In this document: piece after piece, positions 1 through 64,000 of the stretch | How the letters are laid out: every line of letters starts with the position of its first letter | Numbering within the stretch: position 1 is the first letter of the stretch | IMG/VR virus record: IMGVR_UViG_3300045241_000083 | Location: 1-64,000 of that record | Reading direction: 5' to 3' (one strand) | Origin: a virus | Length of the DNA stretch: 64,000 bases | Made by a program: the position numbers and the translations under genes | The notes under the pieces: model-generated | Told to the model about the DNA's origin: nothing | Databases searched by the model: none | The model's input: only the letters and a program-made list of their open reading frames with translations

Positions 1-140
1 GGTGACGGTTACGGTTACGGTTCCGGTTACGGTGACGGTTACGGTTACGGTTACGGTTCCGGTGACGGTTACGGTTACGGTTACGGTTACGGTTCCGGTG
101 ACGGTTACGGTTCCGGTGACGGTTCCGGTTCCGGTTCCGG
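1..140. repeat. Tandem hexamer repeat GGTTAC/GGTGAC/GGTTCC
   Basis: About 23 head-to-tail hexamers of the form GGTNNC cover the first 140 bases and probably extend beyond the window edge. In frame 1 they encode alternating Gly-Tyr, Gly-Asp and Gly-Ser. The repeat therefore belongs to the coding region and is likely to vary in length by slippage. Confidence 0.9.
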
Positions 141-459
141 TGATTCAGTCGCGTCCGAGGCGTACTTCGCGGCCATTGCTGGAACTCATCAGCGCGATGA
201 CGCTATTCTCGCCCTTTGGAAGTCAGATTCGCACGGCAGGCCCGCGAACGGGGGATCAAAGATGGTCGCTGTTGCTGGACTGATCGAGGAACTGAATCCG
301 CCACTGCAAATCTGCACCGCGCAGGCTCTTCACGCTACATTCAATCCGACGAAGTGGAAAGGCGAGCGGCTATGGATCGTGGCGCTGTACGGCGAAGTCG
401 CAATCCAGGATGATAAACTCGGCGCGCTGAAGAGAGAAATAGTCGCGGAGGTCACATAA
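1..459 (+). CDS. Partial Gly/Tyr/Ser/Asp-repeat protein with conserved C-terminal domain
   Basis: The reading frame is open from base 1, so the N-terminus lies outside the window. About 46 residues of GDGYGYGSG-type repeat, encoded by hexamers, come first. A compact domain follows with the pattern LEICTxxALHATxxPxKWKGxRxWIVALxGEV and then DDKxGALKREI. I recall this combination of a GYGSG low-complexity stretch plus an LHATxxPxKWKG domain from uncharacterised phage and bacterial proteins (DUF7666-like). The function is unknown. The stop codon overlaps the ATG of the next gene (TAATG), which places it first in the visible operon. The frame-2 reading MTVTVTVPV is a shadow. Confidence 0.75.
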   Translation, partial: GDGYGYGSGYGDGYGYGYGSGDGYGYGYGYGSGDGYGSGDGSGSGSGDSVASEAYFAAIAGTHQRDDAILALWKSDSHGRPANGGSKMVAVAGLIEELNPPLQICTAQALHATFNPTKWKGERLWIVALYGEVAIQDDKLGALKREIVAEVT

Positions 460-1244
460 TGCCAACTAAAGTCAACACGGATACGGGCGAGATAGTCGAA
501 GCCGCCTCTACCCGCCGGATGCCGGAGAACCTGAGGAAGTACCTCATCAAAATGCAAGGTGGCAAACTCTACATGCCAGTCGCCTATCGGATCGTCTGGT
601 TTCGTGACGAGCTTGGCGACGAGTGGGGCATCAGAACGAAGCTTATCGAGGGCGGGCACGAGGCAGGATTCGCGACCGTGCACGCTGAGATAGTCAACCC
701 GGAAGGGCGTGTAATCGCCAGTGGCATGAAGACTGAGAGCAAGCAGGACTTCGCGGCGGGATGGACTGAGAAGGCCGAATCGGGAAGCATAGGTCGCGCA
801 CTCGGCTTCATGGGGTTTGGTACGCAGTTTACGCCGGAATTGGACGAGGGCAGTAGGATCGTTGATAGTCCGCAGCCCGCGCGCCAACCACCTGTCAGTC
901 AATCTGACAGCGACGACCACAGCGACACGGGGCATGAGCGGTCCCGGCCCAACGGTTCGACCGCCGACCGTGTGGAGGAGACACAGCGCAGGACCGGCAT
1001 GGCATGGATAAAAGGCTGGATGAAGCACGCCGAGCTAGACCCCGCCGACGTGGGCCTGCGCCGATACCTGTGCGGATGTGCGGTCAACAAGGACCTGGAG
1101 AGCTGCAAGGACCTGACGGCGATCCAGTGGGCGGCGGTCAAGAAGTACCTCCAGCCCATGCCGCAGGAGGCTGTGCTGAACCTCGTGAGCCACTACGAGC
1201 AGAAGGTCGCGGTGGGATCAGGCGTAGGCACGGAGGACGAGTGA
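459..1244 (+). CDS. Candidate single-strand annealing (Rad52/DdrA/Sak3-like) recombination protein
   Basis: The product has 261 residues. The N-terminal 130 residues carry the pattern GGKLYMPVAYRIVWFRDE, WGIRTKLIE, AEIVNPEGRVIASGMKTE and EKAESGSIGRALGFMGFGTQF. I associate this pattern with phage annealing proteins distantly related to Rad52/DdrA. The 'EKAxTGxIGRAL' helix is the most characteristic part. The C-terminal half is a low-complexity linker (Q/S/D/P-rich) followed by a helical tail, which could bind a single-stranded DNA-binding protein. The ATG overlaps the upstream stop. The assignment is from pattern memory, so the function is moderately supported only; it could also be an uncharacterised conserved phage protein. 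Confidence 0.55.
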   Translation: MPTKVNTDTGEIVEAASTRRMPENLRKYLIKMQGGKLYMPVAYRIVWFRDELGDEWGIRTKLIEGGHEAGFATVHAEIVNPEGRVIASGMKTESKQDFAAGWTEKAESGSIGRALGFMGFGTQFTPELDEGSRIVDSPQPARQPPVSQSDSDDHSDTGHERSRPNGSTADRVEETQRRTGMAWIKGWMKHAELDPADVGLRRYLCGCAVNKDLESCKDLTAIQWAAVKKYLQPMPQEAVLNLVSHYEQKVAVGSGVGTEDE

Positions 1245-1477
1245 TGGCCTGCTTCTTCTGCGAGTGCCCGCTACAAGGAGGAATCGAGACATATGGGCCT
1301 CCTGGTGGCCCGGAGTTCTGCATGGCCTGCTGGTTCGACTGGGAGCGCATGGAAGAGCGTGAGCGCAAGATATACGAGGAGTACCTGAAGGCCGAGGGCT
1401 TGCCGCGCCACTGGTGCGGGACGTGCTCACCGAGCGGCAGTCGGGTCGATAATGTGATAGGAGCGGTGCAGGGATGA
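1244..1477 (+). CDS. Small cysteine-rich (zinc-finger-like) protein
   Basis: This 77-residue protein starts at an ATG overlapping the previous TGA and ends in an ATGA overlap with the next gene. Cysteines occur as CFFCEC, CMAC and CGTC, suggesting one or two zinc-binding sites around a charged helix (ERMEERERKIYEEY). I do not recognise the family. A longer in-frame reading beginning near 1004 overlaps the annealing-protein gene and is rejected because of the coupled start. Confidence 0.6.
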   Translation: MACFFCECPLQGGIETYGPPGGPEFCMACWFDWERMEERERKIYEEYLKAEGLPRHWCGTCSPSGSRVDNVIGAVQG

Positions 1478-1959
1478 ATGCAACTCCTGGATGTGCTATA
1501 GCCTGCATGGGGCAATCGCGATGCACTTGTGGGTGGCCTGACGGCTCATGCGGCAAACTCCCACAAGGCTCGGAATGGCCGAAGGCTTTTATTGAATCGG
1601 GACAGGTCATACGCCTCGGTGATCTACAGCCACAATGGGTCAGCGTCAAACACCCGGATTTTCAAAGGGAGGAATGCGAAATCCTTACGTTTACCTGTCC
1701 GTGCTGCCTCAACAGGCTGGAGCATTCCCGATATCGACTGGCGATAGCGAAAGCGGATGTATCGCAAGATGCACAGTTTTCCGCGATGGAGCGTGCCTAC
1801 GGCGCACACTGGATGGATAGTGTGATTCCTTTCCGGCCTGGAACGATCTGGCAGATCATGGGCGACTTCAGCACAGATATGACCATCACGCCGTCTGTAG
1901 ATGCATCGAACGCCGGTCATTGGCACGGCCACATCACGAATGGAGTAGTCACGCCATGA
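1474..1959 (+). CDS. DUF6527-like protein
   Basis: This 161-residue protein has an N-terminal Cys cluster, a CPCC motif at about residue 75, and a C-terminal block 'GTIWQI...TITPSVDA...HWHGHITNG'. The C-terminal block resembles DUF6527 proteins (a CxxC followed by W-x-hydrophobic, TLxPSI and CHxxIxNG), which occur in phages and mobile elements and lack a known function. Here the usual CHF of the last motif reads HWHGHI. The gene is coupled to both neighbours by 4-nt overlaps. Confidence 0.55.
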   Translation: MNATPGCAIACMGQSRCTCGWPDGSCGKLPQGSEWPKAFIESGQVIRLGDLQPQWVSVKHPDFQREECEILTFTCPCCLNRLEHSRYRLAIAKADVSQDAQFSAMERAYGAHWMDSVIPFRPGTIWQIMGDFSTDMTITPSVDASNAGHWHGHITNGVVTP

Positions 1960-2213
1960 GCGAGATTCGACAGCAACGCATCGCCGACTCTATGAGGTCT
2001 GGCCGCTATAACGGGAGCCGATACTTCGTTGAGAGAGGCCGCACAATGGGCGGTCCTCCCGGCTTTCACTCCTTCGGGCGATTGTATCCTCACGGCGATC
2101 CCGAGGACGATAGCCTGGACACCCCGCGTTCGACCTTCTCTCGGCCCGGTAACTGCGAGTGCGCTTGTCACGACGACTGGATGCTGGATGAGGATGATGA
2201 GGACGACGAGTAG
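1956..2213 (+). CDS. Hypothetical protein with acidic C-terminus
   Basis: An 85-residue product starts at an ATGA overlap and ends in TAGTG shared with the next gene. The C-terminus is strongly acidic (MLDEDDEDDE) and is preceded by a CECACHDD cluster that could bind metal. Acidic tails of this type occur in DNA-mimicking or SSB-like phage proteins, but no family is recognised. Confidence 0.5.
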   Translation: MSEIRQQRIADSMRSGRYNGSRYFVERGRTMGGPPGFHSFGRLYPHGDPEDDSLDTPRSTFSRPGNCECACHDDWMLDEDDEDDE

Positions 2214-2680
2214 TGTACGAGGAGCCGCAACCGCCGGAGTCGGGGCAGTTCGAGACGCCGCTGCTGGCCGCTATGTTCTACATGCGGGGCGCACAGATAC
2301 AGGCTATCGCCGCACAGCTTCGGGCGAGGGACTTCCGATATCCGATGCACCAGGAGATGTATAGCCTCATCCTGTCGGAGAGCCGCAAGACTCCGATGGA
2401 CTGGCCTCCGAGCATATTCGACGTGGTGGATCGGCTTTCGATAGGTAAGCGAGGCTACGCGATTCACGCGCGGGAGAACGTCGCGAACATGCTCAAGGTC
2501 TATGGGCCGATGACAGCCACGGATGTGGAGTTGTGTGTTGACATGATACGGGAGTGCGCGGGCAAGCGGCGGCGGTTCAATGCGGCAGTAAAGGCCATGC
2601 AGCTCGCCTGCGACTCTGAGATGAACCTCGCGGAGGTTGACAGTCAGACTGACAGGCTACTCCGTGAGGCGCGGAAGTGA
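2213..2680 (+). CDS. DnaB-N-terminal-domain-like protein without helicase domain
   Basis: This 155-residue protein uses GTG at 2213, overlapping the upstream TAG. The sequence follows the DnaB N-domain pattern: an LLAAMF helix, 'L..RDFRYPMHQEMYSLIL', 'PPSIFDVVDRL', and a last helical part with an 'A...MQLACD' helix. In replicative helicases this domain mediates hexamer assembly and primase contact. No Walker A or RecA-like core follows. It may therefore be a helicase-loader or primase-interacting factor, or the remnant of a split helicase. Confidence 0.55.
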   Translation: MYEEPQPPESGQFETPLLAAMFYMRGAQIQAIAAQLRARDFRYPMHQEMYSLILSESRKTPMDWPPSIFDVVDRLSIGKRGYAIHARENVANMLKVYGPMTATDVELCVDMIRECAGKRRRFNAAVKAMQLACDSEMNLAEVDSQTDRLLREARK

Positions 2681-2907
2681 CGTATCCCGTGTCCCTGCGC
2701 TGAGGGCAGTATGGCCGGCGCGTGGGCTTGGCGGGAGAGTTGGTCGAGGCGGCGGCACGTGATGTGCGAAAGGCCTGACGCCCTACAGCCAACATCCGGC
2801 CCGCCTCGATCAGCACACCGGGCGGCGTAAGCGAAGCTTGGACGGCCACCTAACAAGGGCGTCAGCGGTCCGAAACCGCCCGGTATTGAATTCACAAGGA
2901 GAACGAT
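2681..2907 (+). other. Intergenic segment with predicted RNA structure
   Basis: No convincing gene lies in these 227 bases; the best plus-strand frame (about 2711-2830) has 39 residues and no family signal. The segment contains a perfect 10-bp long-range pairing (2775-2784 with 2856-2865). A 5-bp hairpin (GCGGT/ACCGC, 865-869/875-879 of the 2 kb block) follows at once. It ends just before a good Shine-Dalgarno sequence (AAGGAG at 2898) for the next gene, so it could be a structured 5' leader. Confidence 0.35.
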
Positions 2908-3135
2908 ATGCTCGGAGTACGTGGAATGGGCGCGCTGCTCGGTGCGCTTGCACTCAATGACATGGAAGCGCGGCCCTTCGCAAGCGGGCCGCGCTCATGC
3001 ACACGGCCACACAGCGAGGCGTTGAACCGCAAACGCAGGCTGAAGGAGCTACGAGAGGAGTTTGAAAGTGGCAGAAAGATACCGAACTTGGAGAAGCACA
3101 TCCGCGGAGACATGTGTCGTGTCTGCTCTCTGTAA
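2908..3135 (+). CDS. Small basic hypothetical protein
   Basis: This 75-residue protein is preceded by AAGGAG seven bases before the ATG. It has a basic, helical C-terminal half (NRKRRLKELREEFESGRKIPNLEKHI) ending in a CRVC pair. No family is recognised. It begins a new translational unit after the structured gap and overlaps the start of the next small membrane protein. Confidence 0.5.
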   Translation: MLGVRGMGALLGALALNDMEARPFASGPRSCTRPHSEALNRKRRLKELREEFESGRKIPNLEKHIRGDMCRVCSL

Positions 3136-3262
3136 GCGCCTGTGGCACGTCGTAGGCCAAGCCGCGCTGCTCCTGGTCCTTGTGGCGACTGTGTGGGCCA
3201 TCGCCGTGCTTTGGGGGATCGTGCACGGCATGGAGCTGCCGCCGATCGTGAGGAGCAGATGA
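3068..3262 (+). CDS. Small single-pass membrane protein
   Basis: The 64-residue product has a clear transmembrane helix (about residues 27-52, LWHVVGQAALLLVLVATVWAI...). The GTG at 3068 is preferred over TTG 3062 because GAGAGGAG (3053-3060) is seven bases upstream of it. The stop codon overlaps the ATG of the deoxyribosyltransferase-like gene (ATGA), which supports it as real despite its overlap with the upstream frame. Its role is unknown. Confidence 0.5.
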   Translation: MAERYRTWRSTSAETCVVSALCKRLWHVVGQAALLLVLVATVWAIAVLWGIVHGMELPPIVRSR

Positions 3263-3684
3263 TCGTTTACCTTGCATCACGCTACAGTCGCCGGGACGAA
3301 CTCACCGGATACCGCGCTGAACTTGAGGCGTTGGGCCACATGGTTACAAGCCGTTGGCTCAACGGGAATCACCAGATCGACGACCGCGGATTGTCCGAGG
3401 AAGGCGGTCTCGAAGAATGCGTGCGTTTCGCATCCGAAGACTGGGCCGACCTCTGCGCGGCTGAATGCGTGATCTCGTTTACTGAAGCACCGAGAAGCGA
3501 GCATAGCCGAGGCGGTCGGCATGTCGAGTTCGGAGCCGCGCTCGCTCTCGGCAAGCGGTGCATCATCGTAGGATTTCGCGAGAACGTCTTTCACTGCCTG
3601 CCACACGTAGAGTTCTTTCCATCGTGGCGAGACGCACTTCTCGCTGTCGCCCCACAGCCTGCGGAGGGAGAGGGAACGCGATGA
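3259..3684 (+). CDS. Nucleoside 2-deoxyribosyltransferase-like protein
   Basis: This 141-residue protein begins IVYLASRYSRRDEL and continues YRAELEALGHMVTSRWL, with D...DLCAAECVISFTE, GGRHVEFGAALALGKR and IIVG.RENVFHCLP. These match the phage branch of the nucleoside 2-deoxyribosyltransferase/DUF4406 family: a flavodoxin-like fold in which the GGRHVEFG segment supplies the catalytic Glu. A role in nucleotide salvage or base modification is likely. The ATG at 3259 is chosen because it overlaps the upstream stop; an extension to 3142 would overwrite the membrane protein. Confidence 0.8.
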   Translation: MIVYLASRYSRRDELTGYRAELEALGHMVTSRWLNGNHQIDDRGLSEEGGLEECVRFASEDWADLCAAECVISFTEAPRSEHSRGGRHVEFGAALALGKRCIIVGFRENVFHCLPHVEFFPSWRDALLAVAPQPAEGEGTR

Positions 3685-3755
3685 GGAAGTGCCCTAAGTC
3701 GCCCGATGGCAAATGCCACGAGCCTGATTTCTGCATCTGCTCTATGACGCCGTGA
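3681..3755 (+). CDS. 24-residue Cys-rich micropeptide
   Basis: This very short frame starts at an ATGA overlap and ends at a GTGA overlap with the next gene, so it fits the translational-coupling chain exactly. It has four Cys (KCP, KCHE, CIC), suggesting a zinc knuckle. The reality of the peptide rests on context only. Confidence 0.4.
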   Translation: MRKCPKSPDGKCHEPDFCICSMTP

Positions 3756-3937
3756 ATCAGACCAAGTGCCAGAACTGCGGCCACGTCATATCGAAGCATC
3801 GCCTGTCTCGAAACGGCGTGACCTACGTTTGCACGGTGGATCACTGCCCTAATTGGCGCTGCGGCAAACTGCTGGTCGATGCGGAGCGGATGATCGACGC
3901 TATAGAGCTAGAGCGCGTGGAGAGCAGTGAAGGATGA
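3752..3937 (+). CDS. Small zinc-ribbon protein
   Basis: This 61-residue protein has CQNCGH followed by CTVDHCPNWRC, a probable four-Cys zinc ribbon, and a C-terminal acidic helix. The GTG start overlaps the upstream TGA, and the stop overlaps the next ATG. Function unknown. Confidence 0.55.
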   Translation: MNQTKCQNCGHVISKHRLSRNGVTYVCTVDHCPNWRCGKLLVDAERMIDAIELERVESSEG

Positions 3938-4164
3938 GCGACGACGTAACGCTGGTATCGCGCTACGCTGGTATGTGGCACGTGGCCTGCCTTCCTGTGA
4001 AAATGCTCGGCTACGCCGGGGCGAGTAGTAGCACAATCTGCGATCCTGCATTGCGTTCATGGCCGCGATATTGGGGCACGACGCGCGACAAACTGGCCGG
4101 AATGCCGGACCTGTGCGAGAAGTGCCGAGCCGCCGGTGTAACCGTAGAGAGGAGTGAGGGATGA
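3934..4164 (+). CDS. Hypothetical small protein with CxxC
   Basis: This 76-residue protein is coupled on both sides by 4-nt overlaps. It has a 'SRYAGMWHVACLP' opening and a C-terminal LCEKCRAAGV pair. No family is recognised. Confidence 0.45.
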   Translation: MSDDVTLVSRYAGMWHVACLPVKMLGYAGASSSTICDPALRSWPRYWGTTRDKLAGMPDLCEKCRAAGVTVERSEG

Positions 4165-4877
4165 CTGAGCTAACCACAGTCTCGCAGATACCGCTGCCGA
4201 CCGTTGCCCGGTACGAGCAATGGTTTGCAAGCGAGGAGGACGTGCCCGCGAACCTCACGGAGCAGGAGTGGCTAGGCTTCGTTCAGATAGCCTGCCAGAG
4301 CCATAGGCACCTGCTATGGCGCGTAGCGGCCCTCCTGTGCTATGGAGAGCGCAAGTTCGGGGAAACCTACTATACGCTCGCTGAGTGGTCCGGCTATAGC
4401 CCAGGTTTCCTACGCAAGCTCGGTAGTCTCGGCAATCGAGGGGTAGTCGAAACCCGCAGGTCCCTCTGCGAAGCCGACCCGTCCGTCGCCGATGTACCCC
4501 TGTCGTGGTGGGAGGCCGTTGCGCCAATCAAGGACGAAGACGACCGGCAGATGCTTGTGATGAAGGGGTGGGACAGTGACGGGCAGGGAGCGCGACTGGA
4601 GACGGAAGCGTTCAAGGCGATGGTCACCAACTTCCGCGAGTTGACCGGTCAGTCAAAGACAGACAGAAAGCAGCGGCAGCAGTCCGAGCCTGAGCCGGAA
4701 CCGTCCGAGATATGGCAGGAGCCGGTCTACATCGGGGCGGCGTGCGCGGCGCAGGTGGAGTTGCTTGGCCGCTACTACAAACTGACGGATACCAGCGCGA
4801 TAGTCGAGCAGGCCATAGACCAGCTCTGCACGATCAAGAAGACGCGACTGCAACGCGTGGAGGCTATGCACGGATGA
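4161..4877 (+). CDS. Putative DNA-binding protein (phage W-x-GE-x-YGE helical family)
   Basis: The product has 238 residues. The central part contains 'LLCYGERKFGETYYTLAEWSGYSPGFLRKLGSL', 'RRSL', 'LSWWEAVAPI' and 'MKGWD'. This resembles a phage/plasmid helix-turn-helix family in which YGExY..A....GYS..TL is followed by LSWxHH..VA. A Q/E/P-rich linker (about 160-185) leads to a C-terminal RHH-like segment ('YYKLTDTSAIVEQAIDQL'), so it may be a two-domain DNA binder. The role could be replication initiation or regulation. Confidence 0.5.
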   Translation: MTELTTVSQIPLPTVARYEQWFASEEDVPANLTEQEWLGFVQIACQSHRHLLWRVAALLCYGERKFGETYYTLAEWSGYSPGFLRKLGSLGNRGVVETRRSLCEADPSVADVPLSWWEAVAPIKDEDDRQMLVMKGWDSDGQGARLETEAFKAMVTNFRELTGQSKTDRKQRQQSEPEPEPSEIWQEPVYIGAACAAQVELLGRYYKLTDTSAIVEQAIDQLCTIKKTRLQRVEAMHG

Positions 4878-5062
4878 ACCAGCAAGCCAATTATTCAGAG
4901 CTACTTGTCCAGCTAACTCGATGGCTGTTCTACGAGAGGAATCACGCGTCCGAGGGCCAGTGGCTGAATGACCGGAATGACGCGGAGAGAATGATCGAAG
5001 AGAACCGTCTGCCGGAATCATTCCAGAAGCAGTGGAGCGCGTGCGTAGAGGTGGGAGCATGA
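4874..5062 (+). CDS. Hypothetical helical protein
   Basis: This 62-residue, Trp- and charge-rich protein is predicted helical. The ATG at 4874 overlaps the upstream TGA and the stop overlaps the next ATG. No family is recognised. A longer frame beginning at 4712 lies inside the upstream gene and is not used. Confidence 0.5.
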   Translation: MNQQANYSELLVQLTRWLFYERNHASEGQWLNDRNDAERMIEENRLPESFQKQWSACVEVGA

Positions 5063-5274
5063 AATCCAAACTCCAGTTCCTCGGCGCACCTACCTGCAAA
5101 TGCGCCGACCGCGTTCAGGAACTACTCGAAGCGAACAATCTCGAACTTGAACGCGACCTGTTGAGTGGCCGCGTAATACTTTCGACTGTCAAGGCTAACG
5201 GGCGACCAGGAAAGTCCATTATCGCCTCCCATTGCCCATTCTGCGGCGGGAAGTATGAGGAGTTAGGACCATGA
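5059..5274 (+). CDS. Small zinc-binding hypothetical protein
   Basis: This 71-residue protein has cysteines in a CKC pair (near residue 13) and a CPFCGG motif (near residue 60). The pattern, together with RVILSTVK and KSIIASHCPFCGGKYE, resembles phage one-domain zinc-ribbon proteins of unknown role. Both ends are coupled by ATGA overlaps. Confidence 0.5.
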   Translation: MKSKLQFLGAPTCKCADRVQELLEANNLELERDLLSGRVILSTVKANGRPGKSIIASHCPFCGGKYEELGP

Positions 5275-5618
5275 GTAAACGAGCTGCCGATAGTTGGGCT
5301 GACGATATAGACGAACTCGAATATAGGATCGGCGAGTGGCACCGCTCCGTCTTCGGTGAGAATTACCCCATCAACCACGTCCGCGCCATCGCGCAGAAGG
5401 CCGAGGAAGAGGCACGGGAACTGGCCAAGGACCCGCTGGACGCTCGCGAAGCCGCCGACATCGTAATCTGTGGGCTGGCCGCGCTTCATAGGCTAGAAGA
5501 ATCCGCGTCCCAGTTGATTAACGAGAAGCTGGACATCCTGCGCAAGCGCGGAGCGGCACAGTTGCAGCGGGACAAGGCGCGTGGGATAGTGCAGGCGCAC
5601 GAAATGAGTAAGCCATGA
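5271..5618 (+). CDS. MazG-like nucleotide pyrophosphohydrolase
   Basis: This 115-residue, all-helical protein has IAQKAEEEARELAKDP, DAREAADIVICGLAALHR and INEKLDILRKR. The spacing ExxE...D...EAxDI and a closing Lys/Arg helix is the phage MazG-like/DUF550 pattern (Mg-dependent NTP to NMP hydrolysis). A nucleotide-pool role fits with the upstream deoxyribosyltransferase-like gene. Confidence 0.65.
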   Translation: MSKRAADSWADDIDELEYRIGEWHRSVFGENYPINHVRAIAQKAEEEARELAKDPLDAREAADIVICGLAALHRLEESASQLINEKLDILRKRGAAQLQRDKARGIVQAHEMSKP

Positions 5619-6049
5619 ACAAGATCACAATTTACGAAGCGACTGATGGCCGCAGGTTCGAAAGAGCAAGCGAGGCCCTGGCACACGAGTCTCTGCTCGG
5701 TACGTTAGACGAGATCGACTTGCCACTCGGCAATAAGCCGGACAACGTGAACTTCTCGAACGGAGGCGGCTACATCCAGCATTCTCGTTCAACGGTGACG
5801 GACTTCAAGGGGCGACTACTCTCGCTCGCTTGCAACCTGCACCCGTCCATTCGTGAAGCGGTTGCCGAGACACCGTTCGAGAATGTTCATCCCGGGAGCA
5901 TCGTTGGCCGCATCCTTGACGATAGCAATTCACCGCTCTACCGGCTCTGGTATCGCCTTTACTGTATAGACCGCATGGATAGGGAATGGGGCCAACCGTA
6001 CTTCGCCCTAAACCCCAAAGCTGGTAAGCAGGAACTGTGGAAACCATGA
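5615..6049 (+). CDS. Conserved phage hypothetical protein
   Basis: This 144-residue protein starts with ITIYEATDGRRFERASEALAHE. That pattern occurs in many small phage proteins of unknown role, in which a target sequence 'DGxxFxxxxEAxxHE' follows a short beta strand. No catalytic motif is seen. Coupled to both neighbours. Confidence 0.5.
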   Translation: MNKITIYEATDGRRFERASEALAHESLLGTLDEIDLPLGNKPDNVNFSNGGGYIQHSRSTVTDFKGRLLSLACNLHPSIREAVAETPFENVHPGSIVGRILDDSNSPLYRLWYRLYCIDRMDREWGQPYFALNPKAGKQELWKP

Positions 6050-6537
6050 GCACAACAATCTGCGACCGCTGCAAAAATCCGTGGTTCCCCTACGCGTCCG
6101 CGGCAGTTCGCCAGGGTGGGCAGGTCTGCACATGCGACGTTTTCGCTATGCCGCAGGCCCGCACAGGCGCGGGAGGACGAAACGCGACCCAGGAGAGGGG
6201 TAAGGCTTCTGAGCCTGCTAAGAGGGCCGTGCCAGACCTGGAGCAGATGTACTTGGACATCCTGGCCGAGCACGCGCCGGGGCTGCCGAAGCCACTGCGT
6301 CAACAGGAAATCGTACCGGGCCGCAAGTTCACAACTGACTTCTGCTGGCCGGTCGAGAAGGTCGCTGTGGAAATCGAAGGCGCGTGTCACCGCACAGAGC
6401 AGCGCTTCTACAGTGATGCCGAGAAGCAATGCCTGCTGACTGTCAACGGATGGCGCGTCCTGCGATTCACTGGCCGGATGTTGCGCGGGCAGGTGATGCA
6501 GGTAGTTGAGTGGACAAGAAAGGCTTTAGGGAAATGA
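6046..6537 (+). CDS. DUF559/VSR-like endonuclease
   Basis: This 163-residue protein has an N-terminal CDRC and CTC pair, a linker, then a C-terminal domain with LRQQEIVPGRKFTTDFCWP, VAVEIEGACH and QCLLTVNGWRVLRFTGRML. This is the PD-(D/E)XK arrangement of DUF559/very-short-patch-repair-like nucleases: Asp of TTDF and Glu of VEIEG are the expected metal ligands, and GWRVLRF is the closing strand. It is likely a phage DNA-processing or nicking enzyme. Confidence 0.7.
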   Translation: MSTTICDRCKNPWFPYASAAVRQGGQVCTCDVFAMPQARTGAGGRNATQERGKASEPAKRAVPDLEQMYLDILAEHAPGLPKPLRQQEIVPGRKFTTDFCWPVEKVAVEIEGACHRTEQRFYSDAEKQCLLTVNGWRVLRFTGRMLRGQVMQVVEWTRKALGK

Positions 6538-6785
6538 AGAATTCTAAGGACGCTCATAAGGCGATACTGGCCGCAATTCGCAAAGCCGAAAAGCAGCTTC
6601 CGTTTCGTTCCTCAAAGCAGCAGAACGAGTTGTTGGAGTTCGCGGCGGATGACAAGGCTGATGCCTACCGGATCGGGGCTGAAGAATCACAGGGCCAGAT
6701 TGTGCGGCGGCTTACCGTATTGCTGGCATCATACGTCGAGGAGTCACAACCAGTGGAGGTGCCGAATGGCATGGCGCAATTATAA
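6534..6785 (+). CDS. Hypothetical helical protein adjacent to TnpB insertion
   Basis: This 83-residue charged, helical protein uses the coupled ATG at 6534. The stop (TAA, 6783-6785) lies directly at the right-end structure of the TnpB element, so the native C-terminus may have been cut off by the insertion. No family is recognised. Confidence 0.5.
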   Translation: MKNSKDAHKAILAAIRKAEKQLPFRSSKQQNELLEFAADDKADAYRIGAEESQGQIVRRLTVLLASYVEESQPVEVPNGMAQL

Positions 6786-6860
6786 CTGGCCTCGATTGAG
6801 GCTTTGACAGTCGCACCGTTAGGTCGGTGCGCCGTCCATAGGGCGAGTTACATTCGCCCC
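6786..6860 (-). ncRNA. Probable omega-RNA 3' scaffold / right end
   Basis: Three hairpins lie at the tnpB 3' end: 6839-6859 (GGGCGA/TCGCCC), 6813-6830 (GCACCG/CGGTGC, spanning the tnpB stop codon) and 6789-6802 (GCCTC/GAGGC). In TnpB systems the guide RNA scaffold overlaps the tnpB 3' end and finishes at the right end, with the guide taken from flanking DNA. Here the guide would read leftward into about 6785-6765. Confidence 0.5.
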
Positions 6861-7922
6861 GTGCCGAGCGATGTTGAGAGCTGCATTGCAGTCCGCGTTC
6901 ATCACAAGGCCACAGGATTGACACTCGAAATGCGATTGAGACTTCCGATTAGCTTTGTCGCAATGGCCGCAGGCGGAACATGTCCTGCTAGTGTTTCGCG
7001 GGTCTACAAAGACCACGGGCAATCCTGCCGCTTGCGCCTTGTAGGATACGAATTGTCGAAGCTGATCGAATGCCCAACCGCCGAGTTGCCATCTGAACTC
7101 GCGCCCGAAACCGTTGCCTCGCTCCCGTATCCCTTTAAGGTTTTCAAGAGCAAGTGCCTTACACGAGAGAATAGCGGATTCGACGATCTGCTTGCTGACG
7201 TTATGGTTCACCCATGCCTGGAACCGCCGATGCTTATGACGGATGCGACAAAGATGACGGTAAGCCGACTTGCTGTGATGTTTCTTCGCCTGATGTTGAA
7301 GACCAGCACGAAGGCGGCGCATCTTACGGCGAAGTACCTTTACAGGTTCGCTGCTATGGATTGTTCCTTCGCTATCCGTGGCGATCTGTACGATGCCGAG
7401 ATCGACACCGAGCATTCCGCCAGATGTATCGGCATGCGGCGGGTCTGGAAGTTTCACAGAGATAGCGAGATAGTAGTTCCCGTCCCGAAAGAGCAGGTCG
7501 GCTTCCCCTGTCGCACCTGCTGCTAGTTGATCGCGCTGCTTGCCTCCGTGCGCCAAAGAGAAGGTGAATCGTCCCTTTGTTGTTGTCAGGCTCGCAGAGG
7601 AGACGCCCTTCATGGCGAAACAGCGAGCATCATAAACAACGGCCCCACGCGGCCCGAACTGGTGGGGGATGGAACGGTCGGTCTTATAACTGTCGGCGAC
7701 CTTCGCGATGGCCCGGACGGTAAGCTGCGCGGGCAGTCCAAATTCCGCGCGGATGGCGTGATAGCATGCGTGGTGAAGATCATAGGTCCGAAACGTCTTG
7801 GTCGCCCACGCGTTTTTCGATATGGCATTGCAGGCAAGGTTGAACCGTCGCATCGTATCCGCAAGCGCGGCGGATGAGGTATTATTCGTACGTAGTTTGC
7901 AGGTTACCGTCTTCACGAGCAT
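6819..7922 (-). CDS. tnpB: TnpB RNA-guided endonuclease
   Basis: The product has 367 residues. The RuvC catalytic residues appear intact: D174 in LGVDLG, E260 in ALALENL, and D344 in MNADCNAALN. A zinc ribbon is formed by C315/C318 and C334/C337. The N-terminal OB/helical part matches TnpB in length. It should bind its omega-RNA and cleave DNA beside a short target-adjacent motif. The ATG at 7922 is favoured because a TATAAT box ends six bases before it; the longer 500-codon frame reading through this promoter is rejected. The product is complete and not degraded. Confidence 0.9.
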   Translation of the reverse strand: MLVKTVTCKLRTNNTSSAALADTMRRFNLACNAISKNAWATKTFRTYDLHHACYHAIRAEFGLPAQLTVRAIAKVADSYKTDRSIPHQFGPRGAVVYDARCFAMKGVSSASLTTTKGRFTFSLAHGGKQRDQLAAGATGEADLLFRDGNYYLAISVKLPDPPHADTSGGMLGVDLGIVQIATDSEGTIHSSEPVKVLRRKMRRLRAGLQHQAKKHHSKSAYRHLCRIRHKHRRFQAWVNHNVSKQIVESAILSCKALALENLKGIRERGNGFGREFRWQLGGWAFDQLRQFVSYKAQAAGLPVVFVDPRNTSRTCSACGHCDKANRKSQSHFECQSCGLVMNADCNAALNIARHGANVTRPMDGAPT

Positions 7923-7928
7923 ACATAT

Positions 7929-7934
7929 ATTATA
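7929..7934 (-). promoter_or_regulatory. -10 box of tnpB (leaderless)
   Basis: TATAAT on the minus strand is followed by six bases and then the tnpB ATG, so transcription would start at or near the start codon. No good -35 hexamer is seen. Confidence 0.5.
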
Positions 7935-7952
7935 CCAGGAAGGGGTGGTGAT

Positions 7953-8306
7953 ATGACGCGAAATTATGAGTACGGCTCGGCGGCAGTTGACCCACCGGAC
8001 GAGCCTGATGACTGCGACGAGGAGCCGGATGAGAAGGCAATAGCAAGGACAGCTGACGAGTTTAAGGAGGCGGCGGAAGTTCAGGGGCACACGAAATGGC
8101 CGATACATAAGTGCAGCATGTGCGGCTACCAATGTGCCTTTCTCTTCAATGCCGGCGAAGTGTCCTATGACAACGGATGCAACTGCGTTACTTTCCGCAC
8201 TCCGCCGTCTCGCCGAACGTGGGATGATGTCGCCGCCCACTACAACAGGCAATCGGACGCAAAGGTAATCGAGAAGATGAACCGATTTTGGGGGTTTGAC
8301 GGATGA
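7953..8306 (+). CDS. Conserved phage Cys-rich protein
   Basis: This 117-residue protein is preceded by AGGAAGGGG. The motif WPIHKCSMCGYQC..., then VSYDNGCNC, W.DVAAHYNRQ and VIEKMNRFW is a conserved phage arrangement with paired CxxC-type metal ligands. The function is unknown. It restarts translation after the TnpB insertion and is coupled to the helicase by an ATGA overlap. Confidence 0.6.
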   Translation: MTRNYEYGSAAVDPPDEPDDCDEEPDEKAIARTADEFKEAAEVQGHTKWPIHKCSMCGYQCAFLFNAGEVSYDNGCNCVTFRTPPSRRTWDDVAAHYNRQSDAKVIEKMNRFWGFDG

Positions 8307-9712
8307 GTGATTACGATACATTCCTCCAGTCGAAGCAACTCGTCCTGCCGGATGCGGGCGTACAGGTTGACCGAAGCGCGTTGAACGCCTGCCTCTTCGA
8401 CTTCCAGGCGGCGTCCGTGCAATGGGCGCTCAGGAAGGGGCGCAGCGCCCTATGGCATGACACTGGGTTAGGCAAGACTCGGCAGGAGATCGAATGGAGT
8501 CGCATTGCGGCAGGAGAGACAAACGGCAGGGCGCTGATCGTCGCGCCGCTGGCCGTCGCATACCAAAGCGTCGAGGAAGGCGAGAAGATAGGCGTCACGT
8601 TGAAGTACGCGAAGACGCAGGACGAAGCCGCGTCAGTCGGACTGACAATCACAAACTACGAACGACTGCACAACTTCAATCCTGACTACTTCGGCGCTCT
8701 CTGCCTGGATGAAAGCGGAATCTTGAAGTCCTTCGATGGGGCCACGCGAACTGAACTTATTGCGTTCGGGAGGCAGATACAGTATCGTCTCGCCGGCACA
8801 GCCACACCCGCGCCCAATGACCTAATTGAACTAGCAAATCATAGTGAATTTCTAGGAATCTCCACTCGCGGGCGTATGCTCAGTACCTTCTTCATCAACG
8901 GGCAGGTAAATGGGCAGGAGAAGGCGGGATGGCGGCTGAAGGGGCACGCGCGCAAGGCGTTCTTCCGATGGCTTGCGTCGTGGGCCATGTCCATGAAACG
9001 ACCGTCTGATTTGGGATTCTCTGACGAGGGTTTCATCCTGCCGTCGCTCACTATCACGCCAGTCGTCGTCAAGACGGACATCCTGCCTACCGACCGGCTG
9101 CTGTGGGGCGGGCTGAAGGGAATACAGGATCGGAGCAAGGTACGACGCGCAACGCTCATGGATCACGTCTGCAACGCGGCGGACCTAATCGAGGCCGAAC
9201 CGGACGAACAGTGGCTCATTTGGTGCGGCATGAACGACGAGGCCGAGCAGATGCAGAAGGAGTTGGCGCGGCGCGGGCTGGCTTCGGATGAGGTCAAGGG
9301 TAGCGACGACCCGGAGCAGAAGGCTGTGAGGCTCATGGGCTTCGCGCATGGAGCGATACGCCGACTGGTCACAAAGCCGAAGATCGCAAGCCACGGCATG
9401 AACTTCCAGTCCTGCGCCCGGATGGTGTTCGTCGGTATCGGCGATAGTTTTGAGCAGCACTATCAATGCCTGCGCCGATGCTGGCGGTACGGGCAGACGC
9501 GTCCTGTGAACGCATACCTGGTCTATACCGAGATTGAGGGCGACATCTACAACAACCTCTTGCGCAAGGAGGCGCAGGCCGAGGCGCTTTCCAGCGAGCT
9601 GATCGCGGCAGTTCGGGAGTTCGAGCGGGAAGAGATCGGCATGGCAGGTCCCGTATCGGACCTGTTCGCGCCAAGAGAAAGGATCGCGATACCATCATGG
9701 CTCGGAAGATGA
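8303..9712 (+). CDS. SF2 (SNF2-like) DNA helicase
   Basis: The product has 469 residues. Walker A is HDTGLGKT (52-59), the DEAH-box position reads LDES (135-138), motif III is GTATPAPND (about 165-173), and motif VI is the arginine-finger segment QCLRRCWRYGQTRPV in the C-terminal RecA lobe. This is the compact phage SNF2/DEAD-like helicase seen beside phage methyltransferases. It probably unwinds or translocates on DNA during replication or recombination. It overlaps the methyltransferase gene. Confidence 0.85.
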   Translation: MSDYDTFLQSKQLVLPDAGVQVDRSALNACLFDFQAASVQWALRKGRSALWHDTGLGKTRQEIEWSRIAAGETNGRALIVAPLAVAYQSVEEGEKIGVTLKYAKTQDEAASVGLTITNYERLHNFNPDYFGALCLDESGILKSFDGATRTELIAFGRQIQYRLAGTATPAPNDLIELANHSEFLGISTRGRMLSTFFINGQVNGQEKAGWRLKGHARKAFFRWLASWAMSMKRPSDLGFSDEGFILPSLTITPVVVKTDILPTDRLLWGGLKGIQDRSKVRRATLMDHVCNAADLIEAEPDEQWLIWCGMNDEAEQMQKELARRGLASDEVKGSDDPEQKAVRLMGFAHGAIRRLVTKPKIASHGMNFQSCARMVFVGIGDSFEQHYQCLRRCWRYGQTRPVNAYLVYTEIEGDIYNNLLRKEAQAEALSSELIAAVREFEREEIGMAGPVSDLFAPRERIAIPSWLGR

Positions 9713-10725
9713 GCAATAAGGATGAGCTGTACACCGAGGCGCCTTCGGTTATCGAGCAAGCATCTGGAGAAGGATGGACATTATATAATGGGGACTCATG
9801 CGTGGTACTACCCCAAATTCCCGACCACTCGATACATCTCAGTATCTTCTCTATTCCATTCTTGGGGTTATACCTGTACTCAGACACGCCGCGCGACCTT
9901 GGCAACTGCCATGAGATAGGAGACTTCCTGAAGCACTTTCGCTTCATCTGCCAGGAACTTCTGCGCGTAGTCAAGCCGGGCCGCCTCGTGTGCTGCCACA
10001 TACAGGACGTAATCAGCACACGAGCGTCGGACGGCGTGCGGGGCATCAAGGACTTCACCGGACCCGTCTCCGATCTATTCCAGGAAGTCGGCTTCGCCTA
10101 TCAGGGAAAGATCGTAGTCCGCAAGAACCCTCAACTCCAGGCTGCACGCGGAAAGGTGCATGAGTTGATGTTCGCGACCAAGTACCGGGACGCATGCGAC
10201 CTTGCGCCCGTTATGGTCGAGTACATCCAGCTATTCCGCGCTCCTGGCAAGAACGAGGTTCCCGTCGTCAATCCTATCGACAATGAGACGTGGATCGACT
10301 GGGCGCACGGCGACTGGCCGGAAGACGGTAGGCCGTCCATTCCGAAGGCGAAGAACCCGCCGTACCCGTACGTGGGCGACTTCATCCCCGCCGTCCTGCC
10401 ATTCGATAACATCCGAGAGACGGATGTGCTGAATTCGGGAGTGGCGCGTGACACGCCTGACGAAAGACATTGCTGCCCTTTGCAAATCGGACTCATCGAC
10501 AGACTGATTCGTCTCTACACAAATGAGGGCGAAGTGGTATTGGATCCGTTCAGTGGGATCGGATCAACGGCTTACCAAGCAATTCGATTAAATCGGCGCG
10601 CCGTCGGAATTGAGCTAAAGTCCTCTTACCACGCCGTGGCCGTCCGCAACGTCCAGAATGCCTGCGCGTCTAACCTGAAGCTCGATCTGTTCTCGGAAGA
10701 TACGCAAGAGGCTACGGCTATATGA
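9709..10725 (+). CDS. DNA (N4/N6) methyltransferase, beta-type order
   Basis: This 338-residue protein carries the catalytic motif IV region near residues 45-51, and the SAM-binding motif DPFSGIGST at 279-287 follows it (beta-class order). Family landmarks such as YSDTPRDLGNC, CQELLRVVKPGR and DF.GP are present. Motif IV reads FSIPF where this family normally has SPPF, a Pro-to-Ile change that may alter activity. The ATG at 9709 overlaps the helicase TGA; an ATG at 9697 is an alternative. It is likely solitary, as no cognate nuclease is adjacent. Confidence 0.85.
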   Translation: MSNKDELYTEAPSVIEQASGEGWTLYNGDSCVVLPQIPDHSIHLSIFSIPFLGLYLYSDTPRDLGNCHEIGDFLKHFRFICQELLRVVKPGRLVCCHIQDVISTRASDGVRGIKDFTGPVSDLFQEVGFAYQGKIVVRKNPQLQAARGKVHELMFATKYRDACDLAPVMVEYIQLFRAPGKNEVPVVNPIDNETWIDWAHGDWPEDGRPSIPKAKNPPYPYVGDFIPAVLPFDNIRETDVLNSGVARDTPDERHCCPLQIGLIDRLIRLYTNEGEVVLDPFSGIGSTAYQAIRLNRRAVGIELKSSYHAVAVRNVQNACASNLKLDLFSEDTQEATAI

Positions 10726-11132
10726 ACCGCGCCGAGATCACCCGTCAGCAGAAGAACGAGGCCATTACAGCAGGAACAGGATGGATTTACGATACCACGC
10801 GGATGTCTCAAGGCGAGAACGGATTCAGGGATAGCTGGTGGCTCAGGGGCGGCAGAAGATACACCAATCCGCCCGACTACTTCGCGAAAACGCCAGATGG
10901 GGCGATGGCACGCGAGGAGGCGATGAGTTGGCTTATGGAGCGATCTTGTGAGATAGCCGGTATAAACACGTTCTGTTTGCCAGGAAGAGCAGGGTACATG
11001 TACAACGTTGCATGGAACCTTGACCTGCCTGAAAATGTACTCGCGCAAGGTGACACACTCCCCGAAGCCATAGCCGAGTCGCTATATGCGGCGGTCGTCG
11101 CGATGGAGGCTGAGAATGCCAGTAGCAAGTAG
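10722..11132 (+). CDS. DUF2591-like phage protein
   Basis: This 136-residue protein has a C-terminal part 'YNVAWNLDLPENVLAQGDTLPEAIAESLYAAVVAME' that follows the pattern of phage DUF2591 and similar proteins, in which xAxGxTxxEAxxxA precedes the end. The function is unknown. It is coupled to the methyltransferase. Confidence 0.5.
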   Translation: MNRAEITRQQKNEAITAGTGWIYDTTRMSQGENGFRDSWWLRGGRRYTNPPDYFAKTPDGAMAREEAMSWLMERSCEIAGINTFCLPGRAGYMYNVAWNLDLPENVLAQGDTLPEAIAESLYAAVVAMEAENASSK

Positions 11133-11565
11133 AGAGGAACTGAAGCGAAAAGCGCACAAAGCCCTAGGCAAGTCTGATAGTGTTGCGTATCGCCTGGACA
11201 TGCCGGGCGATCTCATCATCCTGCGCGACTACATCGTAGAGCTTGAGGCCGAGCTAGACCGCCTGACCGTCGCCACGACAATGCAGGTTTGTCAGGGCTG
11301 CTCCGAGCAACACTTGCAGCGAGCAGGGTACATGGCGGATGGCCGGTGCGCGAAGTGGTGGCGGAAAAAATGCGCTGCAATGGAACGGTTCGTCCTGGCT
11401 TGCAAACGGATGCTGGATTATGAAGATGAGGCCAGCAGAAACGGAGCCGTGATGCTTGCCATCCCGTCCCCCGAGATGTATAGAAAGATGAGCCGCGAAA
11501 TTCGCTCGGCTCTTGCCGACCCAGCCATCGCCGATCTACTGAAGGAGGGAGGCGAGCATGCCTAG
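11116..11565 (+). CDS. Hypothetical protein with CxxC and helical regions
   Basis: This 149-residue protein has a helical N-terminus (REELKRKAHKALGK...LRDYIVELEAELDRL) and a CQGCSEQH segment. ATG 11116 is used; it overlaps the end of the previous gene by 17 bases. No family is recognised. Confidence 0.5.
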   Translation: MPVASREELKRKAHKALGKSDSVAYRLDMPGDLIILRDYIVELEAELDRLTVATTMQVCQGCSEQHLQRAGYMADGRCAKWWRKKCAAMERFVLACKRMLDYEDEASRNGAVMLAIPSPEMYRKMSREIRSALADPAIADLLKEGGEHA

Positions 11566-11926
11566 TACAACGACTGGACTACACTGCTCGAAATGCGGAA
11601 GCTTGCTCGCAGGATCATGGAGAATAGACGGCGCGCGATATCTATGCTCGGATTGCGCGCCGCCGTTCACGCTTGCGACTCCCGACCTTCAGGCTCAACT
11701 CGTCGCGTCCGAAGCCCAACGACAGGGACTTGTACTCCAAATTCTTAAAGATACCGAGGAAACTGCGCTCCTGAAGGCTCGGTATCAGGCTCGCGTGAAG
11801 GAGCTGGAGGATGCACTGCGAGACATTGCAGACTATTACGGCCGTGAATACGTCGAGGGCGATAAGGCTTACCAGGCTCTCATCGTCGCACGGAAGGCCC
11901 TCGCCAGCACACAGGCGGAGGGTTAG
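11558..11926 (+). CDS. Zinc-ribbon plus coiled-coil protein
   Basis: The 122-residue product has an N-terminal four-Cys ribbon (CSKCGS ... CSDC) and a predicted coiled coil from about residue 45 to 110. Such proteins are common at the ends of phage early operons; the role is unknown. It is the last gene before the convergent terminator. Confidence 0.55.
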   Translation: MPSTTTGLHCSKCGSLLAGSWRIDGARYLCSDCAPPFTLATPDLQAQLVASEAQRQGLVLQILKDTEETALLKARYQARVKELEDALRDIADYYGREYVEGDKAYQALIVARKALASTQAEG

Positions 11927-11952
11927 TTGCCGACAATCACCCCATCAGTAAG

Positions 11953-11993
11953 CGAGGCCCGGTTACTGTCACTAAAGCAGTAACCGGGCCTCG
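11953..11993. terminator. Bidirectional terminator hairpin between convergent operons
   Basis: A perfect 16-bp stem (11953-11968 with 11978-11993) has a 9-nt loop and lies between the plus-strand early operon and the end of the minus-strand late operon. It lacks a long T tract on either side, but its position and stability make transcription stop in both directions the likely role. Confidence 0.8.
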
Positions 11994-12015
11994 TTGTCAG
12001 TCAGACTGTCAGCAG

Positions 12016-12600
12016 CTACACCGTCGCACGAGCAAGCACCTGTCGCATGTCCCTCTGCTGCGCCTCCACAACCGCTGCCCGCTCCGTAACCGCTTGCTCC
12101 TTGAGTGTCAGCGCTGCTTCCCGCGACTCAAGGTCAGCCACAGTATGCGCTAGTGCAGCCTCACGGCTCGCTACAGCCCCTTCACGCGCTTTTAGGCTAT
12201 CTGATATGGCCTGAGCATCGGATTTCGCCTGTGCCTGTGCTGCGGCCAATTCAGCTAGTTTATTTTCGGCATCCGTACGAGCTGCGACAGACTGAGCCTC
12301 GGCTCGTTGTGCTACATCAATACGCTTCTGCATCTGGCTACTCAACTCATCGCACTTTGCCTGAGCGTTCGCCACCTCTTTCTGTGACTGAGCAATCTTG
12401 AGGTCGGCCTGACGGCGCTCTTCAGCCGCACTCGCTTGCGCCTTATCAGCAGCGGCCTTCGCGTCGGCGTACTCTTTAAGCTTCGTCTTCGTGCCTTCCG
12501 AATCGGCAACTATCGAAGCTATGATGTCGATGACGGCACTCGCCTGTTGGAGAGAGACTCCGCCCGGTATGATTGCAGATCCACCAGTTACTACGCTCAT
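12016..12600 (-). CDS. Ala/Gln-rich coiled-coil virion-associated protein
   Basis: This 194-residue protein is almost wholly coiled coil after residue 40 (A/E/K/Q-rich heptads such as AAEERRQADLKIAQSQKEVANAQAKCDELS). The start has GGAGG nine bases upstream. It is the last gene of the late operon, after the fibres. It could be a fibre chaperone, trimerisation factor or spanin-like spacer, but no signal peptide is visible. Confidence 0.5.
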   Translation of the reverse strand: MSVVTGGSAIIPGGVSLQQASAVIDIIASIVADSEGTKTKLKEYADAKAAADKAQASAAEERRQADLKIAQSQKEVANAQAKCDELSSQMQKRIDVAQRAEAQSVAARTDAENKLAELAAAQAQAKSDAQAISDSLKAREGAVASREAALAHTVADLESREAALTLKEQAVTERAAVVEAQQRDMRQVLARATV

Positions 12601-12621
12601 ATCGATTGCCTCCGTGTGTTA

Positions 12622-12933
12622 TCAATAATGTATTATGCTGCGTCCCGCGTAGCAGCCGTGGTGGTGCGAACTAGACACGTAGACTATATCATTGTTCGCG
12701 CCTGCGACTGGGCCTGCACCAGGAACGCCGGCTCCGCCCATCCAGAACGCCAGCATACTTGAGAATCCGGGACTCGCTGGTGGAATAGCAGGAACACCAG
12801 CTCCGCCGAGCCAGAACGCCAGCAGGCTTATAGGACCTGCTATAGCGCGTGGGTCGCTTGCCGAATACGACCATTCCGGCTCTGATCCCTGAAGCGTGCC
12901 GGGCGGAGTATATTTGCCCTGATCTATTCTCAT
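12622..12933 (-). CDS. Fibre-block protein with duplicated LAFWxGGAGVP motif
   Basis: This 103-residue protein contains two copies of a motif S-[LM]-LAFW-[LM]-GGAGVP separated by a Pro-rich linker. The motif, roughly 'LLAFWLGGA', recurs in structural proteins of other phages as I remember it. It lies between the tail fibre and coiled-coil genes, so a virion role is likely but unproven. Confidence 0.5.
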   Translation of the reverse strand: MRIDQGKYTPPGTLQGSEPEWSYSASDPRAIAGPISLLAFWLGGAGVPAIPPASPGFSSMLAFWMGGAGVPGAGPVAGANNDIVYVSSSHHHGCYAGRSIIHY

Positions 12934-12940
12934 AGCACGA

Positions 12941-14119
12941 CTAAGGCGTCGTCACGATGGCTATAAACCGGGTATCGGCTCCGGTCGATGAGAACTTCAA
13001 TAAGACGTCGTTTCCATTCAAGTCGGATGCAGCCAAGTCGATCTTGTACGCGCCCGCGCTTATTTCGGTCACGCTGTTCGCGCACGCTGCGAATGCACCT
13101 CCATCGAGACTGCGCTGCGCCGATACCGTAAGCCCTGGCTTTCCGCTGACGTGATCTATAGAGTCGACCATCACGAAGGTGAATCCGGCGAGTGACTGGT
13201 TCTTCTTGATATTGCTAGTGATCGTTACAAAACCGCCGGATGTTATCGACAACGCCGAGAAGTTAAGAGGTAAGGTGAACGTCGCCATCCGGCTTGTAAT
13301 GGCCGCGTCAAGATTATCTAGCTTGTCACCGCGCGCATTGGTATAGTGAGCAGGATCGGGAGGCGCAGAGTACACGAGCGTCGTTACAAAGTCCACAATC
13401 CGTTTTCCAACGCTGCCAGCCGTTGTCAACGCACTCGTGAGCGCGTCCCATATCGCTTGTATCCCAGCAGATGAAAGCGAGTATCCGACCTTGTCGAAGT
13501 TTGTCAGGTTGGTCGTAGTGTCTGTAAGGGTCACGTTTGGAACGCGGATATTCGTCAACGTGTGCGCACCGCTAGCGTCGTGGATATTGTCGAAGTCCAG
13601 GCCAGCTTCCCCGGTGGTTGCGACATCGAGAGTGCGACCGGCAACGGTTGGCTGAAGAGACTTCGTGCTCGTTCCTGATAGGCTGACGGTTGTTGTGGGT
13701 GCGCCGATGTTCGCCCAGTCGATTCCAGCCTCGCCCGTGGTAGTTACGTCGAGCGTCCGCCCAACCGTCGTGGGAGCTAACCTTGTGTAGAGCGGCACGA
13801 TGTTGGCTCCGTCCCAATCGATACTCCCCCCACTGACTACGACGTCGCTCTCTGCCGGAGAGCCTCCAACGCGCTTGAAGACAGCCACTGCGTAGATGCC
13901 TGCGCCGATGGCAGAAGGGAAGGCGACGGTGTAATACCTGCTCGCGGTTCCTTGTTCCGTCATCGCGATTGCGTACTTCGTTGAGGTGAGATTCGCTGTG
14001 ACGTATGCCTCGAAAACCTGCGTGTCGGCGCGGTAAGCTGCACCGCTAGCGTCGCGGATCACGCAGTAGATATTGACTGCTGTAACATCGTATTGGACCT
14101 GTATGAACCCTGTAGGCAT
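12941..14119 (-). CDS. Tail fibre/receptor-binding module protein
   Basis: This 392-residue beta-rich protein has two copies of a 'P-T-[TV]-x-GRTLDV-x-TTGEAG-[IL]-D' repeat (about residues 115-190). The phrase GRTLDVxxxGEAGxDWxNI is common in phage fibre proteins. The N-terminus (about 1-100) resembles the upper-baseplate/fibre-attachment fold, and the C-terminal 110 residues a beta-sandwich. It sits within a run of fibre genes with 3-8 nt gaps. Confidence 0.6.
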   Translation of the reverse strand: MPTGFIQVQYDVTAVNIYCVIRDASGAAYRADTQVFEAYVTANLTSTKYAIAMTEQGTASRYYTVAFPSAIGAGIYAVAVFKRVGGSPAESDVVVSGGSIDWDGANIVPLYTRLAPTTVGRTLDVTTTGEAGIDWANIGAPTTTVSLSGTSTKSLQPTVAGRTLDVATTGEAGLDFDNIHDASGAHTLTNIRVPNVTLTDTTTNLTNFDKVGYSLSSAGIQAIWDALTSALTTAGSVGKRIVDFVTTLVYSAPPDPAHYTNARGDKLDNLDAAITSRMATFTLPLNFSALSITSGGFVTITSNIKKNQSLAGFTFVMVDSIDHVSGKPGLTVSAQRSLDGGAFAACANSVTEISAGAYKIDLAASDLNGNDVLLKFSSTGADTRFIAIVTTP

Positions 14120-14122
14120 GAA

Positions 14123-14590
14123 TCAGGCCACTCTCAGCGCGTGAATGCTCGCCTCGGTCGTGTCGAGGCTTCCCAGCGATGGGATCACTCCAACGGAACC
14201 GAATATACTCAGGGTGTCTCCTGCGGCCGCTGTATACTCCACGTCGGGAAGCGCAACGACTGCCAGCGGACCAGTGAGCGCCGTGACGATGCCCGTGAGG
14301 AGCGCCGTGCTGCTGTTCGCTAGGTCTCCGGCGGTGTTGTTCGTACGTCTACACTTCAGCGTGATTGTCTGGTTGGCCGCAAAGGTCGCTCCGTTCAACT
14401 TCAGCACTACTCGCGCACGAATACGGTAGGTTCCCGCCGCAACGATTGTGATTGATGGTTGCGTCGTCCCGAACACAAGCGCCGCAGCGGTCGCTGTCAG
14501 GCTATAGGCCGAGCCTGCTGAGTAGGCATCGTAGGACGTGTAAGGAAATATCCGCGCGTTGATCTGATCGAGTACAGACGTGCCAACCAT
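14123..14590 (-). CDS. Beta-rich virion protein
   Basis: This 155-residue protein is rich in Ala, Thr and Val, with alternating strands (TYRIRARVVLKL, TLSIFGSVGVI). The pattern resembles C1q-like or jelly-roll tips used in fibres. Its stop and start abut the neighbouring fibre genes. The function is inferred from context. Confidence 0.5.
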   Translation of the reverse strand: MVGTSVLDQINARIFPYTSYDAYSAGSAYSLTATAAALVFGTTQPSITIVAAGTYRIRARVVLKLNGATFAANQTITLKCRRTNNTAGDLANSSTALLTGIVTALTGPLAVVALPDVEYTAAAGDTLSIFGSVGVIPSLGSLDTTEASIHALRVA

Positions 14591-15291
14591 CAGTCATGCA
14601 TTCCTATCGTGAATACCCCCGTCGTGCGTCCTGCATCGCCGTGCCCCATTGTGAAGAACGCGTTGGAGCTGACTCCGCCGGCAGGGATCATTGCAACACC
14701 AGAAATAGCCCAAAGGTCGGTAGAACCTATTCCGGTCCACGTCATAGTCGTCGTGGCTGGCGGAGATATTGGTCCAGTGTCGCTGATGCCAATAGTTCCG
14801 TTTGTCCCGTTGTTTTGCGCACGTTGAGTCTGGGATGCTGTAACACCGGAAGTTGTCTGCGCTGAAACTACGTCGAATATCCAGTCGTTGTCTGATGTGC
14901 TTGTCACACCGACTGTTGCCGATGTAGCGAGCCCGCTGCGGACGTTTCCGTTACTTCCCTCTAGCGGGATTGCTGGGTCCACTCCAGCATAAGACGCCGC
15001 CAAAGCCGTGGACGCTAAGGACGCGGACAATGTGACCGTTATCGTACCTACGCCGGATGTTGGAGCAACGAGATACCAGATCTCGGACCTGTAGTTGCTC
15101 ACGGCGTCCGCTCGCAGAAAAGTGAAATTCTGAGCGCCTAGTGTTACTCCCGATACCGTGCCTACCGCGAACAAAGCAACTCCGACGAATAGAATACGGT
15201 TCTGTCCGGCTCCAACTGTGTGCGACCAACTCAGTGTCGATCCTGCTAGATGATACGGTCCACCGGACGCTGCATCGAATGAGATCGCCAT
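14590..15291 (-). CDS. Beta-sandwich fibre protein
   Basis: This 233-residue protein opens with ISFDAASGG and has STLSWSHTVGAGQNRILFVGVALF and VSGVTLGAQNF. This is a widespread beta-sandwich pattern in phage fibres and bacterial surface proteins. The C-terminus has a short FFTMGHGD..RTTGVFTIG motif. Probably part of the adsorption apparatus. Confidence 0.55.
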   Translation of the reverse strand: MAISFDAASGGPYHLAGSTLSWSHTVGAGQNRILFVGVALFAVGTVSGVTLGAQNFTFLRADAVSNYRSEIWYLVAPTSGVGTITVTLSASLASTALAASYAGVDPAIPLEGSNGNVRSGLATSATVGVTSTSDNDWIFDVVSAQTTSGVTASQTQRAQNNGTNGTIGISDTGPISPPATTTMTWTGIGSTDLWAISGVAMIPAGGVSSNAFFTMGHGDAGRTTGVFTIGMHD

Positions 15292-15295
15292 TGGT

Positions 15296-16915
15296 TTATG
15301 GGCCAGCCGGATTCATAGATGTCACAGGATCGGCGCCCGCAGTTCCGGTGACGACGCCCTGCCAACTCAACGTAGAGTCGTCCTCCTTGTAAACCGATAG
15401 TGTTCCAGCGATGATCGTCCAGAAGTTCCTAAGGAAGCGGAGTCCTTGTCGCACAGTCCGCACGGTCGGAGACCCGCTGTCTACCCCCACGCTCATGTCG
15501 CGGTCAAGCAACGCATCGGCAATAGCGTTTCGTTCCGTACTCGTGAGTGTTCCCTGCACGTTTCCGACGAGGTTGCCGCCTATATTTCCAGTCACTGACC
15601 CCACAGCTCCGGTCACGCTTCCGACTGATCCGGTGACACTGGCAGTCGATCCGACCACGTTTCCTCCGACGTTGCCGGTGACTGAGCCAACCGCTCCTGT
15701 AACGCTGCCTACTGATCCAGTAACGGACCCAACGCTTCCGACAACGTTTCCGACAACGTTTCCGACAACGTTTCCATTGACGTTGCCGACGAGGTTCCCT
15801 CCCACATTTCCAGTGACCGACCCTACAGCGCCAGTAACACTTCCGACCGAGCCGACGACATTCCCTCCTACGTTACCTGTCACCGATCCTACAGATCCTG
15901 TGACAGACCCAGCCGACCCGGATAGATTGCCGGTCACATTACCAGTGATGTTCGCCCGAAGATCGACTCCGCCGGTCCCTGCGACAGCCTTCACGCCGTC
16001 GCTCGTACCAGCCGTACCACCGGTGAACAATGCTCCATGCTTACTTGTGCCGTTGCCTGTCGCAACGATCCCGTTCCCTGCGGTCGGTGTGATGGAAAGA
16101 CCGTCTCCACTCGTGGTCGTGATGTCTATGCCGTCTCCGCTTGTCGCTCCACCTACGAATTTAGCGCCAGGCCCGGTCGCTCCACCTTCGATCTGCATGC
16201 CAGGTCCGCTACCCTGGCCGAGTGCGTGGATGCCGAGAGAGTTTCCTGCCTGCGCTTCACCTCGGATACCCGCTCCGCTCGTTGCTCCTCCGAGTGCATG
16301 GATGCCTCTACCCGTTGCGCCTCCTGTAGCCTTAATGCCATCCGCTGTCCCATTACCACTCGCGTTCAGCCCGTTTCCATTTGCACCGGAAGCGGAGAGC
16401 GTGAGTGCATCGCCTCCGCTGTTGCTGAACGTTACGCCACCGCTGACCGAGAGCGGGCCGGTGTTGGCTCCATTGATATGCAGCCCGTTCGCCGCACCGG
16501 GTGCTGCCATATAAGGATCGAGGCCGGACCAAAGAGGAACAATGGCGTCTGTCTCAACCACGTTCGTGGCACCTAAGATAGATATGAGCAGCGACTTCGC
16601 ATTCGCCACAGCAAAGCGCGCATCGGCAATCTGTATCTCGTAAACGCCTTTATGGTTGGTGGCGTCTACTTCCTTGAATCTGCATTTGGTTGCTGTAGGA
16701 GCGGCGTAGGTGCCGAGCGTGGTGATCGACTCGATCGTGCTTCCAGCCTGTGTGTAGACCGTAGCAGTTGCTTCATTGTCGGCTATTGTCGAGATGATAA
16801 GGCCCGCAGAGGAAGACGTGAGGCCGGTTAGTCCCGCTCCAGTGGTTTTGGAGCTGTCGCGGATTTTCACGCGAAGGATGACCGAGCCTTGCCCTGATTT
16901 GACAATCTGCAACAT
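15296..16915 (-). CDS. Tail fibre with long GNV/GSV repeats
   Basis: The product has 539 residues. The N-terminal 130 residues form an attachment-type domain, including VILRVKIRDSS and 'NHKGVYEIQIAD'. A Gly-rich middle with GATGxG and TSGDG motifs (about 130-310) follows, then about 110 residues of GNVxGNVxGSVGSVTG repeats (DNA about 15,590-15,940). The C-terminus has a trimerisation-like 'LLDRDMSVGVDSGSPTVRTVRQGLRFLRN' segment typical of phage fibres. Repeat-copy changes could tune fibre length. Confidence 0.7.
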   Translation of the reverse strand: MLQIVKSGQGSVILRVKIRDSSKTTGAGLTGLTSSSAGLIISTIADNEATATVYTQAGSTIESITTLGTYAAPTATKCRFKEVDATNHKGVYEIQIADARFAVANAKSLLISILGATNVVETDAIVPLWSGLDPYMAAPGAANGLHINGANTGPLSVSGGVTFSNSGGDALTLSASGANGNGLNASGNGTADGIKATGGATGRGIHALGGATSGAGIRGEAQAGNSLGIHALGQGSGPGMQIEGGATGPGAKFVGGATSGDGIDITTTSGDGLSITPTAGNGIVATGNGTSKHGALFTGGTAGTSDGVKAVAGTGGVDLRANITGNVTGNLSGSAGSVTGSVGSVTGNVGGNVVGSVGSVTGAVGSVTGNVGGNLVGNVNGNVVGNVVGNVVGSVGSVTGSVGSVTGAVGSVTGNVGGNVVGSTASVTGSVGSVTGAVGSVTGNIGGNLVGNVQGTLTSTERNAIADALLDRDMSVGVDSGSPTVRTVRQGLRFLRNFWTIIAGTLSVYKEDDSTLSWQGVVTGTAGADPVTSMNPAGP

Positions 16916-16918
16916 GGC

Positions 16919-18529
16919 TTATATCATGCCTCCGTTGAGAGACGCCGCTTCGAGGATACCACCACCGCCGCCCGCTGCACTTTCTACGGCTGCTGGGAAC
17001 GGTTCGCCGCGATTGAAGTAGTCCAGCCCCTGCGTGCCGTCCGCGCCGCCAGTCACCGTGTCGAAGTACGCCTTGCTACCGACACCGCCTGTGCAAGCGA
17101 GCCGGAGCCGCACCCATCCAGCTCGGCTTGGCGTGAACGTTGGAATAGTCAGCACCGTGAACGTTCCCTGCCCCGCGCTGCCTGTTTGGACGGCGGAATC
17201 ACTCACGCCGATCTCACTGTTTCCCATGACTTGAGCAGTCGGAACCACGCTTGCATCCGAGCGGTACTTGATCGTAATATTCGTTGCTACCGCGCCAACA
17301 GGAATGAGAAGATCATGATCCCCTGGTGAAACCAGATTCAGCCCGACCCCTCCCGCGTCTACGATCGTCGTCTCTTTGGCTGCCGTGTCGTGACGCTCTA
17401 AAGCCCCAATTCCCACACTTGCTGAACCGCCGCCTGCCGGACGAGGACGGTTTAGCAGATCGACCGCGCTCGGCGCTCCCGCCTGATTGCCGAATCCCAA
17501 CAGCGGGCTCCCGGCATTAGGCTCCAAGAAATGGCGCGGCAACCGCCCCATGATCCACGCTTCACCGACTTCAACCAACAGGGCATACGTATTCGTCTTT
17601 GAACTGCCACCGATTGAAACATTCGTTCGTGCGGTCGCCGCCCAAATGTTATTGAAGTCCTCCACGATCTGCCCTGACGCATTGGCGTTAAGCGCTGTGT
17701 TCATGCTAATAATCAGGCAATTATAGACTTTGACCGGAATCGTGGTAGACAGCGCAGCCGAAGATGTTTGGATTGTTTGGTTGCCACCTATCAGCGTGCA
17801 GTTCCAAATGTATACCCCGCCGCCCTTAAATGAGAGCGCGCCGCTTGACGAAACTCTCACAAAACCAGACGTTCCGACAAAGCGGCACGAGTCGATGACG
17901 AAATTCGCATCATAGTCCGCAACGGAACTTGTCGGGAGAATTATGTCGAAGAACCGTGAGTTCGGACTCGCAAAAAACGTGCATCTCTGAAACGTCCAGT
18001 TACTAGCTACGTCAGCCAACCCAATATACTGGATGCAAAGAGTATTACTGCCGTGGCCGCCCTTGAACACGCAATCTACAAGCTTGATGTTCACGGATTG
18101 CGTGGTGGACCCATCAATACTGCTGCCGGTCCCTCCTACCATAACGATGTACTGGAACGTCAGAAAATCTCGGCCAGCCAGAGTGAGCAGAGCAGAAGCG
18201 GACGGCGCAGTCGTGTCGTTGGTCGTGAAGGTCGTCCAAATCACATCGCCCGCCGCAACCAACACCCCGCCGCTCGTCTTGAAGCCCTGAGCGTTCGCAG
18301 GATCTCCGAGTATCTTCGTCTCAGCCACAGCCGACGTCATAGCAACGGTGACAATTTCACGGAACGGACCGGCAGGCGAAAGGTAGGCCGTATCGCCCGA
18401 CGCCATGCCCGACGCGCCCAATAATTTCGCGATGGTCTTCCACGGCTTGTTAGTACCGGCAGACGCGTCCGGGCCTAGACCGTTGTTCGCGTCTAGGCCG
18501 TTCACGAAATCAACGTAGTAGGTCGCCAC
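16919..18529 (-). CDS. Right-handed beta-helix tailspike
   Basis: The product has 536 residues. The opening YYVDFVNGLDANNG...KPWKTIAKLL is the signature of parallel beta-helix (pectate-lyase-like) tailspikes, and repeated short coils (LTFQYIVMVGG, IKLVDCVFKGG, WTFQRCTFF, FVIDSCRFVG, VYIWNCTLIGG, VKVYNCLIIS) follow. Such proteins bind or cleave surface polysaccharide. GTG at 18529 overlaps the upstream stop (TAGTG). The C-terminal 130 residues form a separate beta domain. Confidence 0.75.
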   Translation of the reverse strand: MATYYVDFVNGLDANNGLGPDASAGTNKPWKTIAKLLGASGMASGDTAYLSPAGPFREIVTVAMTSAVAETKILGDPANAQGFKTSGGVLVAAGDVIWTTFTTNDTTAPSASALLTLAGRDFLTFQYIVMVGGTGSSIDGSTTQSVNIKLVDCVFKGGHGSNTLCIQYIGLADVASNWTFQRCTFFASPNSRFFDIILPTSSVADYDANFVIDSCRFVGTSGFVRVSSSGALSFKGGGVYIWNCTLIGGNQTIQTSSAALSTTIPVKVYNCLIISMNTALNANASGQIVEDFNNIWAATARTNVSIGGSSKTNTYALLVEVGEAWIMGRLPRHFLEPNAGSPLLGFGNQAGAPSAVDLLNRPRPAGGGSASVGIGALERHDTAAKETTIVDAGGVGLNLVSPGDHDLLIPVGAVATNITIKYRSDASVVPTAQVMGNSEIGVSDSAVQTGSAGQGTFTVLTIPTFTPSRAGWVRLRLACTGGVGSKAYFDTVTGGADGTQGLDYFNRGEPFPAAVESAAGGGGGILEAASLNGGMI

Positions 18530-18846
18530 TAGACCAGCCCCGCTCTACGCTGGATAATCCAGTCAGCTATGCGCTCGGCCAAATCGGCGTGATCCTGCAC
18601 GCTGAAACCAGCGACACGGAAAGCGAAGTTGATGTCGTTCGCACCAGTGAAGTCGCTGGCAACCTGCGAATGGTCAGTGCTGCTCACGACCTTTCCAGCG
18701 ACGCGAACGACCGGACACGAGAACACGGATGCCGCAGGAGCCGTGATCGTGGTCACGCCTGCATTCGTGCTCTGCGAAGTCGGAGGGACGACAATCACGA
18801 CACCGTTCGGGTTTACCGTGCGCTGGAAATTGAGAAGGTCAGGCAT
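18529..18846 (-). CDS. Small paralogous virion protein A (xADFTGAND)
   Basis: This 105-residue protein has HSQVASDFTGANDINF in the middle and a helical end (HADLAERIADWIIQRRAGLV). The same layout (GHLIADFTGANSLDW, then EVVGNLAQELLLRKAGLFNG) is found in the 81-residue protein at 19147-19392, so the two are paralogues. The function is unknown; position suggests a structural or tail-tip role. Confidence 0.55.
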   Translation of the reverse strand: MPDLLNFQRTVNPNGVVIVVPPTSQSTNAGVTTITAPAASVFSCPVVRVAGKVVSSTDHSQVASDFTGANDINFAFRVAGFSVQDHADLAERIADWIIQRRAGLV

Positions 18847-18950
18847 GATATTAAAATTGGTGGGAGCAAGGCAAGAATCGCACCTGCTACGGAATACATA
18901 CCGTCACTCTCCGAGGAGAGTCCGCGCTTGCGGTCTAAGCTCCAGTAAAC

Positions 18951-19154
18951 CTATTCCCTTGGCGCGCGCGCCTCGCCGTTCTGGATGCGCATGACTAGAA
19001 TCTCTACGGTGTCGATCTTTTTGCCGAGCACGTCCAGCGCGACGGCCGGATTCTGCGCGTTTACCTGCCCGGAGAGAGTATTCACAGACGACTGGAGCGC
19101 ATTGACCGACTTCTGGAGCGCGTCCACGCTTGCTTGAGACGCAGGACTAGCCAT
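18951..19154 (-). CDS. Short coiled-coil protein
   Basis: This 67-residue protein starts at the ATG at 19154 (MASPASQ). Heptads VDALQKSVNALQSSVNTL support a coiled coil. It overlaps the end of the neighbouring paralogue gene by 8 bases. A longer frame from 19211 lies inside that gene and is rejected. Between it and 18846 is a small gap holding a perfect palindrome (ACTCTCCGAGGAGAGT). Confidence 0.5.
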   Translation of the reverse strand: MASPASQASVDALQKSVNALQSSVNTLSGQVNAQNPAVALDVLGKKIDTVEILVMRIQNGEARAPRE

Positions 19155-19392
19155 TGAACAGCCCTGCCTTTCGGAGCAGAAGCTCCTGTGCGAGATTGCC
19201 AACGACCTCATCCTGGTCGGCAGGTGCCAACTGGCTGAGGCACCCCGGCCAGTCCAGCGAGTTCGCGCCCGTAAAGTCGGCGATCAAGTGACCGTCGGAG
19301 CTGTCCACGAGCTTGCCTGCGATGTTATGAGTCTGCGTGCTGATTACCGCAACGTTCTCGCGTGTGACGCCGAACTCTTGAAAGTCAGCCAT
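19147..19392 (-). CDS. Small paralogous virion protein B (IADFTGANS)
   Basis: This 81-residue protein is a paralogue of the protein at 18529-18846: it shares ADFTGAN and the closing L..RKAGL helix. The tandem arrangement with the intervening coiled-coil gene points to duplication. The function is not recognised. Confidence 0.55.
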   Translation of the reverse strand: MADFQEFGVTRENVAVISTQTHNIAGKLVDSSDGHLIADFTGANSLDWPGCLSQLAPADQDEVVGNLAQELLLRKAGLFNG

Positions 19393-19437
19393 TACCCATC
19401 CTCCAATCAGTAGCTCAGAGAGAACAGTGCCTCACTG

Positions 19438-19758
19438 CTACGCCGCCGCCGTCGCCTGGAGTTCGAGCTTGCTGGTCGTGATCGTCTGAGTGCCGAGCTT
19501 CGGACTCGTTGCCGTCACGACGCCGTTAACGACCTTCATGTCGAAGTCATCGCCAGGGTTGTTCCAACCGCCGGTGGCTTTTGCCTCGGCGTTCTTGTCG
19601 TCGGTCACAGTGGCCGACTGAGGCACCCACGCCTTCGCTCCGGCCTTCTCGGTCGCGAACGCCATGTCTCCCGGTTGGTGCGTGGAATGCCCATGGTAGT
19701 AAAACTGGCACGCCTGACCGTCCTTCACATACCCGCCCTCAATCACTATGCTTGTCAT
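19438..19758 (-). CDS. Hypothetical structural protein
   Basis: This 106-residue beta-rich protein (TSIVIEGGYVKDG..., VVNGVVTATSPKLGTQTITTSKLEL) is preceded by GAAAGGTAAA. No family is recognised. The genomic position suggests a small virion or decoration component. Confidence 0.4.
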   Translation of the reverse strand: MTSIVIEGGYVKDGQACQFYYHGHSTHQPGDMAFATEKAGAKAWVPQSATVTDDKNAEAKATGGWNNPGDDFDMKVVNGVVTATSPKLGTQTITTSKLELQATAAA

Positions 19759-19779
19759 TATCGTTTACCTTTCAGCCCA

Positions 19780-20151
19780 TCAGGGCTTGAACGTCACTCT
19801 AACGTTGTCTAGAAGCCCGTCTCCGCCGAGCGCGGCCATGATGACCGGAGACACATCAGCCACACGCATAAGACGTGCGGACGGCCCTTTATCGAGCAGT
19901 ATACCAACGGCGCTCTTGCCGCCATGCTCGAAGCGCACAGCCATACCACATCGCAGTTTATACTTCTTCCAGACCGGGATCGGAAGAGCGCAATATGGGT
20001 AGTCGCTATGGTCTAGCGTCGAGAAACCACAAGCGGTTCCACCGCTATCCTGGCTATCTGAAGGACCACCAAAAGTCGTTAGCTGCCCCATAGCACCTAT
20101 GAAGCCAGGACCGTCGGAGACAGGATGATACAAGTCCTCAACTTTGCCCAT
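19780..20151 (-). CDS. Possible double-psi beta-barrel (RlpA-like) protein
   Basis: This 123-residue protein starts at an ATG overlapping the upstream stop. The segment GGTACGFSTLDHSDYPYCALPIPVW, CGMAVRFEHGGKSAVGILLDKGPS and MRVADVSPVIMAAL resembles double-psi beta-barrels of the RlpA/endolysin type (ALPxxxW..Y..CG..V..., DKGP, DxS). It may act on or bind peptidoglycan. The assignment is tentative. Confidence 0.45.
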   Translation of the reverse strand: MGKVEDLYHPVSDGPGFIGAMGQLTTFGGPSDSQDSGGTACGFSTLDHSDYPYCALPIPVWKKYKLRCGMAVRFEHGGKSAVGILLDKGPSARLMRVADVSPVIMAALGGDGLLDNVRVTFKP

Positions 20152-20471
20152 TAGCCGTCCCACTCTCCCGCCTGCCACTCGCCCCAATGTCCCCGTCTAC
20201 CGTCTCGCTCTGCGGAAAGCCACTCGCCCCAAGTCCCGGTGAGAGCTGCACGCTCGCCCTCCTGGTATCGCCTGTCGCGTTCCAATCTCTCCGTCCATAA
20301 CTGTGCTCGCACCCGCCGCTGCGCCCACACGTTGCCCCTGCGAGCCAGCCACGCTACCGGATGCGTCAGGCTGTCCAGGCAGAGCCAGACCGGGACACCG
20401 AAGCTCGGTGTGATGCTTGCCAGAAACCCTGCCGCGAATGCCGTTATCAGCCAGAGCCAGGATATCATCAT
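20151..20471 (-). CDS. Small membrane protein with basic/Trp-rich tail
   Basis: This 106-residue protein has an N-terminal transmembrane helix (MISWLWLITAFAAGFLASI) and a soluble Arg/Glu-rich tail ending in WGEWQAGEWDG. It lies in a block of small membrane proteins and could be involved in lysis, but no holin or spanin signature is decisive. Confidence 0.5.
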   Translation of the reverse strand: MMISWLWLITAFAAGFLASITPSFGVPVWLCLDSLTHPVAWLARRGNVWAQRRVRAQLWTERLERDRRYQEGERAALTGTWGEWLSAERDGRRGHWGEWQAGEWDG

Positions 20472-20942
20472 TCAGTGCCTCATAAGTCCAAAGATCAGGC
20501 CGATAAGCCCGACAAGAGTGCTGATCGCCAATGCGATGTAGATACCTGCATCGTGCAACCCGGTGGACGCGCCCTGATGAGCGGACACGTACTCCGTCAG
20601 CGGCCTTATGAGCGTGTTCATTTCGCGTATCGCGCTCGTTAAGTCTTCCTTCGTTGCGTACAGCCCGCGCTCGCTATTGATCTGCTCGCGAAGCTCGTTG
20701 GCCTTCTCGTCCTTGTAGGTCTGCACGTCACGCTGAAGGCCGAGGGCAGTCTTGTCCGCCTCCTCTTTAATCTTGAGAGCCTTTTCCTCGGCGTTCTTGA
20801 CCTCGGTGTACCGGCGATCCCGCTCGTTATCGCACTCGCGCCGCAACCGCTCTATCTCGCGGTCCTGCGTCGCCCGCTCGTCCATGAGTTGCTTGAGCGT
20901 GGAGGTCGTCCATCCTTCGCGGTTTACCTTCCGCAGCGCCAT
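20472..20942 (-). CDS. Coiled-coil protein with C-terminal membrane anchor
   Basis: The 156-residue product has a long N-terminal coiled coil (about 15-110) followed by a C-terminal transmembrane helix (IYIALAISTLVGLIGLIFGLM). 'ATKEDLTSAIREMN' resembles phage proteins of the same layout that sit near lysis genes. A role as holin accessory or inner-membrane spanin is possible. Confidence 0.55.
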   Translation of the reverse strand: MALRKVNREGWTTSTLKQLMDERATQDREIERLRRECDNERDRRYTEVKNAEEKALKIKEEADKTALGLQRDVQTYKDEKANELREQINSERGLYATKEDLTSAIREMNTLIRPLTEYVSAHQGASTGLHDAGIYIALAISTLVGLIGLIFGLMRH

Positions 20943-20964
20943 TCCAAGCCCTCACGCCGCCGCC

Positions 20965-21309
20965 CTAGGTCCCAACCTTAGTTCGGTCATCTGTCCAGAT
21001 GAATTCGCCGTCTTCGCCGACCGGAAAGTGCGTGCCGCAGTTGCAGCAGAAGGTGCCACTATAGAACGACGGATCACGCGCGTAAGTCTCCGCGAGGCTC
21101 TGCCCCATCGTCGTAACGGACCCGCATTTCAGGTGAAGGTAGCTTGTCCTCACGGGCCGCACGAAGCCCTTCTCGCGCTCCGTCGTACAGAGAACGCGAT
21201 AGTCCTTCTGCTGTCCGACACGCGGGCCGCTTTCCAGTATCGAGATGTCGCCCTGTTCACCCGGCCGACCGTCTGTTGTGCAGACCTCCTGCCCTTTTGC
21301 GTCCTTCAT
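20965..21309 (-). CDS. Zinc-binding hypothetical protein
   Basis: This 114-residue protein contains CGS and a CCNCG pair followed by HFPVGEDGEFIW. The 'F.CN.CGxHFPVGExGEFxW' ending suggests a small zinc-binding fold common in phages. The function is unknown. Coupled to the next gene by a 4-nt overlap. Confidence 0.5.
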   Translation of the reverse strand: MKDAKGQEVCTTDGRPGEQGDISILESGPRVGQQKDYRVLCTTEREKGFVRPVRTSYLHLKCGSVTTMGQSLAETYARDPSFYSGTFCCNCGTHFPVGEDGEFIWTDDRTKVGT

Positions 21310-21542
21310 GGTTTCGGCCCCACCTTCACCGTGACAGTATTCGGAACCGGCCCTGGATGCTTGCTGATGACCTCAACGCCCGGAAACTTGGCAAGTAGCT
21401 TTCGTATGTACCTCTGCGACTTGCCGGGGTCGGCGTCGGTAATGAACGCCGCCGTCTTTCCGTGATCCTGCACAACATGGCCTATCTGGTCGATACGCTG
21501 GTCTTCTTCTAGTTCGTACAGGTCAACGTAGACCGGCTTCAT
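21306..21542 (-). CDS. Hypothetical alpha/beta protein
   Basis: This 78-residue protein has a strand-helix-strand pattern (KTAAFITDADPGKSQRYIRKLLAKFPGVEVISKHPG). No family is recognised. Overlaps at both ends suggest translational coupling. Confidence 0.45.
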   Translation of the reverse strand: MKPVYVDLYELEEDQRIDQIGHVVQDHGKTAAFITDADPGKSQRYIRKLLAKFPGVEVISKHPGPVPNTVTVKVGPKP

Positions 21543-21802
21543 CGTGTTTCCGTAACCTTCACCGGGTCGCTGCCCCCGCCCGGCCCGCTAACCGGCACCG
21601 GCTCCTGAGACTGCCCTGTGTGCGTACTCACGAGAAGGGCAGTTAAGCCGCCGAGGGCCGCGCTGGTGATGTTGCCCAGCGTGTCCGGTACCGGTATATT
21701 CTGCATGGATAGAAGGCCGATCAACGCAAGACACGCGATAACGGTCAGGCCGAGCAGAACCACCACCGCGCGAACCGCCCACTGGTCATTCGCCTGGTTC
21801 AT
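21539..21802 (-). CDS. Candidate holin (two hydrophobic helices)
   Basis: This 87-residue protein has a first transmembrane helix at about 9-33 (VRAVVVLLGLTVIACLALIGLLSM) and a second hydrophobic stretch (TLGNITSAALGGLTALLVS). The short charged tail and size are compatible with a holin, and the 'DTLGxIxxxALGGLxALL' pattern is frequent in phage holin-like proteins. The ATG at 21802 overlaps the upstream TGA. Confidence 0.5.
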   Translation of the reverse strand: MNQANDQWAVRAVVVLLGLTVIACLALIGLLSMQNIPVPDTLGNITSAALGGLTALLVSTHTGQSQEPVPVSGPGGGSDPVKVTETR

Positions 21803-22041
21803 CGTGCAGTCTTCTCCGTGCGCCGTTCGGCCAGCAAGACGCGGGAGATATGCGCCCGGTGAACGATGATGAGCGGGTCTTTCCGGTAGCACTTGACCAC
21901 GAGCATCTGCGCGGCTACCTTCAGCTTGGCAGTGTCCGCCTTCAGCGCGTCTGCCTGCTTGACCTCGGCCTTCACCTGGGCTATCTGCGCGCGAGCGGTC
22001 ATGCAAAACGCCAGCAGAATTGCTACCAATCCGAGTTTCAT
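21799..22041 (-). CDS. Small exported protein
   Basis: This 80-residue protein starts with a signal peptide (MKLGLVAILLAFCMTARA), with cleavage likely after ARA. The mature part is a short coiled coil and a basic tail. Location beside the holin candidate suggests an accessory lysis or periplasmic function, such as a spanin component. No lipobox Cys is at the cleavage site. Confidence 0.5.
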   Translation of the reverse strand: MKLGLVAILLAFCMTARAQIAQVKAEVKQADALKADTAKLKVAAQMLVVKCYRKDPLIIVHRAHISRVLLAERRTEKTAR

Positions 22042-22421
22042 AGGTTGCTCGTCCCTTCTACGCCGCGCGCCGTCCGCTCCCGTGTTCGGTGCAGGAGCCA
22101 GTGCATGGCATCTTCAACGTGCGTCAGTGCGATAGCGTTCTCGCGGCAAGAATACGGGCCTGACTGGAATCCCTGTAAGCGATGCCGTACGATGGCAAGC
22201 AACGCCTCATTCGACACACCGTTGACGCCCGCTTCGCTGATCGGCCCGTTCTGAAACGAAACAGTTCCATAGCGCATTCCGTCTGGCTTTCCGTCATGAA
22301 TCGCGTAGACGTGCGAGGCATTCCCGGCCCCTGGCGCATCTGCATCGATGAAGAGCGATTCGTTTAGTGCGTTCACCTCATGCCCGTGAACCGGTGTTGT
22401 GAAAATTGGCTGCGAGTTCAT
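22038..22421 (-). CDS. Tad1/Acb2-like cyclic-nucleotide sponge (anti-Thoeris/anti-CBASS)
   Basis: The product has 127 residues. It carries HVYAIHDG..., VSFQNGP (about 54-60), I.EAGVNGVSNEALLAIVRHRLQGFQSG (about 61-87) and a terminal hairpin 'AMHWLLHRTRERTARGVEGT'. This is the Acb2/Tad1 hairpin-domain pattern. The extra N-terminal beta region and length suit Tad1-type proteins better than about 90-residue Acb2. Such proteins sequester cyclic oligonucleotides or gcADPR signals. It has a strong Shine-Dalgarno (AAAAAGGAG). Ligand choice cannot be read from sequence. Confidence 0.75.
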   Translation of the reverse strand: MNSQPIFTTPVHGHEVNALNESLFIDADAPGAGNASHVYAIHDGKPDGMRYGTVSFQNGPISEAGVNGVSNEALLAIVRHRLQGFQSGPYSCRENAIALTHVEDAMHWLLHRTRERTARGVEGTSNL

Positions 22422-22463
22422 ATACGATCTCCTTTTTGATTATGGGGACGTATGCCCCAGTTG

Positions 22464-22772
22464 TCACTTCCTCCCCAACGCTGTCTGCAAGAGCGTCAAC
22501 GCCGTCTGGCTGTTCGCCCGCGCCGCGCTGATGTCGGACGCATAGGCGGCACTTACCTTCCGGTCGGCGTCCCGGTCGGCCTGCAACTGGCTGATGTCCT
22601 TCTGAGCCTGCGTCACGCCGTCGCTGATCTTGGCAGTCCAGTACAGGCCCGTAACGATAGCCGTGAGAACCGGAATCGCGAAGATCGTGAACGCGGTCAC
22701 GGCGAACTTCCGCTTCCACGCGCGGTCATCCTGAACATCGCGCCGCCGCTCCTGCTGTTCGGTTTCGATCAT
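22464..22772 (-). CDS. Membrane-anchored coiled-coil protein
   Basis: This 102-residue protein starts at the ATG at 22772 (MIETEQQERR), which overlaps the previous gene's end. A transmembrane helix at about 25-48 (AVTAFTIFAIPVLTAIVTGLYW) is followed by a coiled coil (AQKDISQLQADRDADRK). The topology fits an inner-membrane spanin or a similar lysis accessory protein. Confidence 0.5.
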   Translation of the reverse strand: MIETEQQERRRDVQDDRAWKRKFAVTAFTIFAIPVLTAIVTGLYWTAKISDGVTQAQKDISQLQADRDADRKVSAAYASDISAARANSQTALTLLQTALGRK

Positions 22773-23056
22773 GGAGCTTTCCCTATGGCTAAAACTTCTT
22801 CTAACTGCGCAGCTCGTCTCGCAGCGTCCCTGCACTCGACGCAGACCGTCTCCCCGGTCTTCTCACTGAATATGCCCCACGGCTTTTCATACGCACATAC
22901 GAGGCACAGACGAGATTCTCCCAGTTCCGGGTGCTTGTGCCCGATGCGGAAGTCATGTACATCCGGTGTCGCGTCACGGAGCACATTTTCGAGCCTCTGG
23001 TACGCCTCACGCCATGTCTCCTGCGGCATATAGCAGGTTGCTACAAGTTCGATCAT
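22769..23056 (-). CDS. Zinc-ribbon protein
   Basis: This 95-residue protein has two CxxC pairs (CLVC, CVEC) separated by 20 residues, plus an N-terminal helix. It is coupled by 4-nt overlaps to its neighbours. The function is unknown. Confidence 0.5.
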   Translation of the reverse strand: MIELVATCYMPQETWREAYQRLENVLRDATPDVHDFRIGHKHPELGESRLCLVCAYEKPWGIFSEKTGETVCVECRDAARRAAQLEEVLAIGKAP

Positions 23057-23691
23057 GGCTTCGCTACTCCAAATGCTAGAACTTCGTGCAGCTCCACGCC
23101 GTTCTTGGCTACTCCAGTTTGAGGCGTGCCGTGTTTCACATCGAAGAACAGCACACCCGTCACCGTCACCTTACCGGATAGCTTGCGCCATGCGGCCGGT
23201 TGCCCGAAGAGTTTCACGCACGCGGCCCGCGCTGCAGCCGCCTGCGGTCCCTTAATGCCCTTCGCGCTCTGTGACGGGTCCGGGAACTCCACGATCATAG
23301 TCGATCCGCTCGCGCCCTTGATGACGAAGTGGATGTCCTCGTCAGCCTCGTACTTGAAGCCGACTGCCTGCGCCGTAACCGAGTACACCTGCCGCTCGGC
23401 TGGATACCGCGTCGTATCGCTTAGCTTCGGGCGCGTTGTGAACGGAGCAGGCAACGCGGATAGCTGCTCAACTGTCGCGGTCTTCGGCGTGAAGTTGATA
23501 AGGTGCGCGTCAGGGTCTCGAAGCACTTTGACCGACCAACGTTCTTTCCCACTGTCCGGCACCTGAGCCGCCTGCACGGTATCGGGCGTGTACTTGGCCG
23601 GCAGGAGCGTTAAGGCAACGGTTGTGCCTAGAGCCGCTGTGCCGCAGACGACTGCTGCGATAATGCGTTGACCGACTGCGCTCATGTTCAA
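23053..23691 (-). CDS. Exported protein, secreted OB-like domain
   Basis: This 212-residue protein has a hydrophobic N-terminal helix (IIAAVVCGTAALGTTVALTLL) as signal or anchor. The mature region has VYSVTAQAVGFKYEADEDIHFVI, STMIVEFPDP, WRKLSGKVTVTGVLFFD and 'HG..GVAKNGVELHEVLAF'. I recall this last pattern from uncharacterised secreted bacterial proteins with OB-like strands. TTG 23691 (overlapping TGA) or ATG 23685 is the start. A host-derived 'moron' is possible. Confidence 0.55.
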   Translation of the reverse strand: MNMSAVGQRIIAAVVCGTAALGTTVALTLLPAKYTPDTVQAAQVPDSGKERWSVKVLRDPDAHLINFTPKTATVEQLSALPAPFTTRPKLSDTTRYPAERQVYSVTAQAVGFKYEADEDIHFVIKGASGSTMIVEFPDPSQSAKGIKGPQAAAARAACVKLFGQPAAWRKLSGKVTVTGVLFFDVKHGTPQTGVAKNGVELHEVLAFGVAKP

Positions 23692-23924
23692 TTCCAGTTT
23701 GTGACTGCCGGATCGGGCGCGGTATGCGCGACCGCCTGCGGCTCTACCTTTACGGCTTGGACGCTATGTGCTGGAGCCGCAACAGTGCGCGGGCCGGTCG
23801 TGATATCAACGCTAACGAAACCGAGTTTGCCCTGCCAGTGCTCGACGGGCAGGTCGATGCCGAGTTTGATGTGCAGAGTTCCGAGGGAAATCACACCATA
23901 GAGCTTCGCGGAGAGAGTTATCAT
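23688..23924 (-). CDS. Hypothetical protein
   Basis: This 78-residue protein starts at the ATG at 23924, preceded by AAAGGAAAA. There is one amphipathic stretch and an Ala/Val/Pro-rich tail. No family is recognised. Confidence 0.45.
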   Translation of the reverse strand: MITLSAKLYGVISLGTLHIKLGIDLPVEHWQGKLGFVSVDITTGPRTVAAPAHSVQAVKVEPQAVAHTAPDPAVTNWN

Positions 23925-23937
23925 GTTCGTTTTCCTT

Positions 23938-24105
23938 TCACTTGACAGCGTTGCCAAATACGGCCCAACCGAGTAGACCGAGCAGAATGAAGATCACGAG
24001 GCCCCACGCATTCCGATAAGGCCGATCCGCCGGAACATACCAGCAGACACCGTAAAAGATGAGCGAGACGATGAAAATTACCCAGAAAAGGCTCCCCTTT
24101 TCGAT
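23938..24105 (-). CDS. Two-helix small membrane protein, start uncertain (ATC?)
   Basis: About 55 residues form two transmembrane helices (LFWVIFIVSLIFYGVCWYV, then WGLVIFILLGLLGWAVF). The open frame extends to 24186, but that part overlaps the DUF3309-like gene. A good Shine-Dalgarno (AAGGAAGG, 24112-24119) lies six bases before an ATC codon at 24105-24103, and no ATG, GTG or TTG is in position. Initiation at ATC, or a base difference, is possible. Holin-like topology. Confidence 0.45.
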   Translation of the reverse strand: MEKGSLFWVIFIVSLIFYGVCWYVPADRPYRNAWGLVIFILLGLLGWAVFGNAVK

Positions 24106-24124
24106 GATACACCTTCCTTTCGCG

Positions 24125-24289
24125 TCAAGGCGGAGGACCAGGACCGTTCCACCTGCCGTAGCCCCAATACCCACCTCCGAATACAACCAGTAATACGATT
24201 ATTAGCAGGAGGGTATTTCCGCTAGAATAAGCGAACGCGCCGCCTCCGCACAAAAGCAAGACCAGCAGAATGAGAAGCAAAATTCCCAT
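24125..24289 (-). CDS. DUF3309-like small membrane protein
   Basis: This 54-residue protein begins MGILLLILLVLLLCGGG, has a short turn (YSSGNT), a second helix (LLLIIVLLVVFGGG) and ends GYGRWNGPGPPP. Two Leu/Ile-rich helices with a GG-containing turn match the DUF3309 pattern found widely in bacteria and phages. The function is unknown. Confidence 0.6.
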   Translation of the reverse strand: MGILLLILLVLLLCGGGAFAYSSGNTLLLIIVLLVVFGGGYWGYGRWNGPGPPP

Positions 24290-24306
24290 GATTCACCGCC
24301 TATGAG

Positions 24307-24690
24307 TCAGTAGCGCCCGTCGCAGAAGAAACGATCTGACGCAGTATTTAGCCTGATCCACAGCACACGGAACGGACACGACACGGCGATCTGCTGATCG
24401 TTCGCCCCCACCTCGTTCTCCGCCTGCGCGTCCGTGGGAGCCGTGATGCGGTCACGCGCGAACAGAACCCAACTACCGGGACCGCCGCCCGTCGCCACGG
24501 TGCGGATGAGGCACGTACCGATAGTCATGCCTGGATCGAGGCCGGGGTAGGGATTCTTGCTCGCTGCCTGAAGCGCGGCGATGCTCGCGTAGTCGGTGCC
24601 GTCACTGGCAAGGACCCGCCACGTCGCCACGCCAGGAGCCCAACTCTGCGGGAGCGGGTTCGGCCATGATTCGTAGACCTGCGTCGCCAT
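24307..24690 (-). CDS. Hypothetical virion or accessory protein
   Basis: This 127-residue protein is preceded by GAGGAGGG. It is beta-rich, with GTCLIRTVATGGGPGSWVLFARDR and CPFRVLWIRLNT. No family is recognised. It is the first gene after the hairpin at 24732-24781. Confidence 0.45.
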   Translation of the reverse strand: MATQVYESWPNPLPQSWAPGVATWRVLASDGTDYASIAALQAASKNPYPGLDPGMTIGTCLIRTVATGGGPGSWVLFARDRITAPTDAQAENEVGANDQQIAVSCPFRVLWIRLNTASDRFFCDGRY

Positions 24691-24731
24691 CCTCTACCCT
24701 CCTCAACTGTCACGGCTATCCGAAACGAACA

Positions 24732-24781
24732 GAAGCCCGCTTTCGAGCCTATCCCTGCGGATGGGCCGAAAAACGGGCTTC
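24732..24781 (-). terminator. AAGCCCG-type hairpin
   Basis: GAAGCCCG (24732-24739) pairs with CGGGCTTC (24774-24781), and inner TTTCG and GCC segments extend the stem with small mismatches. On the minus strand it follows the giant ejection gene and precedes the small-protein block, with T-rich bases after the stem. It can stop read-through or act as a leader attenuator. Confidence 0.65.
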
Positions 24782-24824
24782 GTCAATATCGGGCACGAGT
24801 CCCTTTGCCTAAGTTGTCATAGCC

Positions 24825-24830
24825 ATTATA
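24825..24830 (-). promoter_or_regulatory. -10 box TATAAT ahead of hairpin
   Basis: There is a perfect TATAAT on the minus strand, 26 bases beyond the giant gene's stop, and the hairpin 24781-24732 follows downstream. No clear -35 hexamer is present. It would drive 24690 and the genes beyond. Confidence 0.4.
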
Positions 24831-24855
24831 CGCCACACGCGGGCGCTTTCCTCTT

Positions 24856-27800
24856 TTACTGACCTGCCTTGGCCTCTTCACGCATATCGCGCATATCTCG
24901 CCGTAAATCTCGTAGTTCGGGCGGGACCTTTGATTCAGCACGCTCAGGAGAACCTCTGACTATGCGCGAGTTGAACGGATCGAACAATTCGCTCGTTTGC
25001 GGGATACTCTTTGGCTTCAACTTCTGCCGCAATCTTGGAACGCGAGCCTTCACGTAATCCATGACCGTTTGCCGTCTGCGCTCCTTCTCGTCCATCTGCG
25101 CCGCGATGTCCGCGATGAACGTCGGGACGAAACTGCCGATAGAAGAGCCTGCCAGGAACTTCGCGCCCTGCGAGGAGCCTATCTCGCCCCAGTCCTGCGC
25201 CGCGTGCAGGTATGGCAGTTCCCGCAGCGATTCGGCCACGGGATGAAGCGGATCGGTCTTGCCTGTAACTGCATCCGACAGGCTCGCCCCAATCGCGAAG
25301 AGTGTGCCGATCGGGTTGATGGTCTGCGTCTCGTAACTTCGCCTTCCGACCTTGACGCCCGGAGCGGCCCACCCCTTACGCTTCAGGTTCTCGCGTTCCT
25401 TCCAGTCCTCGGGGTATCCGACGGCTTGTCCCTTGCTTCTCATATACGCGCCCAAAGCAATGATTCCCAGCCCGACCAATCCGCGTCCGAAGGTGCGTGA
25501 GAAGTTCCGCTGCTCCTCAAGGCTCATCGTTTCGCCGACCTGCTTACGGGCGTAGACCTTCGCCGCTTCGTATACCATACCAACCGGCGTGTACTCCAGC
25601 ATCCGCGCCACTATATTGACTGGCACGGTCTGGACAGGGAAAACGAAGTCCAGCACGTTCGCCGCTATGTGTCCGGGAAGAGCCGCCGGCCCCTTGCGTT
25701 CCTTGCCTCTCATACTCGCCGTGAACGCCCGCATGCCCGTACTGAGCTTGTTCTTGTTCAGGAAGACCGCTGCCTCCGCTTCCGTAGCGGCCATTGCCGA
25801 GATAGCTTCAGCGTCCATGTGAGGATAGACGCGAGCCAATTCCTGTCTGGCCCGTTCGAATGCGGCGAGCTTAAAAGGCCGGTACGCGGCAGAGTGAGCG
25901 CGCGAAGCTGCTTCGACGTAAGCGTCACCGATAGCAGTCCCAGTGCTCGGCGCGAGATGCAGACCAGTTGAGGTAGAGCCGATCGGCTGCATTCCCGTTC
26001 GTTCCTGCGCCTTCGTCTCGCCATGTCGCGCGATAGCCGCCGCCTCCGATATCCCCTGTGTCGCCGCCTTATAACCCGCCTGAGCGACTTCTCCGAGTCT
26101 GGGCGCAAATGCCGCGCGCCGACCTGGAACCGATCCGACGATGCTCGATCCCGCCTTGGTAGCGACCAGCGCGTCCACTACTGCGCTTGGAATCTTCCGC
26201 ACTTCCTCCGCGCCGAGGTATATCCCGTGGGAGACGAGAACCTTCGCGATGATCCGGGGAGCCGTAATCAGTCCAGCCCGACGGATAGCGAGGATCTTCT
26301 GTGTGAACGATACTGGCTGCATCATCAGGATTTCGGCGTTCACCTGATCGCGCAGCGCGTCCCGCTTGCTTCGCGCTTGGGCCAACTCTTCGTCAACCGG
26401 TCCCGGCGGGCGAGCCTTCTTCTGGAAATCGCGCTCGCGTAACTGTCGTTCGAGTTCAGCTATGGACTTGGCAGTCATCCTTTTCGCCTGCGCGAGCCTC
26501 TGTTCGTCAGTCATCTTGACCGGCTCGGCAGTAGCTTTACGCATCTCCTGCAACTGGCTCAACAGCGCGGCATGTTCCAGTTTCGCTTGACCGAGTTCTT
26601 TCGACCAGACCGCGACCGTCTGCTTCTTCCCTTCGATATCACCCACCTGGATACGGCGGTTTAGTTCGGCATTGGCCTTCACGGTCGCGCGCAGGCTCGA
26701 TTCGATCTTGCGTTGTTCGGGACTGCCCTTCACGGCATCGCGGGCCGTTTTTCGTAGGGCCGCCATCTGCTCTCGTAACTTGACCTGCTGCTGCTTCAGT
26801 TGGCCGAGTTCAGCGGACCACGGTGAGGATGCCGTCTTCGCCCCCTCGATGTCGCCTGACTGAATCCGCTTCTGTAGATCGGCGATGGATCGCTGAGTAG
26901 CGCCGATAGCCGTCCTGATCTTGCTTTGGTCGATGTCGCCCTTGTTTAGATTGTCATATACACCCTGGAGTCTGTCACGTTCGACCTTGAGCGCATTGGC
27001 CTCCGCGTCGTACGCGATCTTCGTCTGCTCCGGCTTCTTCGTCTTCGTGTCGATGTACCTGTTAAGGTCCGTGATCTGGTTCTTCAGCCGCGTCTTAACA
27101 GCGTCCATTGCGCTCTTTAGCCCCTCCGCCGTGGAACGTGTATTGGCTATTCCCTGCTTGCGCATCGTCTCATTGACTTCAGCGGTCAGACGGCGCACCT
27201 CGGCGCTTTGGGCGTCGCGCTGGAAACCCGTCTTCAGCGGACGCTGTCCCTTCTGAGCGTCCTCCAACTGCTCTATCTTGAGCATCTGCGCTTTCATCTC
27301 GCGAAGCGTCGCGGCATTCTCTTCCGGGTTAGGCTTCGTCGTCTCTCCGTACCGGCTGATAGCGCGGCGGATGTCACTGTGGGTTATGCCCTCGATAACA
27401 TCCTTGGCCGTCTCGTGGATTTCGCTGACCAGCGCGCCGATTTCCCGGACGCCATGCGAGATCAGGACCTTTGCCATCCTGACGACGATGCCAGCCTCTT
27501 CCGCTGGTAGCCTGACGGCGCCGGACTGTCGGCTGGTAGGCTTGCCCGGTCGGGAACGTAGCGCGCGCCACTCGTCCGCAAGGCCCTTGAGTTCGGCCTT
27601 GAACTCGCCTCGCGCCGCAGTACGGTTCAGTTTGCGGGTCGCCTTCTGGCCCTCGCGCGTCAATTCCTCGACAGCCGATTGCGCGCGCTGGTTCTCGTAT
27701 GCCGCGTCCGCCGCCTTCTTCTCCTGCTCCTTGGCTGCCCGGTCCTGTTCGGCCTTCTCGTATTCGGCGACCTTCGCCCGCAGGGATTCCACTTCCGCGC

Positions 27801-30800
27801 TATTGATCGAACTGCCCTTCGCCATTACCGCCCGCCCGACGACGGCCTTCAGGCTCATCTTGTCGTCAATTGTGAGCTTGCGCGACTCGAGCGCGCGGCC
27901 CTGCATCGTGCCCGACTTCTTGTCGATCTCGGCGATACTGGCAAACTCCTTCAGCAACCGCTCGCGCTCGGAGCCGGCGCGCAGTATCTCGCGGCTGCCG
28001 GTAAGCGTAGACGTGGCTTCTTCCAATGCAGGCAGGCGGTTCTTGATCTGCTGGAGCCGGATGTCAAGTCCAGCAGTCTCTTCGGCGCTCAGTCCGCGCG
28101 GACGAGATCGCATCTCGTCAATCGTGCCACGGATATGCTCCTCGGTATGAAGCCCCTGATCGAACGCCTTTGCGAGCGTTTCGATGTGTGATTGCGGAGT
28201 GTGCGGGTTCAGCGGAGGCAGGCCCAACCGCTCCAAGTCGCGGTTCACCGACGCGTTTCGAGAGGCCGTATCATCGCCTTCCGGTTTCGCCTCTCGTGTG
28301 ATTTCCTCCGTGGGAACGCGCTTGCCGATCTCATTCCACGCGGCGTGAAGATTCTCGTCGCTGATCTCGTGTCCGAGGTCGGCGCGCATCCGCTTGGCCC
28401 ATTCAGCGAACGTGCGGATACCCGCTTCGACGTGGTAGCCGCCGATCTCCACAAGGTCCTTGAGTATCGTCGGATCGATGCCCGCAGACAATCGGTTCAG
28501 CTTGTCCTTGAGTCGATTGACGGCTTCCTCGTACGCGTCTCTGGTGAAGACCTTGTTCTGCGCGCCGTACTCTTCGGCAGGCTTGGTCTTTGATTCCGCG
28601 CCCGCGCTCTCCGCCTTTTCACCAGTAGGACGAGGAGGCTCTGGCGCAGACTCAGCCTTCGGTGCCTCTCCCTGCTTCACAGGAGGCGTTTCTGCGGGCT
28701 TTGCGGCTGCGGGGGTAGGTGCGGGCGGCTCGGCGGGTTTGGGCGTGGGAGGCTCGCCAATATTCCAGTTGTTACCCTTTAACGACCAGCGACGACTTCC
28801 TGCAGGCCCCTTATTCAGCATGACGTAAGGTTCGGACGCCGATGCGGGATGGACAACTTTGCCTGCGTAGACTTGCCCCTTCTCGTCTTTCCACCAGACC
28901 TTATCACCAACAACAGGAGCCCCACCGGATGGTTGACCTGCGGAAAGCCCCCCTTTCGCAGAATCCGGTGGGGTCGTTGTAGCTGCGGAGGACGGTGCAG
29001 CCACAGCGTTGACACGGTACTCCGATCCATCGGCGCGGCGGATGACATGCTCGCCGTCAACGATGCCCTCGTAGCGTGCGCCCTCCGGTACGGTGACGCC
29101 GGCAGGTGCAGGACGCGCTTCGGGGGCAGTTCCGCCGACGTGCACGTCAGGTTGTGCCGCCACCGCCCCCGAAGCCTTCTGATAGTCCCACTGCTGCCCA
29201 TCATGCGCGAGCCGGGACACGGTGCCCATATCCGGCGCGTCCTGCATGAACACATTCGGATCGAGCCGGATCGGGTTCATCGGCTCGCCCGCCGCCTTCC
29301 ATGCCCGGATTGCACGCTGCACCGTCGAATTGGTCACGAGGACCGGCGTGCCGCCCTCAGCCCGCACCTTCTGGTAGGCCGGGATGATCTTGTCGATCCA
29401 CTGCTGAACCGACTCGCCGCCGGGGAACGCCTGGTCCGGGTTCTCGACGTGCTGGCGGATAATGGCTTTGTTCGCATCGTTATCCGGCTGCGTCCTGAGC
29501 GCATCACCGATGTCAAGCGGCTCGAACTCGTTGTTGACCACAACCGGCAGGCCACTGACGTGCGCCATGATCTTCGCGGCCTGCTGTGTACGCTGGAGCG
29601 GTCCCGAGACGATCCGGTCGGCCCCGCTGTCCTTCAGGCTCTCACCGGCCTGCGCCGATTGCTTCTTGCCGGCGGTCGTCATCGTAACGCCGCTCGGCGC
29701 GGAGAGTTTGCCCGCGCGATCCGGTATCTCGCCGTGGCGCGCGAACAGGACGCTCTCGGCTGTGCCGGGTGGAACGGTTAGCCCTTGCGATTGCGTGGGC
29801 GCTGAGGCTTGGACTGCGGCTTCGGCTGGACCCGCTCCGGCAGTCCCTTGAAGCCCCCCGGCTGCGACTTGGTTGCCTGCTCCCACTCCTTGATCTTGGG
29901 GAATTTGCCCTGGGACGCCAGTTCCTCCAGCTTGCGCTGCTGGGCCTTTGACTTGAACGGCACCTGTCATCACCTCCTCTGTTGGGGTTGGTACGACTGG
30001 CGGGGCGGTTTCGGCCATCTTCTCCGGTGCGCTGATAGCGCGTCTCCGAAGGTAGGTATCCGCCGTGTGACGGAGTGTGTCGGCCAGGTAGTTGAACGCC
30101 CACTGCCGGTTGTCGCCCTTCACGGACGCTGCGTGCTGTGACGCTACTTCCGCCGCGCCCCGCAACGCTTGAGCTTTGTCCAGTGATGGCTCCGACATGA
30201 AGCCTTCGACGATCTGCCCGACGCTCTTGCGGACGTTCTGTCGATCCGCCGCCGCGATCCCATGCTCCAGAATGGCCGGTGAAAGAGCCAGTAGGAAGTT
30301 GAACGACGCACCACCTGTGTCCCCTTCCCGCAGTTGGTTCATCGCGTTATTGGCGGCGTTGGCGGAGAAGCCAGCCATGATGCCACGAGCCAGCAACGGG
30401 GCGCGTGTCGCGATCGCGCCGACTCCCACACCGCTTAACTGCATCTCCGGGTCGGCGAGGCTGTAGAGAAACTTCTCCGCCTCCGGTGCGAAACCTCGCG
30501 CCTGCGCCAGTACCTTCGCCCCCTCCGGCCCGCGAATAAGGTTGGCAAGCACTTCTGACGGACGTAGGGTCGATATGTCGCCTGTCTCGTGGTTGATGAC
30601 CGCGCCAACACCAATCACGCCTTCCGGCCCTGTTTGCGGTGGAACGAACTCCTGTTTCGCCTGCTGCGCTAGTTCGTCGGCCTTCTCAAGGATCGCTTGC
30701 TGCGCGACCGGCTTCATCTTCTGCAGGCGCGGGAACCACGTTGGATCGGCAGGGTTCCTAGAAAGCGCGTCCGCCGCTCGCATAGGCACGTTGGCGCGCA

Positions 30801-31905
30801 GGTTGCCGGTGTTCATGAAGTCCATCTTGAACTTTTGAAGTTGGTCATCCGTGAAGAGCGTCGCGGGCGCACGCAGGCTCGTAGGCTTGCCCTGTGTCGA
30901 TGACGGGAAGATCACGTCAGACGCCGTGTAGCGCCCGTTTGAGGGAGGCGAGGCAGGAGACGGCCGCAGGTCCATCGGCGGCTGCATCGACGCCTTGAGA
31001 GCGGAGATAACAGGTTCAGCGGTTGCGCCGGAGACGGCTCCAGCCGCTGCGCCGAGGTCGCGTCCATAGAATCCGAACTGCTGCTTGGCGGCATCTGTCA
31101 CAGTACGCGCGATCGGCCCTGCCGCCGCTCCAGCAGCCGCGCCAATCTGCCCTCCAGCGGGTGTAGGTGTGGCGGACGGCGGCGTGCTGGAATATCCCGG
31201 TGGTAGCGGTGGAAGCGTTGGAGACGGAGCATTGCCCGCTTGGTCCATCTGAACAGCATCACTGAGCATCTGCGCCATGTAGCCAGGACCGGAGCTCGCG
31301 TACGATCCAGGCGGGACCTGAAAGCCTCTCGGCAGGCTGACGTGGATATGGTTGTAGTGGTCTCCACCGATATTCGTCTGCCACAGGTAGCCCTTGTTAG
31401 TGCCATGCTCGCCGAAGGAGTATCCTGCCTGCTCCAGGTGCGTCACCAGCAGGTCGCCGAGGTTCTTGCCCTGCTTGGAGGATAGCGGCACGCCGTTGAT
31501 TGTCGAGATGTCGAGCGCCAGCCCAGGGATATGCCGCGACCGGTTTCCACTCTGCGCTACCTGCAGGTTGTGTTCGAGGGTCCGCTGCGCCGAGCTGATT
31601 CCGAGCTTGAATCCGAGGCCGTCCGCGATGTCGTTGATGTCATTCAGAAGTCCCGCATGAGCGCGGCCGCCTGACTGACCCATGAACTGCAGGCGCGGGA
31701 ATCCGCTGATGGGAACGATTTTGCTCGGCGGAGCATCCGAGAAACCTGCTGGAAGAGGCGGCATGGAGGACGGCTGCGCGCCCTGGTAAGGGTTCGCAGG
31801 CACCGGCATCGGGGGCGCATCGGTGTAGCCGGCAGGTAGAGGCGGCAGCGTTGCGACTCCGCCGCCCTGGTCGCCTTGATTACCAGATTGAGGATCGTCC
31901 GGCAT
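24856..31905 (-). CDS. Giant multidomain internal/ejection protein (M15 peptidase-like and histidine-phosphatase-like domains)
   Basis: From the ATG at 31905 the product has 2,349 residues; residue numbers here count from a TTG six codons earlier. Three PPLPxGYxxxPP repeats frame the N-terminus. A peptidase M15/VanY-like domain lies at about 85-196, with metal ligands H131, D138 and H192xH194 (RHIPGLALD, HIHV). A histidine-phosphatase-like domain spans about 723-905: ARHGE at 728-732, SGPLQRTQ and GGES. The second catalytic His is replaced (LVTNSTVQR). A KOW-like strand block at about 1000-1060 and about 700 residues of coiled coil follow, ending in hydrophobic helices and a basic tail. Size and layout fit a DNA-ejection protein that opens cell wall. 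Confidence 0.8.
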   Translation of the reverse strand: MPDDPQSGNQGDQGGGVATLPPLPAGYTDAPPMPVPANPYQGAQPSSMPPLPAGFSDAPPSKIVPISGFPRLQFMGQSGGRAHAGLLNDINDIADGLGFKLGISSAQRTLEHNLQVAQSGNRSRHIPGLALDISTINGVPLSSKQGKNLGDLLVTHLEQAGYSFGEHGTNKGYLWQTNIGGDHYNHIHVSLPRGFQVPPGSYASSGPGYMAQMLSDAVQMDQAGNAPSPTLPPLPPGYSSTPPSATPTPAGGQIGAAAGAAAGPIARTVTDAAKQQFGFYGRDLGAAAGAVSGATAEPVISALKASMQPPMDLRPSPASPPSNGRYTASDVIFPSSTQGKPTSLRAPATLFTDDQLQKFKMDFMNTGNLRANVPMRAADALSRNPADPTWFPRLQKMKPVAQQAILEKADELAQQAKQEFVPPQTGPEGVIGVGAVINHETGDISTLRPSEVLANLIRGPEGAKVLAQARGFAPEAEKFLYSLADPEMQLSGVGVGAIATRAPLLARGIMAGFSANAANNAMNQLREGDTGGASFNFLLALSPAILEHGIAAADRQNVRKSVGQIVEGFMSEPSLDKAQALRGAAEVASQHAASVKGDNRQWAFNYLADTLRHTADTYLRRRAISAPEKMAETAPPVVPTPTEEVMTGAVQVKGPAAQAGGTGVPGQIPQDQGVGAGNQVAAGGLQGTAGAGPAEAAVQASAPTQSQGLTVPPGTAESVLFARHGEIPDRAGKLSAPSGVTMTTAGKKQSAQAGESLKDSGADRIVSGPLQRTQQAAKIMAHVSGLPVVVNNEFEPLDIGDALRTQPDNDANKAIIRQHVENPDQAFPGGESVQQWIDKIIPAYQKVRAEGGTPVLVTNSTVQRAIRAWKAAGEPMNPIRLDPNVFMQDAPDMGTVSRLAHDGQQWDYQKASGAVAAQPDVHVGGTAPEARPAPAGVTVPEGARYEGIVDGEHVIRRADGSEYRVNAVAAPSSAATTTPPDSAKGGLSAGQPSGGAPVVGDKVWWKDEKGQVYAGKVVHPASASEPYVMLNKGPAGSRRWSLKGNNWNIGEPPTPKPAEPPAPTPAAAKPAETPPVKQGEAPKAESAPEPPRPTGEKAESAGAESKTKPAEEYGAQNKVFTRDAYEEAVNRLKDKLNRLSAGIDPTILKDLVEIGGYHVEAGIRTFAEWAKRMRADLGHEISDENLHAAWNEIGKRVPTEEITREAKPEGDDTASRNASVNRDLERLGLPPLNPHTPQSHIETLAKAFDQGLHTEEHIRGTIDEMRSRPRGLSAEETAGLDIRLQQIKNRLPALEEATSTLTGSREILRAGSERERLLKEFASIAEIDKKSGTMQGRALESRKLTIDDKMSLKAVVGRAVMAKGSSINSAEVESLRAKVAEYEKAEQDRAAKEQEKKAADAAYENQRAQSAVEELTREGQKATRKLNRTAARGEFKAELKGLADEWRALRSRPGKPTSRQSGAVRLPAEEAGIVVRMAKVLISHGVREIGALVSEIHETAKDVIEGITHSDIRRAISRYGETTKPNPEENAATLREMKAQMLKIEQLEDAQKGQRPLKTGFQRDAQSAEVRRLTAEVNETMRKQGIANTRSTAEGLKSAMDAVKTRLKNQITDLNRYIDTKTKKPEQTKIAYDAEANALKVERDRLQGVYDNLNKGDIDQSKIRTAIGATQRSIADLQKRIQSGDIEGAKTASSPWSAELGQLKQQQVKLREQMAALRKTARDAVKGSPEQRKIESSLRATVKANAELNRRIQVGDIEGKKQTVAVWSKELGQAKLEHAALLSQLQEMRKATAEPVKMTDEQRLAQAKRMTAKSIAELERQLRERDFQKKARPPGPVDEELAQARSKRDALRDQVNAEILMMQPVSFTQKILAIRRAGLITAPRIIAKVLVSHGIYLGAEEVRKIPSAVVDALVATKAGSSIVGSVPGRRAAFAPRLGEVAQAGYKAATQGISEAAAIARHGETKAQERTGMQPIGSTSTGLHLAPSTGTAIGDAYVEAASRAHSAAYRPFKLAAFERARQELARVYPHMDAEAISAMAATEAEAAVFLNKNKLSTGMRAFTASMRGKERKGPAALPGHIAANVLDFVFPVQTVPVNIVARMLEYTPVGMVYEAAKVYARKQVGETMSLEEQRNFSRTFGRGLVGLGIIALGAYMRSKGQAVGYPEDWKERENLKRKGWAAPGVKVGRRSYETQTINPIGTLFAIGASLSDAVTGKTDPLHPVAESLRELPYLHAAQDWGEIGSSQGAKFLAGSSIGSFVPTFIADIAAQMDEKERRRQTVMDYVKARVPRLRQKLKPKSIPQTSELFDPFNSRIVRGSPERAESKVPPELRDLRRDMRDMREEAKAGQ

Positions 31906-31906
31906 A

Positions 31907-31936
31907 TTGCGTTGTACCTGCAAAACGTGCTACTAT
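31907..31936 (+). promoter_or_regulatory. Sigma-70-like promoter of the Cas7-like cassette
   Basis: TTGCGT (31907-31912), 18 bases, then TACTAT (31931-31936) with an extended TG element (TGC before the -10). The predicted start, at about 31943, coincides with the first base of the 15-bp inverted repeat. The same TTGCGT-18-TATGAT layout is used by the late promoter at 56012-56041. It sits inside the start region of the oppositely oriented giant gene. Confidence 0.5.
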
Positions 31937-31942
31937 GTGAGC

Positions 31943-32024
31943 GTCACGGTCGCTGGAGTACAATTTCATAAAGAAGGCATGGCGCAAGCCATCCTCTCGA
32001 CGCCCGCTTTCCAGCGACCGTGAC
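31943..32024 (+). repeat. Perfect 15-bp inverted repeat upstream of the array
   Basis: GTCACGGTCGCTGGA (31943-31957) is the exact reverse complement of 32010-32024, with a 52-nt loop. A competing 9-bp stem (GACGCCCGC, 31999-32007 with 32039-32047) overlaps the right arm, so two mutually exclusive structures are possible. It could protect or process the 5' end of the cassette RNA, or act as a protein-binding site. Confidence 0.7.
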
Positions 32025-32050
32025 AAGTAGCTGAGATGGCGGGCGTCGTT

Positions 32051-32279
32051 GCGTGTGCCGATCAGCTTTGACCTGATGGGCCGCGCCAAGTCAGGACTAG
32101 CCGAGATACGTCTTGTTCAGATCAGTTAGGCTCCGATATGCCACGGCGAGATATGTTTTGCCCGGTTGCGATGCGCCCGGACGCGATTGGACTTGATGGG
32201 CCAAGCCGGGACAAGTTCCGAAAAGCTATGCCGAGCCACGCCTGGCTGTGACAAGTTCGGATGAGACGGGCCGAGTCTT
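32051..32279 (+). repeat. 5-nt-periodic array A (GHYNN units), upstream
   Basis: On the plus strand a G occupies every fifth position from 32055 to 32275 without exception (45 consecutive). The base two after each G is C or T in 43 of 45 units, and the base right after G is A, C or T in 44 of 45. The other two positions vary freely. Some words recur (ACAAGTTC, GATGGGCC), but no longer unit repeats. The tract has no reading frame and lies between the stem-loop and the RAMP gene. Confidence 0.95.
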
Positions 32280-32303
32280 ACTCTCTCTCAGAAAGGAACG
32301 AGA

Positions 32304-32969
32304 ATGTCCACTGCTACGAGAACGAAGGGAAACGGAAAGCCAGTTGCGATTGAGACGTTGGACACAAGCCAGACGACGAATGGCGGCGATTTTGTTGTCG
32401 ACAAAGGCCGCCCCTACATCGCAACCGTGAAAATCGAGGGAGTCGCGACACTCCTGCTTCACGCATGGAACTGCGATTCGGTCGAAGCGAAGGCTGGAGC
32501 CGTGAAGGGCAGTTCGGCCAAGAAGACGGATGATGTAGAATCGTACGTCGTTCGGGCATCGAATGGCGAAATCGGCATTCCCGCATCGTACTTCCGCGGC
32601 ATGATATGCGGGGCGCAGGGAGCCGCGAAGTATCGCCAGGACCCGCGCTCGCCGCGAAAGTCCGCGCTCGACCTGTACCGCGCTGGCGCGGTGATTATGA
32701 CGGAGATTGCATCGCTCGGCGTCAAGAAGTGGGACCTGCTCGACAAGCGGCGCGAGGTAGTCATGCGCGCTGGTATCACGAGAGTGCGTCCTGCTATGCT
32801 CGCCGGTTGGCGGTGCGAGTTCGATATTCAGTGCATCCTGCCTGAGTACATCAGCCCACACGATCTTCACTCGGTTCTCGTCGATTGCGGCCGTCTCTGC
32901 GGCCTAGGTGATCATCGTCCCACATATGGACGGTTCGCCATCGTCGGCTACGAGGTTCGGCAGCTTTGA
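32304..32969 (+). CDS. RAMP/Cas7-like protein of the pentamer-array cassette
   Basis: The product has 221 residues and lies on the plus strand within an otherwise minus-strand region; a Shine-Dalgarno (AAAGGAA) precedes the ATG. Beta-strand YIATVKIEGVATLLLHAWN (about 38-56) opens the fold. A segment GEIGIPASYFRGMICGAQGAAKY matches the RAMP 'hPxSxhRGxhR' loop. Near the end, 'ISPHDLHSVLVDCGRLCGLGDHRPTYGRFAIVGYEV' carries the Gly-rich loop (GLGDHRPTYGRF). RAMP/Cas7 proteins bind single-stranded RNA in fixed-length steps. No nuclease motif is seen. Both sides have GHYNN arrays, and the second array starts at its stop codon. Probable role: binding the arrays. Confidence 0.7.
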   Translation: MSTATRTKGNGKPVAIETLDTSQTTNGGDFVVDKGRPYIATVKIEGVATLLLHAWNCDSVEAKAGAVKGSSAKKTDDVESYVVRASNGEIGIPASYFRGMICGAQGAAKYRQDPRSPRKSALDLYRAGAVIMTEIASLGVKKWDLLDKRREVVMRAGITRVRPAMLAGWRCEFDIQCILPEYISPHDLHSVLVDCGRLCGLGDHRPTYGRFAIVGYEVRQL

Positions 32970-33190
32970 CTCGCTCAGATGCGCTATGTCTCGCCCTGCC
33001 ACGTCAGGACAGGTTGCGACTCGTCTTGTCGCGCTGTGGCAAGTCGCGCTGCGTTAGGACGTGCTACGCATAGCCGAGACAAGTTCCGCCAGGACAGGAT
33101 CAGATCGGATATGCTCAGTTCAGCCATGCTGTGTTGTGTTTGGTTTAGACAAGCCTAGACAAGCCAAGACTGGATTAGTCGTGCTTCGAT
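32963..33190 (+). repeat. 5-nt-periodic array B (GHYNN units), downstream
   Basis: G stands at every fifth base from 32963 to 33188 (46 consecutive). The base at G+2 is a pyrimidine in 45 of 46 units and the base at G+1 is not G in 45 of 46. The phase (3 mod 5) differs from array A (0 mod 5). It begins across the stop codon of the RAMP gene (TGA 32967-32969) and runs to the converging gene end at 33197. No terminator hairpin is apparent after it. Confidence 0.95.
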
Positions 33191-33196
33191 TATCTC

Positions 33197-34696
33197 CTAC
33201 CGCTGCGGCACCCACTGGCCGTTCTGTAGGAGGAATGTCACCGGACGCCCCTGCGCATCGTAGGCGCGCCGCGTGACTGGCGCGCCTGTCGGTGCCTTTG
33301 GCGGTGCAGCAACTCCCGGAACTGCGGATTTGGCGCTCGACGCAAGAGCGTTGGCCGCTTGATTCGTTGCGGTAGGACTCGGATTGCCGGTAGCCGCTGA
33401 GCCAACCTGCATGTATCCGCCTTTCACAAGCGAGCCGTAGGCATCGTCACGCAGACCCTTCAGCGCGTCCAATGTCCCTTGAGCCTGCACCTTCTGCTGA
33501 GCCAACTGGTCCAGTTTCCTGACGGCGAATGGATTACCTATCGCGGCCATGTTTAGGAGCGCCGAAGGGATCTTCTCGTCAAATCCTGTCAGTTGTGCCT
33601 CCAACGCCGCCGTGTCCCGTTTCAGCCCGTTGTACGTCGCCCTGGCATTGGCTGCCGCTATCCTCCGGTCGCCTTGCGCGAGTTTCGCCCAGTCAATCTG
33701 TGAAAGCAGGGAGACCTTCTGGCTTGCGACCGTTTCCAGCGCGCGCCGATGCGTAATCAGTGACTGCTGCACCTGGCGCTTGAGAGCGTCATCTGCAGGA
33801 AACGCGGCTACCTGATCTTTGAGTAACGCCGAACGCTGGTCGGCAACCTCTTTGTACGCCTGCGCGCGCGTCTGTGCGGCCTGCGCCGTCATCGTCCTCG
33901 CGGCGGTCACCGCCGGTATCGCGCGCGCCTGAGCATCGTGCCACGCCTTGAGTGCGTCATCCTTACCGATCTTCGCCTGCTGTCCAGCCGTCAGTTGCCC
34001 GAAGAAGTCACGAGGCAAGCCAGGAACGTCGGGCGCGTGAGGAACTCCCTCCTGCTGTTGGGCTATCCCCGGCGCAGCTCCAGCGACAGAAGCCGCCGCG
34101 CCGATCGCCGGGGCCATCATGCCCATCATCCCGGCCGCGGGATTGAACGGCGACATCGCCATGCCGCCCATCATTCCCGGCATTCCCTGCTGTGCACCAA
34201 ACTGCGCGGATTGAGGAAGCTGTTGCTGCATCGCCCTCTGCGTGTCCATCTGCTTGCCGCGAGCGACCGCCGCGACCTGCTGCTCCACCGGCGTCTCGTG
34301 CATCCAGCGCGCGAGAATTCCGTAGTTCAGGACCTGCTCCGGCGTCGCGCCAACACCCACGAGGCTTGTGACGAGACCCTTCGTGTCGTTGGGCCCCCAC
34401 TGCTTCTTCTCTCCTGTGTTGTCGGCGCGCGCCTGCGCTTCGGCAGTCATGGCCTTCGTGTAGTCCGGTCGCGCCTGTGCCTCCTTAAGCTGCGCGTCAC
34501 GAAGCCCCTGCCCCTGGTTCCATTCCAGCTGCCGCTGTGCGAACTCACGCGCCTGCTGGTCGCGGATGGCGTTCTGGTACGCCGCAGTCTGCGCCTGCTG
34601 CTGCTGAGCTAGGCCGTAGTTCTGCTGCGATTGCTGCTGTTGGTCGAACTGGTTTCGACCCTCGAACAACGCTTGCATGAAGGGAGAGAGACCCAC
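33197..34696 (-). CDS. Internal virion/ejection protein (Gln-rich coiled coil)
   Basis: This 499-residue protein has an N-terminal Gln-rich segment (FDQQQQSQQN...AQQQQAQ), a Met/Gly/Pro-rich middle (MPGMMGGMAMSPFN), and coiled coil from about 240-400. The C-terminal 15 residues (AQGRPVTFLLQNGQWVPQR) form a beta unit. The composition and position between nozzle genes and the giant protein resemble internal core proteins that are ejected with DNA in podoviruses. Confidence 0.55.
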   Translation of the reverse strand: MGLSPFMQALFEGRNQFDQQQQSQQNYGLAQQQQAQTAAYQNAIRDQQAREFAQRQLEWNQGQGLRDAQLKEAQARPDYTKAMTAEAQARADNTGEKKQWGPNDTKGLVTSLVGVGATPEQVLNYGILARWMHETPVEQQVAAVARGKQMDTQRAMQQQLPQSAQFGAQQGMPGMMGGMAMSPFNPAAGMMGMMAPAIGAAASVAGAAPGIAQQQEGVPHAPDVPGLPRDFFGQLTAGQQAKIGKDDALKAWHDAQARAIPAVTAARTMTAQAAQTRAQAYKEVADQRSALLKDQVAAFPADDALKRQVQQSLITHRRALETVASQKVSLLSQIDWAKLAQGDRRIAAANARATYNGLKRDTAALEAQLTGFDEKIPSALLNMAAIGNPFAVRKLDQLAQQKVQAQGTLDALKGLRDDAYGSLVKGGYMQVGSAATGNPSPTATNQAANALASSAKSAVPGVAAPPKAPTGAPVTRRAYDAQGRPVTFLLQNGQWVPQR

Positions 34697-34706
34697 AAGC
34701 CTACTC

Positions 34707-35489
34707 CTATCCGAAGATGCCCGGAAGCGCCATCATCTGCTGACCGAACGCGGGATTCATGTATGGCGTTGGTCCCTGGTTGCCCTGCATCCACCATTGC
34801 GTATCCGAGGAAGAAGGCTGAACCGAACCGCCTGCCGGGTAACTGATGCCACCGCCTCCACCACCACCGCCCAACGGGTTCCAACCGAAAGAGCCGCCGA
34901 GCGCGCCGCCCAGGAGCGACTGCCAGAAGCTATCCGTGAGGCCGCTCTGCTGCTGGCTCATCTGGCCGAGTTGCTGATGCAGCCCCGCCTCTTGGTTGCC
35001 CATGTTGGCTTGCAGGTTCCCCTGGTTCTGGTAGAGGCTCGCAAGGAGGTTGTTCATCGCCATCTTCTGCGAGTTTGCTTCCTGGCCCAATCCAGCATAC
35101 GCGTTCGCGTTCTGTCCCTGCCGCGCCATGTTGAGGTATAGGTTCCCAGCCGTCGCCGCGTTGCTGTCGCCCAATCCACGGCCCGACAGGTTCGCCTGAA
35201 GGTGCTGCTGCTGCTGGCGGGCGGCGTCGGCGTTCAGTCCCGACATGTTGTTGTACATCGTGCCGTAGGTGCCCGCCAGATTACCGTTCGGATCGAAGAT
35301 CGATGCGTTCGCGTAGGGGCTGATCTGGTTGATCGCGTTTCCGTAGCTGCCCATCGCTTGCTGATACGCGGCTTTCTGTGCGGCGAGCGCCTGGTCGCCT
35401 TGACCCGCGTCGGGGTATGGTCCCCCTGGGAATAATTTCGCGTGAAAAACGCTGGTGATGGGATTGAACACGTCCCCGAAAAAGCCCAT
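34707..35489 (-). CDS. Internal/tail-associated virion protein
   Basis: This 260-residue protein starts MGFFGDVFNPITSVF, an opening often seen in podovirus internal proteins. The middle (about 30-200) is Ala/Gln/Asn-rich and helical, and the C-terminus is Gly-rich (GGGGGGGGISYPAGG). The hairpin 35508-35555 lies in its leader. It is probably ejected or bound at the portal channel. Confidence 0.55.
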   Translation of the reverse strand: MGFFGDVFNPITSVFHAKLFPGGPYPDAGQGDQALAAQKAAYQQAMGSYGNAINQISPYANASIFDPNGNLAGTYGTMYNNMSGLNADAARQQQQHLQANLSGRGLGDSNAATAGNLYLNMARQGQNANAYAGLGQEANSQKMAMNNLLASLYQNQGNLQANMGNQEAGLHQQLGQMSQQQSGLTDSFWQSLLGGALGGSFGWNPLGGGGGGGGISYPAGGSVQPSSSDTQWWMQGNQGPTPYMNPAFGQQMMALPGIFG

Positions 35490-35507
35490 ATCGCGCTCCC
35501 AATGAAA

Positions 35508-35555
35508 ACACCCGCCGTTCTCCTGTGGATTACCACGAGAGAGAAGGGCGGGTGT
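35508..35555 (-). terminator. Three-part terminator hairpin
   Basis: ACACCCGCC (35508-35516) pairs with GGCGGGTGT (35547-35555), and inner stems TTCTC/GAGAA and GTGG/CCAC continue to a 4-nt loop. On the minus strand the stem is followed by TTTT. It lies after the 35642 gene and before the start at 35489, downstream of the promoter at 35602-35630, so it can attenuate that transcript. Confidence 0.75.
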
Positions 35556-35601
35556 CGCAAGCGATTCTGCGTGCCCGGTCTATTCGGTTGAGATCACGGA
35601 C

Positions 35602-35630
35602 AGTCTACGCTTTTTGAGGCCGTTCGTCAA
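35602..35630 (-). promoter_or_regulatory. Sigma-70-like promoter
   Basis: On the minus strand, TTGACG (35630-35625), 17 bases and TAGACT (35607-35602). Predicted start about 35595, upstream of the hairpin at 35555-35508 and of gene 35489. Confidence 0.55.
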
Positions 35631-35641
35631 CCTTCGCCCGG

Positions 35642-36604
35642 TTACTCGACGTACGCGACGGCAATGGTCGCGCCGGCTCCGCCACCGCTTCCCAGCTTTC
35701 CACCGCCAAAGATGAAGTAGTAGGGGCCGATCGTATATGTGTCCGTCGGATGGAGTAGTGGGATATTCGCATAGAACACGTTGAACGACTTGTCCGAGCT
35801 TACCACCGGACTTCCCACGGTGGAGAAAGAACCCCCGTTGTCCTGATAGTAGTTTGCTGTGAGCGTAGGATCGGCGTTTGGGTCATTAAGCGCAGCGTTC
35901 CCTCGAAAGTTAATGCGTGTCCCTGTCTGACCGCTTCCAACAGCCCATTGACGCTGCAAATCGTTGAGAGCAGTTACTCCACCACCCATAAAACTATTGA
36001 GTGCCAGACCGGACGGCATCACGTCGTTGTAACTGGCATGGAACCCCAAGTTGTTCCCACCGACACTTGCCAGGAACGCAGGGCCTCCCTGATTCTGCCG
36101 TGGCGTGAACGTACGGAAGTAGAGGAAGTTGCCAATGTCTACAGACCCAACGTTGTGAAGCGTGACGGTGTGCTTGATAGCATGAACGTCGAAGTCGGTT
36201 AGAGCACCCACTCCAAGTAGTGTGTAGATGTGACGTATCTCTAAGTAGTTCGGCCCTCCAAGAGTCTCGTTCGCTCCAAACGTCAATGTCTGGTTTGTGT
36301 TCGAATAAGCAGGTGTCGTGAGAGTACCAGTGCCCGTATCCGGCAATCCATCCGTGACGACAATATCCTGCGGGGTGCCCGCAGGATCGTACGTGTAGTT
36401 GAGATACCAGTAATCGTTGCCGGAGTCTGGGTCCAACGGAAATATGAATATCTCATCCCAGATGTTCGTGAACTCGTCTGTAGACCCCGGAACGAATCGC
36501 AGTCCAGGCTGCGTGCGGTCACTGGAATTAAGACCTCCCCATTCGCCAGTATCATACTCAGCGTATATATAGTTGTTCTGTAGTGTATAAGGTGGGGGAG
36601 GCAT
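35642..36604 (-). CDS. Beta-rich virion protein
   Basis: This 320-residue protein is rich in aromatic, Asn and Gly residues with many predicted strands (YYFIFGGGKL, NYTYDPAGTPQDIVVTDG). It has no recognised family. It resembles head-fibre or decoration proteins in composition. The start is MPPPPYTLQNNYIYAEY. Confidence 0.5.
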   Translation of the reverse strand: MPPPPYTLQNNYIYAEYDTGEWGGLNSSDRTQPGLRFVPGSTDEFTNIWDEIFIFPLDPDSGNDYWYLNYTYDPAGTPQDIVVTDGLPDTGTGTLTTPAYSNTNQTLTFGANETLGGPNYLEIRHIYTLLGVGALTDFDVHAIKHTVTLHNVGSVDIGNFLYFRTFTPRQNQGGPAFLASVGGNNLGFHASYNDVMPSGLALNSFMGGGVTALNDLQRQWAVGSGQTGTRINFRGNAALNDPNADPTLTANYYQDNGGSFSTVGSPVVSSDKSFNVFYANIPLLHPTDTYTIGPYYFIFGGGKLGSGGGAGATIAVAYVE

Positions 36605-36611
36605 CGCTCAC

Positions 36612-37199
36612 CTAGTCAGTGGGAAACGAGTAACCCAACACCATGCAGAGGCGCGTGATCGTCGTTGCACTGTCCACATGGAACCGGATACAGTCGCCTT
36701 GCAGGACGGATAGCGTGGACCATCCAGCCAGAACTGTGTCCTGTGACTTGGCGGCGCTACTCAGTGTGGGCTTGTTGCTCCCGCAGATGCTATTCGCGGA
36801 AGTAGCCGGGTAGGTGGCGTACGGAACCTTCCAGATGTCCACAACGGCGCTGCCTGACTGGTCCGCGAGCATCGTAACGGACTCGATGTCGGCTGCGAAG
36901 CTCATGTAGAGATCGGCTATCGCACCAGCAACTATCGCGCTGCCATCCGCGGTGAAGACCTGTAGGACGATCTCTCCACCACCTGCGACTATGTTGATCT
37001 GCGCCGATTCGGTTGCAGGGTCGTCGGTGACGGTCGCGCCGCCAGTGAAGTTGAGAATCTTACCGCGGCGGGACTTTAGAACACCATTCTGACGAACAAG
37101 TATCTGTGGCGCGAGGTACGCAAGGCCAGCGCCTCCCACCTGCTCCGGCGAAGGACCGCCCGGTCCTACGTCCGTCAATACGATGGTTTCGCTCGCCAA
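36612..37199 (-). CDS. Fibre-like virion protein
   Basis: This 195-residue protein uses a TTG start at 37199. 'AQILVRQNGVLKSRRGKILNFTGGATVTDD' plus ESAQINIVAGGG is a typical phage fibre-attachment pattern. The second half is beta-rich (DIWKVPYATYPATSANSICG...VLQGDCIRFHVDSA) and resembles adhesin-like tips. Confidence 0.55.
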   Translation of the reverse strand: MASETIVLTDVGPGGPSPEQVGGAGLAYLAPQILVRQNGVLKSRRGKILNFTGGATVTDDPATESAQINIVAGGGEIVLQVFTADGSAIVAGAIADLYMSFAADIESVTMLADQSGSAVVDIWKVPYATYPATSANSICGSNKPTLSSAAKSQDTVLAGWSTLSVLQGDCIRFHVDSATTITRLCMVLGYSFPTD

Positions 37200-37203
37200 T
37201 CAC

Positions 37204-37419
37204 TTATCCGTTCACCTTGCGGCCAACGTGCTTCGTGCGTATATGCTGGTGGAAGTACGATCCGATGCTCGGCGCGCCTTTCATGGCGAAGTGCTTCTCG
37301 GAGGGCACATCCTCGTAGTCCCACACGTCGCCGCTATTGAACCGGACCCGGAGCACGTTCTTATCCGGGTCGTGCGCTATCGCCGAGATGTTACTGCTCT
37401 TGACTGAGTGCATCTCCAT
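37204..37419 (-). CDS. KTSC-domain protein
   Basis: This 71-residue protein matches the KTSC domain: MHSVKSSNISAIAHDPDKNVLRVRF, GDVWDYEDVPSEKHFAMKGAPSIGSYFHQHI. KTSC is a small domain of unknown role common in phages and beside lysyl-tRNA synthetase in some bacteria. ATG 37419 is chosen since AAGGAGG lies six bases upstream. Confidence 0.8.
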   Translation of the reverse strand: MEMHSVKSSNISAIAHDPDKNVLRVRFNSGDVWDYEDVPSEKHFAMKGAPSIGSYFHQHIRTKHVGRKVNG

Positions 37420-37431
37420 CGTCATCCTCCT

Positions 37432-38130
37432 TCACTTCACATTCCCGATCCATGATGCAGTCCCGACGTGCTTGACCGGAATGGCGGTCGTCGCACCGTA
37501 GCGGACACCATGCTCGTGGAGCCAATGGCTGAACATCCAGTCCTCTGGAATGACGCCCGCCTGATACTTCCCGTCATCGTCAAAATAGATCGCGTCCTGA
37601 ATCGTGAAGCCAGGAAACTCGTCCACCCAGGGCGCGGTGAGCCTTACCGCCATCAGCCCGGTGTTCGTCAACAGTATCTCGCCGTCACGCTCGAAGAACC
37701 ACTGAGCGTTGAAGGTGCGCGGGAACTCCTCGATCTCGCTCTGCCTGAGTCTCCGCCGCGTCATGCCCTTCTCAGCCGCCGTAGAGGTTTCGTCGCTCCC
37801 GTCCTGCGTCTTGATTGGGACAACTGCCGAGAGCACGTCCAACCGATGATCGTCCATGATCTTGAGGAGCTTCGGCAGCCAATCGGGCAGGAGCGGCGCA
37901 ACGTCGGCATGAAGCATCACGAAGCGGTCAACGTGCTCGGTCTGCCGCCGGTTCAGCGCGTCTACCCAGAAGGTATTGAAACCGTGGCACAGGAGGCTGT
38001 GGGCGCTCGTCATGTCCATCAGGTCGCGCTTGCCACGGTTCAGGTGGGCCGCGACTATGGCGCAGTGCGTCTCCATGTCGAGCTTGCGGTCGAATGTCGG
38101 AGTGCAGAGGTATGTCTTACCGGTCGGCAT
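37432..38130 (-). CDS. Glycosyltransferase-like protein (GT-A fold)
   Basis: This 232-residue protein contains 'FVMLHADVAPLLPDWLPKLLKIM' (the metal-binding DxD position reads HADV), LSAVVPIKTQDG, 'TFNAQWFFERDGEILLTNTGLMAVRL', and PEDWMFSHWLHEHG near the end. The pattern is that of phage GT-A glycosyltransferase-like proteins that may modify virion or host surface sugars. It lies in the tail region. Confidence 0.65.
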   Translation of the reverse strand: MPTGKTYLCTPTFDRKLDMETHCAIVAAHLNRGKRDLMDMTSAHSLLCHGFNTFWVDALNRRQTEHVDRFVMLHADVAPLLPDWLPKLLKIMDDHRLDVLSAVVPIKTQDGSDETSTAAEKGMTRRRLRQSEIEEFPRTFNAQWFFERDGEILLTNTGLMAVRLTAPWVDEFPGFTIQDAIYFDDDGKYQAGVIPEDWMFSHWLHEHGVRYGATTAIPVKHVGTASWIGNVK

Positions 38131-38136
38131 GGCTAC

Positions 38137-40140
38137 TTAGCTCAGTCCCAGATACTCCAGCGTCATGTTCGAGATCGTCACGTCGGGCGCGGTGAACTGC
38201 ATGTCGGGCCACAACAATCGCCCCTGGCACGCCCCTGTAAACCCCTGCTGGAACAGGATTCCCACCGGATAGATCGCCGACCCTTGCGCGTACACGTAGA
38301 TCGGATACGGTCCCTCCGAGTACCCCGCGTCTGTCATCATCGTCACGGTCCCGATCTTCTGCGGCTTGCCTGACAGCGCGGCTTCAGCCTGAGCGTACGG
38401 CGCGGAGCCGGTCACCTGCAGCAGCACGGCCTGCTTTCGCCGCGACCTCATCGCTTCCTGCCCGCTTGCACCCCCTCCATCGAATGGCCGCGCTACCAGC
38501 CTCGATGATACCACGGCTGGATAGTCGCTGTCGCCCGCCTTGTCCGTGGCGCAGAAGTACGCAAGCTGCCTACCGTACGCGCCCCACGTGCCGACCGATA
38601 GGAAGACCGTCTCCGGGAACAGCGAGTTCTCCACATACGCCGCCGCCCGCACCAATCCCCATCCGGTGTCAGACCAGCCCTCGGTCGTCGTGTCGTAGCG
38701 CCAGGTCTTCGAGGCGATCGAGAGGTAGTAGCGGTTCGAGTGATACCACGCCTGCACCTTCCCGGAAGCCTTTCCCGCGACTTCGACGGATACAGCCGCG
38801 CCGGGGTCAGGAACCGCGTTGTTCTGATAGGCAAACCCTCGGAAGTAATCCTCCATCGGCAGCGAATCCTTCTGAATCTGCAGGATGCCGTATCCGGTCG
38901 CCATCGCTCCGAACGACCACACTCCGTCTTCTAGCAGGATGAAGACGCGCTCGTTCAACCTGACGATACTGTCGGCATTCACACACCCTCGCTCGTGAAC
39001 CGGACGCACGGCGAAGCTCGTGATGTCGTCGCCCCATACGGCGCTCACCGTCCGCAGTTTGAACACGAGCATCACAGACCCAAACGAGTGCATTCCGACG
39101 ATCTGATCCCCGAACGACGAGGCGACGCGCGTGCGGATGCCGTCCGCCACATTCGTAGGCAATGGCAGAGAACTGAACCGCGTCGGTGATCCTGCGTTGC
39201 TGATCTGCAGGAAGTCCTGATTCGTCGCGTCGTTTAGGACTAGCCGGTCCTTCCACACGCATAGCGCCGAGAAGTTGTTGGGCGGATCATTCTCGCCTGC
39301 CGTGCTCGACGGAGCGTGCCCGTCTACGATTGCGTCCGTGTTGCCGTCCACATAGGTGGTCGTACCGACAGGTACGTAAGCCACAAGGTTGTAGACGCTC
39401 GATCCAGGGTTCCTGCGGTAGATGCCCCATTGCGTCCTGCCGGTTGTCCCACCGGTGGTTCCAGACGGAATTGTGATCGTAAGCGCCTGGTTTCCCGCCG
39501 TAATTACAGGAGACGTTACGCTTGGCCCGACGCTCGATTCCCTGCCGCGCTCGTCTACCCACACTGGCACGTAGTCGTAGGTCGCGCCCACTGTGAGGCC
39601 GGGTGGACCAAATCCGCCTACGAGTGTCGGTGTGGAGAACGCGCCTGGAGCAACTAGTCCGAGCTGATAGAAGTGGAACCCCCCGCTGTCGATGTAGATG
39701 CGGTATCCAGACCCACCGGACGATGGTACAACGATCAGTTCGTCCTTGTACTGGATCGCCCGAATCCCGGCGGTCGCAGTCGGGCCACTGGCTGTGGCAA
39801 GGGTGGGCGTGATGAAGTTGATTCGGCCCCTTGTCACTGCGCCGGTGTTGTAGATTTGGTAGGTCGATCCGGATAAGGCGATCTTGTAGATGTTTGTGCC
39901 GCTGAATAGGAGGAGCGCACTGTAGACGCTGGCCGGGTCGTTGTACGGCACGAGGGCGTCGATGTCGTACGTAAGCGGAATACCCCAGGACTTGAGCTGG
40001 TAGCCGAGGCGCAGAAGACCGGCGCGGGCGGAAGTGAAGTTTACGAGGTTCTGGCAGAGTTGCTCAGGCAGTTTGGCGGGGTCGGCATAGGAATCCATAC
40101 CGAGGGGTGGCGGAAGGGTTTGCTTTTCGCGGGTTGACAC
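38137..40140 (-). CDS. Tail nozzle/tubular protein (beta-propeller)
   Basis: This 667-residue protein is predicted all-beta. It begins with a 'GMDSYADPAKLPEQLCQNLVNFTSARAGLLRLGY' segment and has repeating blocks such as TYDYVPVWVDERGRESSVGP and WGIYRRNPGSSVYNLVAYVPVG. Then comes FSALCVWKDRLVLND, a 'FGDQIVGMHSFGSVMLVFKLRTV' strand and GYGILQIQKDSLP. This layout matches the tail-tube-B/nozzle (gp12/P22 gp10-like) proteins of podoviruses, which close the portal channel and carry tail spikes. Confidence 0.7.
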   Translation of the reverse strand: MSTREKQTLPPPLGMDSYADPAKLPEQLCQNLVNFTSARAGLLRLGYQLKSWGIPLTYDIDALVPYNDPASVYSALLLFSGTNIYKIALSGSTYQIYNTGAVTRGRINFITPTLATASGPTATAGIRAIQYKDELIVVPSSGGSGYRIYIDSGGFHFYQLGLVAPGAFSTPTLVGGFGPPGLTVGATYDYVPVWVDERGRESSVGPSVTSPVITAGNQALTITIPSGTTGGTTGRTQWGIYRRNPGSSVYNLVAYVPVGTTTYVDGNTDAIVDGHAPSSTAGENDPPNNFSALCVWKDRLVLNDATNQDFLQISNAGSPTRFSSLPLPTNVADGIRTRVASSFGDQIVGMHSFGSVMLVFKLRTVSAVWGDDITSFAVRPVHERGCVNADSIVRLNERVFILLEDGVWSFGAMATGYGILQIQKDSLPMEDYFRGFAYQNNAVPDPGAAVSVEVAGKASGKVQAWYHSNRYYLSIASKTWRYDTTTEGWSDTGWGLVRAAAYVENSLFPETVFLSVGTWGAYGRQLAYFCATDKAGDSDYPAVVSSRLVARPFDGGGASGQEAMRSRRKQAVLLQVTGSAPYAQAEAALSGKPQKIGTVTMMTDAGYSEGPYPIYVYAQGSAIYPVGILFQQGFTGACQGRLLWPDMQFTAPDVTISNMTLEYLGLS

Positions 40141-40157
40141 ATGATCTTCCTATACCG

Positions 40158-40556
40158 TCAATCGAACCAGACTTGGATGTTCGCCAGTAGGCTCCCTCCG
40201 TTGTTGATGAGCAGGGAGGCCGGTGTCGAAACGGTGGGCACGCTCGCGTGGAAGAATCCTACCGGGTTCAGCGACCATCCAACCGTCTGCCCCGTGTGCC
40301 GCACTGTGATAGCGTTCGTGTTGCCAGCGGGCAGATAGATCGTCACCATGCTCGTGTTCGGCGGAATGGCGATGGTCGTGTCGCTGCTAGCTGCGAGGGT
40401 CACAGTTTGGCGGATGTTCGGGCTGTTCTGGTTGACGAACAGGTCCGACTGCTGCGCCTCGTTCGCCGCTACGGGAGCCGCCGAGAAGTCCTGCCGGGTG
40501 ATCTGGTGCGTCACCGTCGCCACGCCTACCGCCGCGCCGTTCAGATAGGTGCTCAT
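40158..40556 (-). CDS. Small virion/decoration protein
   Basis: This 132-residue beta-rich protein (IRQTVTLAASSDTTIAIPPNTSMVTIYLPAG, NNGGSLLANIQVWFD) sits between adaptor and nozzle genes. No family is recognised. A head-tail joining or collar role is likely from location. Confidence 0.45.
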   Translation of the reverse strand: MSTYLNGAAVGVATVTHQITRQDFSAAPVAANEAQQSDLFVNQNSPNIRQTVTLAASSDTTIAIPPNTSMVTIYLPAGNTNAITVRHTGQTVGWSLNPVGFFHASVPTVSTPASLLINNGGSLLANIQVWFD

Positions 40557-40559
40557 TGA

Positions 40560-41378
40560 CTAACGCCTCGCACGGTTGATTCGGCCCAAATCTACAGTCA
40601 CGGTAGGCTCGTACGCCTGATTCATCTCATTCATGGTCGTCGCGATGATCTTCACTGCGTTCTCGGCTTTCGGCGCGTAGTATTCGACGTACCCCTTGAG
40701 AACCGGGTCGTTCATCTGTGTCGCCGCTACAAGCTCCGTCGCTTTGTAAAGGAACTGCGGATATAGGTCGTATGGCAGTTGCTGCAGCGTATCGTTGTCG
40801 TGCTGCGGCGGGATAAGCCCCATGACCGCCGTCAGTGACACTAGGCCGGCACTCGATGCCGCAGGAATCAGCCACAGCTCGTACGCCTCGACCGCTAGAT
40901 AGATCGGGGGCGTGCTCGGTGTCGCCCCACGCCAGTCGTATCCGTTCCGGTCCAACTCCTGCAGGCTCGTCATCTTTAGCGGGTCGAACGATGTATTCCC
41001 GCTGGTCTGCCAGCGCGCCGACATTACGCGGTCGATCTGGCTGTTACTCGTGTTGAACCCGCTGTCGAGTTGAACGAACTGCGGGCCATTGGAGGCGGTT
41101 GTCGCCGGCACGTTAGCCGTGAGCGGCTTGTTCGCTCCGAAGTCCAACGTGCGCAGGTTAATCTCGGCGACCGCCTCGTCGATCTTCTGCTGCATCAGGT
41201 ACGGCGTGAGCCACGAAACGGTTGACGGAGCCTTCCCACGCGCTCCCATGAGAGCCTGCGGGTCTATCGGTGTCCCGGAGAGTGCGGCCCCCTGCTGCAA
41301 TAGATCTGTTGCAGTCGGATACCCCAGGTTGCGAATTATCGACTCCTGCAAACCTAACCGGGTCTGATCGAGAGGCAT
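40560..41378 (-). CDS. Head-tail adaptor (tail tubular A-like)
   Basis: This 272-residue protein has helical N- and C-terminal parts around strands, ending in 'LPYDLYPQFLYKATELVAATQMNDPVLKGYVEYYAPKAENAVKII'. That pattern (Y-P-x-F--KA--LVA---DP--K-Y---Y--K---A) is typical for podovirus adaptor (gp11/gp4-like) proteins that dock to the portal. It comes directly before the nozzle gene. Confidence 0.6.
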   Translation of the reverse strand: MPLDQTRLGLQESIIRNLGYPTATDLLQQGAALSGTPIDPQALMGARGKAPSTVSWLTPYLMQQKIDEAVAEINLRTLDFGANKPLTANVPATTASNGPQFVQLDSGFNTSNSQIDRVMSARWQTSGNTSFDPLKMTSLQELDRNGYDWRGATPSTPPIYLAVEAYELWLIPAASSAGLVSLTAVMGLIPPQHDNDTLQQLPYDLYPQFLYKATELVAATQMNDPVLKGYVEYYAPKAENAVKIIATTMNEMNQAYEPTVTVDLGRINRARR

Positions 41379-41381
41379 CCG

Positions 41382-41630
41382 TTACCCCCTGCTAGAGAAG
41401 TCGTCGCGCGGCGTGCGCTCGATCACCTCGCCCACCTGAAACGCTTTGTCCATATCGACGCCAATACCGTCGGCAAGAGTGCGTTCGCCGTAATCGTTCA
41501 ACATGGTCAGCGCGCCATACTCCGGGAACCCGGTCACCTCGTCCTGCACCTTCGGGCCGACGTAGAAACGGGCAGGCATGAGATTGGACCGATAGGGAAA
41601 TCGGGTGGTATAGTGACTGCCGCGCGCCAT
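41382..41630 (-). CDS. Hypothetical virion protein
   Basis: This 82-residue protein has one strand-helix unit (MPARFYVGPKVQDEVTGF). No family is recognised. It sits between the adaptor and upstream head proteins. Confidence 0.45.
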   Translation of the reverse strand: MARGSHYTTRFPYRSNLMPARFYVGPKVQDEVTGFPEYGALTMLNDYGERTLADGIGVDMDKAFQVGEVIERTPRDDFSSRG

Positions 41631-41631
41631 C

Positions 41632-42111
41632 TTACGCTCCCAACGCCCTACGCTTCACGAAGAACGGCTCGGCCCGCGCCTTCAGCGCCCGCGCCTCGAA
41701 GATGCTGGCTACGGGGATGGACGGCCCCATCTGCTTCGAGTTGCCGTGATCCACGAGGTTCGCCCATGCCGTTCCGTTACCGGCCATGCCTATCCTGATC
41801 TCGTGATAGTCGGTCACGTCGATAGGATCGTTGGTCGCGGGATGGAAGACGAACTCCCGCCCGTAGATGACGGTGGTCCCCTTCTCGTTATCAGGCTTCA
41901 TCTCCGACCTGATGCCCCCAAGAACTGCCGGCATGGCCGTAGGATCGGCCTCCTGCTCTTTGAGGGCCTTGTCGGTCGTCTCGGCGTCGGCGACAGGCAA
42001 AGCCACTGCATCGAGGCCCTGCGCTGTCGCGTCCGCCGAATCCAGTTCCGTGCCCGCCGCCTTCACCTTCTCGTCAGGCGGTCTGTGAGTATGACCTGGT
42101 TTATGTAGCAT
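41632..42111 (-). CDS. Hypothetical virion protein
   Basis: This 159-residue protein starts at the ATG at 42111; the longer frame to 42636 overlaps the 42117-42770 gene and is not used. It has an acidic/Ala-rich helical N-terminal half and a C-terminal segment FEARALKARAEPFFVKRRALG. No family is recognised. Confidence 0.5.
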   Translation of the reverse strand: MLHKPGHTHRPPDEKVKAAGTELDSADATAQGLDAVALPVADAETTDKALKEQEADPTAMPAVLGGIRSEMKPDNEKGTTVIYGREFVFHPATNDPIDVTDYHEIRIGMAGNGTAWANLVDHGNSKQMGPSIPVASIFEARALKARAEPFFVKRRALGA

Positions 42112-42116
42112 GGTCC

Positions 42117-42770
42117 CTACCTTATGCTGGTGAAGTGGTCGAATGGTACGAGCACGACCTGTACGACGAGCGAGGTGATCGAACTGTTCGAGCTGCCAGT
42201 CACCACACGTATGCTGAATATCTGGCCTTCCTTCATAACCACCGGGATACTGCGGGTGCCGGCTGTATAGTTCGCGGCGTACCATGCGCCCGTCGCGATC
42301 TCCGTGTCGTTGAACAGCGGCTCGAAGATGCGTGAGAGCTTGGCCGCTCCAGTAATCGGAAAGCGTGCGGATCCGCCCTGCGACCCCGTAGCAGCAAGCG
42401 TGAACGGCGAGATGAGGTAGCTGTTCGCCGCTGCCGAACCCGCGGCGTCGGTATCGAACACGTCCACGGTGGGAGCTGTGCCGCTGATGACCGCCGCCTG
42501 GCAGTTGAACACTATGTTGTACAGGTAGGCGTACGGGAACGGATTGACGATGCTGCCGCCTACGATGAGGCTGGTGGCGGCTTGCGACGTGGAGATGTTG
42601 CCAACATCGAGAACCAGTGAAACGGGCGATCCCCACGCTCGCGTGTGATGGGTGTCCGGTGAGGACTGGACGCGGTAGTCGCTTGTAACGGCTATCGTGC
42701 CCAGCCCATCGGACGCGGTATTGCCTAGCCCCGGCCCTGTTGCGTTAAAGCCGGCTGCGACTGTACTCAT
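42117..42770 (-). CDS. Head-associated virion protein
   Basis: This 217-residue beta-rich protein with Ser/Thr/Ala strands (SARFPITGAAKLSRIF, SIRVVTGSSNSSITSLVVQVVLVPF) lies between the capsid candidate and the adaptor. Head-fibre or decoration role inferred from position. Confidence 0.5.
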   Translation of the reverse strand: MSTVAAGFNATGPGLGNTASDGLGTIAVTSDYRVQSSPDTHHTRAWGSPVSLVLDVGNISTSQAATSLIVGGSIVNPFPYAYLYNIVFNCQAAVISGTAPTVDVFDTDAAGSAAANSYLISPFTLAATGSQGGSARFPITGAAKLSRIFEPLFNDTEIATGAWYAANYTAGTRSIPVVMKEGQIFSIRVVTGSSNSSITSLVVQVVLVPFDHFTSIR

Positions 42771-42785
42771 AGTTTCCGGCCTCCT

Positions 42786-43742
42786 CTAAGTTCCCGGGCT
42801 GGCATATATGCCACGTCCGTCCGAAGCACCCCACGCGAAGCGCTCGGTGGCGACGTATAGATAGGACTGCACGTTGAGAATCCAGTCGCTATCGACCACC
42901 ACGTCGCTGCGCTTGTACCATTCGAGGTGATGCTTCTTGCCGAGGATCATCCAGCCGTTGTAGGCAGGTGTGGTGTACGTACCGCCCACGGAGCCGCTGA
43001 CCTGCCAGTATGGCCACTCGATGATCGACACGCCGTCCCTAGCAGCGGTGTTGGACTGATTGTCCGCCGTCCCTCGCTCCTTCGGGTCGTTGAATATCTG
43101 GTACGCGACCTGATGAAGGTTCGGGTTGATTACGCACACGTCCGGCGCGTTGTCCATGTAGGCGTAGTTGTTCGGCGCGGGCTGCTGAACGAGGTTAGCC
43201 CTGGCCGCCTGGTACGCCGCGATGGAGAGGTCAATGTCCACCGACGGGCGGTTCGAGTACGTATACGCGGCATTCTGCTTGGAGATCGGGTGTGCCGTGT
43301 TCGCAAGCGAAAGGCCGTCGATCATGCCTGGCACCTGCGTGGCGCTGGTGAAGCCGTAGAGCTTGAACCAGTTGGCCGCGAGCCGCTCCTTCAGCGTGCG
43401 GAAGGATTCGGCGAGAGCCCCGCCGCGCTGTGGGAGAACGCGGTGGATGATCCCGTACAGGTCGTCATCCACGTCCTCTTTAAAGATCGTGTCTCCGAGG
43501 GCGTAGTTGGCGACCACGTACTGCTTGCTGTACGAGTCGATGAAGGTCCCGAGCTGGACAGGCTCGCCGCCCAGCCGGTGGGCCGGAGCGCCGTACGTCT
43601 GCCACTGCTGGACCTGAATGTAACGCATATCCGTGTCCTGGACACGGAATATCTGGTCGTACTTCGAAGGCACCGCGTCGATTTCAACGTAGAGGTGCTC
43701 CTTGATTCCCTTTATGAATAAAGGTATGAGCTGAGCAGAGAT
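42786..43742 (-). CDS. Major capsid protein candidate (HK97-like), possible ATC start
   Basis: About 318 residues. The segment 'KYDQIFRVQDTDMRYIQVQQWQTYGAP', followed by 'GDTIFKEDVDDDLYGIIHRVLPQRGGALAESFRTLKERLAANWFKLYGFT', fits an HK97-fold N-terminus and P-domain. 'HLEWYKRSDVVVDSDWILNVQSYLYVATERFAWGASD' fits the A-domain end. GTG 43673 has no Shine-Dalgarno, but AGGAAGGAGG (43751-43760) lies seven bases from an in-frame ATC (43742-43740). That ATC adds 23 capsid-like residues (xSAQLIPLFIKGIKEHLY...). The preceding scaffold and metallopeptidase genes support this call. Confidence 0.65.
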   Translation of the reverse strand: MSAQLIPLFIKGIKEHLYVEIDAVPSKYDQIFRVQDTDMRYIQVQQWQTYGAPAHRLGGEPVQLGTFIDSYSKQYVVANYALGDTIFKEDVDDDLYGIIHRVLPQRGGALAESFRTLKERLAANWFKLYGFTSATQVPGMIDGLSLANTAHPISKQNAAYTYSNRPSVDIDLSIAAYQAARANLVQQPAPNNYAYMDNAPDVCVINPNLHQVAYQIFNDPKERGTADNQSNTAARDGVSIIEWPYWQVSGSVGGTYTTPAYNGWMILGKKHHLEWYKRSDVVVDSDWILNVQSYLYVATERFAWGASDGRGIYASPGT

Positions 43743-43760
43743 GACTTTACCCTCCTTCCT

Positions 43761-44849
43761 CTAGTTGGCCGAATACGGTATGCCGGTTGAGAATTGATCG
43801 TAACCCGGCAGGAACTTGAAGTAGACCTTCTGGTTCAGCGGGTCCGTCTCATCGAGAGCAGTAATCTCCAGACACGCCGCCCCGCCTGTCAACGAGGTAT
43901 CGACAAGGTAGGTGTTGGAGTAGGGCACAGCGCCCGTGTTGTTTACGACGATGCCTGCCTGCGCACCGATGAGGCCGAGAACTCCCACGTGCGCGCCGCC
44001 GCCGGATTGGTTGAGCCGCCCCTTGAACAGGTTCGCGTTGCCGGCCAGCGCCACATTGAGACGACTGTGGACGATGGAGTTGGTCACGGGGTCCACCAGA
44101 GGAGGATAGCTCGTCGCCACGGATGGGAGCGAGTAGATGGCTGGCGTAATGGGCGACACGCCTGCCGGAACAACCCGGATGACCGCAAGCCCATTCACGT
44201 CAGTCGCCGCGTCCCAGATAGATACGCCGAGGACGCCCGCGATGCCGCCGGTCGTGTTGCCGGTCGGAGGAGTCGGCTCGGTGTTGAGCGGTACGTCCTG
44301 GATGACGAAGTTGACGCCGCCGCCGATAGTTCCGGAAACGAGGTAGAACGGCCCGGTGTTAGCGCCGTCCGGCAGCCCCGCATAGACCTTGTAGCCGATC
44401 GCGCCCGCGGGAATGGTCGGAGCGGTGACCACGATGGAGTCCGTGGCCGAGGCCGTGGTGACCTGGTTCGAGACGGCACTTGCAACCGTTTCACCCGTCG
44501 GAGAGACGAATGTCACGACCGCGTAGTACGTGTGACCGGATGGCAGCACGCCGCCAGTAGCCACCTTTGTGATCGTTGGAGCGGACGGCGCGGCGAGCGC
44601 GGCGCTACCGTAGAGGGCCGTCGCGTCAGCCTGAAGCAGCGGGCGGACGTTCTTGACAAGCGGAGAGACTGACGGGTCGTTAGGCCCGCGATAGGTGGAG
44701 TTCGTGGTCTGAACCACGAAGTCACCCGCGAATATCATCGGTTTCGTAGAAGCCGATCCGTCCAGGTTCGCGCCCAGAGGGAAGTTGCTCCCTTGAATGA
44801 CCGGATTGCCGCGGGTGACAAGGTTTCCTACGACTTCGATCCCTGGCAT
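43761..44849 (-). CDS. Head protein with Ig/FN3-like domain
   Basis: The product has 362 residues. The middle (about 85-180) shows an FN3-like domain (APTITKVATGGVLPSGHTYYAVVTFVSPTGET, YKVYAGLPDG). The C-terminal part carries AACLEITALDETDPLNQKVYFKFLPG, like the capsid-stabilisation/decoration proteins of other phages. It is adjacent to the capsid gene. Exact role unproven. Confidence 0.55.
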   Translation of the reverse strand: MPGIEVVGNLVTRGNPVIQGSNFPLGANLDGSASTKPMIFAGDFVVQTTNSTYRGPNDPSVSPLVKNVRPLLQADATALYGSAALAAPSAPTITKVATGGVLPSGHTYYAVVTFVSPTGETVASAVSNQVTTASATDSIVVTAPTIPAGAIGYKVYAGLPDGANTGPFYLVSGTIGGGVNFVIQDVPLNTEPTPPTGNTTGGIAGVLGVSIWDAATDVNGLAVIRVVPAGVSPITPAIYSLPSVATSYPPLVDPVTNSIVHSRLNVALAGNANLFKGRLNQSGGGAHVGVLGLIGAQAGIVVNNTGAVPYSNTYLVDTSLTGGAACLEITALDETDPLNQKVYFKFLPGYDQFSTGIPYSAN

Positions 44850-44925
44850 GAATTACAACCTCCGGGTTAGGGATGGGCGTTGGCCCGTTGGATCGCCTGC
44901 ACCGCACGGTTGCGGGTCAGAGGCC

Positions 44926-44956
44926 CTCCGGCTGTTACTTATGATCTAAGCCGGAG
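44926..44956 (-). terminator. Hairpin before head-protein gene
   Basis: CTCCGGCT (44926-44933) pairs with AGCCGGAG (44949-44956), with outer GCC/GGC extension. It lies after the 45011 gene and before the 44849 start. There is no strong T tract. The 160-bp gap it occupies (44850-45010) has no gene. Confidence 0.55.
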
Positions 44957-45010
44957 CAGGCAACCCGTCTTCCTGATCGAAGGTTGGCGGGAACGAAAGA
45001 AAGTTATGTG

Positions 45011-45886
45011 TTACTCGCGCCGTCCGGCGTCCGCGACGCTTCTGGCGGCTTCCTGCCGGATCGCGGCGGTCTGCGCGGTGCGATTCTCGTAGAGCCTGCC
45101 GTTGGCGTCGCGTGGCATGTTAGCTCCAGTTCCGGCGAAGACTCGGCGCTGCTTCTCGATGGCGAGCCTTGTGGTCTTGCCACTTGCGATGGCACGAGCA
45201 TCTGTTATCTTCTGCTGGTACTCCTCGGTCATCCTGACGACCTGGCCAGGACGCCGGTACTGCGCCTCCATCAGATCGACTTCGGGAGTTCCCTTGCGCC
45301 CGTAGAGCGATGCGGCGGCTTCGTACGCCATTCCGTGCGTAGGCGAACCTGGCCCGATCATGCCTGACTGTTCGAGGTCCTGGCGGGTCCGCTCGCTGTT
45401 CTCGTACATCGCGTCGTTGGACGCCTGCACGCCACGGAAGTCGCCCATCTTCTCACCGGTCAGCTCGCGCAGGGCGTCGGCTTCCTGTCGCTTCCGCGCC
45501 GCGTCAGCCGCCTCTTTGGGCACCGCTGCAAGGATGAGGTCCTCGGCGCAGTGAACGAACGAGCCGTCTTCGTTCTTGATAATTCGACCACCCCGGTTGT
45601 TAGTGAGGAACGAGCGGACAGGATCACCCGCCGCCTTGTTCGCCCAGAAGTGCGGGCTGCGAATCCACTTCATCTCTTCGTCGGGACCGATCTTGTACGT
45701 CTCGCGGTCCTCGTCGCGAATGGTGAAGCAGTCGTCGCCAGGGGGCCTGCGCTCGTTGGTGTCGCCGTCAGCCAGGAGCGGAACGTCGCTGTGCGCTGGC
45801 CGATGCCCCTCAGCCAGGTATTCCTTTGCGGCTTCCGTGTCCTTGTGGAGCGGCTGGCCCTTCACTTCTTCGCGTACGGTCGGCAT
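45011..45886 (-). CDS. Minor structural protein
   Basis: This 291-residue, charged protein has helical segments (ADAARKRQEADALRELTGEKMGD). No family is recognised. It lies upstream of the capsid genes and downstream of a strong terminator hairpin at 45909-45959, so a head-assembly role is plausible. Confidence 0.45.
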   Translation of the reverse strand: MPTVREEVKGQPLHKDTEAAKEYLAEGHRPAHSDVPLLADGDTNERRPPGDDCFTIRDEDRETYKIGPDEEMKWIRSPHFWANKAAGDPVRSFLTNNRGGRIIKNEDGSFVHCAEDLILAAVPKEAADAARKRQEADALRELTGEKMGDFRGVQASNDAMYENSERTRQDLEQSGMIGPGSPTHGMAYEAAASLYGRKGTPEVDLMEAQYRRPGQVVRMTEEYQQKITDARAIASGKTTRLAIEKQRRVFAGTGANMPRDANGRLYENRTAQTAAIRQEAARSVADAGRRE

Positions 45887-45908
45887 TGCTATCTCCTGCT
45901 AACGCAAA

Positions 45909-45959
45909 AAGCCCGGCTCCGACCGGTATCCGTAATGGATGCCAGTGAGAACCGGGCTT
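45909..45959 (-). terminator. Rho-independent terminator (AAGCCCGG type)
   Basis: AAGCCCGG (45909-45916) pairs with CCGGGCTT (45952-45959), with an inner stem GGTATCC/GGATGCC. On the minus strand the stem ends in TTTTTG, a clear U tract. It lies between 46015 and the 45886 start. Confidence 0.8.
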
Positions 45960-46014
45960 CATTGATGCTTCGATGAGTCCCGAAAGATTCGGTTATTTGA
46001 TGGCTACTTGACGG

Positions 46015-46227
46015 CTATCTCGTTATGCGCTCTCCGCAGTGCGGGCAGTTCTTGTGCGACGGCCGGCCAGCGTACTTGTCGATCCCCGCGCTCATGTGCC
46101 CTAACCCCGCCTTAAAGCTGTCGAGCAACTGTAAGAGTTGCGGGTCAATCGGCGTCGTAGACGATGCTGGCAGAGACGGCAGCCGCTCTGATGGACCATT
46201 CTTGCTCATCGCTACTTCAGCAGCCAC
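46015..46227 (-). CDS. Small protein with C-terminal zinc ribbon pair
   Basis: This 70-residue protein uses GTG 46227, eight bases after AAGGGG; ATG 46209 is an alternative. It is Pro/Ser-rich with a closing NCPHCGERI pair. Function unknown. Confidence 0.45.
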   Translation of the reverse strand: MAAEVAMSKNGPSERLPSLPASSTTPIDPQLLQLLDSFKAGLGHMSAGIDKYAGRPSHKNCPHCGERITR

Positions 46228-46232
46228 GCCAC

Positions 46233-46457
46233 CTACCCCTTCAGGCCCTTCCACGCTACATCTCCTGCCTTGCGCTGAGCGGGTCCGTAGTTCGTGTTCA
46301 TCGTCGGCGGCGCGGCTCCGGGCGTACCGAGATCGGGCGTCATCATCGTATTCGGCGGTGTCGATGGCGTCGGAGGAGCAGCCGGGCCTCTCGGCGCTTG
46401 CGGCGCGGGCTGCTTCGTCGGCTTCCCGTGGCTCATTCTAGCGGGCGGCTTGCGCAT
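46233..46457 (-). CDS. Pro-rich low-complexity protein
   Basis: This 74-residue protein starts at ATG 46457 with GGAG upstream. It is Pro/Ala/Thr-rich (QAPRGPAAPPTPSTPPN) and likely disordered. It lies just downstream of the scaffold candidate; it may be a scaffold or head-assembly accessory. Confidence 0.45.
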   Translation of the reverse strand: MRKPPARMSHGKPTKQPAPQAPRGPAAPPTPSTPPNTMMTPDLGTPGAAPPTMNTNYGPAQRKAGDVAWKGLKG

Positions 46458-46466
46458 TGTCAACTC

Positions 46467-47300
46467 CTACCCTTCCCGATCAGGAATCGATCCAGCCGGG
46501 ATACCGTACATCTTCTCCAAGTCGTTGAGCGCGGAACCGTTCCCCTGGGTCCGTCCGGCAGGCACCGCGCGTGTCGCCGCGCCCCTCGGATTCACCGATC
46601 CAGCGCCGGGCATTCGCTGCGCCGGAGGAACCACTGCGGGCGCTGCTGCGGGCGCGAAGGTCCCATCGGCGTTACGAACGCGCGTATCCGCTGGAGCGGG
46701 CGGCTCTGCCGGTGCGTCGCCGCGTGCTGCCTTGAGGCGTGCGAGCTGCTTCTCCATCGCGGACACCGGGTCGTCGCTCTCGGCGATCTCAGCGGCGATA
46801 GCGGCCTTGCGCGCCCACTGCGCGGCCTGCTGGTTGCCTCGATGCTCCGGCGCGAGGTTGGCGAGCAGTACACGTTCACGTGCGGCCATACGCTGATCGT
46901 CGTTCTCGGCACGGTAGAAGTCTTCCTGCGCGCGAGTCCGCTCGAAACGCTGCTGAATCTGGACCTGCATGTTCACAAACCGGTCGATTGCGGCTTCCGG
47001 GTTCGTGATAAGCTCGTCGGCGATGGCGCGCTTCTCGTCGTCCGTGATGTACTGGACGGGCGCGGGCGGCTGGTAGGGCTGCTGAGTGCGCTGCTCTGGC
47101 TGAGGCTGCTGTGGCTGGTCTTGGCGGGCCTGCGGCTGCGGAGCCTGCTGAGGCGCGGGAGGTGCTGGCGCGGCGGGAGGCGCCTGTGCGGGTTCGCCTG
47201 TACCTTCATCCACCGCGGGTTGCTCGATAAGGTTGCCCCACTCGTCGTACTGGTCTTCGGATGTTTCGCCTGTCGTGGGGTCTACGAACTCTTGAGACAT
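46467..47300 (-). CDS. Candidate scaffolding protein
   Basis: This 277-residue protein is acidic at the N-terminus, has a Pro/Gln/Ala-rich disordered segment (about 30-85), then a helical segment with predicted coiled coil (about 90-200). It ends in a Pro/Ala/Gly region and a short C-terminal helix (LNDLEKMYGIP). Composition, size and location between portal and capsid match phage scaffolds. Confidence 0.6.
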   Translation of the reverse strand: MSQEFVDPTTGETSEDQYDEWGNLIEQPAVDEGTGEPAQAPPAAPAPPAPQQAPQPQARQDQPQQPQPEQRTQQPYQPPAPVQYITDDEKRAIADELITNPEAAIDRFVNMQVQIQQRFERTRAQEDFYRAENDDQRMAARERVLLANLAPEHRGNQQAAQWARKAAIAAEIAESDDPVSAMEKQLARLKAARGDAPAEPPAPADTRVRNADGTFAPAAAPAVVPPAQRMPGAGSVNPRGAATRAVPAGRTQGNGSALNDLEKMYGIPAGSIPDREG

Positions 47301-47304
47301 TCGG

Positions 47305-47661
47305 TTAGCTCCTACTCTCGCTCGGCCTGTTGCCCATCATGCGGGATACGATGTTCCGATATGCCGCTTCCAACACGTTCACGCCTCTGCCCTGGCTAAG
47401 ATCGGTCGCGACATCCTCATCGCCGGCTTCGAGGTGATTCTGCACAGTGCGCTGCATCTCCTCTATCGCGTCCATCGGGCGCTCGATAAGATCGGTGAAC
47501 CACGCGGCCCGGTCAAGGGCTTCGTCGCGGATCGCGGGGTTCTTACGGTGCTTCTCGGCAACCTCGCGCCACTGGTCCCGCAGGACCGTCATGAAGCGAG
47601 TATACTCCTGAAACGCGGGCGATGCAACAAACGCCGAATATCGCGGTTCTTCATTCAGCAT
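47305..47661 (-). CDS. Helical hypothetical protein
   Basis: This 118-residue, mostly helical protein (FQEYTRFMTVLRDQWREVAEKHRKNP, MDAIEEMQRTVQNHLE) overlaps the next gene by 11 bases. Possible head-assembly chaperone from position. Confidence 0.45.
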   Translation of the reverse strand: MLNEEPRYSAFVASPAFQEYTRFMTVLRDQWREVAEKHRKNPAIRDEALDRAAWFTDLIERPMDAIEEMQRTVQNHLEAGDEDVATDLSQGRGVNVLEAAYRNIVSRMMGNRPSESRS

Positions 47662-48043
47662 TCACGTCCTCGTCCTTGTCCTCTGTCACGTATCCATCCA
47701 CGACCTTGACGTGTTGCGGGAAGACGTACTCCCAGTCCACCATTGAGGTGTTTGGGCGTCTCTCATCGGATAGCAGCCATCCGAAACCTGCGCGGCCCTC
47801 CAGAGTAGAATCGGAGCATAAACTGACAGGACACGCTTTGTATCCGCGAGCCACGGAAAAAGCATACAGGATGCGCTTGGCGGTTTCCACAGTCAAAGGG
47901 CTGACGTAGAGATACTTCGCTGTCGCGCCCTCCTCCTTCAGCCGGGCGAACCCGTAGCTGAGGGCAGAGTCCGAGAGATCGACCGCCACGCTCAGGCCGT
48001 GCACGGGTCCGCCTTGCCAGCCGCGTTCAACTCCCACAGTCAT
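47651..48043 (-). CDS. Hypothetical protein
   Basis: This 130-residue alpha/beta protein has 'KYLYVSPLTVETAKRILYAFSVARGYKACPVSLCSD', which is suggestive of a small alpha/beta fold. No family is recognised. Confidence 0.45.
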   Translation of the reverse strand: MTVGVERGWQGGPVHGLSVAVDLSDSALSYGFARLKEEGATAKYLYVSPLTVETAKRILYAFSVARGYKACPVSLCSDSTLEGRAGFGWLLSDERRPNTSMVDWEYVFPQHVKVVDGYVTEDKDEDVNAE

Positions 48044-48648
48044 TTGACTCGCTTCCCCGCCATGATCTTCTTCGCGATTGCAGCATCCGCGCGCTTGTCT
48101 GCTGGAGTTCCCTCACCGAGCCGCTTATCGTGCCGAGCGTCCGCCTGAGTGGTTTCGACCTTCTTCAGCGCCGCCTTCATGCTCATCTTCGGAGCAGTCT
48201 TCTTCGCTGCCATCTCTTTCGCCTCCCTCCTTGCCATCGCTCTTGTCCACAGGAACGCTTTGGTTAATGTCGTCACTACTCGTTCTTCAGCGTTTCTGCC
48301 GACCGCGATCCGTTCCTGCGATACATCCTCCGGCGACCACTCTCGCATCTCACGAACCAGGATGTGCATCAACTCGTGAATGATTGTGCTTTCGAGCTTT
48401 TCGTCTGAGAAGTCCATCAGCACCGGCATGTTGAACGTCACAGTGGCTGTCATGTATTGCCATTGGGCCGACGCACAAGCCGCACAGTCCCATGTTGCGC
48501 CATTCTCCTCCCGGGGTGGGTTTACGTCCTTACCGTCTCGTGAGTAGTCCAGGTTGACAGTCCACCACTTCAGCCCAAGACATTCCAACCACGGCAACGC
48601 TATACTACGGATGCGCTTGCGGAGCTTGTTGAACTCCTTACCGGTCAC
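48040..48648 (-). CDS. Zincin-type metallopeptidase (HELMH) near portal
   Basis: This 202-residue protein contains STIIHELMHILVREM, a HExxH zinc-binding site, followed by NAEERVVTTLTKAFL as possible third ligand region, then a Lys/Ala-rich basic tail. Two Cys pairs (CAAC) precede it. Location between portal and scaffold/capsid genes is where head-maturation proteases are encoded. A zincin there is unusual, so either a novel prohead protease or an unrelated metallopeptidase. Confidence 0.65.
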   Translation of the reverse strand: MTGKEFNKLRKRIRSIALPWLECLGLKWWTVNLDYSRDGKDVNPPREENGATWDCAACASAQWQYMTATVTFNMPVLMDFSDEKLESTIIHELMHILVREMREWSPEDVSQERIAVGRNAEERVVTTLTKAFLWTRAMARREAKEMAAKKTAPKMSMKAALKKVETTQADARHDKRLGEGTPADKRADAAIAKKIMAGKRVK

Positions 48649-50837
48649 TGACCGACCCCGTTCATCAGTCCTCCTGGCGCGCCGCTCGATGTCTGATTCA
48701 GGCTCCTGAACGGCGACGCGATGAATCCGCTTGGGCCGACATTTACACTTAACATATCGTGAGGATTGGCCGCGATACCGAATGGCAGACCGCCTCCGCC
48801 CGCTCCGTTGCCCATACCACCGCCCATACCGTTCGCTTGCTGGTCCTGATTTCCCTGCTGCGCCGCCGCTTGCTGGCCTTCCTGCATAGCGTTCTGGACG
48901 ATCTGCGTCAACGCCTGCGCGATCTGAGCGGCCATCGGGTTCGCCTGCGCCTGCTTCTGAAGGGTCTGGATGAGCTGGCCGATAGCCTGCACCGCCTTCT
49001 GCATGATGAACGCGGGATCGGGTCCGGGCGGCGGCTCCGGACCAATCGTGCCCGTGACGTTACGCTCGTTGTTCACTTCGAGGAACCGGCGCAAGAGGTT
49101 CCATGCCATCGTCATGTCGCCCGCCTGCACCTGCTGTGCGAAGAGCGGCGAACTCATCACAGCCTGCATGATCGCCTGCCACTTCGCGATTCGGACGGTC
49201 GGGTTCCCGTTCTCGCTGTTGGCGTGCGGGATGTACCTATACCGCCTTCGCAGGTCCTGCGGTGTGACCTTGACGGCGTTCGCCTCGCCAACCCTGACTA
49301 GCGTGCCATTCTCGTCGGCGTGTTGCGCGGCAATGCTCATCGTGAGGACGGCCAAATCCTCCAGCCCTTGCGTGAAGTTACTGAAGTACAGATCGAACTT
49401 GCTGCTGATGTTCTGCTGGTCGGCCTGTATCTCACCGGTTTTGCGGACCTTCGGCTGCAACTGCAGGCTCTGACCGGCGACCATGTTCGCCGCGCGGGTG
49501 TTAAGCGCGTTACCGAGCTCTAGCGAGGTTCCCATCGCCGCCACGTCGTTCGGGATCGGTTCCGGCTTCAGTCCGCCGGCCATGTCGATGTCGATGACGC
49601 AGCCTGGATACCGCTTCAGCCGCCCAAAGTCGCGCTTCTGCGTCTTATCGACGAACCAGCCCGGCGTCGCGCCCCACGTAGCGGAGTTGATTCCCCATCG
49701 CATCAGCACCGTCAGTTCTTCCTGGATAGGCTTCAGGAGCGACGGTACGCACTCACCCTGCTGTCTCCGCGGCGTCTTGAGCATGTGGAACGGCACGTAC
49801 GGACGCATCTCGTAGGGGAGCTGCGCGAACTTGAACACGCAACCCTGGCCGTTCTTGCCCTTGGCGCGCGGGCAGACCATCCACACGAAATCGACGTTCC
49901 ACAGGTGCGGCGGCACGCGGAACTCGCCTGTCACCGGATCGAGCAGCACAGGGAGTTTGCCGATGTACTGATAGCACTCCCAATAGTCGTCCTGGTCGGG
50001 CTTCACGCCCTCGCGCTCGTCGAGATCGGTCAGCCAGTCGGCCCCGCCGTGCGAGGTCGCCCCGCCGTCGAGCATGTCCGTAATGGCGTCGTAGTCGTAG
50101 CCGTACGCCTCGATGCCCAAGAGCAGGTCGTGCGATGTTTGATTCATCCGCTCGATCATGCCAGCCGATTCCTGGTGGCTCGGCGCGTTCGGCGGATCGA
50201 GGTACACGTCGCGGGGGTCCGGCACGCGGTACTCGATGCCCTCGTAGACGACCGACTCGGTAAGCAGTGTCACCTGCTTCTCGTTGCCGAGGCGCTCGTA
50301 GTCGGCGACGGGCTTCCCCTTAGCATCCACCCAACCAGTCGAAAACTCGGTTGTGTACTCCTGCTTCCACCGCGCGGCCATCCACGCGACGGGGAACCGT
50401 ACGGCATCGTACGCCGCGTCGTAGATGTGCTTCGGCAGCCCCCACTCGTACGGCTTGACGGTGAGATACGCCTCGACCGCCATCGCGCCCTCTTCGTCCT
50501 GTGGGTCCGTCGCCTCGACCTGCCAGTATTTGTCACCCGATCGGATGTTGGAATTGAACCCGGCGGTCACGGTCGTGTGATGCTCGCGAGTGATCGGGTC
50601 TTCGGCGAGGGATGACTGGCCGAACGGCTGGCGAGTGGCGCTGTAGCCTCTGCCGCGAAGCTGGTTGTCCATCTCTGTGAACCAGTCGTTGCGGTCCCGG
50701 CAGGCTTCGACGCAAGCGCGTACGCGGTTCAGGATGTACTTCTCAACATCTTCGCGTATGTCGGCTGGGAGTGTGACCTTCGGATCAGCGAGGGCGGCGC
50801 GGGTATTGGAGGCGGTTGGCAGCGCGGTTAGTGGCAA
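48645..50837 (-). CDS. Portal protein
   Basis: The product has 730 residues. Landmarks: 'RLGNEKQVTLLTESVVYEGIEYRVPDPRDVYLDPPNA', 'HQESAGMIERMNQTSHDLLLGIE', 'ECYQYIGKLPVLLDP', and 'PYVPFHMLKTPRRQQGECVPSLLKPIQEELTVLMRWGINSATWG'. These follow the podovirus/P22-like large portal pattern. A C-terminal Gln-rich helical barrel region (QQAAAQQGNQDQQ) ends the protein. It forms the DNA channel and binds the adaptor. Confidence 0.8.
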   Translation of the reverse strand: MPLTALPTASNTRAALADPKVTLPADIREDVEKYILNRVRACVEACRDRNDWFTEMDNQLRGRGYSATRQPFGQSSLAEDPITREHHTTVTAGFNSNIRSGDKYWQVEATDPQDEEGAMAVEAYLTVKPYEWGLPKHIYDAAYDAVRFPVAWMAARWKQEYTTEFSTGWVDAKGKPVADYERLGNEKQVTLLTESVVYEGIEYRVPDPRDVYLDPPNAPSHQESAGMIERMNQTSHDLLLGIEAYGYDYDAITDMLDGGATSHGGADWLTDLDEREGVKPDQDDYWECYQYIGKLPVLLDPVTGEFRVPPHLWNVDFVWMVCPRAKGKNGQGCVFKFAQLPYEMRPYVPFHMLKTPRRQQGECVPSLLKPIQEELTVLMRWGINSATWGATPGWFVDKTQKRDFGRLKRYPGCVIDIDMAGGLKPEPIPNDVAAMGTSLELGNALNTRAANMVAGQSLQLQPKVRKTGEIQADQQNISSKFDLYFSNFTQGLEDLAVLTMSIAAQHADENGTLVRVGEANAVKVTPQDLRRRYRYIPHANSENGNPTVRIAKWQAIMQAVMSSPLFAQQVQAGDMTMAWNLLRRFLEVNNERNVTGTIGPEPPPGPDPAFIMQKAVQAIGQLIQTLQKQAQANPMAAQIAQALTQIVQNAMQEGQQAAAQQGNQDQQANGMGGGMGNGAGGGGLPFGIAANPHDMLSVNVGPSGFIASPFRSLNQTSSGAPGGLMNGVGQ

Positions 50838-50846
50838 GATGGTTGC

Positions 50847-51029
50847 CTAGTCGGAGGGTACAGGAGCATCAGAAGGCCAATTACAGTTCGGGCAGTGATT
50901 GAACGAATACCCGTTCTCGTTCATCTGGAAGAAGAACGTGGCGCATCGCGGGCATGACTGTTGTGTCTCGAACATGCCAGGGCGCAGTTCGCGCGTCTGT
51001 GGCTCGGCAGGTGTTTCGGTGGTTGGCAT
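50847..51029 (-). CDS. Small zinc-ribbon protein
   Basis: This 60-residue protein has CPRCATFFFQMNENGYSFNHCPNCNW, a four-Cys ribbon. It is located after the leader hairpin 51049-51096 and just before the portal. Confidence 0.55.
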   Translation of the reverse strand: MPTTETPAEPQTRELRPGMFETQQSCPRCATFFFQMNENGYSFNHCPNCNWPSDAPVPSD

Positions 51030-51048
51030 GGATACCTCTAAAGAGAGA

Positions 51049-51096
51049 AAGCCCGACCCAAGCGACGGTCGGTTGACAATCGCGCGGATCGGGCTT
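51049..51096 (-). terminator. AAGCCCGA-type hairpin
   Basis: AAGCCCGA (51049-51056) pairs with TCGGGCTT (51089-51096), followed on the minus strand by TTTCTCTCTTT. It is downstream of the promoter at 51157-51186 and upstream of gene 51029, hence a leader terminator. Confidence 0.75.
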
Positions 51097-51156
51097 CACT
51101 TGGACGGGCGCGGACAGTGAGTCCCAGACTATGAAGTTATGAATACGCTCGTGTCA

Positions 51157-51186
51157 ATCATACACCTTCTGCGGCGTTGTCGTCAA
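51157..51186 (-). promoter_or_regulatory. Late promoter TTGACG-18-TATGAT
   Basis: On the minus strand, TTGACG (51186-51181), 18 bases, TATGAT (51162-51157). The word GGTGTATGAT is shared with the promoter at 56012-56041. Predicted start at about 51150. The 184-bp gap 51097-51280 holds this promoter and no gene. Confidence 0.65.
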
Positions 51187-51280
51187 CGGTACTCCAACAG
51201 ACCAAATCGCGCGCGCTCGTCACCCGCAGTTTGGTTGGTAGGCTCGACGGTCGTCAACGGTGTAGGTCGGCATAGGGTTA

Positions 51281-51724
51281 TCAATCAGGCAAACGACGCT
51301 TCAACTCGGCGACCATCGCGTCCGCCTTCTTCTTCCAGCCATCTGGTTCCGTTCCGGGCTCCCAACCAAACACAACGTGTTCTTCCTGCGTCGGGGGACC
51401 GATCACGATGCGCGTGCCATGCAACCACATCGTTCCGTCGGCTCGATGCTCCATTCCGGATTCTAGCAATCTATCCGCGAGGGCCAGGAGAAACACGCGT
51501 GGCACGGCAACCAGCACGTTCATATTGGCATCTGCGGCGATCTTACAAGCTTCCAGGAGTACTTCGCCTAACAGGAGTGCTTCGCCTTGTGTAATCCACT
51601 GATTTCGGCTCGCCGTGATCGCATCTACGACCTCCTGCGGCGCTCCGTCGCCACGGAGGAAGGATTGCACGTGACCCTCAAACTCCTCGCGTGTATAACC
51701 GTACCTGCGCTCTACTTGGCTCAA
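51281..51724 (-). CDS. Hypothetical protein
   Basis: This 147-residue protein starts at TTG 51724, overlapping the upstream TGA (TTGA). A domain with ITASRNQWITQGEALLLGEVLLEACKIAADANMNVLVAVPRVF is helical. The C-terminal part is W- and E-rich. No family is recognised. Confidence 0.5.
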   Translation of the reverse strand: MSQVERRYGYTREEFEGHVQSFLRGDGAPQEVVDAITASRNQWITQGEALLLGEVLLEACKIAADANMNVLVAVPRVFLLALADRLLESGMEHRADGTMWLHGTRIVIGPPTQEEHVVFGWEPGTEPDGWKKKADAMVAELKRRLPD

Positions 51725-52020
51725 TTCTCCATCCCCGCAGTCTTCAGCGCGGCGGCGCTCAGCATCGATACCTGCGCCTTCAGCCGGGCGTTCTCGGACA
51801 GCAAGCGTGGTATCAGTACGCTCGTCGCGATGGTCAGCAGCACGGCCGCGAACTCCTCCTCCGGGATATCGCGCGCCGTCTCCTGCGATACCTTCCACCC
51901 TCCCGGCGACGGAGGTTGACCGGGGATGAGCACGGAGGACCTGATGACCTCCTCGATCACGATACGGCGCGGGCCGTCGTGCTTCACGGATTCGTCGGGC
52001 GGTAGGTCGGTGTCAGTCAT
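51721..52020 (-). CDS. Hypothetical protein
   Basis: This 99-residue protein has a central strand (RRIVIEEVIRSSVLIPG) and a helical end (LLTIATSVLIPRLLSENARLKAQVSMLSAAALKTAG) that may be a short coiled coil. Coupled on both sides. Confidence 0.45.
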   Translation of the reverse strand: MTDTDLPPDESVKHDGPRRIVIEEVIRSSVLIPGQPPSPGGWKVSQETARDIPEEEFAAVLLTIATSVLIPRLLSENARLKAQVSMLSAAALKTAGMEN

Positions 52021-52193
52021 TGCACGCTCTCACAATCTGCCTCAACAGCGCGCCCAGCCTTGCCCTTCGTCTCGTGGAGGTAGTAAATCGAGGTCGGCTC
52101 TGCCCTGAGTAGCGTCATAAGGGCAGCGATAAGTTGCTTGCCTCGGAGATAGACCAGATTGTCCAGGAGCGACTGTCTGTAGTCTTCGGTCAT
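52017..52193 (-). CDS. Small helical protein
   Basis: This 58-residue frame starts ATG-ACC-GAA (52193) and ends in ATGA with the next gene. Sequence MTEDYRQSLLDNLVYLRGKQ is followed by LIAALMTLLRAEP. The double 4-nt coupling (with 52190 and 52020) makes it credible. No family is recognised. Confidence 0.5.
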   Translation of the reverse strand: MTEDYRQSLLDNLVYLRGKQLIAALMTLLRAEPTSIYYLHETKGKAGRAVEADCESVQ

Positions 52194-52381
52194 CGCTTCT
52201 CACCTTTCGGAGTCATGTCGCGCTTCCGCTCCCAATACTTACAGGTGTCCGACCGCCTGATGACGCCTCGAACTAATTGGCAGGCACCCTGCTCGCCGTT
52301 GTCCCGGAACATCGAGCATGTGCCGCATGTGCGGGTGCTACCGGCGGCGTACATGTACTCGGCGGCCTGTTTGGATATCAC
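52190..52381 (-). CDS. HiPIP-like four-cysteine protein
   Basis: This 63-residue protein has the pattern CGTCSMF...GACQLVRGVI...DTCKYW, four conserved Cys in the layout of small high-potential iron-sulfur-like phage proteins. It may bind Fe-S or zinc; function unknown. Confidence 0.55.
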   Translation of the reverse strand: MISKQAAEYMYAAGSTRTCGTCSMFRDNGEQGACQLVRGVIRRSDTCKYWERKRDMTPKGEKR

Positions 52382-52575
52382 GCCTTCCCCGCCTTCCCCG
52401 CCTTCCAGTTCTCGTCCGCGTGCTTACGCAGCAACTCGAACACGAAGCAGGGAGAGCGGAATCGGTGGAGGATAGTGCATCCCCTGTTCGTGCAGTGAGG
52501 ACAATAGTAGCAATCGGGCATAGGCTGGTCGGATTCACGCGGGGCGCTCTCCGGGCGGGTGTCGGGTTTGGTCAT
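52378..52575 (-). CDS. Small Cys/His zinc-binding protein
   Basis: This 65-residue protein has CYYCPHC...CTILH and a basic GKAGKAGKA tail. Both ends overlap the neighbours by 4 bases. Function unknown. Confidence 0.45.
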   Translation of the reverse strand: MTKPDTRPESAPRESDQPMPDCYYCPHCTNRGCTILHRFRSPCFVFELLRKHADENWKAGKAGKA

Positions 52576-52715
52576 GGCACTACTCGCGGTTTGGCAAGAT
52601 GCGACACGACACAGGAGGCGATCAACCCTACGCTACCCAGAATGAGAGGCACCCAACTCCACGCGTAACGGTATACCTCAATCACATACGAGAGGATTGC
52701 CCGTCTCGACCACAT
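52572..52715 (-). CDS. 47-residue membrane peptide
   Basis: A frame from ATG 52715 to TGA 52572-52574 encodes a basic start (MWSRRAIL), a transmembrane helix (AWSWVPLILGSVGLIASCVV) and a short tail. It ends in an ATGA overlap with the next gene. Shine-Dalgarno is weak, so moderate support only. Confidence 0.4.
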   Translation of the reverse strand: MWSRRAILSYVIEVYRYAWSWVPLILGSVGLIASCVVSHLAKPRVVP

Positions 52716-52750
52716 AGACCGTCATACTTTTGGCCTCTCTGCGATAGCCT

Positions 52751-53398
52751 TCATTCCTTCACCCTGCGGTACACGGGCCACCGACTCCCGTCCAGGGCGG
52801 TCCATACCTCATCTGTCTTTACCTTTACGCCGAAGTGCCTATCCATCCACTGCTCATCCGGGCATTGCGCGCCTTCTACCGGTATCCTCAAAGGCTTGAC
52901 CTTCTTCGGCACGGAAGGCTGACCGTTGAGGCACCGCTTGCAGGACCATCCCGACTTCCCGCATCCACACACCCATTCCAAACGCGCCAACCACTCTGAC
53001 TCGGTAACCATCATGCACTTGTACGGGAGAGTGACCTTATCGCCCTCCGGCAGAAGCGGCGTTCCACTCCAATGGATCAGGACCATCGCGCCGCCCTTGC
53101 CATCCACCGGCACCCCGCGTCCCCTCCCCTCGAATCGGCCATCGTCGGGCAGCGGATTACAGGGCGGCGCGTGTCCCGTAACGTGTCCCGTAACGTGTCC
53201 CGTAACCTCGGGATGTCCCGCTACCTGTCCCGCTACCTGTCCCGGTACATCTATTTGTCCCGCTACGACAGGTTTCGGGACATTTACCTGTCCCGGTACA
53301 TCGTTACGGGACATCCTCTGATGCTTCTTCTTTGCCGCCTCGTACGACATCCCGTCCGCCATTAGATTTGCAATCCCTGCGTTCATCTCCCGTGGCAT
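52751..53398 (-). CDS. DNA-binding-like protein with VTGH/VPGQ repeats
   Basis: This 215-residue protein starts at about 53398 (MPREMNAGIANLMADGMSYEAAKKKHQRM), though later ATGs are possible because of overlap with the next gene. Residues 35-75 hold a repeat of 4-6-residue units (VPGQV, VAGQ, VTGHVTGHVTGH), encoded by near-identical GTCCCG-containing DNA repeats at 53,165-53,310. A CGCGKSGWSCKRC metal site follows. Function unknown. Confidence 0.5.
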   Translation of the reverse strand: MPREMNAGIANLMADGMSYEAAKKKHQRMSRNDVPGQVNVPKPVVAGQIDVPGQVAGQVAGHPEVTGHVTGHVTGHAPPCNPLPDDGRFEGRGRGVPVDGKGGAMVLIHWSGTPLLPEGDKVTLPYKCMMVTESEWLARLEWVCGCGKSGWSCKRCLNGQPSVPKKVKPLRIPVEGAQCPDEQWMDRHFGVKVKTDEVWTALDGSRWPVYRRVKE

Positions 53399-53492
53399 AG
53401 ATTCTCCTCTGAGCGGCCTCCCACTCAGCATCCGTCATGTAGAGTACACGCCGACGCTTCTTCTGTTCTTCGGGCAACCTCTTGCGTCCCAT
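53304..53492 (-). CDS. Small ribbon-helix-helix-like protein
   Basis: This 62-residue protein opens MGRKRLPEEQKKRRRVLYMTDAEWEA, which resembles a ribbon-helix-helix DNA-binding fold (RVLYMTDAEW as strand and first helix). It overlaps the next gene start in another frame by about 95 bases. No gene is seen from 53493 to 53584. Confidence 0.5.
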   Translation of the reverse strand: MGRKRLPEEQKKRRRVLYMTDAEWEAAQRRIYATGDERRDCKSNGGRDVVRGGKEEASEDVP

Positions 53493-53584
53493 GCCATAGT
53501 ATAGCATCTTTTACGGCACATCTACTCTATCCGCGCCGAAGTCCATGTCTCGGCTGGTTTGCCATCGGGCGGCGTCACTTCGAA

Positions 53585-55360
53585 CTACGCCACCCTACCA
53601 CCATGCGAGCGCAGGAGCAGGTGCGCCAGACCGTGGGCGGTCGTTTCATCGTCATGGCCTCGGCTCGCACCGCGTACGCCATCCTTCTCGACATACGCCA
53701 GCATCTCCCGGATCGCGCGCTCGTCCACGATCTCGATACCCTCCAGCCCCGCCGCCCGGTCGTTGATCGCCGTCTGCAAGAGGCTGTCCCGCCTTAGCTG
53801 GCCCTTCTCGGAGACCATGTAGCCCCACCGGGCCTTCTCTGGAGGAGTAATCCGCGTCAACGGTTGGCCGGGGTTGTAATGGCGCAGGTTGGGATAGACC
53901 GGATCCAGATCGCGCATCTGCTCCATCGCCTGCAACCCGTAGCCCCTCGGATCGTTCTCCACCAGGATTTCAGCGTCGTTGTAAAGGTTTCCTATCACCG
54001 CCATGTCGCGTCCAAAATCCCTCGGAGTGGGCCGGCCAAAGTACGCGGCTACCTGACGCCACGTGTCAGCGCGGTAGATGGCGAATGTGGACCAGTCGTG
54101 CGGATTGCCCTCTGCCAGCCCTCCCACTCCGCTACAGGCGTCCGCGCCGGCCACGTAACGGATGAGCGGGTCCTTCTCTCGTCCACACTCAGGGCAGATC
54201 GCCACGCCGTCGCGGAGGTATCGCGCGAGGCAGTCGTAGCTGGCCCCGCACGCGCACTCGATGTATCGCACGTCCTCCAGATCCAGCGGCGGATCGTAGA
54301 TTTTGAGGATGCCGTGGAGCTGGTGATCGTCGAAGGCGTGGGAAGGGTCGAATCGCTGCGTCGGCTTCGGCAGGCCGGGGAGCTGCGCCATAAGCCATTC
54401 GACGTTGAAATATGCGTTGGTGCCGCTGCTGATAAAAGCCTCTTCCGCGGTCCAGGGGTACTCCTGCGATACCAGCCCCTTCTGATCGATGGTCTCACGG
54501 CGATACCACGCGAGCTGCGCATCATCCAGACTGTGGGCCTCCGCTCGCTTCTGCTCCTCCTCGGTGCGCGTAAATCCGTCAGGCACGGGCAGCGTACAGC
54601 GTGGGTCCAGGTACCAGGGAACGAACAGCTGGTCGTAGTCCGTCAACCCGTCCTGGCCCTCTATCCAATCGTCGTAGAAGAAATTGAGGCCGTTGGCGGT
54701 GGTCTCCTCGGCGATGTTGCCCCACCGGGCGGCGGTCTTCAGCGACGCATCAAGCTCACGTATGAACTCTGCGTCACCGGGCCACTTACTGCGCTCGCTG
54801 AGGTGGAGGTTTGCGATCTGGGCACCTGAGAACAGGTTGGCGACTCCAGCAGTCGCGGCCACGAGCCTGCTGTTGGTCTGCGGCCAGAACAGTTCTCGCG
54901 TGTTGGCGCGGCCGGCCGGTAGCTTCTTGTCAGATGGGAGGTGACGGTAGAACCGGTCCACGATCTGGAATATCGCCTCGGCGCTGCGCTGGTCGTGCGC
55001 TACGGACGCGGTGAACCGCTCTGCGTTGTTGTACGTGTCGAGGAACATCAGGGCGAGGATGAGCGTGGAGAACCCGGCGCGGCGCGATTTGAGGAGCCGT
55101 TTGCGCCAGCGGAGGTTGGCTATTTTGGGTGATGGGTCGTCAGGGTCGAGGCCCAGCCATTCCATCAGGATGCGCTGCGGCGGGTTGAGGATGAGATCTA
55201 CGATATTGCCGTCCGCGTCGAGGATCCTCAGGTCGCGGAGGGTGATGGGATTGGGTTTGGCAGACTCGTAGTCAGGAGGCAACCACCGGCTTAATGTCGT
55301 CAACAACTCCTCGGAGAACTGTTGTACGTTGTACCGCTTCGGCGATTCGACGAGCAACAT
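53585..55360 (-). CDS. terL: Terminase large subunit
   Basis: The product has 591 residues. ATPase: LLKSRRAGFSTL (about 90-100) as Walker-A-like segment, and NLHLSERSKWPG as Walker B. Nuclease: VAGADACSGVG, AEILVENDPRGYG and GHDDETTAHGLAHLL carry the acidic ligands. Between the two lies an inserted four-Cys segment (YIECACGASYDC ... ICPECG) that may form a zinc ribbon, unusual for terminases. The N-terminus overlaps the small subunit by 89 bases; a TTG near 55,300 is an alternative. It packages DNA into proheads. Confidence 0.9.
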   Translation of the reverse strand: MLLVESPKRYNVQQFSEELLTTLSRWLPPDYESAKPNPITLRDLRILDADGNIVDLILNPPQRILMEWLGLDPDDPSPKIANLRWRKRLLKSRRAGFSTLILALMFLDTYNNAERFTASVAHDQRSAEAIFQIVDRFYRHLPSDKKLPAGRANTRELFWPQTNSRLVAATAGVANLFSGAQIANLHLSERSKWPGDAEFIRELDASLKTAARWGNIAEETTANGLNFFYDDWIEGQDGLTDYDQLFVPWYLDPRCTLPVPDGFTRTEEEQKRAEAHSLDDAQLAWYRRETIDQKGLVSQEYPWTAEEAFISSGTNAYFNVEWLMAQLPGLPKPTQRFDPSHAFDDHQLHGILKIYDPPLDLEDVRYIECACGASYDCLARYLRDGVAICPECGREKDPLIRYVAGADACSGVGGLAEGNPHDWSTFAIYRADTWRQVAAYFGRPTPRDFGRDMAVIGNLYNDAEILVENDPRGYGLQAMEQMRDLDPVYPNLRHYNPGQPLTRITPPEKARWGYMVSEKGQLRRDSLLQTAINDRAAGLEGIEIVDERAIREMLAYVEKDGVRGASRGHDDETTAHGLAHLLLRSHGGRVA

Positions 55361-55982
55361 CCTGATCCACCTGGGAAATAGCAGCCAAGAGGGCCTCGCG
55401 GAACGCGATCATCGCTTTCATGTCCGCCAGCGATCGCGCCAGGTCGGCCGCAGTCTGGATCGTCGCCCGCGTCTCCTGCGCTGTGTCGAGAATAAGCTGG
55501 CGGGGGTCCTTGTGTTTGAACTCGCCGCGCAGGCTGTTGCACACGATACGGGCGCCGTCCTCATCGTGCTCTAGCACATCGAGAAGTTCCGGCAACGGCT
55601 TGACACGACGCTCGGTGCGGAACTTTCCATCCGGCAGCGAAACCTCGACGTCGTACCTAACCTTGATGTCGTGCGCGTGAGGCCCCACGTCGTACCGCTC
55701 GGGATCGTTCGGATCGGTCAGATAGCCGTCGCAGGCGTCCTGGAGCTTGTTGACCCGGCTCAGCGATCGCGTGAGTTGCGCCATCGCGTTTAGTGAGCCC
55801 TGAACGAAGCGCTCGGTTTCCGCCGGGGCCGTCACCATCGCCGCCTTCGCCAAACCCATGCGCTGCAGCCGCTCATGCACGCTCTGAGGAGCGACACCGT
55901 ACTTTCTCGCGATCTCGGCTCCGCTCAGGCCGGCCCGCACATCCTGCCGCAGTTGCTCGTCGGTGAATCTAGGTACGCCCAT
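55272..55982 (-). CDS. terS: Terminase small subunit
   Basis: The product has 236 residues. An N-terminal helix-turn-helix (RFTDEQLRQDVRAGLSGAEIARKYGVAPQSVHERLQRMG) should recognise the packaging site, followed by a coiled-coil oligomerisation region. It is the first gene of the late operon, with ATG at 55982, 30 bases past the -10 box. Confidence 0.8.
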   Translation of the reverse strand: MGVPRFTDEQLRQDVRAGLSGAEIARKYGVAPQSVHERLQRMGLAKAAMVTAPAETERFVQGSLNAMAQLTRSLSRVNKLQDACDGYLTDPNDPERYDVGPHAHDIKVRYDVEVSLPDGKFRTERRVKPLPELLDVLEHDEDGARIVCNSLRGEFKHKDPRQLILDTAQETRATIQTAADLARSLADMKAMIAFREALLAAISQVDQDVARRIAEAVQRTTVLRGVVDDIKPVVAS

Positions 55983-56011
55983 CAGGGAATCTCAGGAGCC
56001 ATAATGCTCCC

Positions 56012-56041
56012 ATCATACACCCCCAACAACGGTTTACGCAA
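56012..56041 (-). promoter_or_regulatory. Late-operon promoter TTGCGT-18-TATGAT
   Basis: On the minus strand, TTGCGT (56041-56036), 18 bases, TATGAT (56017-56012). It drives terminase and the late genes and faces the plus-strand regulator promoter, so the 150-bp divergent region (55983-56131) is a control point. Confidence 0.6.
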
Positions 56042-56094
56042 TGGGCGCTATCATCTTCTCCCGGCCTGCCCCGGCTATATCTGCCTCTGTCGGT

Positions 56095-56124
56095 TTGACT
56101 GACAATAGTCACCTGTGATATACT
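56095..56124 (+). promoter_or_regulatory. Leaderless promoter of the MerR-type gene
   Basis: TTGACT (56095-56100), 18 bases, TATACT (56119-56124), seven bases before the ATG at 56132. Transcription should begin at or just before the start codon. Confidence 0.75.
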
Positions 56125-56131
56125 CTCTACC

Positions 56132-56329
56132 ATGCCACAGACTGAGTATACCGCTCGTGAGTTCGCGATGCGTAAGGGCGTTTCCTACTCCTGCGTACGC
56201 TCGTGGCTCGCACATGACCGCATACCTGGTCAACGCAAGCATGGCCGCGACTGGCTCATACCTGCCTCTGCGTTGCCTCTCATCGATAGACATCCTCGAA
56301 AAACCGGCAGACCTCCACTCCGAAAATAA
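56132..56329 (+). CDS. MerR/excisionase-type HTH regulator
   Basis: This 65-residue protein is TAREFAMRKGVSYSCVRSWLAHDRIPGQRKHGRDWLIPASA, the MerR-like helix-turn-helix-wing of excisionases and phage regulators (HTH_17). It is transcribed divergently from the late operon and so may control it. No effector domain. Confidence 0.75.
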   Translation: MPQTEYTAREFAMRKGVSYSCVRSWLAHDRIPGQRKHGRDWLIPASALPLIDRHPRKTGRPPLRK

Positions 56330-56387
56330 ATCGAAAATAGTTGGAACACGTAGACAAACGGTTGTTATCTACTTTGTCACATGCGCC

Positions 56388-56393
56388 TATAAT
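56388..56393 (+). promoter_or_regulatory. -10 box of a second leaderless start
   Basis: TATAAT lies six bases before ATG 56400. No well-spaced -35 is present, yet the arrangement repeats that at 56119, 63643 and 7934. Confidence 0.5.
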
Positions 56394-56399
56394 CTAGGT

Positions 56400-56657
56400 A
56401 TGAAGATAACCAAAAACTACTCGGTCATTATCCCTGGCGCCAAGCCTGTTACCATTAGGCAGACAACGACTGTCCAGCACGCGCTGAAACATGCCTGCTA
56501 TGCCTCACAGCTGCGCATCAGGGTATCCGTGATAGATAACCGAACACAGGTTACCATAACCGAGCTGCCGCCTATCGACAAGGCGCATGCCGAGAAACCT
56601 CACTGCAAGCGCGACAGGCAGTATCTCAAGGCCGCTCGCAAAGGAGAATCGAAATGA
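56400..56657 (+). CDS. Small basic hypothetical protein
   Basis: This 85-residue protein starts at the leaderless ATG 56400; a longer frame to 56115 covers the MerR gene and is rejected. It has strands (YSVIIPGAKPVTIRQTTT, IRVSVIDNRTQVTI) and a basic tail. No family is recognised. Coupled to the next gene. Confidence 0.55.
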   Translation: MKITKNYSVIIPGAKPVTIRQTTTVQHALKHACYASQLRIRVSVIDNRTQVTITELPPIDKAHAEKPHCKRDRQYLKAARKGESK

Positions 56658-56920
56658 CCGTACGAGAACTCATCGCACACTTGCAAGACATTGACGGCAA
56701 CCTCCCCGTTACTATCGTCACCGGACTGAGAACGGATGACGATGAGCCATATTGCCTCGAAGATCGCGAGGAACTGACCGAGCTGTCATGTGTCTATTGC
56801 GGCGAAACTCCGACATTCCCGGAATCGCTCGTCATCGAATGCATTCGCACAAGCAATCAAGATGCAGCCGCCGAATCATGGTCCTACGATATAGACGCTA
56901 TGTTCGCCGCACATAACTAG
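56654..56920 (+). CDS. Conserved small phage protein (TVRELIAHLQ)
   Basis: The product has 88 residues. 'MTVRELIAHLQDIDGNLPVTIVTG' is a common opening of small phage proteins (helix followed by DGxxPVxxxxG). An HN-type end follows. Function unknown. Confidence 0.5.
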   Translation: MTVRELIAHLQDIDGNLPVTIVTGLRTDDDEPYCLEDREELTELSCVYCGETPTFPESLVIECIRTSNQDAAAESWSYDIDAMFAAHN

Positions 56921-56949
56921 ATTCACACCCATACAAGGAGAACACCGTA

Positions 56950-57546
56950 ATGGCACGCACGAAATCACAACCGAATACGCTCGCACCGGACACAACACCC
57001 GTAGAGGACACTCAGACCGCCGTACGGACGCCGGAGGACGCTCCGCCGGCAATGGCAGTGCCTACCGTCAATCAGGTCGTAGAGACTTACGTCAAACTCG
57101 CGGGAAACCTCACGAAGATCGACGCGAACGCTAAGTACAATTGGGCAGCGAAACTCTCCGGCCTGCTCGACTCCCTCGCCGATGACAGGGCGAGAACCGC
57201 AACCTCTACCGAGATCGGCAAAAGCATCGCCGAAGGACTCGGACGCGAAAAAGCATATTCCGGCTCATGGGTAAGACAGCACGCGGCAGCATACGCGAAG
57301 TTCCCCGAAGGACTTCATTCGCCGGAAGAGTTCAAAGCGTTCCTCGATGCCGTGAACGGCAACACGGCACGCACAGCCAAAGCAGACGCGCCTGACACCG
57401 ATACCGAAGAGCCGAACGGCGACGGCGCGAATGCCAACACTCCTGACCCGCTCGCACGCCTTGACAGACTCGTCAAGCGACTCCTCTCAGATGGTTTCGC
57501 GCCGCAGGATATCATCGCGCGAGTAAAGTCCGCGTGTAAATCGTGA
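56950..57546 (+). CDS. Accessory protein upstream of MoxR-like ATPase
   Basis: This 198-residue protein is disordered to about residue 35, then helical (VVETYVKLAGNLTKIDANAKYNWAAKLSGLL...). The C-terminal part has an acidic linker and a small helical domain (ARLDRLVKRLLSDGFAPQDIIARVKSA). AAGGAGAA precedes the start. It overlaps the AAA+ gene, suggesting a joint role. Confidence 0.5.
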   Translation: MARTKSQPNTLAPDTTPVEDTQTAVRTPEDAPPAMAVPTVNQVVETYVKLAGNLTKIDANAKYNWAAKLSGLLDSLADDRARTATSTEIGKSIAEGLGREKAYSGSWVRQHAAAYAKFPEGLHSPEEFKAFLDAVNGNTARTAKADAPDTDTEEPNGDGANANTPDPLARLDRLVKRLLSDGFAPQDIIARVKSACKS

Positions 57547-58472
57547 ATACCCTCAATCTCACTGACGAGGACCTCGAACTCCTCGGGCTGACCCGCGAAT
57601 CCCTGCCGGAGGTACTCAATCCGGCAGGGCAGCCACAGGAGAATGCGCCGCAAGCCGCACAGGACGCGCGTACAGGCACGGCGGGCTTTATCGCCCCGTC
57701 CTGGTATCCTCTGCTCTCGTTCGCGCTTGTGAGTGATAGTGAACGCGGAGCTATGCTCTTCGGCCCGCGCGGGTGCGGCAAGTCAACAACCGTCCGGGAA
57801 CTCGCACGAACGCACGACGCGCCGACAGTGACCATGCAGTGCGCGGCGAATATGCAGATAGACGCGCTCATAGGCTGCTGGACCGCCGAGAACGGGCAGA
57901 CCATCTGGGTAGACGGCCCGCTGACTATCGCCGTCCGTACCGGCGCATGGCTGCTCGCCGAAGAAGCGAACACAATTCATCCCGGCGTATGGTCGGCGGT
58001 AAATACTCTCACGGATAAGACGGGCGATGGACTGCGCCTGCCGACCGGGGAAGTCATACCCAATTCACCCGCATTCCGCCTCTGCCTGCTCTATAACGAA
58101 GGCAGTCAGTACACCGGGACTCGCGACGTGAACGCCGCTCTCAAACGCAGACTCGTGCCGATCTACGCCGACTATCCCGATGCGGCAAGCGAGCTCGCCA
58201 TAGTCGCGAACCTGACGGGCGGGAATTGTAGCTCGGCTACATACGAGCGCGTGATAAAGTGCGCAGCCATGATACGTGCCGCTAACCTGCGATTCGATCT
58301 CTCGCCGGATATCCTAGCGCGCTGGATCAACGTAACTATGCACGGCGTAGCCTCATGGCAGGACGCGTTCCGAATGTGCGTGATGGACCTGGTAGGCGCA
58401 CCGGAACAGACACAGGCGCAACGCACCGTGCTCGCCGAGATCGCACGCAATTGCGGAATGGAGACATGGTAA
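57543..58472 (+). CDS. MoxR/CobS-like AAA+ ATPase
   Basis: The product has 309 residues. Walker A is GPRGCGKST (74-82), Walker B is WLLAEEAN (136-143, where Glu occupies the usual Asp place), and the segment GDVNAALKRRL (about 200) is the sensor/arginine-finger region (TRDVNAALKRRLVPI). It resembles CobS/MoxR chaperones that act with VWA proteins. The stop overlaps the VWA gene by one base. Confidence 0.8.
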   Translation: MNTLNLTDEDLELLGLTRESLPEVLNPAGQPQENAPQAAQDARTGTAGFIAPSWYPLLSFALVSDSERGAMLFGPRGCGKSTTVRELARTHDAPTVTMQCAANMQIDALIGCWTAENGQTIWVDGPLTIAVRTGAWLLAEEANTIHPGVWSAVNTLTDKTGDGLRLPTGEVIPNSPAFRLCLLYNEGSQYTGTRDVNAALKRRLVPIYADYPDAASELAIVANLTGGNCSSATYERVIKCAAMIRAANLRFDLSPDILARWINVTMHGVASWQDAFRMCVMDLVGAPEQTQAQRTVLAEIARNCGMETW

Positions 58473-60037
58473 TGGCACAACCTATCTACTACTCTCAAGC
58501 CGCATTGGAAGGATTCGCCAAAGCGTTCGCAAGCCGCCCCGAGATCGGCGTAACAGTCCGAGTCGGCGGGAACGGGGCTGCAAGCGTCGATAGCAACGGC
58601 ACGATAAACCTGCCCGGCATGAACACCTATCAAACACAGGCGCAGTTCGAGGATACCTGCGCGACCATCATCCACGAGATCGCACATGTCAAGCTCGGTT
58701 CGCACGAAGAGTTCGCCAAATACGCAAAATGGCACACCAAACGCCTGTTCATGGACTGCCTGAACGCAGTCATGGACGTAGCAGACGAAACCGAGATCGG
58801 ACGCATGGAACTCGCCAACGGCAATCCGCGCGCCGAAAAGCTCATGCTCGGCGCGAACGTGCGGACCATGAACAAGAACCGGGCGAAGATGACGAAACCG
58901 GGCGAAGCTCCGCTCCACTGGCAGATACTCGCGACCGGAATAATCAAGGCGCGCTGCATGGCGCGCGGGAACAATATCCGATACAAGACAACCATCGGCC
59001 GAACGCTTGCGGCAACGCACACGAACATAGACATAGCGGCAGCCTATCGCATACTCGCCGCCGCTCGCAAGCCCTTCCCGCGACCGCCGCACCGCCCTGC
59101 AAACATGCATCGCCCGCTTATCAGAATGGCCGACCGACTCGCCACGATTCTACGCGACTGCGCTCCGCCCGATAACAGCGACGAAACGCCTATGCCAGGA
59201 GGAGCGGGACTCGGCGAAGCTCTTGCGGCAGGCAATGCCACAATCCCCGCAAATGGCGTTCTCGCAGGCGTACAGGCAGGCGAAGCTCTTGCGGGTACTG
59301 GAGCAGGGCCAGCGCAGCAGAGTGGCACAGGCGCGGGCGGAGGCGGGTATGCCGATGATGGAGTAACTGCATGCGAGGAGACTCGGCGAATGTTGGAACC
59401 GGTCATACGACGCATGGCCGAACGCATGGCTACAGATGGAGACAGCCTCACCAGGGACGGCGGCTACTACCAGGGCAGCGGAGTCCGTGACGCGTATCGC
59501 GTGCTCACTGACGGAGCATGTATGGGACGCTGGCAGCTCGACCCGCACGCGGACGGCATGGCCGTAGCAGTAGTTCTCGACATATCGCAGAGTATGGACC
59601 CACGCATGGCCGAAACTGCGGGACTGGCCGAAGCCTTCGCCGCGGGCATGGCCGACTGCGCCGACGTGCGGCGATTCACGTTCGGCCTGCAAGTCTACAC
59701 GGTCGACTCGTTTACCGCGCCGATAATCACAGAAGGATGGACAGAGACGCACTTGGCGATTCACGAAGCGCGGGAATGGCTTATGACGCGCGAAGCCGGA
59801 AAGAAGGTCATGGTCGTACTCACAGACGGCAGACCCGATAACTTAAGCGATACGCAGACCGAATGCGGCAGGACACATGACGCGGGAATCTCCCTAATCG
59901 GAATCGCCCTCGGCATCGAAGCGGACAGTATACGCGACAGTATGCCGAGAGCGGCCATAGCGCAGGCCGATGACGCGCCGAGACTGGCGATCGAGCTCGA
60001 ACACTTAACTGCTCAGATGGAAGCCCTGACAGTCTGA
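58472..60037 (+). CDS. Zincin-VWA fusion (CobT-like), partner of the AAA+ ATPase
   Basis: This 521-residue protein starts at ATG 58472 (TAATG); ATG 58466 is possible. The N-terminus has TIIHEIAHVKLG (HExxH 68-72) and NAVMDVADETEIG (third ligand region), a metallopeptidase-like domain of the DUF2201/CobT type. A Gly/Ala-rich linker (about 240-295) follows. A C-terminal VWA domain has the MIDAS DISQS (370-374) and VVLTDGRPDN. The pair MoxR-VWA resembles chaperone/insertase systems; function in phages is not established. Confidence 0.8.
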   Translation: MAQPIYYSQAALEGFAKAFASRPEIGVTVRVGGNGAASVDSNGTINLPGMNTYQTQAQFEDTCATIIHEIAHVKLGSHEEFAKYAKWHTKRLFMDCLNAVMDVADETEIGRMELANGNPRAEKLMLGANVRTMNKNRAKMTKPGEAPLHWQILATGIIKARCMARGNNIRYKTTIGRTLAATHTNIDIAAAYRILAAARKPFPRPPHRPANMHRPLIRMADRLATILRDCAPPDNSDETPMPGGAGLGEALAAGNATIPANGVLAGVQAGEALAGTGAGPAQQSGTGAGGGGYADDGVTACEETRRMLEPVIRRMAERMATDGDSLTRDGGYYQGSGVRDAYRVLTDGACMGRWQLDPHADGMAVAVVLDISQSMDPRMAETAGLAEAFAAGMADCADVRRFTFGLQVYTVDSFTAPIITEGWTETHLAIHEAREWLMTREAGKKVMVVLTDGRPDNLSDTQTECGRTHDAGISLIGIALGIEADSIRDSMPRAAIAQADDAPRLAIELEHLTAQMEALTV

Positions 60038-60072
60038 CAGTTGACTGACACATTCGAAAAAGGAGAACGACC

Positions 60073-60456
60073 ATGCCCTCAATGACACAAGCCGAACGCA
60101 ACACCGAGAAGCGACTCACCTGCGCCGAATCCTCCGTCGCACGATGGGTGAACGAGAACGCGGACGAGATAACAACCGCGCTCCGCCATGCCGGTGAGCT
60201 GGACCTGTGCGACGAGCTGCGCGGCTTGCTGCACGAATGGCGCAACGCATCCCAGGCGTACCTGATGAACCAATGCGAGCAGGAGGAGTCGGCCCCGGGA
60301 CCGCACAAATGCGATGCCGAAGCGGAGAGTGAAACCGGTGATGCTCTATGCTCCGTGTGCGGCGGCCGCTGGTACTTGCCCGTAACACCGCCCGTGCCAC
60401 TCAACTACGATGGCAAACCCTGCGACCTGACGCGAGAGGTTACGCAACGTATCTGA
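60073..60456 (+). CDS. Hypothetical helical protein with CxxC
   Basis: This 127-residue protein has AAAGGAG upstream, an N-terminal helical segment (TCAESSVARWVNENADEITTALR) and a C-terminal zinc pair (LCSVCGG). No family is recognised. Confidence 0.5.
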   Translation: MPSMTQAERNTEKRLTCAESSVARWVNENADEITTALRHAGELDLCDELRGLLHEWRNASQAYLMNQCEQEESAPGPHKCDAEAESETGDALCSVCGGRWYLPVTPPVPLNYDGKPCDLTREVTQRI

Positions 60457-60469
60457 CAGGCCGAATCGC

Positions 60470-60676
60470 GTGACTCCCACCGAAATAGCCTGCGACGGCT
60501 GCAATGGCTGTACGGACGCCGTGGGGCCGCTGGCGCTCATCCTGCAAGACCCGCCGAGCGTATGGTTGTGCCGCGCCTGCTGGCAACGCGAAATGACATG
60601 GCGCGGCAACCATAACCGGCTACACCCGAAACGCACGCCGTACCCGGTCCTAGAGTGGCCGAAAGGAAAAACGTAA
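60470..60676 (+). CDS. Small zinc-ribbon protein
   Basis: This 68-residue protein uses GTG 60470, contains CDGCNGC and CRAC, and ends overlapping the next ATG (TAATG). Function unknown. Confidence 0.5.
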   Translation: MTPTEIACDGCNGCTDAVGPLALILQDPPSVWLCRACWQREMTWRGNHNRLHPKRTPYPVLEWPKGKT

Positions 60677-60894
60677 TGCGCGACCTCGACTCTTTCGGCC
60701 CATATCTCAACAAGGCGCTGGACATATTGCCGCCGCTGCATAAGCCCTTTGAAGACGAGCTCGCGGAGGCGCTGGAACAGACGGAACCGAGTTTTCACTC
60801 CGGGCTTTTCACTGGACTTTACTTCGCACATCACTTCGGGGCCTATCAGGTTGAACAGTTCTTTCGCAAATACAAGACACAAGGAGGAAAATGA
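60676..60894 (+). CDS. Hypothetical helical protein
   Basis: This 72-residue protein starts at ATG 60676 (overlap with the previous stop). It has LHKPFEDELAEALEQTEPSFHSGLFTGLYFAHHF, aromatic helices. No family is recognised. Confidence 0.5.
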   Translation: MRDLDSFGPYLNKALDILPPLHKPFEDELAEALEQTEPSFHSGLFTGLYFAHHFGAYQVEQFFRKYKTQGGK

Positions 60895-61355
60895 CGATGC
60901 ACAACACTGAGGCAGCAAAGGCCGCGTACGCCAATCACGCGATCAAGATTCCCCCGTCCATGTCCTATGACATCGACGACTTCATAGGCGCAAGGACCGG
61001 AAAGACTGAATCGCTCGTCATCAAGGTCCACTGCTACACGCAGGATAAAGTGCGCGAACTCAGGCGCGCCTTCCCTGGCATCGTGTGGCGTAAGACTCGC
61101 AGGGATTCTATCGGATGGTGGGAGTACAAGGCGCAACTCGATGACACGACAACCATCAAAGTTGTCGGCTGCACCGAAGCGCCGCCGACATGCCGTCAGG
61201 TTACTGAGGAAGTTGAAGTCACCGAGAAGGTTCCGGTCGAGTTCACCGAGGAGATGCAGCCGGTCAAGGTCCCCACGCGCTACGAAGACCGCACCGTCAC
61301 GAAGACCGTCACGCGTTGGGTGTGCGATGAGAGCAAGGAGACGATACCAGCATGA
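60891..61355 (+). CDS. Hypothetical protein with acidic/basic tail
   Basis: This 154-residue protein opens with a beta-alpha fold (ESLVIKVHCYTQDKVRELRRAF). The C-terminal half is strands rich in Thr/Val/Glu (EEVEVTEKVPVEFTEE), possibly extended. Coupled on both sides. Confidence 0.5.
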   Translation: MTMHNTEAAKAAYANHAIKIPPSMSYDIDDFIGARTGKTESLVIKVHCYTQDKVRELRRAFPGIVWRKTRRDSIGWWEYKAQLDDTTTIKVVGCTEAPPTCRQVTEEVEVTEKVPVEFTEEMQPVKVPTRYEDRTVTKTVTRWVCDESKETIPA

Positions 61356-61603
61356 GCATTGAACCTATCCGGGCGATCATCGGCCAAATCGCCCCGACAC
61401 ATCCTGAAGGCCGTACACGCCCCGTACAGACGCAGGAGAGCGAAATTCGCACGGGAAGGCGCAGGCTCGAGGAGAGGCGCACAGCGCGGGCGACTATACT
61501 TGCCGCCGTGTGGTTCGTCGCCATCTGGTGCGCCATGCCGTACAGGAGTATGGCGCACAACCTAGCCGTGCCGCCCATAGTGATGGAGGTGTTAGGCAGA
61601 TGA
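61352..61603 (+). CDS. Small membrane protein
   Basis: The 83-residue product has a basic helical stretch followed by one transmembrane helix (ATILAAVWFVAIWCAMPYR). ATGA couples it to both neighbours. Unknown role. Confidence 0.5.
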   Translation: MSIEPIRAIIGQIAPTHPEGRTRPVQTQESEIRTGRRRLEERRTARATILAAVWFVAIWCAMPYRSMAHNLAVPPIVMEVLGR

Positions 61604-61836
61604 AAACACCATACATAGGGTTCAGCAACGAAACACTGAGCAAGCTCCCACGAGCGAAAACAGGCGACACATTCACCTGTAAGCGGTGCGGTGAGATTCA
61701 CGATCTGCGCGCCTGCGATGACGGATCGACCATCATTCTATGGTACAAGTGCCGAGAAGACACGATGCTGGGCGCAGTAGACGGCAGATGGACTATCGAC
61801 GTGCCATGCGACCACCACGGGGAGGTCGAGCTATGA
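61600..61836 (+). CDS. Zinc-binding small protein
   Basis: This 78-residue protein has CKRCGEIHDLRAC and later C residues, a likely zinc site, and an acidic end. A longer frame begins at 61510 but overlaps the previous gene; the coupled ATG 61600 is used. Confidence 0.5.
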   Translation: MKTPYIGFSNETLSKLPRAKTGDTFTCKRCGEIHDLRACDDGSTIILWYKCREDTMLGAVDGRWTIDVPCDHHGEVEL

Positions 61837-62087
61837 AGATCACAGTCCGCAAGCTCTGCCCAGTCTGCCGCAGCAAGGTCAAGAGCTACCTGTACGCCAG
61901 TCACGTGCGGCAGTGTCAGTTGACTGACAGAGATGACCTGCTCTTCCCGCCGAATGCCACAGAGGGAGAGCTGCGTTGCAAGGCGGAGCGCATGGGCCTG
62001 TCGTACGGCACAAGCCGGGGCCGCATAGGGCTGGATACGCCCTGCGACGGGATCGAGTACCAACTACCGAGAAAGGACCGGACATGA
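61833..62087 (+). CDS. Zinc-finger-like protein
   Basis: This 84-residue protein has CPVCRSKVKSYLYASHVRQC, a C2HC-type zinc finger. Overlaps on both sides. Function unknown, probably nucleic-acid binding. Confidence 0.55.
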   Translation: MKITVRKLCPVCRSKVKSYLYASHVRQCQLTDRDDLLFPPNATEGELRCKAERMGLSYGTSRGRIGLDTPCDGIEYQLPRKDRT

Positions 62088-62299
62088 CTGAGACGCGACC
62101 GCCTATAGGCACGAAGGTGAGCGTACAGATTGCCGGCAGTGGCGGCAGCAATAAGGCCAACCGCATCACTTACACCACTGGCAAGGTCGTCAGGCACGTG
62201 GGCCGCGTGCTGCTGGAGGTCAAGACTGCGAACGGCGACCTGCGCATGTACGATCCGTGGGGAGTGACGGTGCTGGAAGAGAAGGAGAAAACACGATGA
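62084..62299 (+). CDS. Small KOW/SH3-like protein
   Basis: This 71-residue protein has strands typical of an SH3-like barrel (GTKVSVQIAGSGG, TYTTGKVVRHVGRVLLEVKTANGDLRMYDPWGVTVLE). Function unknown. Confidence 0.45.
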   Translation: MTETRPPIGTKVSVQIAGSGGSNKANRITYTTGKVVRHVGRVLLEVKTANGDLRMYDPWGVTVLEEKEKTR

Positions 62300-62964
62300 A
62301 CGAAACACTTACACCACTCAGAAATGGTATGCCGCCACTGCCACGCGGCATGAAGAACCTGCCGGTTGACGACCGGGGTTACCCTATCCCCTACTTCGCC
62401 GCCTTCATAGACGGCAAGCCGGACTTCCGGGTCATGGACGGGGATAAGTTCGTCAAGTGCTGGCGCGAACAGCGATGCTGGTTATGCGGCGAATACCTGC
62501 CGACCATCGTAGCCGCCGTGATCGGGCCGATGTGCACCATCTCCCGTACGACCGCCGAGCCGTTCTCGCACCTAGAGTGCGCCGAGTTCGCCGTGCGTGT
62601 CTGCCCGTTCCTTACACTGCCAAAGGCACACAGGCGAGATGCGCTGCTGCCTGGGCCAGACGTAGTACAGGATGCGGCTGGAATTAGCATCGACAGGAAC
62701 CCAAGAGCCTCGGCAGTCTGGATCACAACTATCAGCCGGGTTACTCCGTTCAGGGATGGTAATGGCGGCATTCTGTTCAACGTAGGCGAACCGTTGGAGG
62801 TGCATTGGTACTACGAGGGCCGCAAGGCGACACGCGCCGAGGTGGAGGAATCCATCCGCACAGGGATAGGCGCACTGGAGAGTATGGCAGAGGAGGATGG
62901 CCCGGACGCTGTTGCCGAACTCGCGCAGATGAGAAAGGCGGCGGAGAAATTTCTGCCAGAGTGA
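62296..62964 (+). CDS. Conserved phage protein (CWLCG...GPMCxISRTTxEPxSH)
   Basis: The product has 222 residues. 'REQRCWLCGEYLP...IVAAVIGPMCTISRTTAEPFSHLECAEFAVRVCPFLTLPKAHRR' is a strong conserved motif that I recall from uncharacterised phage and bacterial proteins, with Cys/His ligands. The C-terminal helix (RTGIGALESMAEED) is typical. It is the last gene before the long non-coding segment. Confidence 0.65.
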   Translation: MNETLTPLRNGMPPLPRGMKNLPVDDRGYPIPYFAAFIDGKPDFRVMDGDKFVKCWREQRCWLCGEYLPTIVAAVIGPMCTISRTTAEPFSHLECAEFAVRVCPFLTLPKAHRRDALLPGPDVVQDAAGISIDRNPRASAVWITTISRVTPFRDGNGGILFNVGEPLEVHWYYEGRKATRAEVEESIRTGIGALESMAEEDGPDAVAELAQMRKAAEKFLPE

Positions 62965-62977
62965 AAATAGCGGAACC

Positions 62978-63006
62978 TTGACTTCCGTGGAACCGTCTGC
63001 TAGAAT
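62978..63006 (+). promoter_or_regulatory. Strong sigma-70-like promoter of the non-coding segment
   Basis: TTGACT (62978-62983), 17 bases, TAGAAT (63001-63006). Predicted start about 63013, with no open reading frame behind it. Confidence 0.75.
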
Positions 63007-63012
63007 GACGGT

Positions 63013-63440
63013 GTTGGAGTGACAGACTACAATTGAACCGGAGTGGCTCCCGGACGGAGAGTGTTTCCCCTGCACCACGGCCCTTCGATAGGGGCCTGTT
63101 CGCCGAACCACGTGGTGCACGTGCAGAGCCAACAGGCAACAGGTTCCTATCGAGGGGCTTTTCGTTTGTCACCGGGGAGTGGAGCGTTCCGCTTAGGACG
63201 GACCCACAACGCATAGAGAGGGCGACCCTCCCCGGTTAGTATCTCCATGATCGAAGCCGCTACCAAACATCCTCCTCCCTGAAAGTCTCCTGTGACGGAG
63301 ACATGCGCCTTCATGGTTCCACGAACCCGGCTAGGCCGGGGCACTCCGAGCGGAACTTGTGGAAGACGCGACACTGCCCAACCGTACACCTGTGACACCT
63401 GCACCGTAAGGAGACCGCCGAAGGACTGGATACGTTGACT
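63013..63440 (+). ncRNA. Candidate structured non-coding RNA
   Basis: About 430 nt downstream of the promoter contain several strong local pairings. TGCACCACG (63071-63079) pairs with 63111-63119, enclosing a hairpin of GCCCTT around 63080-63095. ACCGGGGAG (63171-63179) pairs with 63228-63236. GTCTCC/GGAGAC occurs at 63285-63302. GTTCC (63316-63320)/GGAAC (63352-63356) encloses CCCGGC-TAG-GCCGGG (63326-63340). No plus-strand gene fits; weak minus-strand frames lack start signals. The 3' end is unclear: 63441-63621 has no further evident structure. No tRNA, tmRNA or RNase P signature was found. Confidence 0.55.
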
Positions 63441-63621
63441 GGAATAGTGGGCACGGCTCGTGGGATACCACCGATACCGACACCTACCTATCTACCAATC
63501 ACGAGGACAGACTGGGGTTGGACACCATACGGGACAGGGGGAAACTGGGAACGGGAGGCAGGTGGGCCTTTCTGCCTTTGTGCGCCGCAGGCATTCCGGG
63601 AACCGGTGGGTCTAGGGAGGG

Positions 63622-63648
63622 TTGAGTGTCAACGAAACAGGGTAGAAT
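63622..63648 (+). promoter_or_regulatory. Leaderless promoter of the Cro/CI-type gene
   Basis: TAGAAT (63643-63648) is six bases before ATG 63655; TTGAGT (63622-63627) stands 15 bases upstream, a short spacer. The transcript likely starts at the ATG. Confidence 0.6.
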
Positions 63649-63654
63649 TTAGGC

Positions 63655-63894
63655 ATGAAAAGCAGACTAAGAGATTTCATGGCGGCTCATGAAGCGTACC
63701 AAGTAGCCAAAGAGAATATCCGGCGCGACGGAGGGCCTATGCTGAGAGAGTGGCGAAAAGGCAAAGGCGTCTCGCTAAGAGCTATCGCCAGAAGGTTGTG
63801 CGTAAGCCCTTCGTATCTGTCGAAGGTCGAGCGAGGAATCGAGTTCATCACGCCGGAACTGACCTTGCGCATCTTGGAGGAGATGGAGAAGTGA
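63655..63894 (+). CDS. Cro/CI-type (XRE) repressor
   Basis: This 79-residue protein has LREWRKGKGVSLRAIARRLCVSPSYLSKVERGIEFITPELTLRILEEM, a classic helix-turn-helix (the LSKVERG segment is the recognition helix). It has no C-terminal dimer or peptidase domain and is therefore Cro-like in size. It is expressed from its own leaderless promoter. Confidence 0.85.
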   Translation: MKSRLRDFMAAHEAYQVAKENIRRDGGPMLREWRKGKGVSLRAIARRLCVSPSYLSKVERGIEFITPELTLRILEEMEK

Positions 63895-64000
63895 GATACC
63901 GCTATTCCCCAAACGTAGGCCCATCCAGCCCGAACAGAAAGTCTCGCGTCAGTCAGGAAAAGTGCGACTTTGCGACCCATCTGCGCAAGAACATGACAGA
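63891..64000 (+). CDS. Partial CDS at right edge
   Basis: GTG 63891 overlaps the TGA of the XRE gene; the frame stays open to the window end (MRYRYSPNVGPSSPNRKS...). The downstream part CDFATHLRKNM could be the start of another DNA-binding or toxin-antitoxin partner. Too short to assign. Confidence 0.5.
   Translation, partial: MRYRYSPNVGPSSPNRKSRVSQEKCDFATHLRKNMT

Follow-up and report, generated by a model that had tools for sequence, protein, structure and literature searches.

A phage VIPR locus of an unusual variant, with long GHYNN pentamer arrays on both sides of its vipr gene

During the analysis of a 64,000-nucleotide stretch of viral DNA (positions 1 to 64,000 of the IMG/VR record IMGVR_UViG_3300045241_000083; hereafter designated the window), we found that a gene for a RAMP-fold protein, lying between two tracts in which G recurs at every fifth base, constitutes a VIPR locus of an unusual variant, characterized by a GHYNN scaffold, very long arrays, and no recognised tail or accessory gene. 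VIPR, an RNA-guided DNA recognition system described only very recently (2026 preprint, PMC13142463, with seven types), comprises a phage RAMP protein and vrRNAs of 9–16 YNNGG units, a number that is reported for Escherichia phage SUSP1 and P. fulva and varies in other types. In the published code, G and Y form an unread scaffold (GGY "or a related consensus") and the two N bases are read, the NN pairs binding double-stranded DNA in such a way that each unit passes over one base of the target (PMC13142463). The same preprint gives an accessory vap gene as typical of VIPR, describes an invariant 3′ tail after the repeats for type II clades, and reports that VIPR represses competing elements; the system has been proposed as a forerunner of CRISPR. 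A preliminary description of the window had taken the locus for a possible new array-plus-protein system. The window protein is homologous to the SUSP1 Vipr, which is in the PDB, and the locus is therefore VIPR and no new kind of system, the same architecture having been described in 2026 under that name. The features of the locus are as follows.

31943–32047, plus strand: structured element 5′ of the left array (RNA fold z = −3.97)
32060–32279, plus strand: left GHYNN array, 44 clean units, candidate guide RNA array (lag-5 G run of 45, starting at 32055; GHY consensus)
32225–32279, plus strand: last 11 units of the left array, weak candidate guide against endolysin amidase genes (21 of 22 NN bases, one-base skip, in frame, in contig L260)
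32304–32969, plus strand: vipr gene, encoding a 221-aa RAMP-fold protein (phrog_4652; PDB 36pp_D, SUSP1 Vipr; AlphaFold2 model; nearest folds, Csm3/Cas7)
32963–33192, plus strand: right GHYNN array, 46 units (lag-5 G run of 46)
33194–33232, plus strand: hairpin directly 3′ of the right array (RNA fold z = −2.93)

Recomputation on the window gave unbroken lag-5 G runs of 45 (32055–32275) and 46 (32963–33188), the same as first described, and the lag-5 comparison across the 64 kb that had been proposed gave only 9 for the third-ranking run. The array bounds, on the other hand, needed adjustment: the runs are real, but the left array is clean only from 32060, and the final codon and the stop of vipr lie inside the right one. 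Over both arrays (91 units), the consensus is GHYNN. The second position is A in 33, C in 33, T in 23, and G in 2 units (that is, not G in 89 of 91), a pyrimidine occupies the third in 88 of 91, and the last two bases are of near-uniform composition, all of which agrees with the earlier counts and with the claim that two bases vary freely. The units off the consensus are GTGCC at 32055, GGCGA at 32145, GAAAA at 32220, GGCAA at 33038, and GCATA at 33068. Distinct units number 57 of the 91, no dependence was found between adjacent variable positions in the window's arrays, and internal tails or recurring junctions are absent inside both. A search with a strict 14-unit GHYNN pattern gave 18 hits in the window, every one inside the two tracts, and none in 100 dinucleotide shuffles; the naive probability of each run, given the base composition, is about 1e-24. 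Applied to SUSP1, the lag-5 scan recovered arrays of the published kind surrounding the vipr gene, each then followed by a similar stretch, its would-be tail; the method thus detects what the VIPR authors reported.

Upstream of the left array, where the preliminary description had seen a leading promoter, no sigma-70-like site was found; a strong inverted repeat lies there instead, in the 31943–32047 element, with 15-bp arms at 31943–31957 and 32010–32024. A crossing 9-bp complement in the same element, GACGCCCGC / GCGGGCGTC, noticed by eye in the sequence and unscored, may form a pseudoknot. An Rfam match to mir-284 at 31941–32024 was below the gathering score and was rejected as no more than a hairpin match. 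Neither a CRISPR repeat–spacer array nor further cas genes were seen over 31800–33400, where Rfam gave no CRISPR family. After neither window array was an invariant 3′ tail recognised. The hairpin at 33194–33232 stands there alone; it overlaps the end of a minus-strand gene, shows no terminator consensus, and is possibly the 3′ end of the RNA. No accessory (vap) gene was found beside the window vipr, and the neighbour genes of the locus gave no cas-like Pfam matches; both are on the opposite strand and look structural or of unknown kind. The VIPR locus is directly adjoined by a gene for a 2355-aa protein (24856–31923) with DarB-like antirestriction and histidine-phosphatase matches. Elsewhere in the window, a six-base periodic tract at the left end (1–283) is open as a valine–threonine repeat, and a helicase gene adjoins a gene for an N6/N4 DNA methyltransferase (8303–10725).

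The 221-aa product of 32304–32969 matched no Pfam family. It belongs to phrog_4652, as do the SUSP1 Vipr and two close relatives, and it matches PDB 36pp_D ("SUSP1 Vipr protein") at 7e-6 with the single sequence and at 9.6e-38 with the profile, the identity to the SUSP1 Vipr being about 25%. An AlphaFold2 model built on an alignment of 73 sequences reached a pLDDT of 92, and the solved structures closest to it in fold are Csm3/Cas7 subunits from CRISPR types III and VII (best Foldseek E = 2.5e-6; VIA-align Z ~13). The RAMP/Cas7-like gene recognised at the outset is borne out by this RAMP-like prediction: the product is Cas7-like by predicted fold and Vipr by sequence family. A glycine-rich loop, GLGDHRPTYGRF, fits the conserved GxGDxRPxxGRF of A1, and residues L52, A54, V83, S95, L145, E151, M154, C195, and H204 are off the consensus. 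Comparison with the Vipr of L035 revealed no common determinant among residues that could track the GHY state, since almost none of the departing residues of the window recurs in L035.

The survey of relatives rested on protein searches, which led to 80 viral and 44 genome loci, and on a scan with the GHYNN DNA pattern only. Lag-5 tracts adjoin the vipr gene in nearly all the loci found by protein alone, and most contigs returned by the pattern carry a vipr-like gene. Taken together, lag-5 tracts lie near a vipr-like gene at 191 of 201 loci, part of this set having been fetched by its arrays, so that the tie between arrays and gene supposed from the window holds among its homologues. Strand matters in the motif calls (GCCNN on the far strand is GGCNN), and the classes are given on the vipr strand: GGY at 168 of the 201 loci, GAY at 9, GTY at 4, GCY at 2, mixed GHY at 6, other at 2, and none at 10, the true share of GHY being lower because the part fetched with the GHYNN pattern is biased to non-G units. 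The six mixed-GHY loci are the window, L035, L159, L132, L136, and L210. In the latter five, as in the window, the vipr strand shows a mixed second base that is for the most part other than G, and unbroken arrays of 48–51 units occur in three of them, whereas the array of L035 has 11 units and then a terminator-like hairpin. Array length peaks at 12–15 units with a long tail up to 149, within which the 44 and 46 units of the window fall. At L034:2252–2996, L135, L142, L038, and L023, unbroken lag-5 arrays reach 71 to 149 units and so far exceed the published 9–16 units of SUSP1 and P. fulva.

In the Vipr tree, the window groups with L025 and L013 (GGY). The GHY state requires at least three changes on this tree, in which L159 and L132 are not present; the GHY loci are thus scattered over it and form no single clade with the window. 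No lag-5 array was found in the flanks examined of L025 (L025:2500–3924), the Vipr of which is nearest to that of the window in the tree; its array has either been lost or lies elsewhere on the contig. Arrays of GACNN or GATNN units were observed at the VIPR-like loci L151, L174, L184, L200, L205, L215, L218, L249, and L160, and seven of the eight such loci present in the tree make up one well-supported group.

To examine the one-base-skip code, matches to up to 432 distinct arrays were sought in 250 loci chosen independently of the skip rule. Extended matches numbered 1 at skip 0, 57 (from 16 arrays) at skip 1, and 0 at skip 2, and permuted arrays at skip 1 gave a mean of about 2 matches and a maximum of 9. 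Many of the 57 come from a handful of guides that hit homologous loci, so that 16 arrays is the fairer count, the weakest of the 16 being at chance level. As judged from public sequence alone, the one-base-skip code is reproduced in the relatives. The clearest targets read in frame, with the wobble base as the skipped base, and many skip-1 targets sit inside rival VIPR loci. For example, a guide of L015, which comprises 13 units within an unbroken 60-unit array (L015:3119–3423), matches the vipr gene of L007 ("NRTRPAMKAGWQA") and also those of L142 and, more weakly, L035, and guides of L096, L060, L076, and the GTYNN array L183 match a DUF669 gene (by Pfam) upstream of rival vipr genes. A guide of L091 matches a helicase-like "PTGGGKT" motif. 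The DUF669 gene is a hot spot, at which the guides of four VIPR loci (L096:4816, L060:2800, L076:5145, and L183) have overlapping target sites; L088:4616–4756 and L061:2596 are examples of such targets. Guides mapped in the relatives' arrays span 9–15 units. Skip-code matches from mixed-GHY arrays are nearly absent, the one weak match, from the array of L232, not being a clean case.

With high confidence, we regard the window locus as a phage-borne VIPR variant that would work by array-guided NNxNNx DNA recognition. In the window phage, RNA would be transcribed from both arrays, processed, and bound by the 221-aa Vipr with one subunit per 5-nt unit. G-H-Y of each unit would be held by the protein as scaffold and the following NN would pair with DNA, so that successive NN pairs read the target as NNxNNx; with one base skipped per unit, the wobble base would be ignored in coding targets. 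The complex would then bind the DNA of competing phages or mobile elements and block, or repress, their genes, the second scaffold base having presumably changed from G to "anything but G" in the window's lineage. A reading of G and Y by the protein in a 5-nt step had been supposed earlier; guide arrays with a 5-nt step are indeed the published VIPR model, but there the scaffold role falls to G and Y, which go unread, and NN is read (PMC13142463). The window arrays are very probably guide RNAs against rival phages. Counting against this reading are the negative searches for a promoter, a SUSP1-like 3′ tail, a vap gene, and a secure target of the window's own arrays, as well as the departure of GHYNN from GGYNN and the near absence of skip-code matches from mixed-GHY arrays. 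Because the L015 guide takes up only 13 units of a 60-unit array, each tract of 44–46 units is read as a string of guides, probably a string or an overlapping set of about 9–16 units each.

Targets of the window's own arrays were sought in the window and the collected loci at skips of 0–3 bases and with the H base included, and none rose above shuffled controls, save in contigs fetched by the array's own seeds; tblastn of codon-read peptides from the window arrays and the relatives' long arrays gave 0 matches in phage records. When the viral collection was scanned for exact matches to 8-unit seeds taken from either end of each array, few matches were obtained, all of them chance-like except those to amidases. 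Of the 7 contigs that matched the seed from the end of the left array, 3 did so within endolysin amidases (represented by two distinct sequences), and the match in L260 covers 21 of 22 NN bases in frame ("IEICVNRDGDF") in a gene assigned to Amidase_2 by Pfam. This match has the same style as the relatives' VIPR targets; its chance probability is about 5% by a rough estimate, and the pattern was absent, at up to one mismatch, from 369 + 385 genomes (754). The endolysin motif may be proposed as a weak candidate for the target of the left array. A 22/22 match of the right array in L289 was treated as chance because it is AT-rich and not coding. Phage relatives for the target search consisted of one distant TerL relative alone in the viral collection, with no near DNA match in phage records.

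Several other readings were weighed. It is conceivable, although we think it improbable, that GHYNN Viprs read a third base per unit or follow a scaffold rule of their own along the arrays of about 45 units as one ribonucleoprotein filament; if true, this would represent a second recognition code within VIPR. Still less probable is a single guide of the full length of each tract, with a Vipr filament extending over all 44–46 units on one target of 130–140 bp. The unbroken arrays, free of internal tails and recurring junctions, are in keeping with such a guide, as is a weak resemblance of the codon-read antisense right array, over about 36 units, to a phage zinc-binding family (9 shuffles reached E = 0.17 at best); this family was not found as a target of the right array in the phage record and 24 genomes, where controls gave no signal either. 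Against a single long guide stand the mapped guides of the relatives, which keep to 9–15 units even in the 60-unit array, the usual array length of 12–15 units, and the absence of tblastn matches for the whole codon-read arrays. That the arrays are decoys or anti-VIPR RNA soaking up rival Vipr proteins is very unlikely: VIPR loci attack each other, which makes counter-measures plausible, but the window locus carries an intact vipr gene of its own, variable bases are not required in a decoy whereas NN is near-uniform, and rival Viprs are mostly users of GGY, which the window arrays lack. No point was found in favour of coding sequence, a copy-number repeat, or chance, the probability of which is negligible, as the preliminary description had also held, given the period of 5, the 57 distinct units among 91, and the value of about 1e-24 together with the same architecture recurring at many loci in the survey of relatives.

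The window locus shows that bases other than G can occupy the second position of the published GGY motif, and the survey found mixed GHY, GAY, and GTY units next to further vipr genes, scattered over the Vipr tree. These GHY, GAY, and GTY loci offer natural material for finding the Vipr residues that read the scaffold. In the survey, VIPR guides were also seen to be directed against rival VIPR loci and against conserved protein motifs.

Csm3/Cas7 backbone subunits bind guide RNA as oligomers in a fixed step. The window Vipr shares the RAMP fold with these proteins of CRISPR types III and VII (Z ~13), whereas its sequence similarity to them is just 11–17% and not useful; unlike their systems, the window locus has pentamer arrays in place of CRISPR repeats and one small protein. 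The step is 5 nt in VIPR and 6 nt in CRISPR RAMPs (PMC13142463). Phage DSL-LC04 (L003) and the viral contigs L001, L005, and L013 have Vipr proteins 51–62% identical to that of the window and lag-5 arrays adjoining the gene, but their units are GGYNN. With SUSP1 VIPR, the window locus has in common a homologous single RAMP protein, pentamer arrays on either side of the gene, units that combine a fixed scaffold with two free bases, and its presence in a phage. It differs from SUSP1 in its units (GHYNN versus GGYNN), in its arrays of 44 and 46 unbroken units in the DNA versus 9–16, and in being without a recognised 3′ tail and without an accessory gene beside vipr. Apparently new here is a variant in which position 2 of the unit is "anything but G", against the GGY of PMC13142463, the text of which allows "a related consensus".
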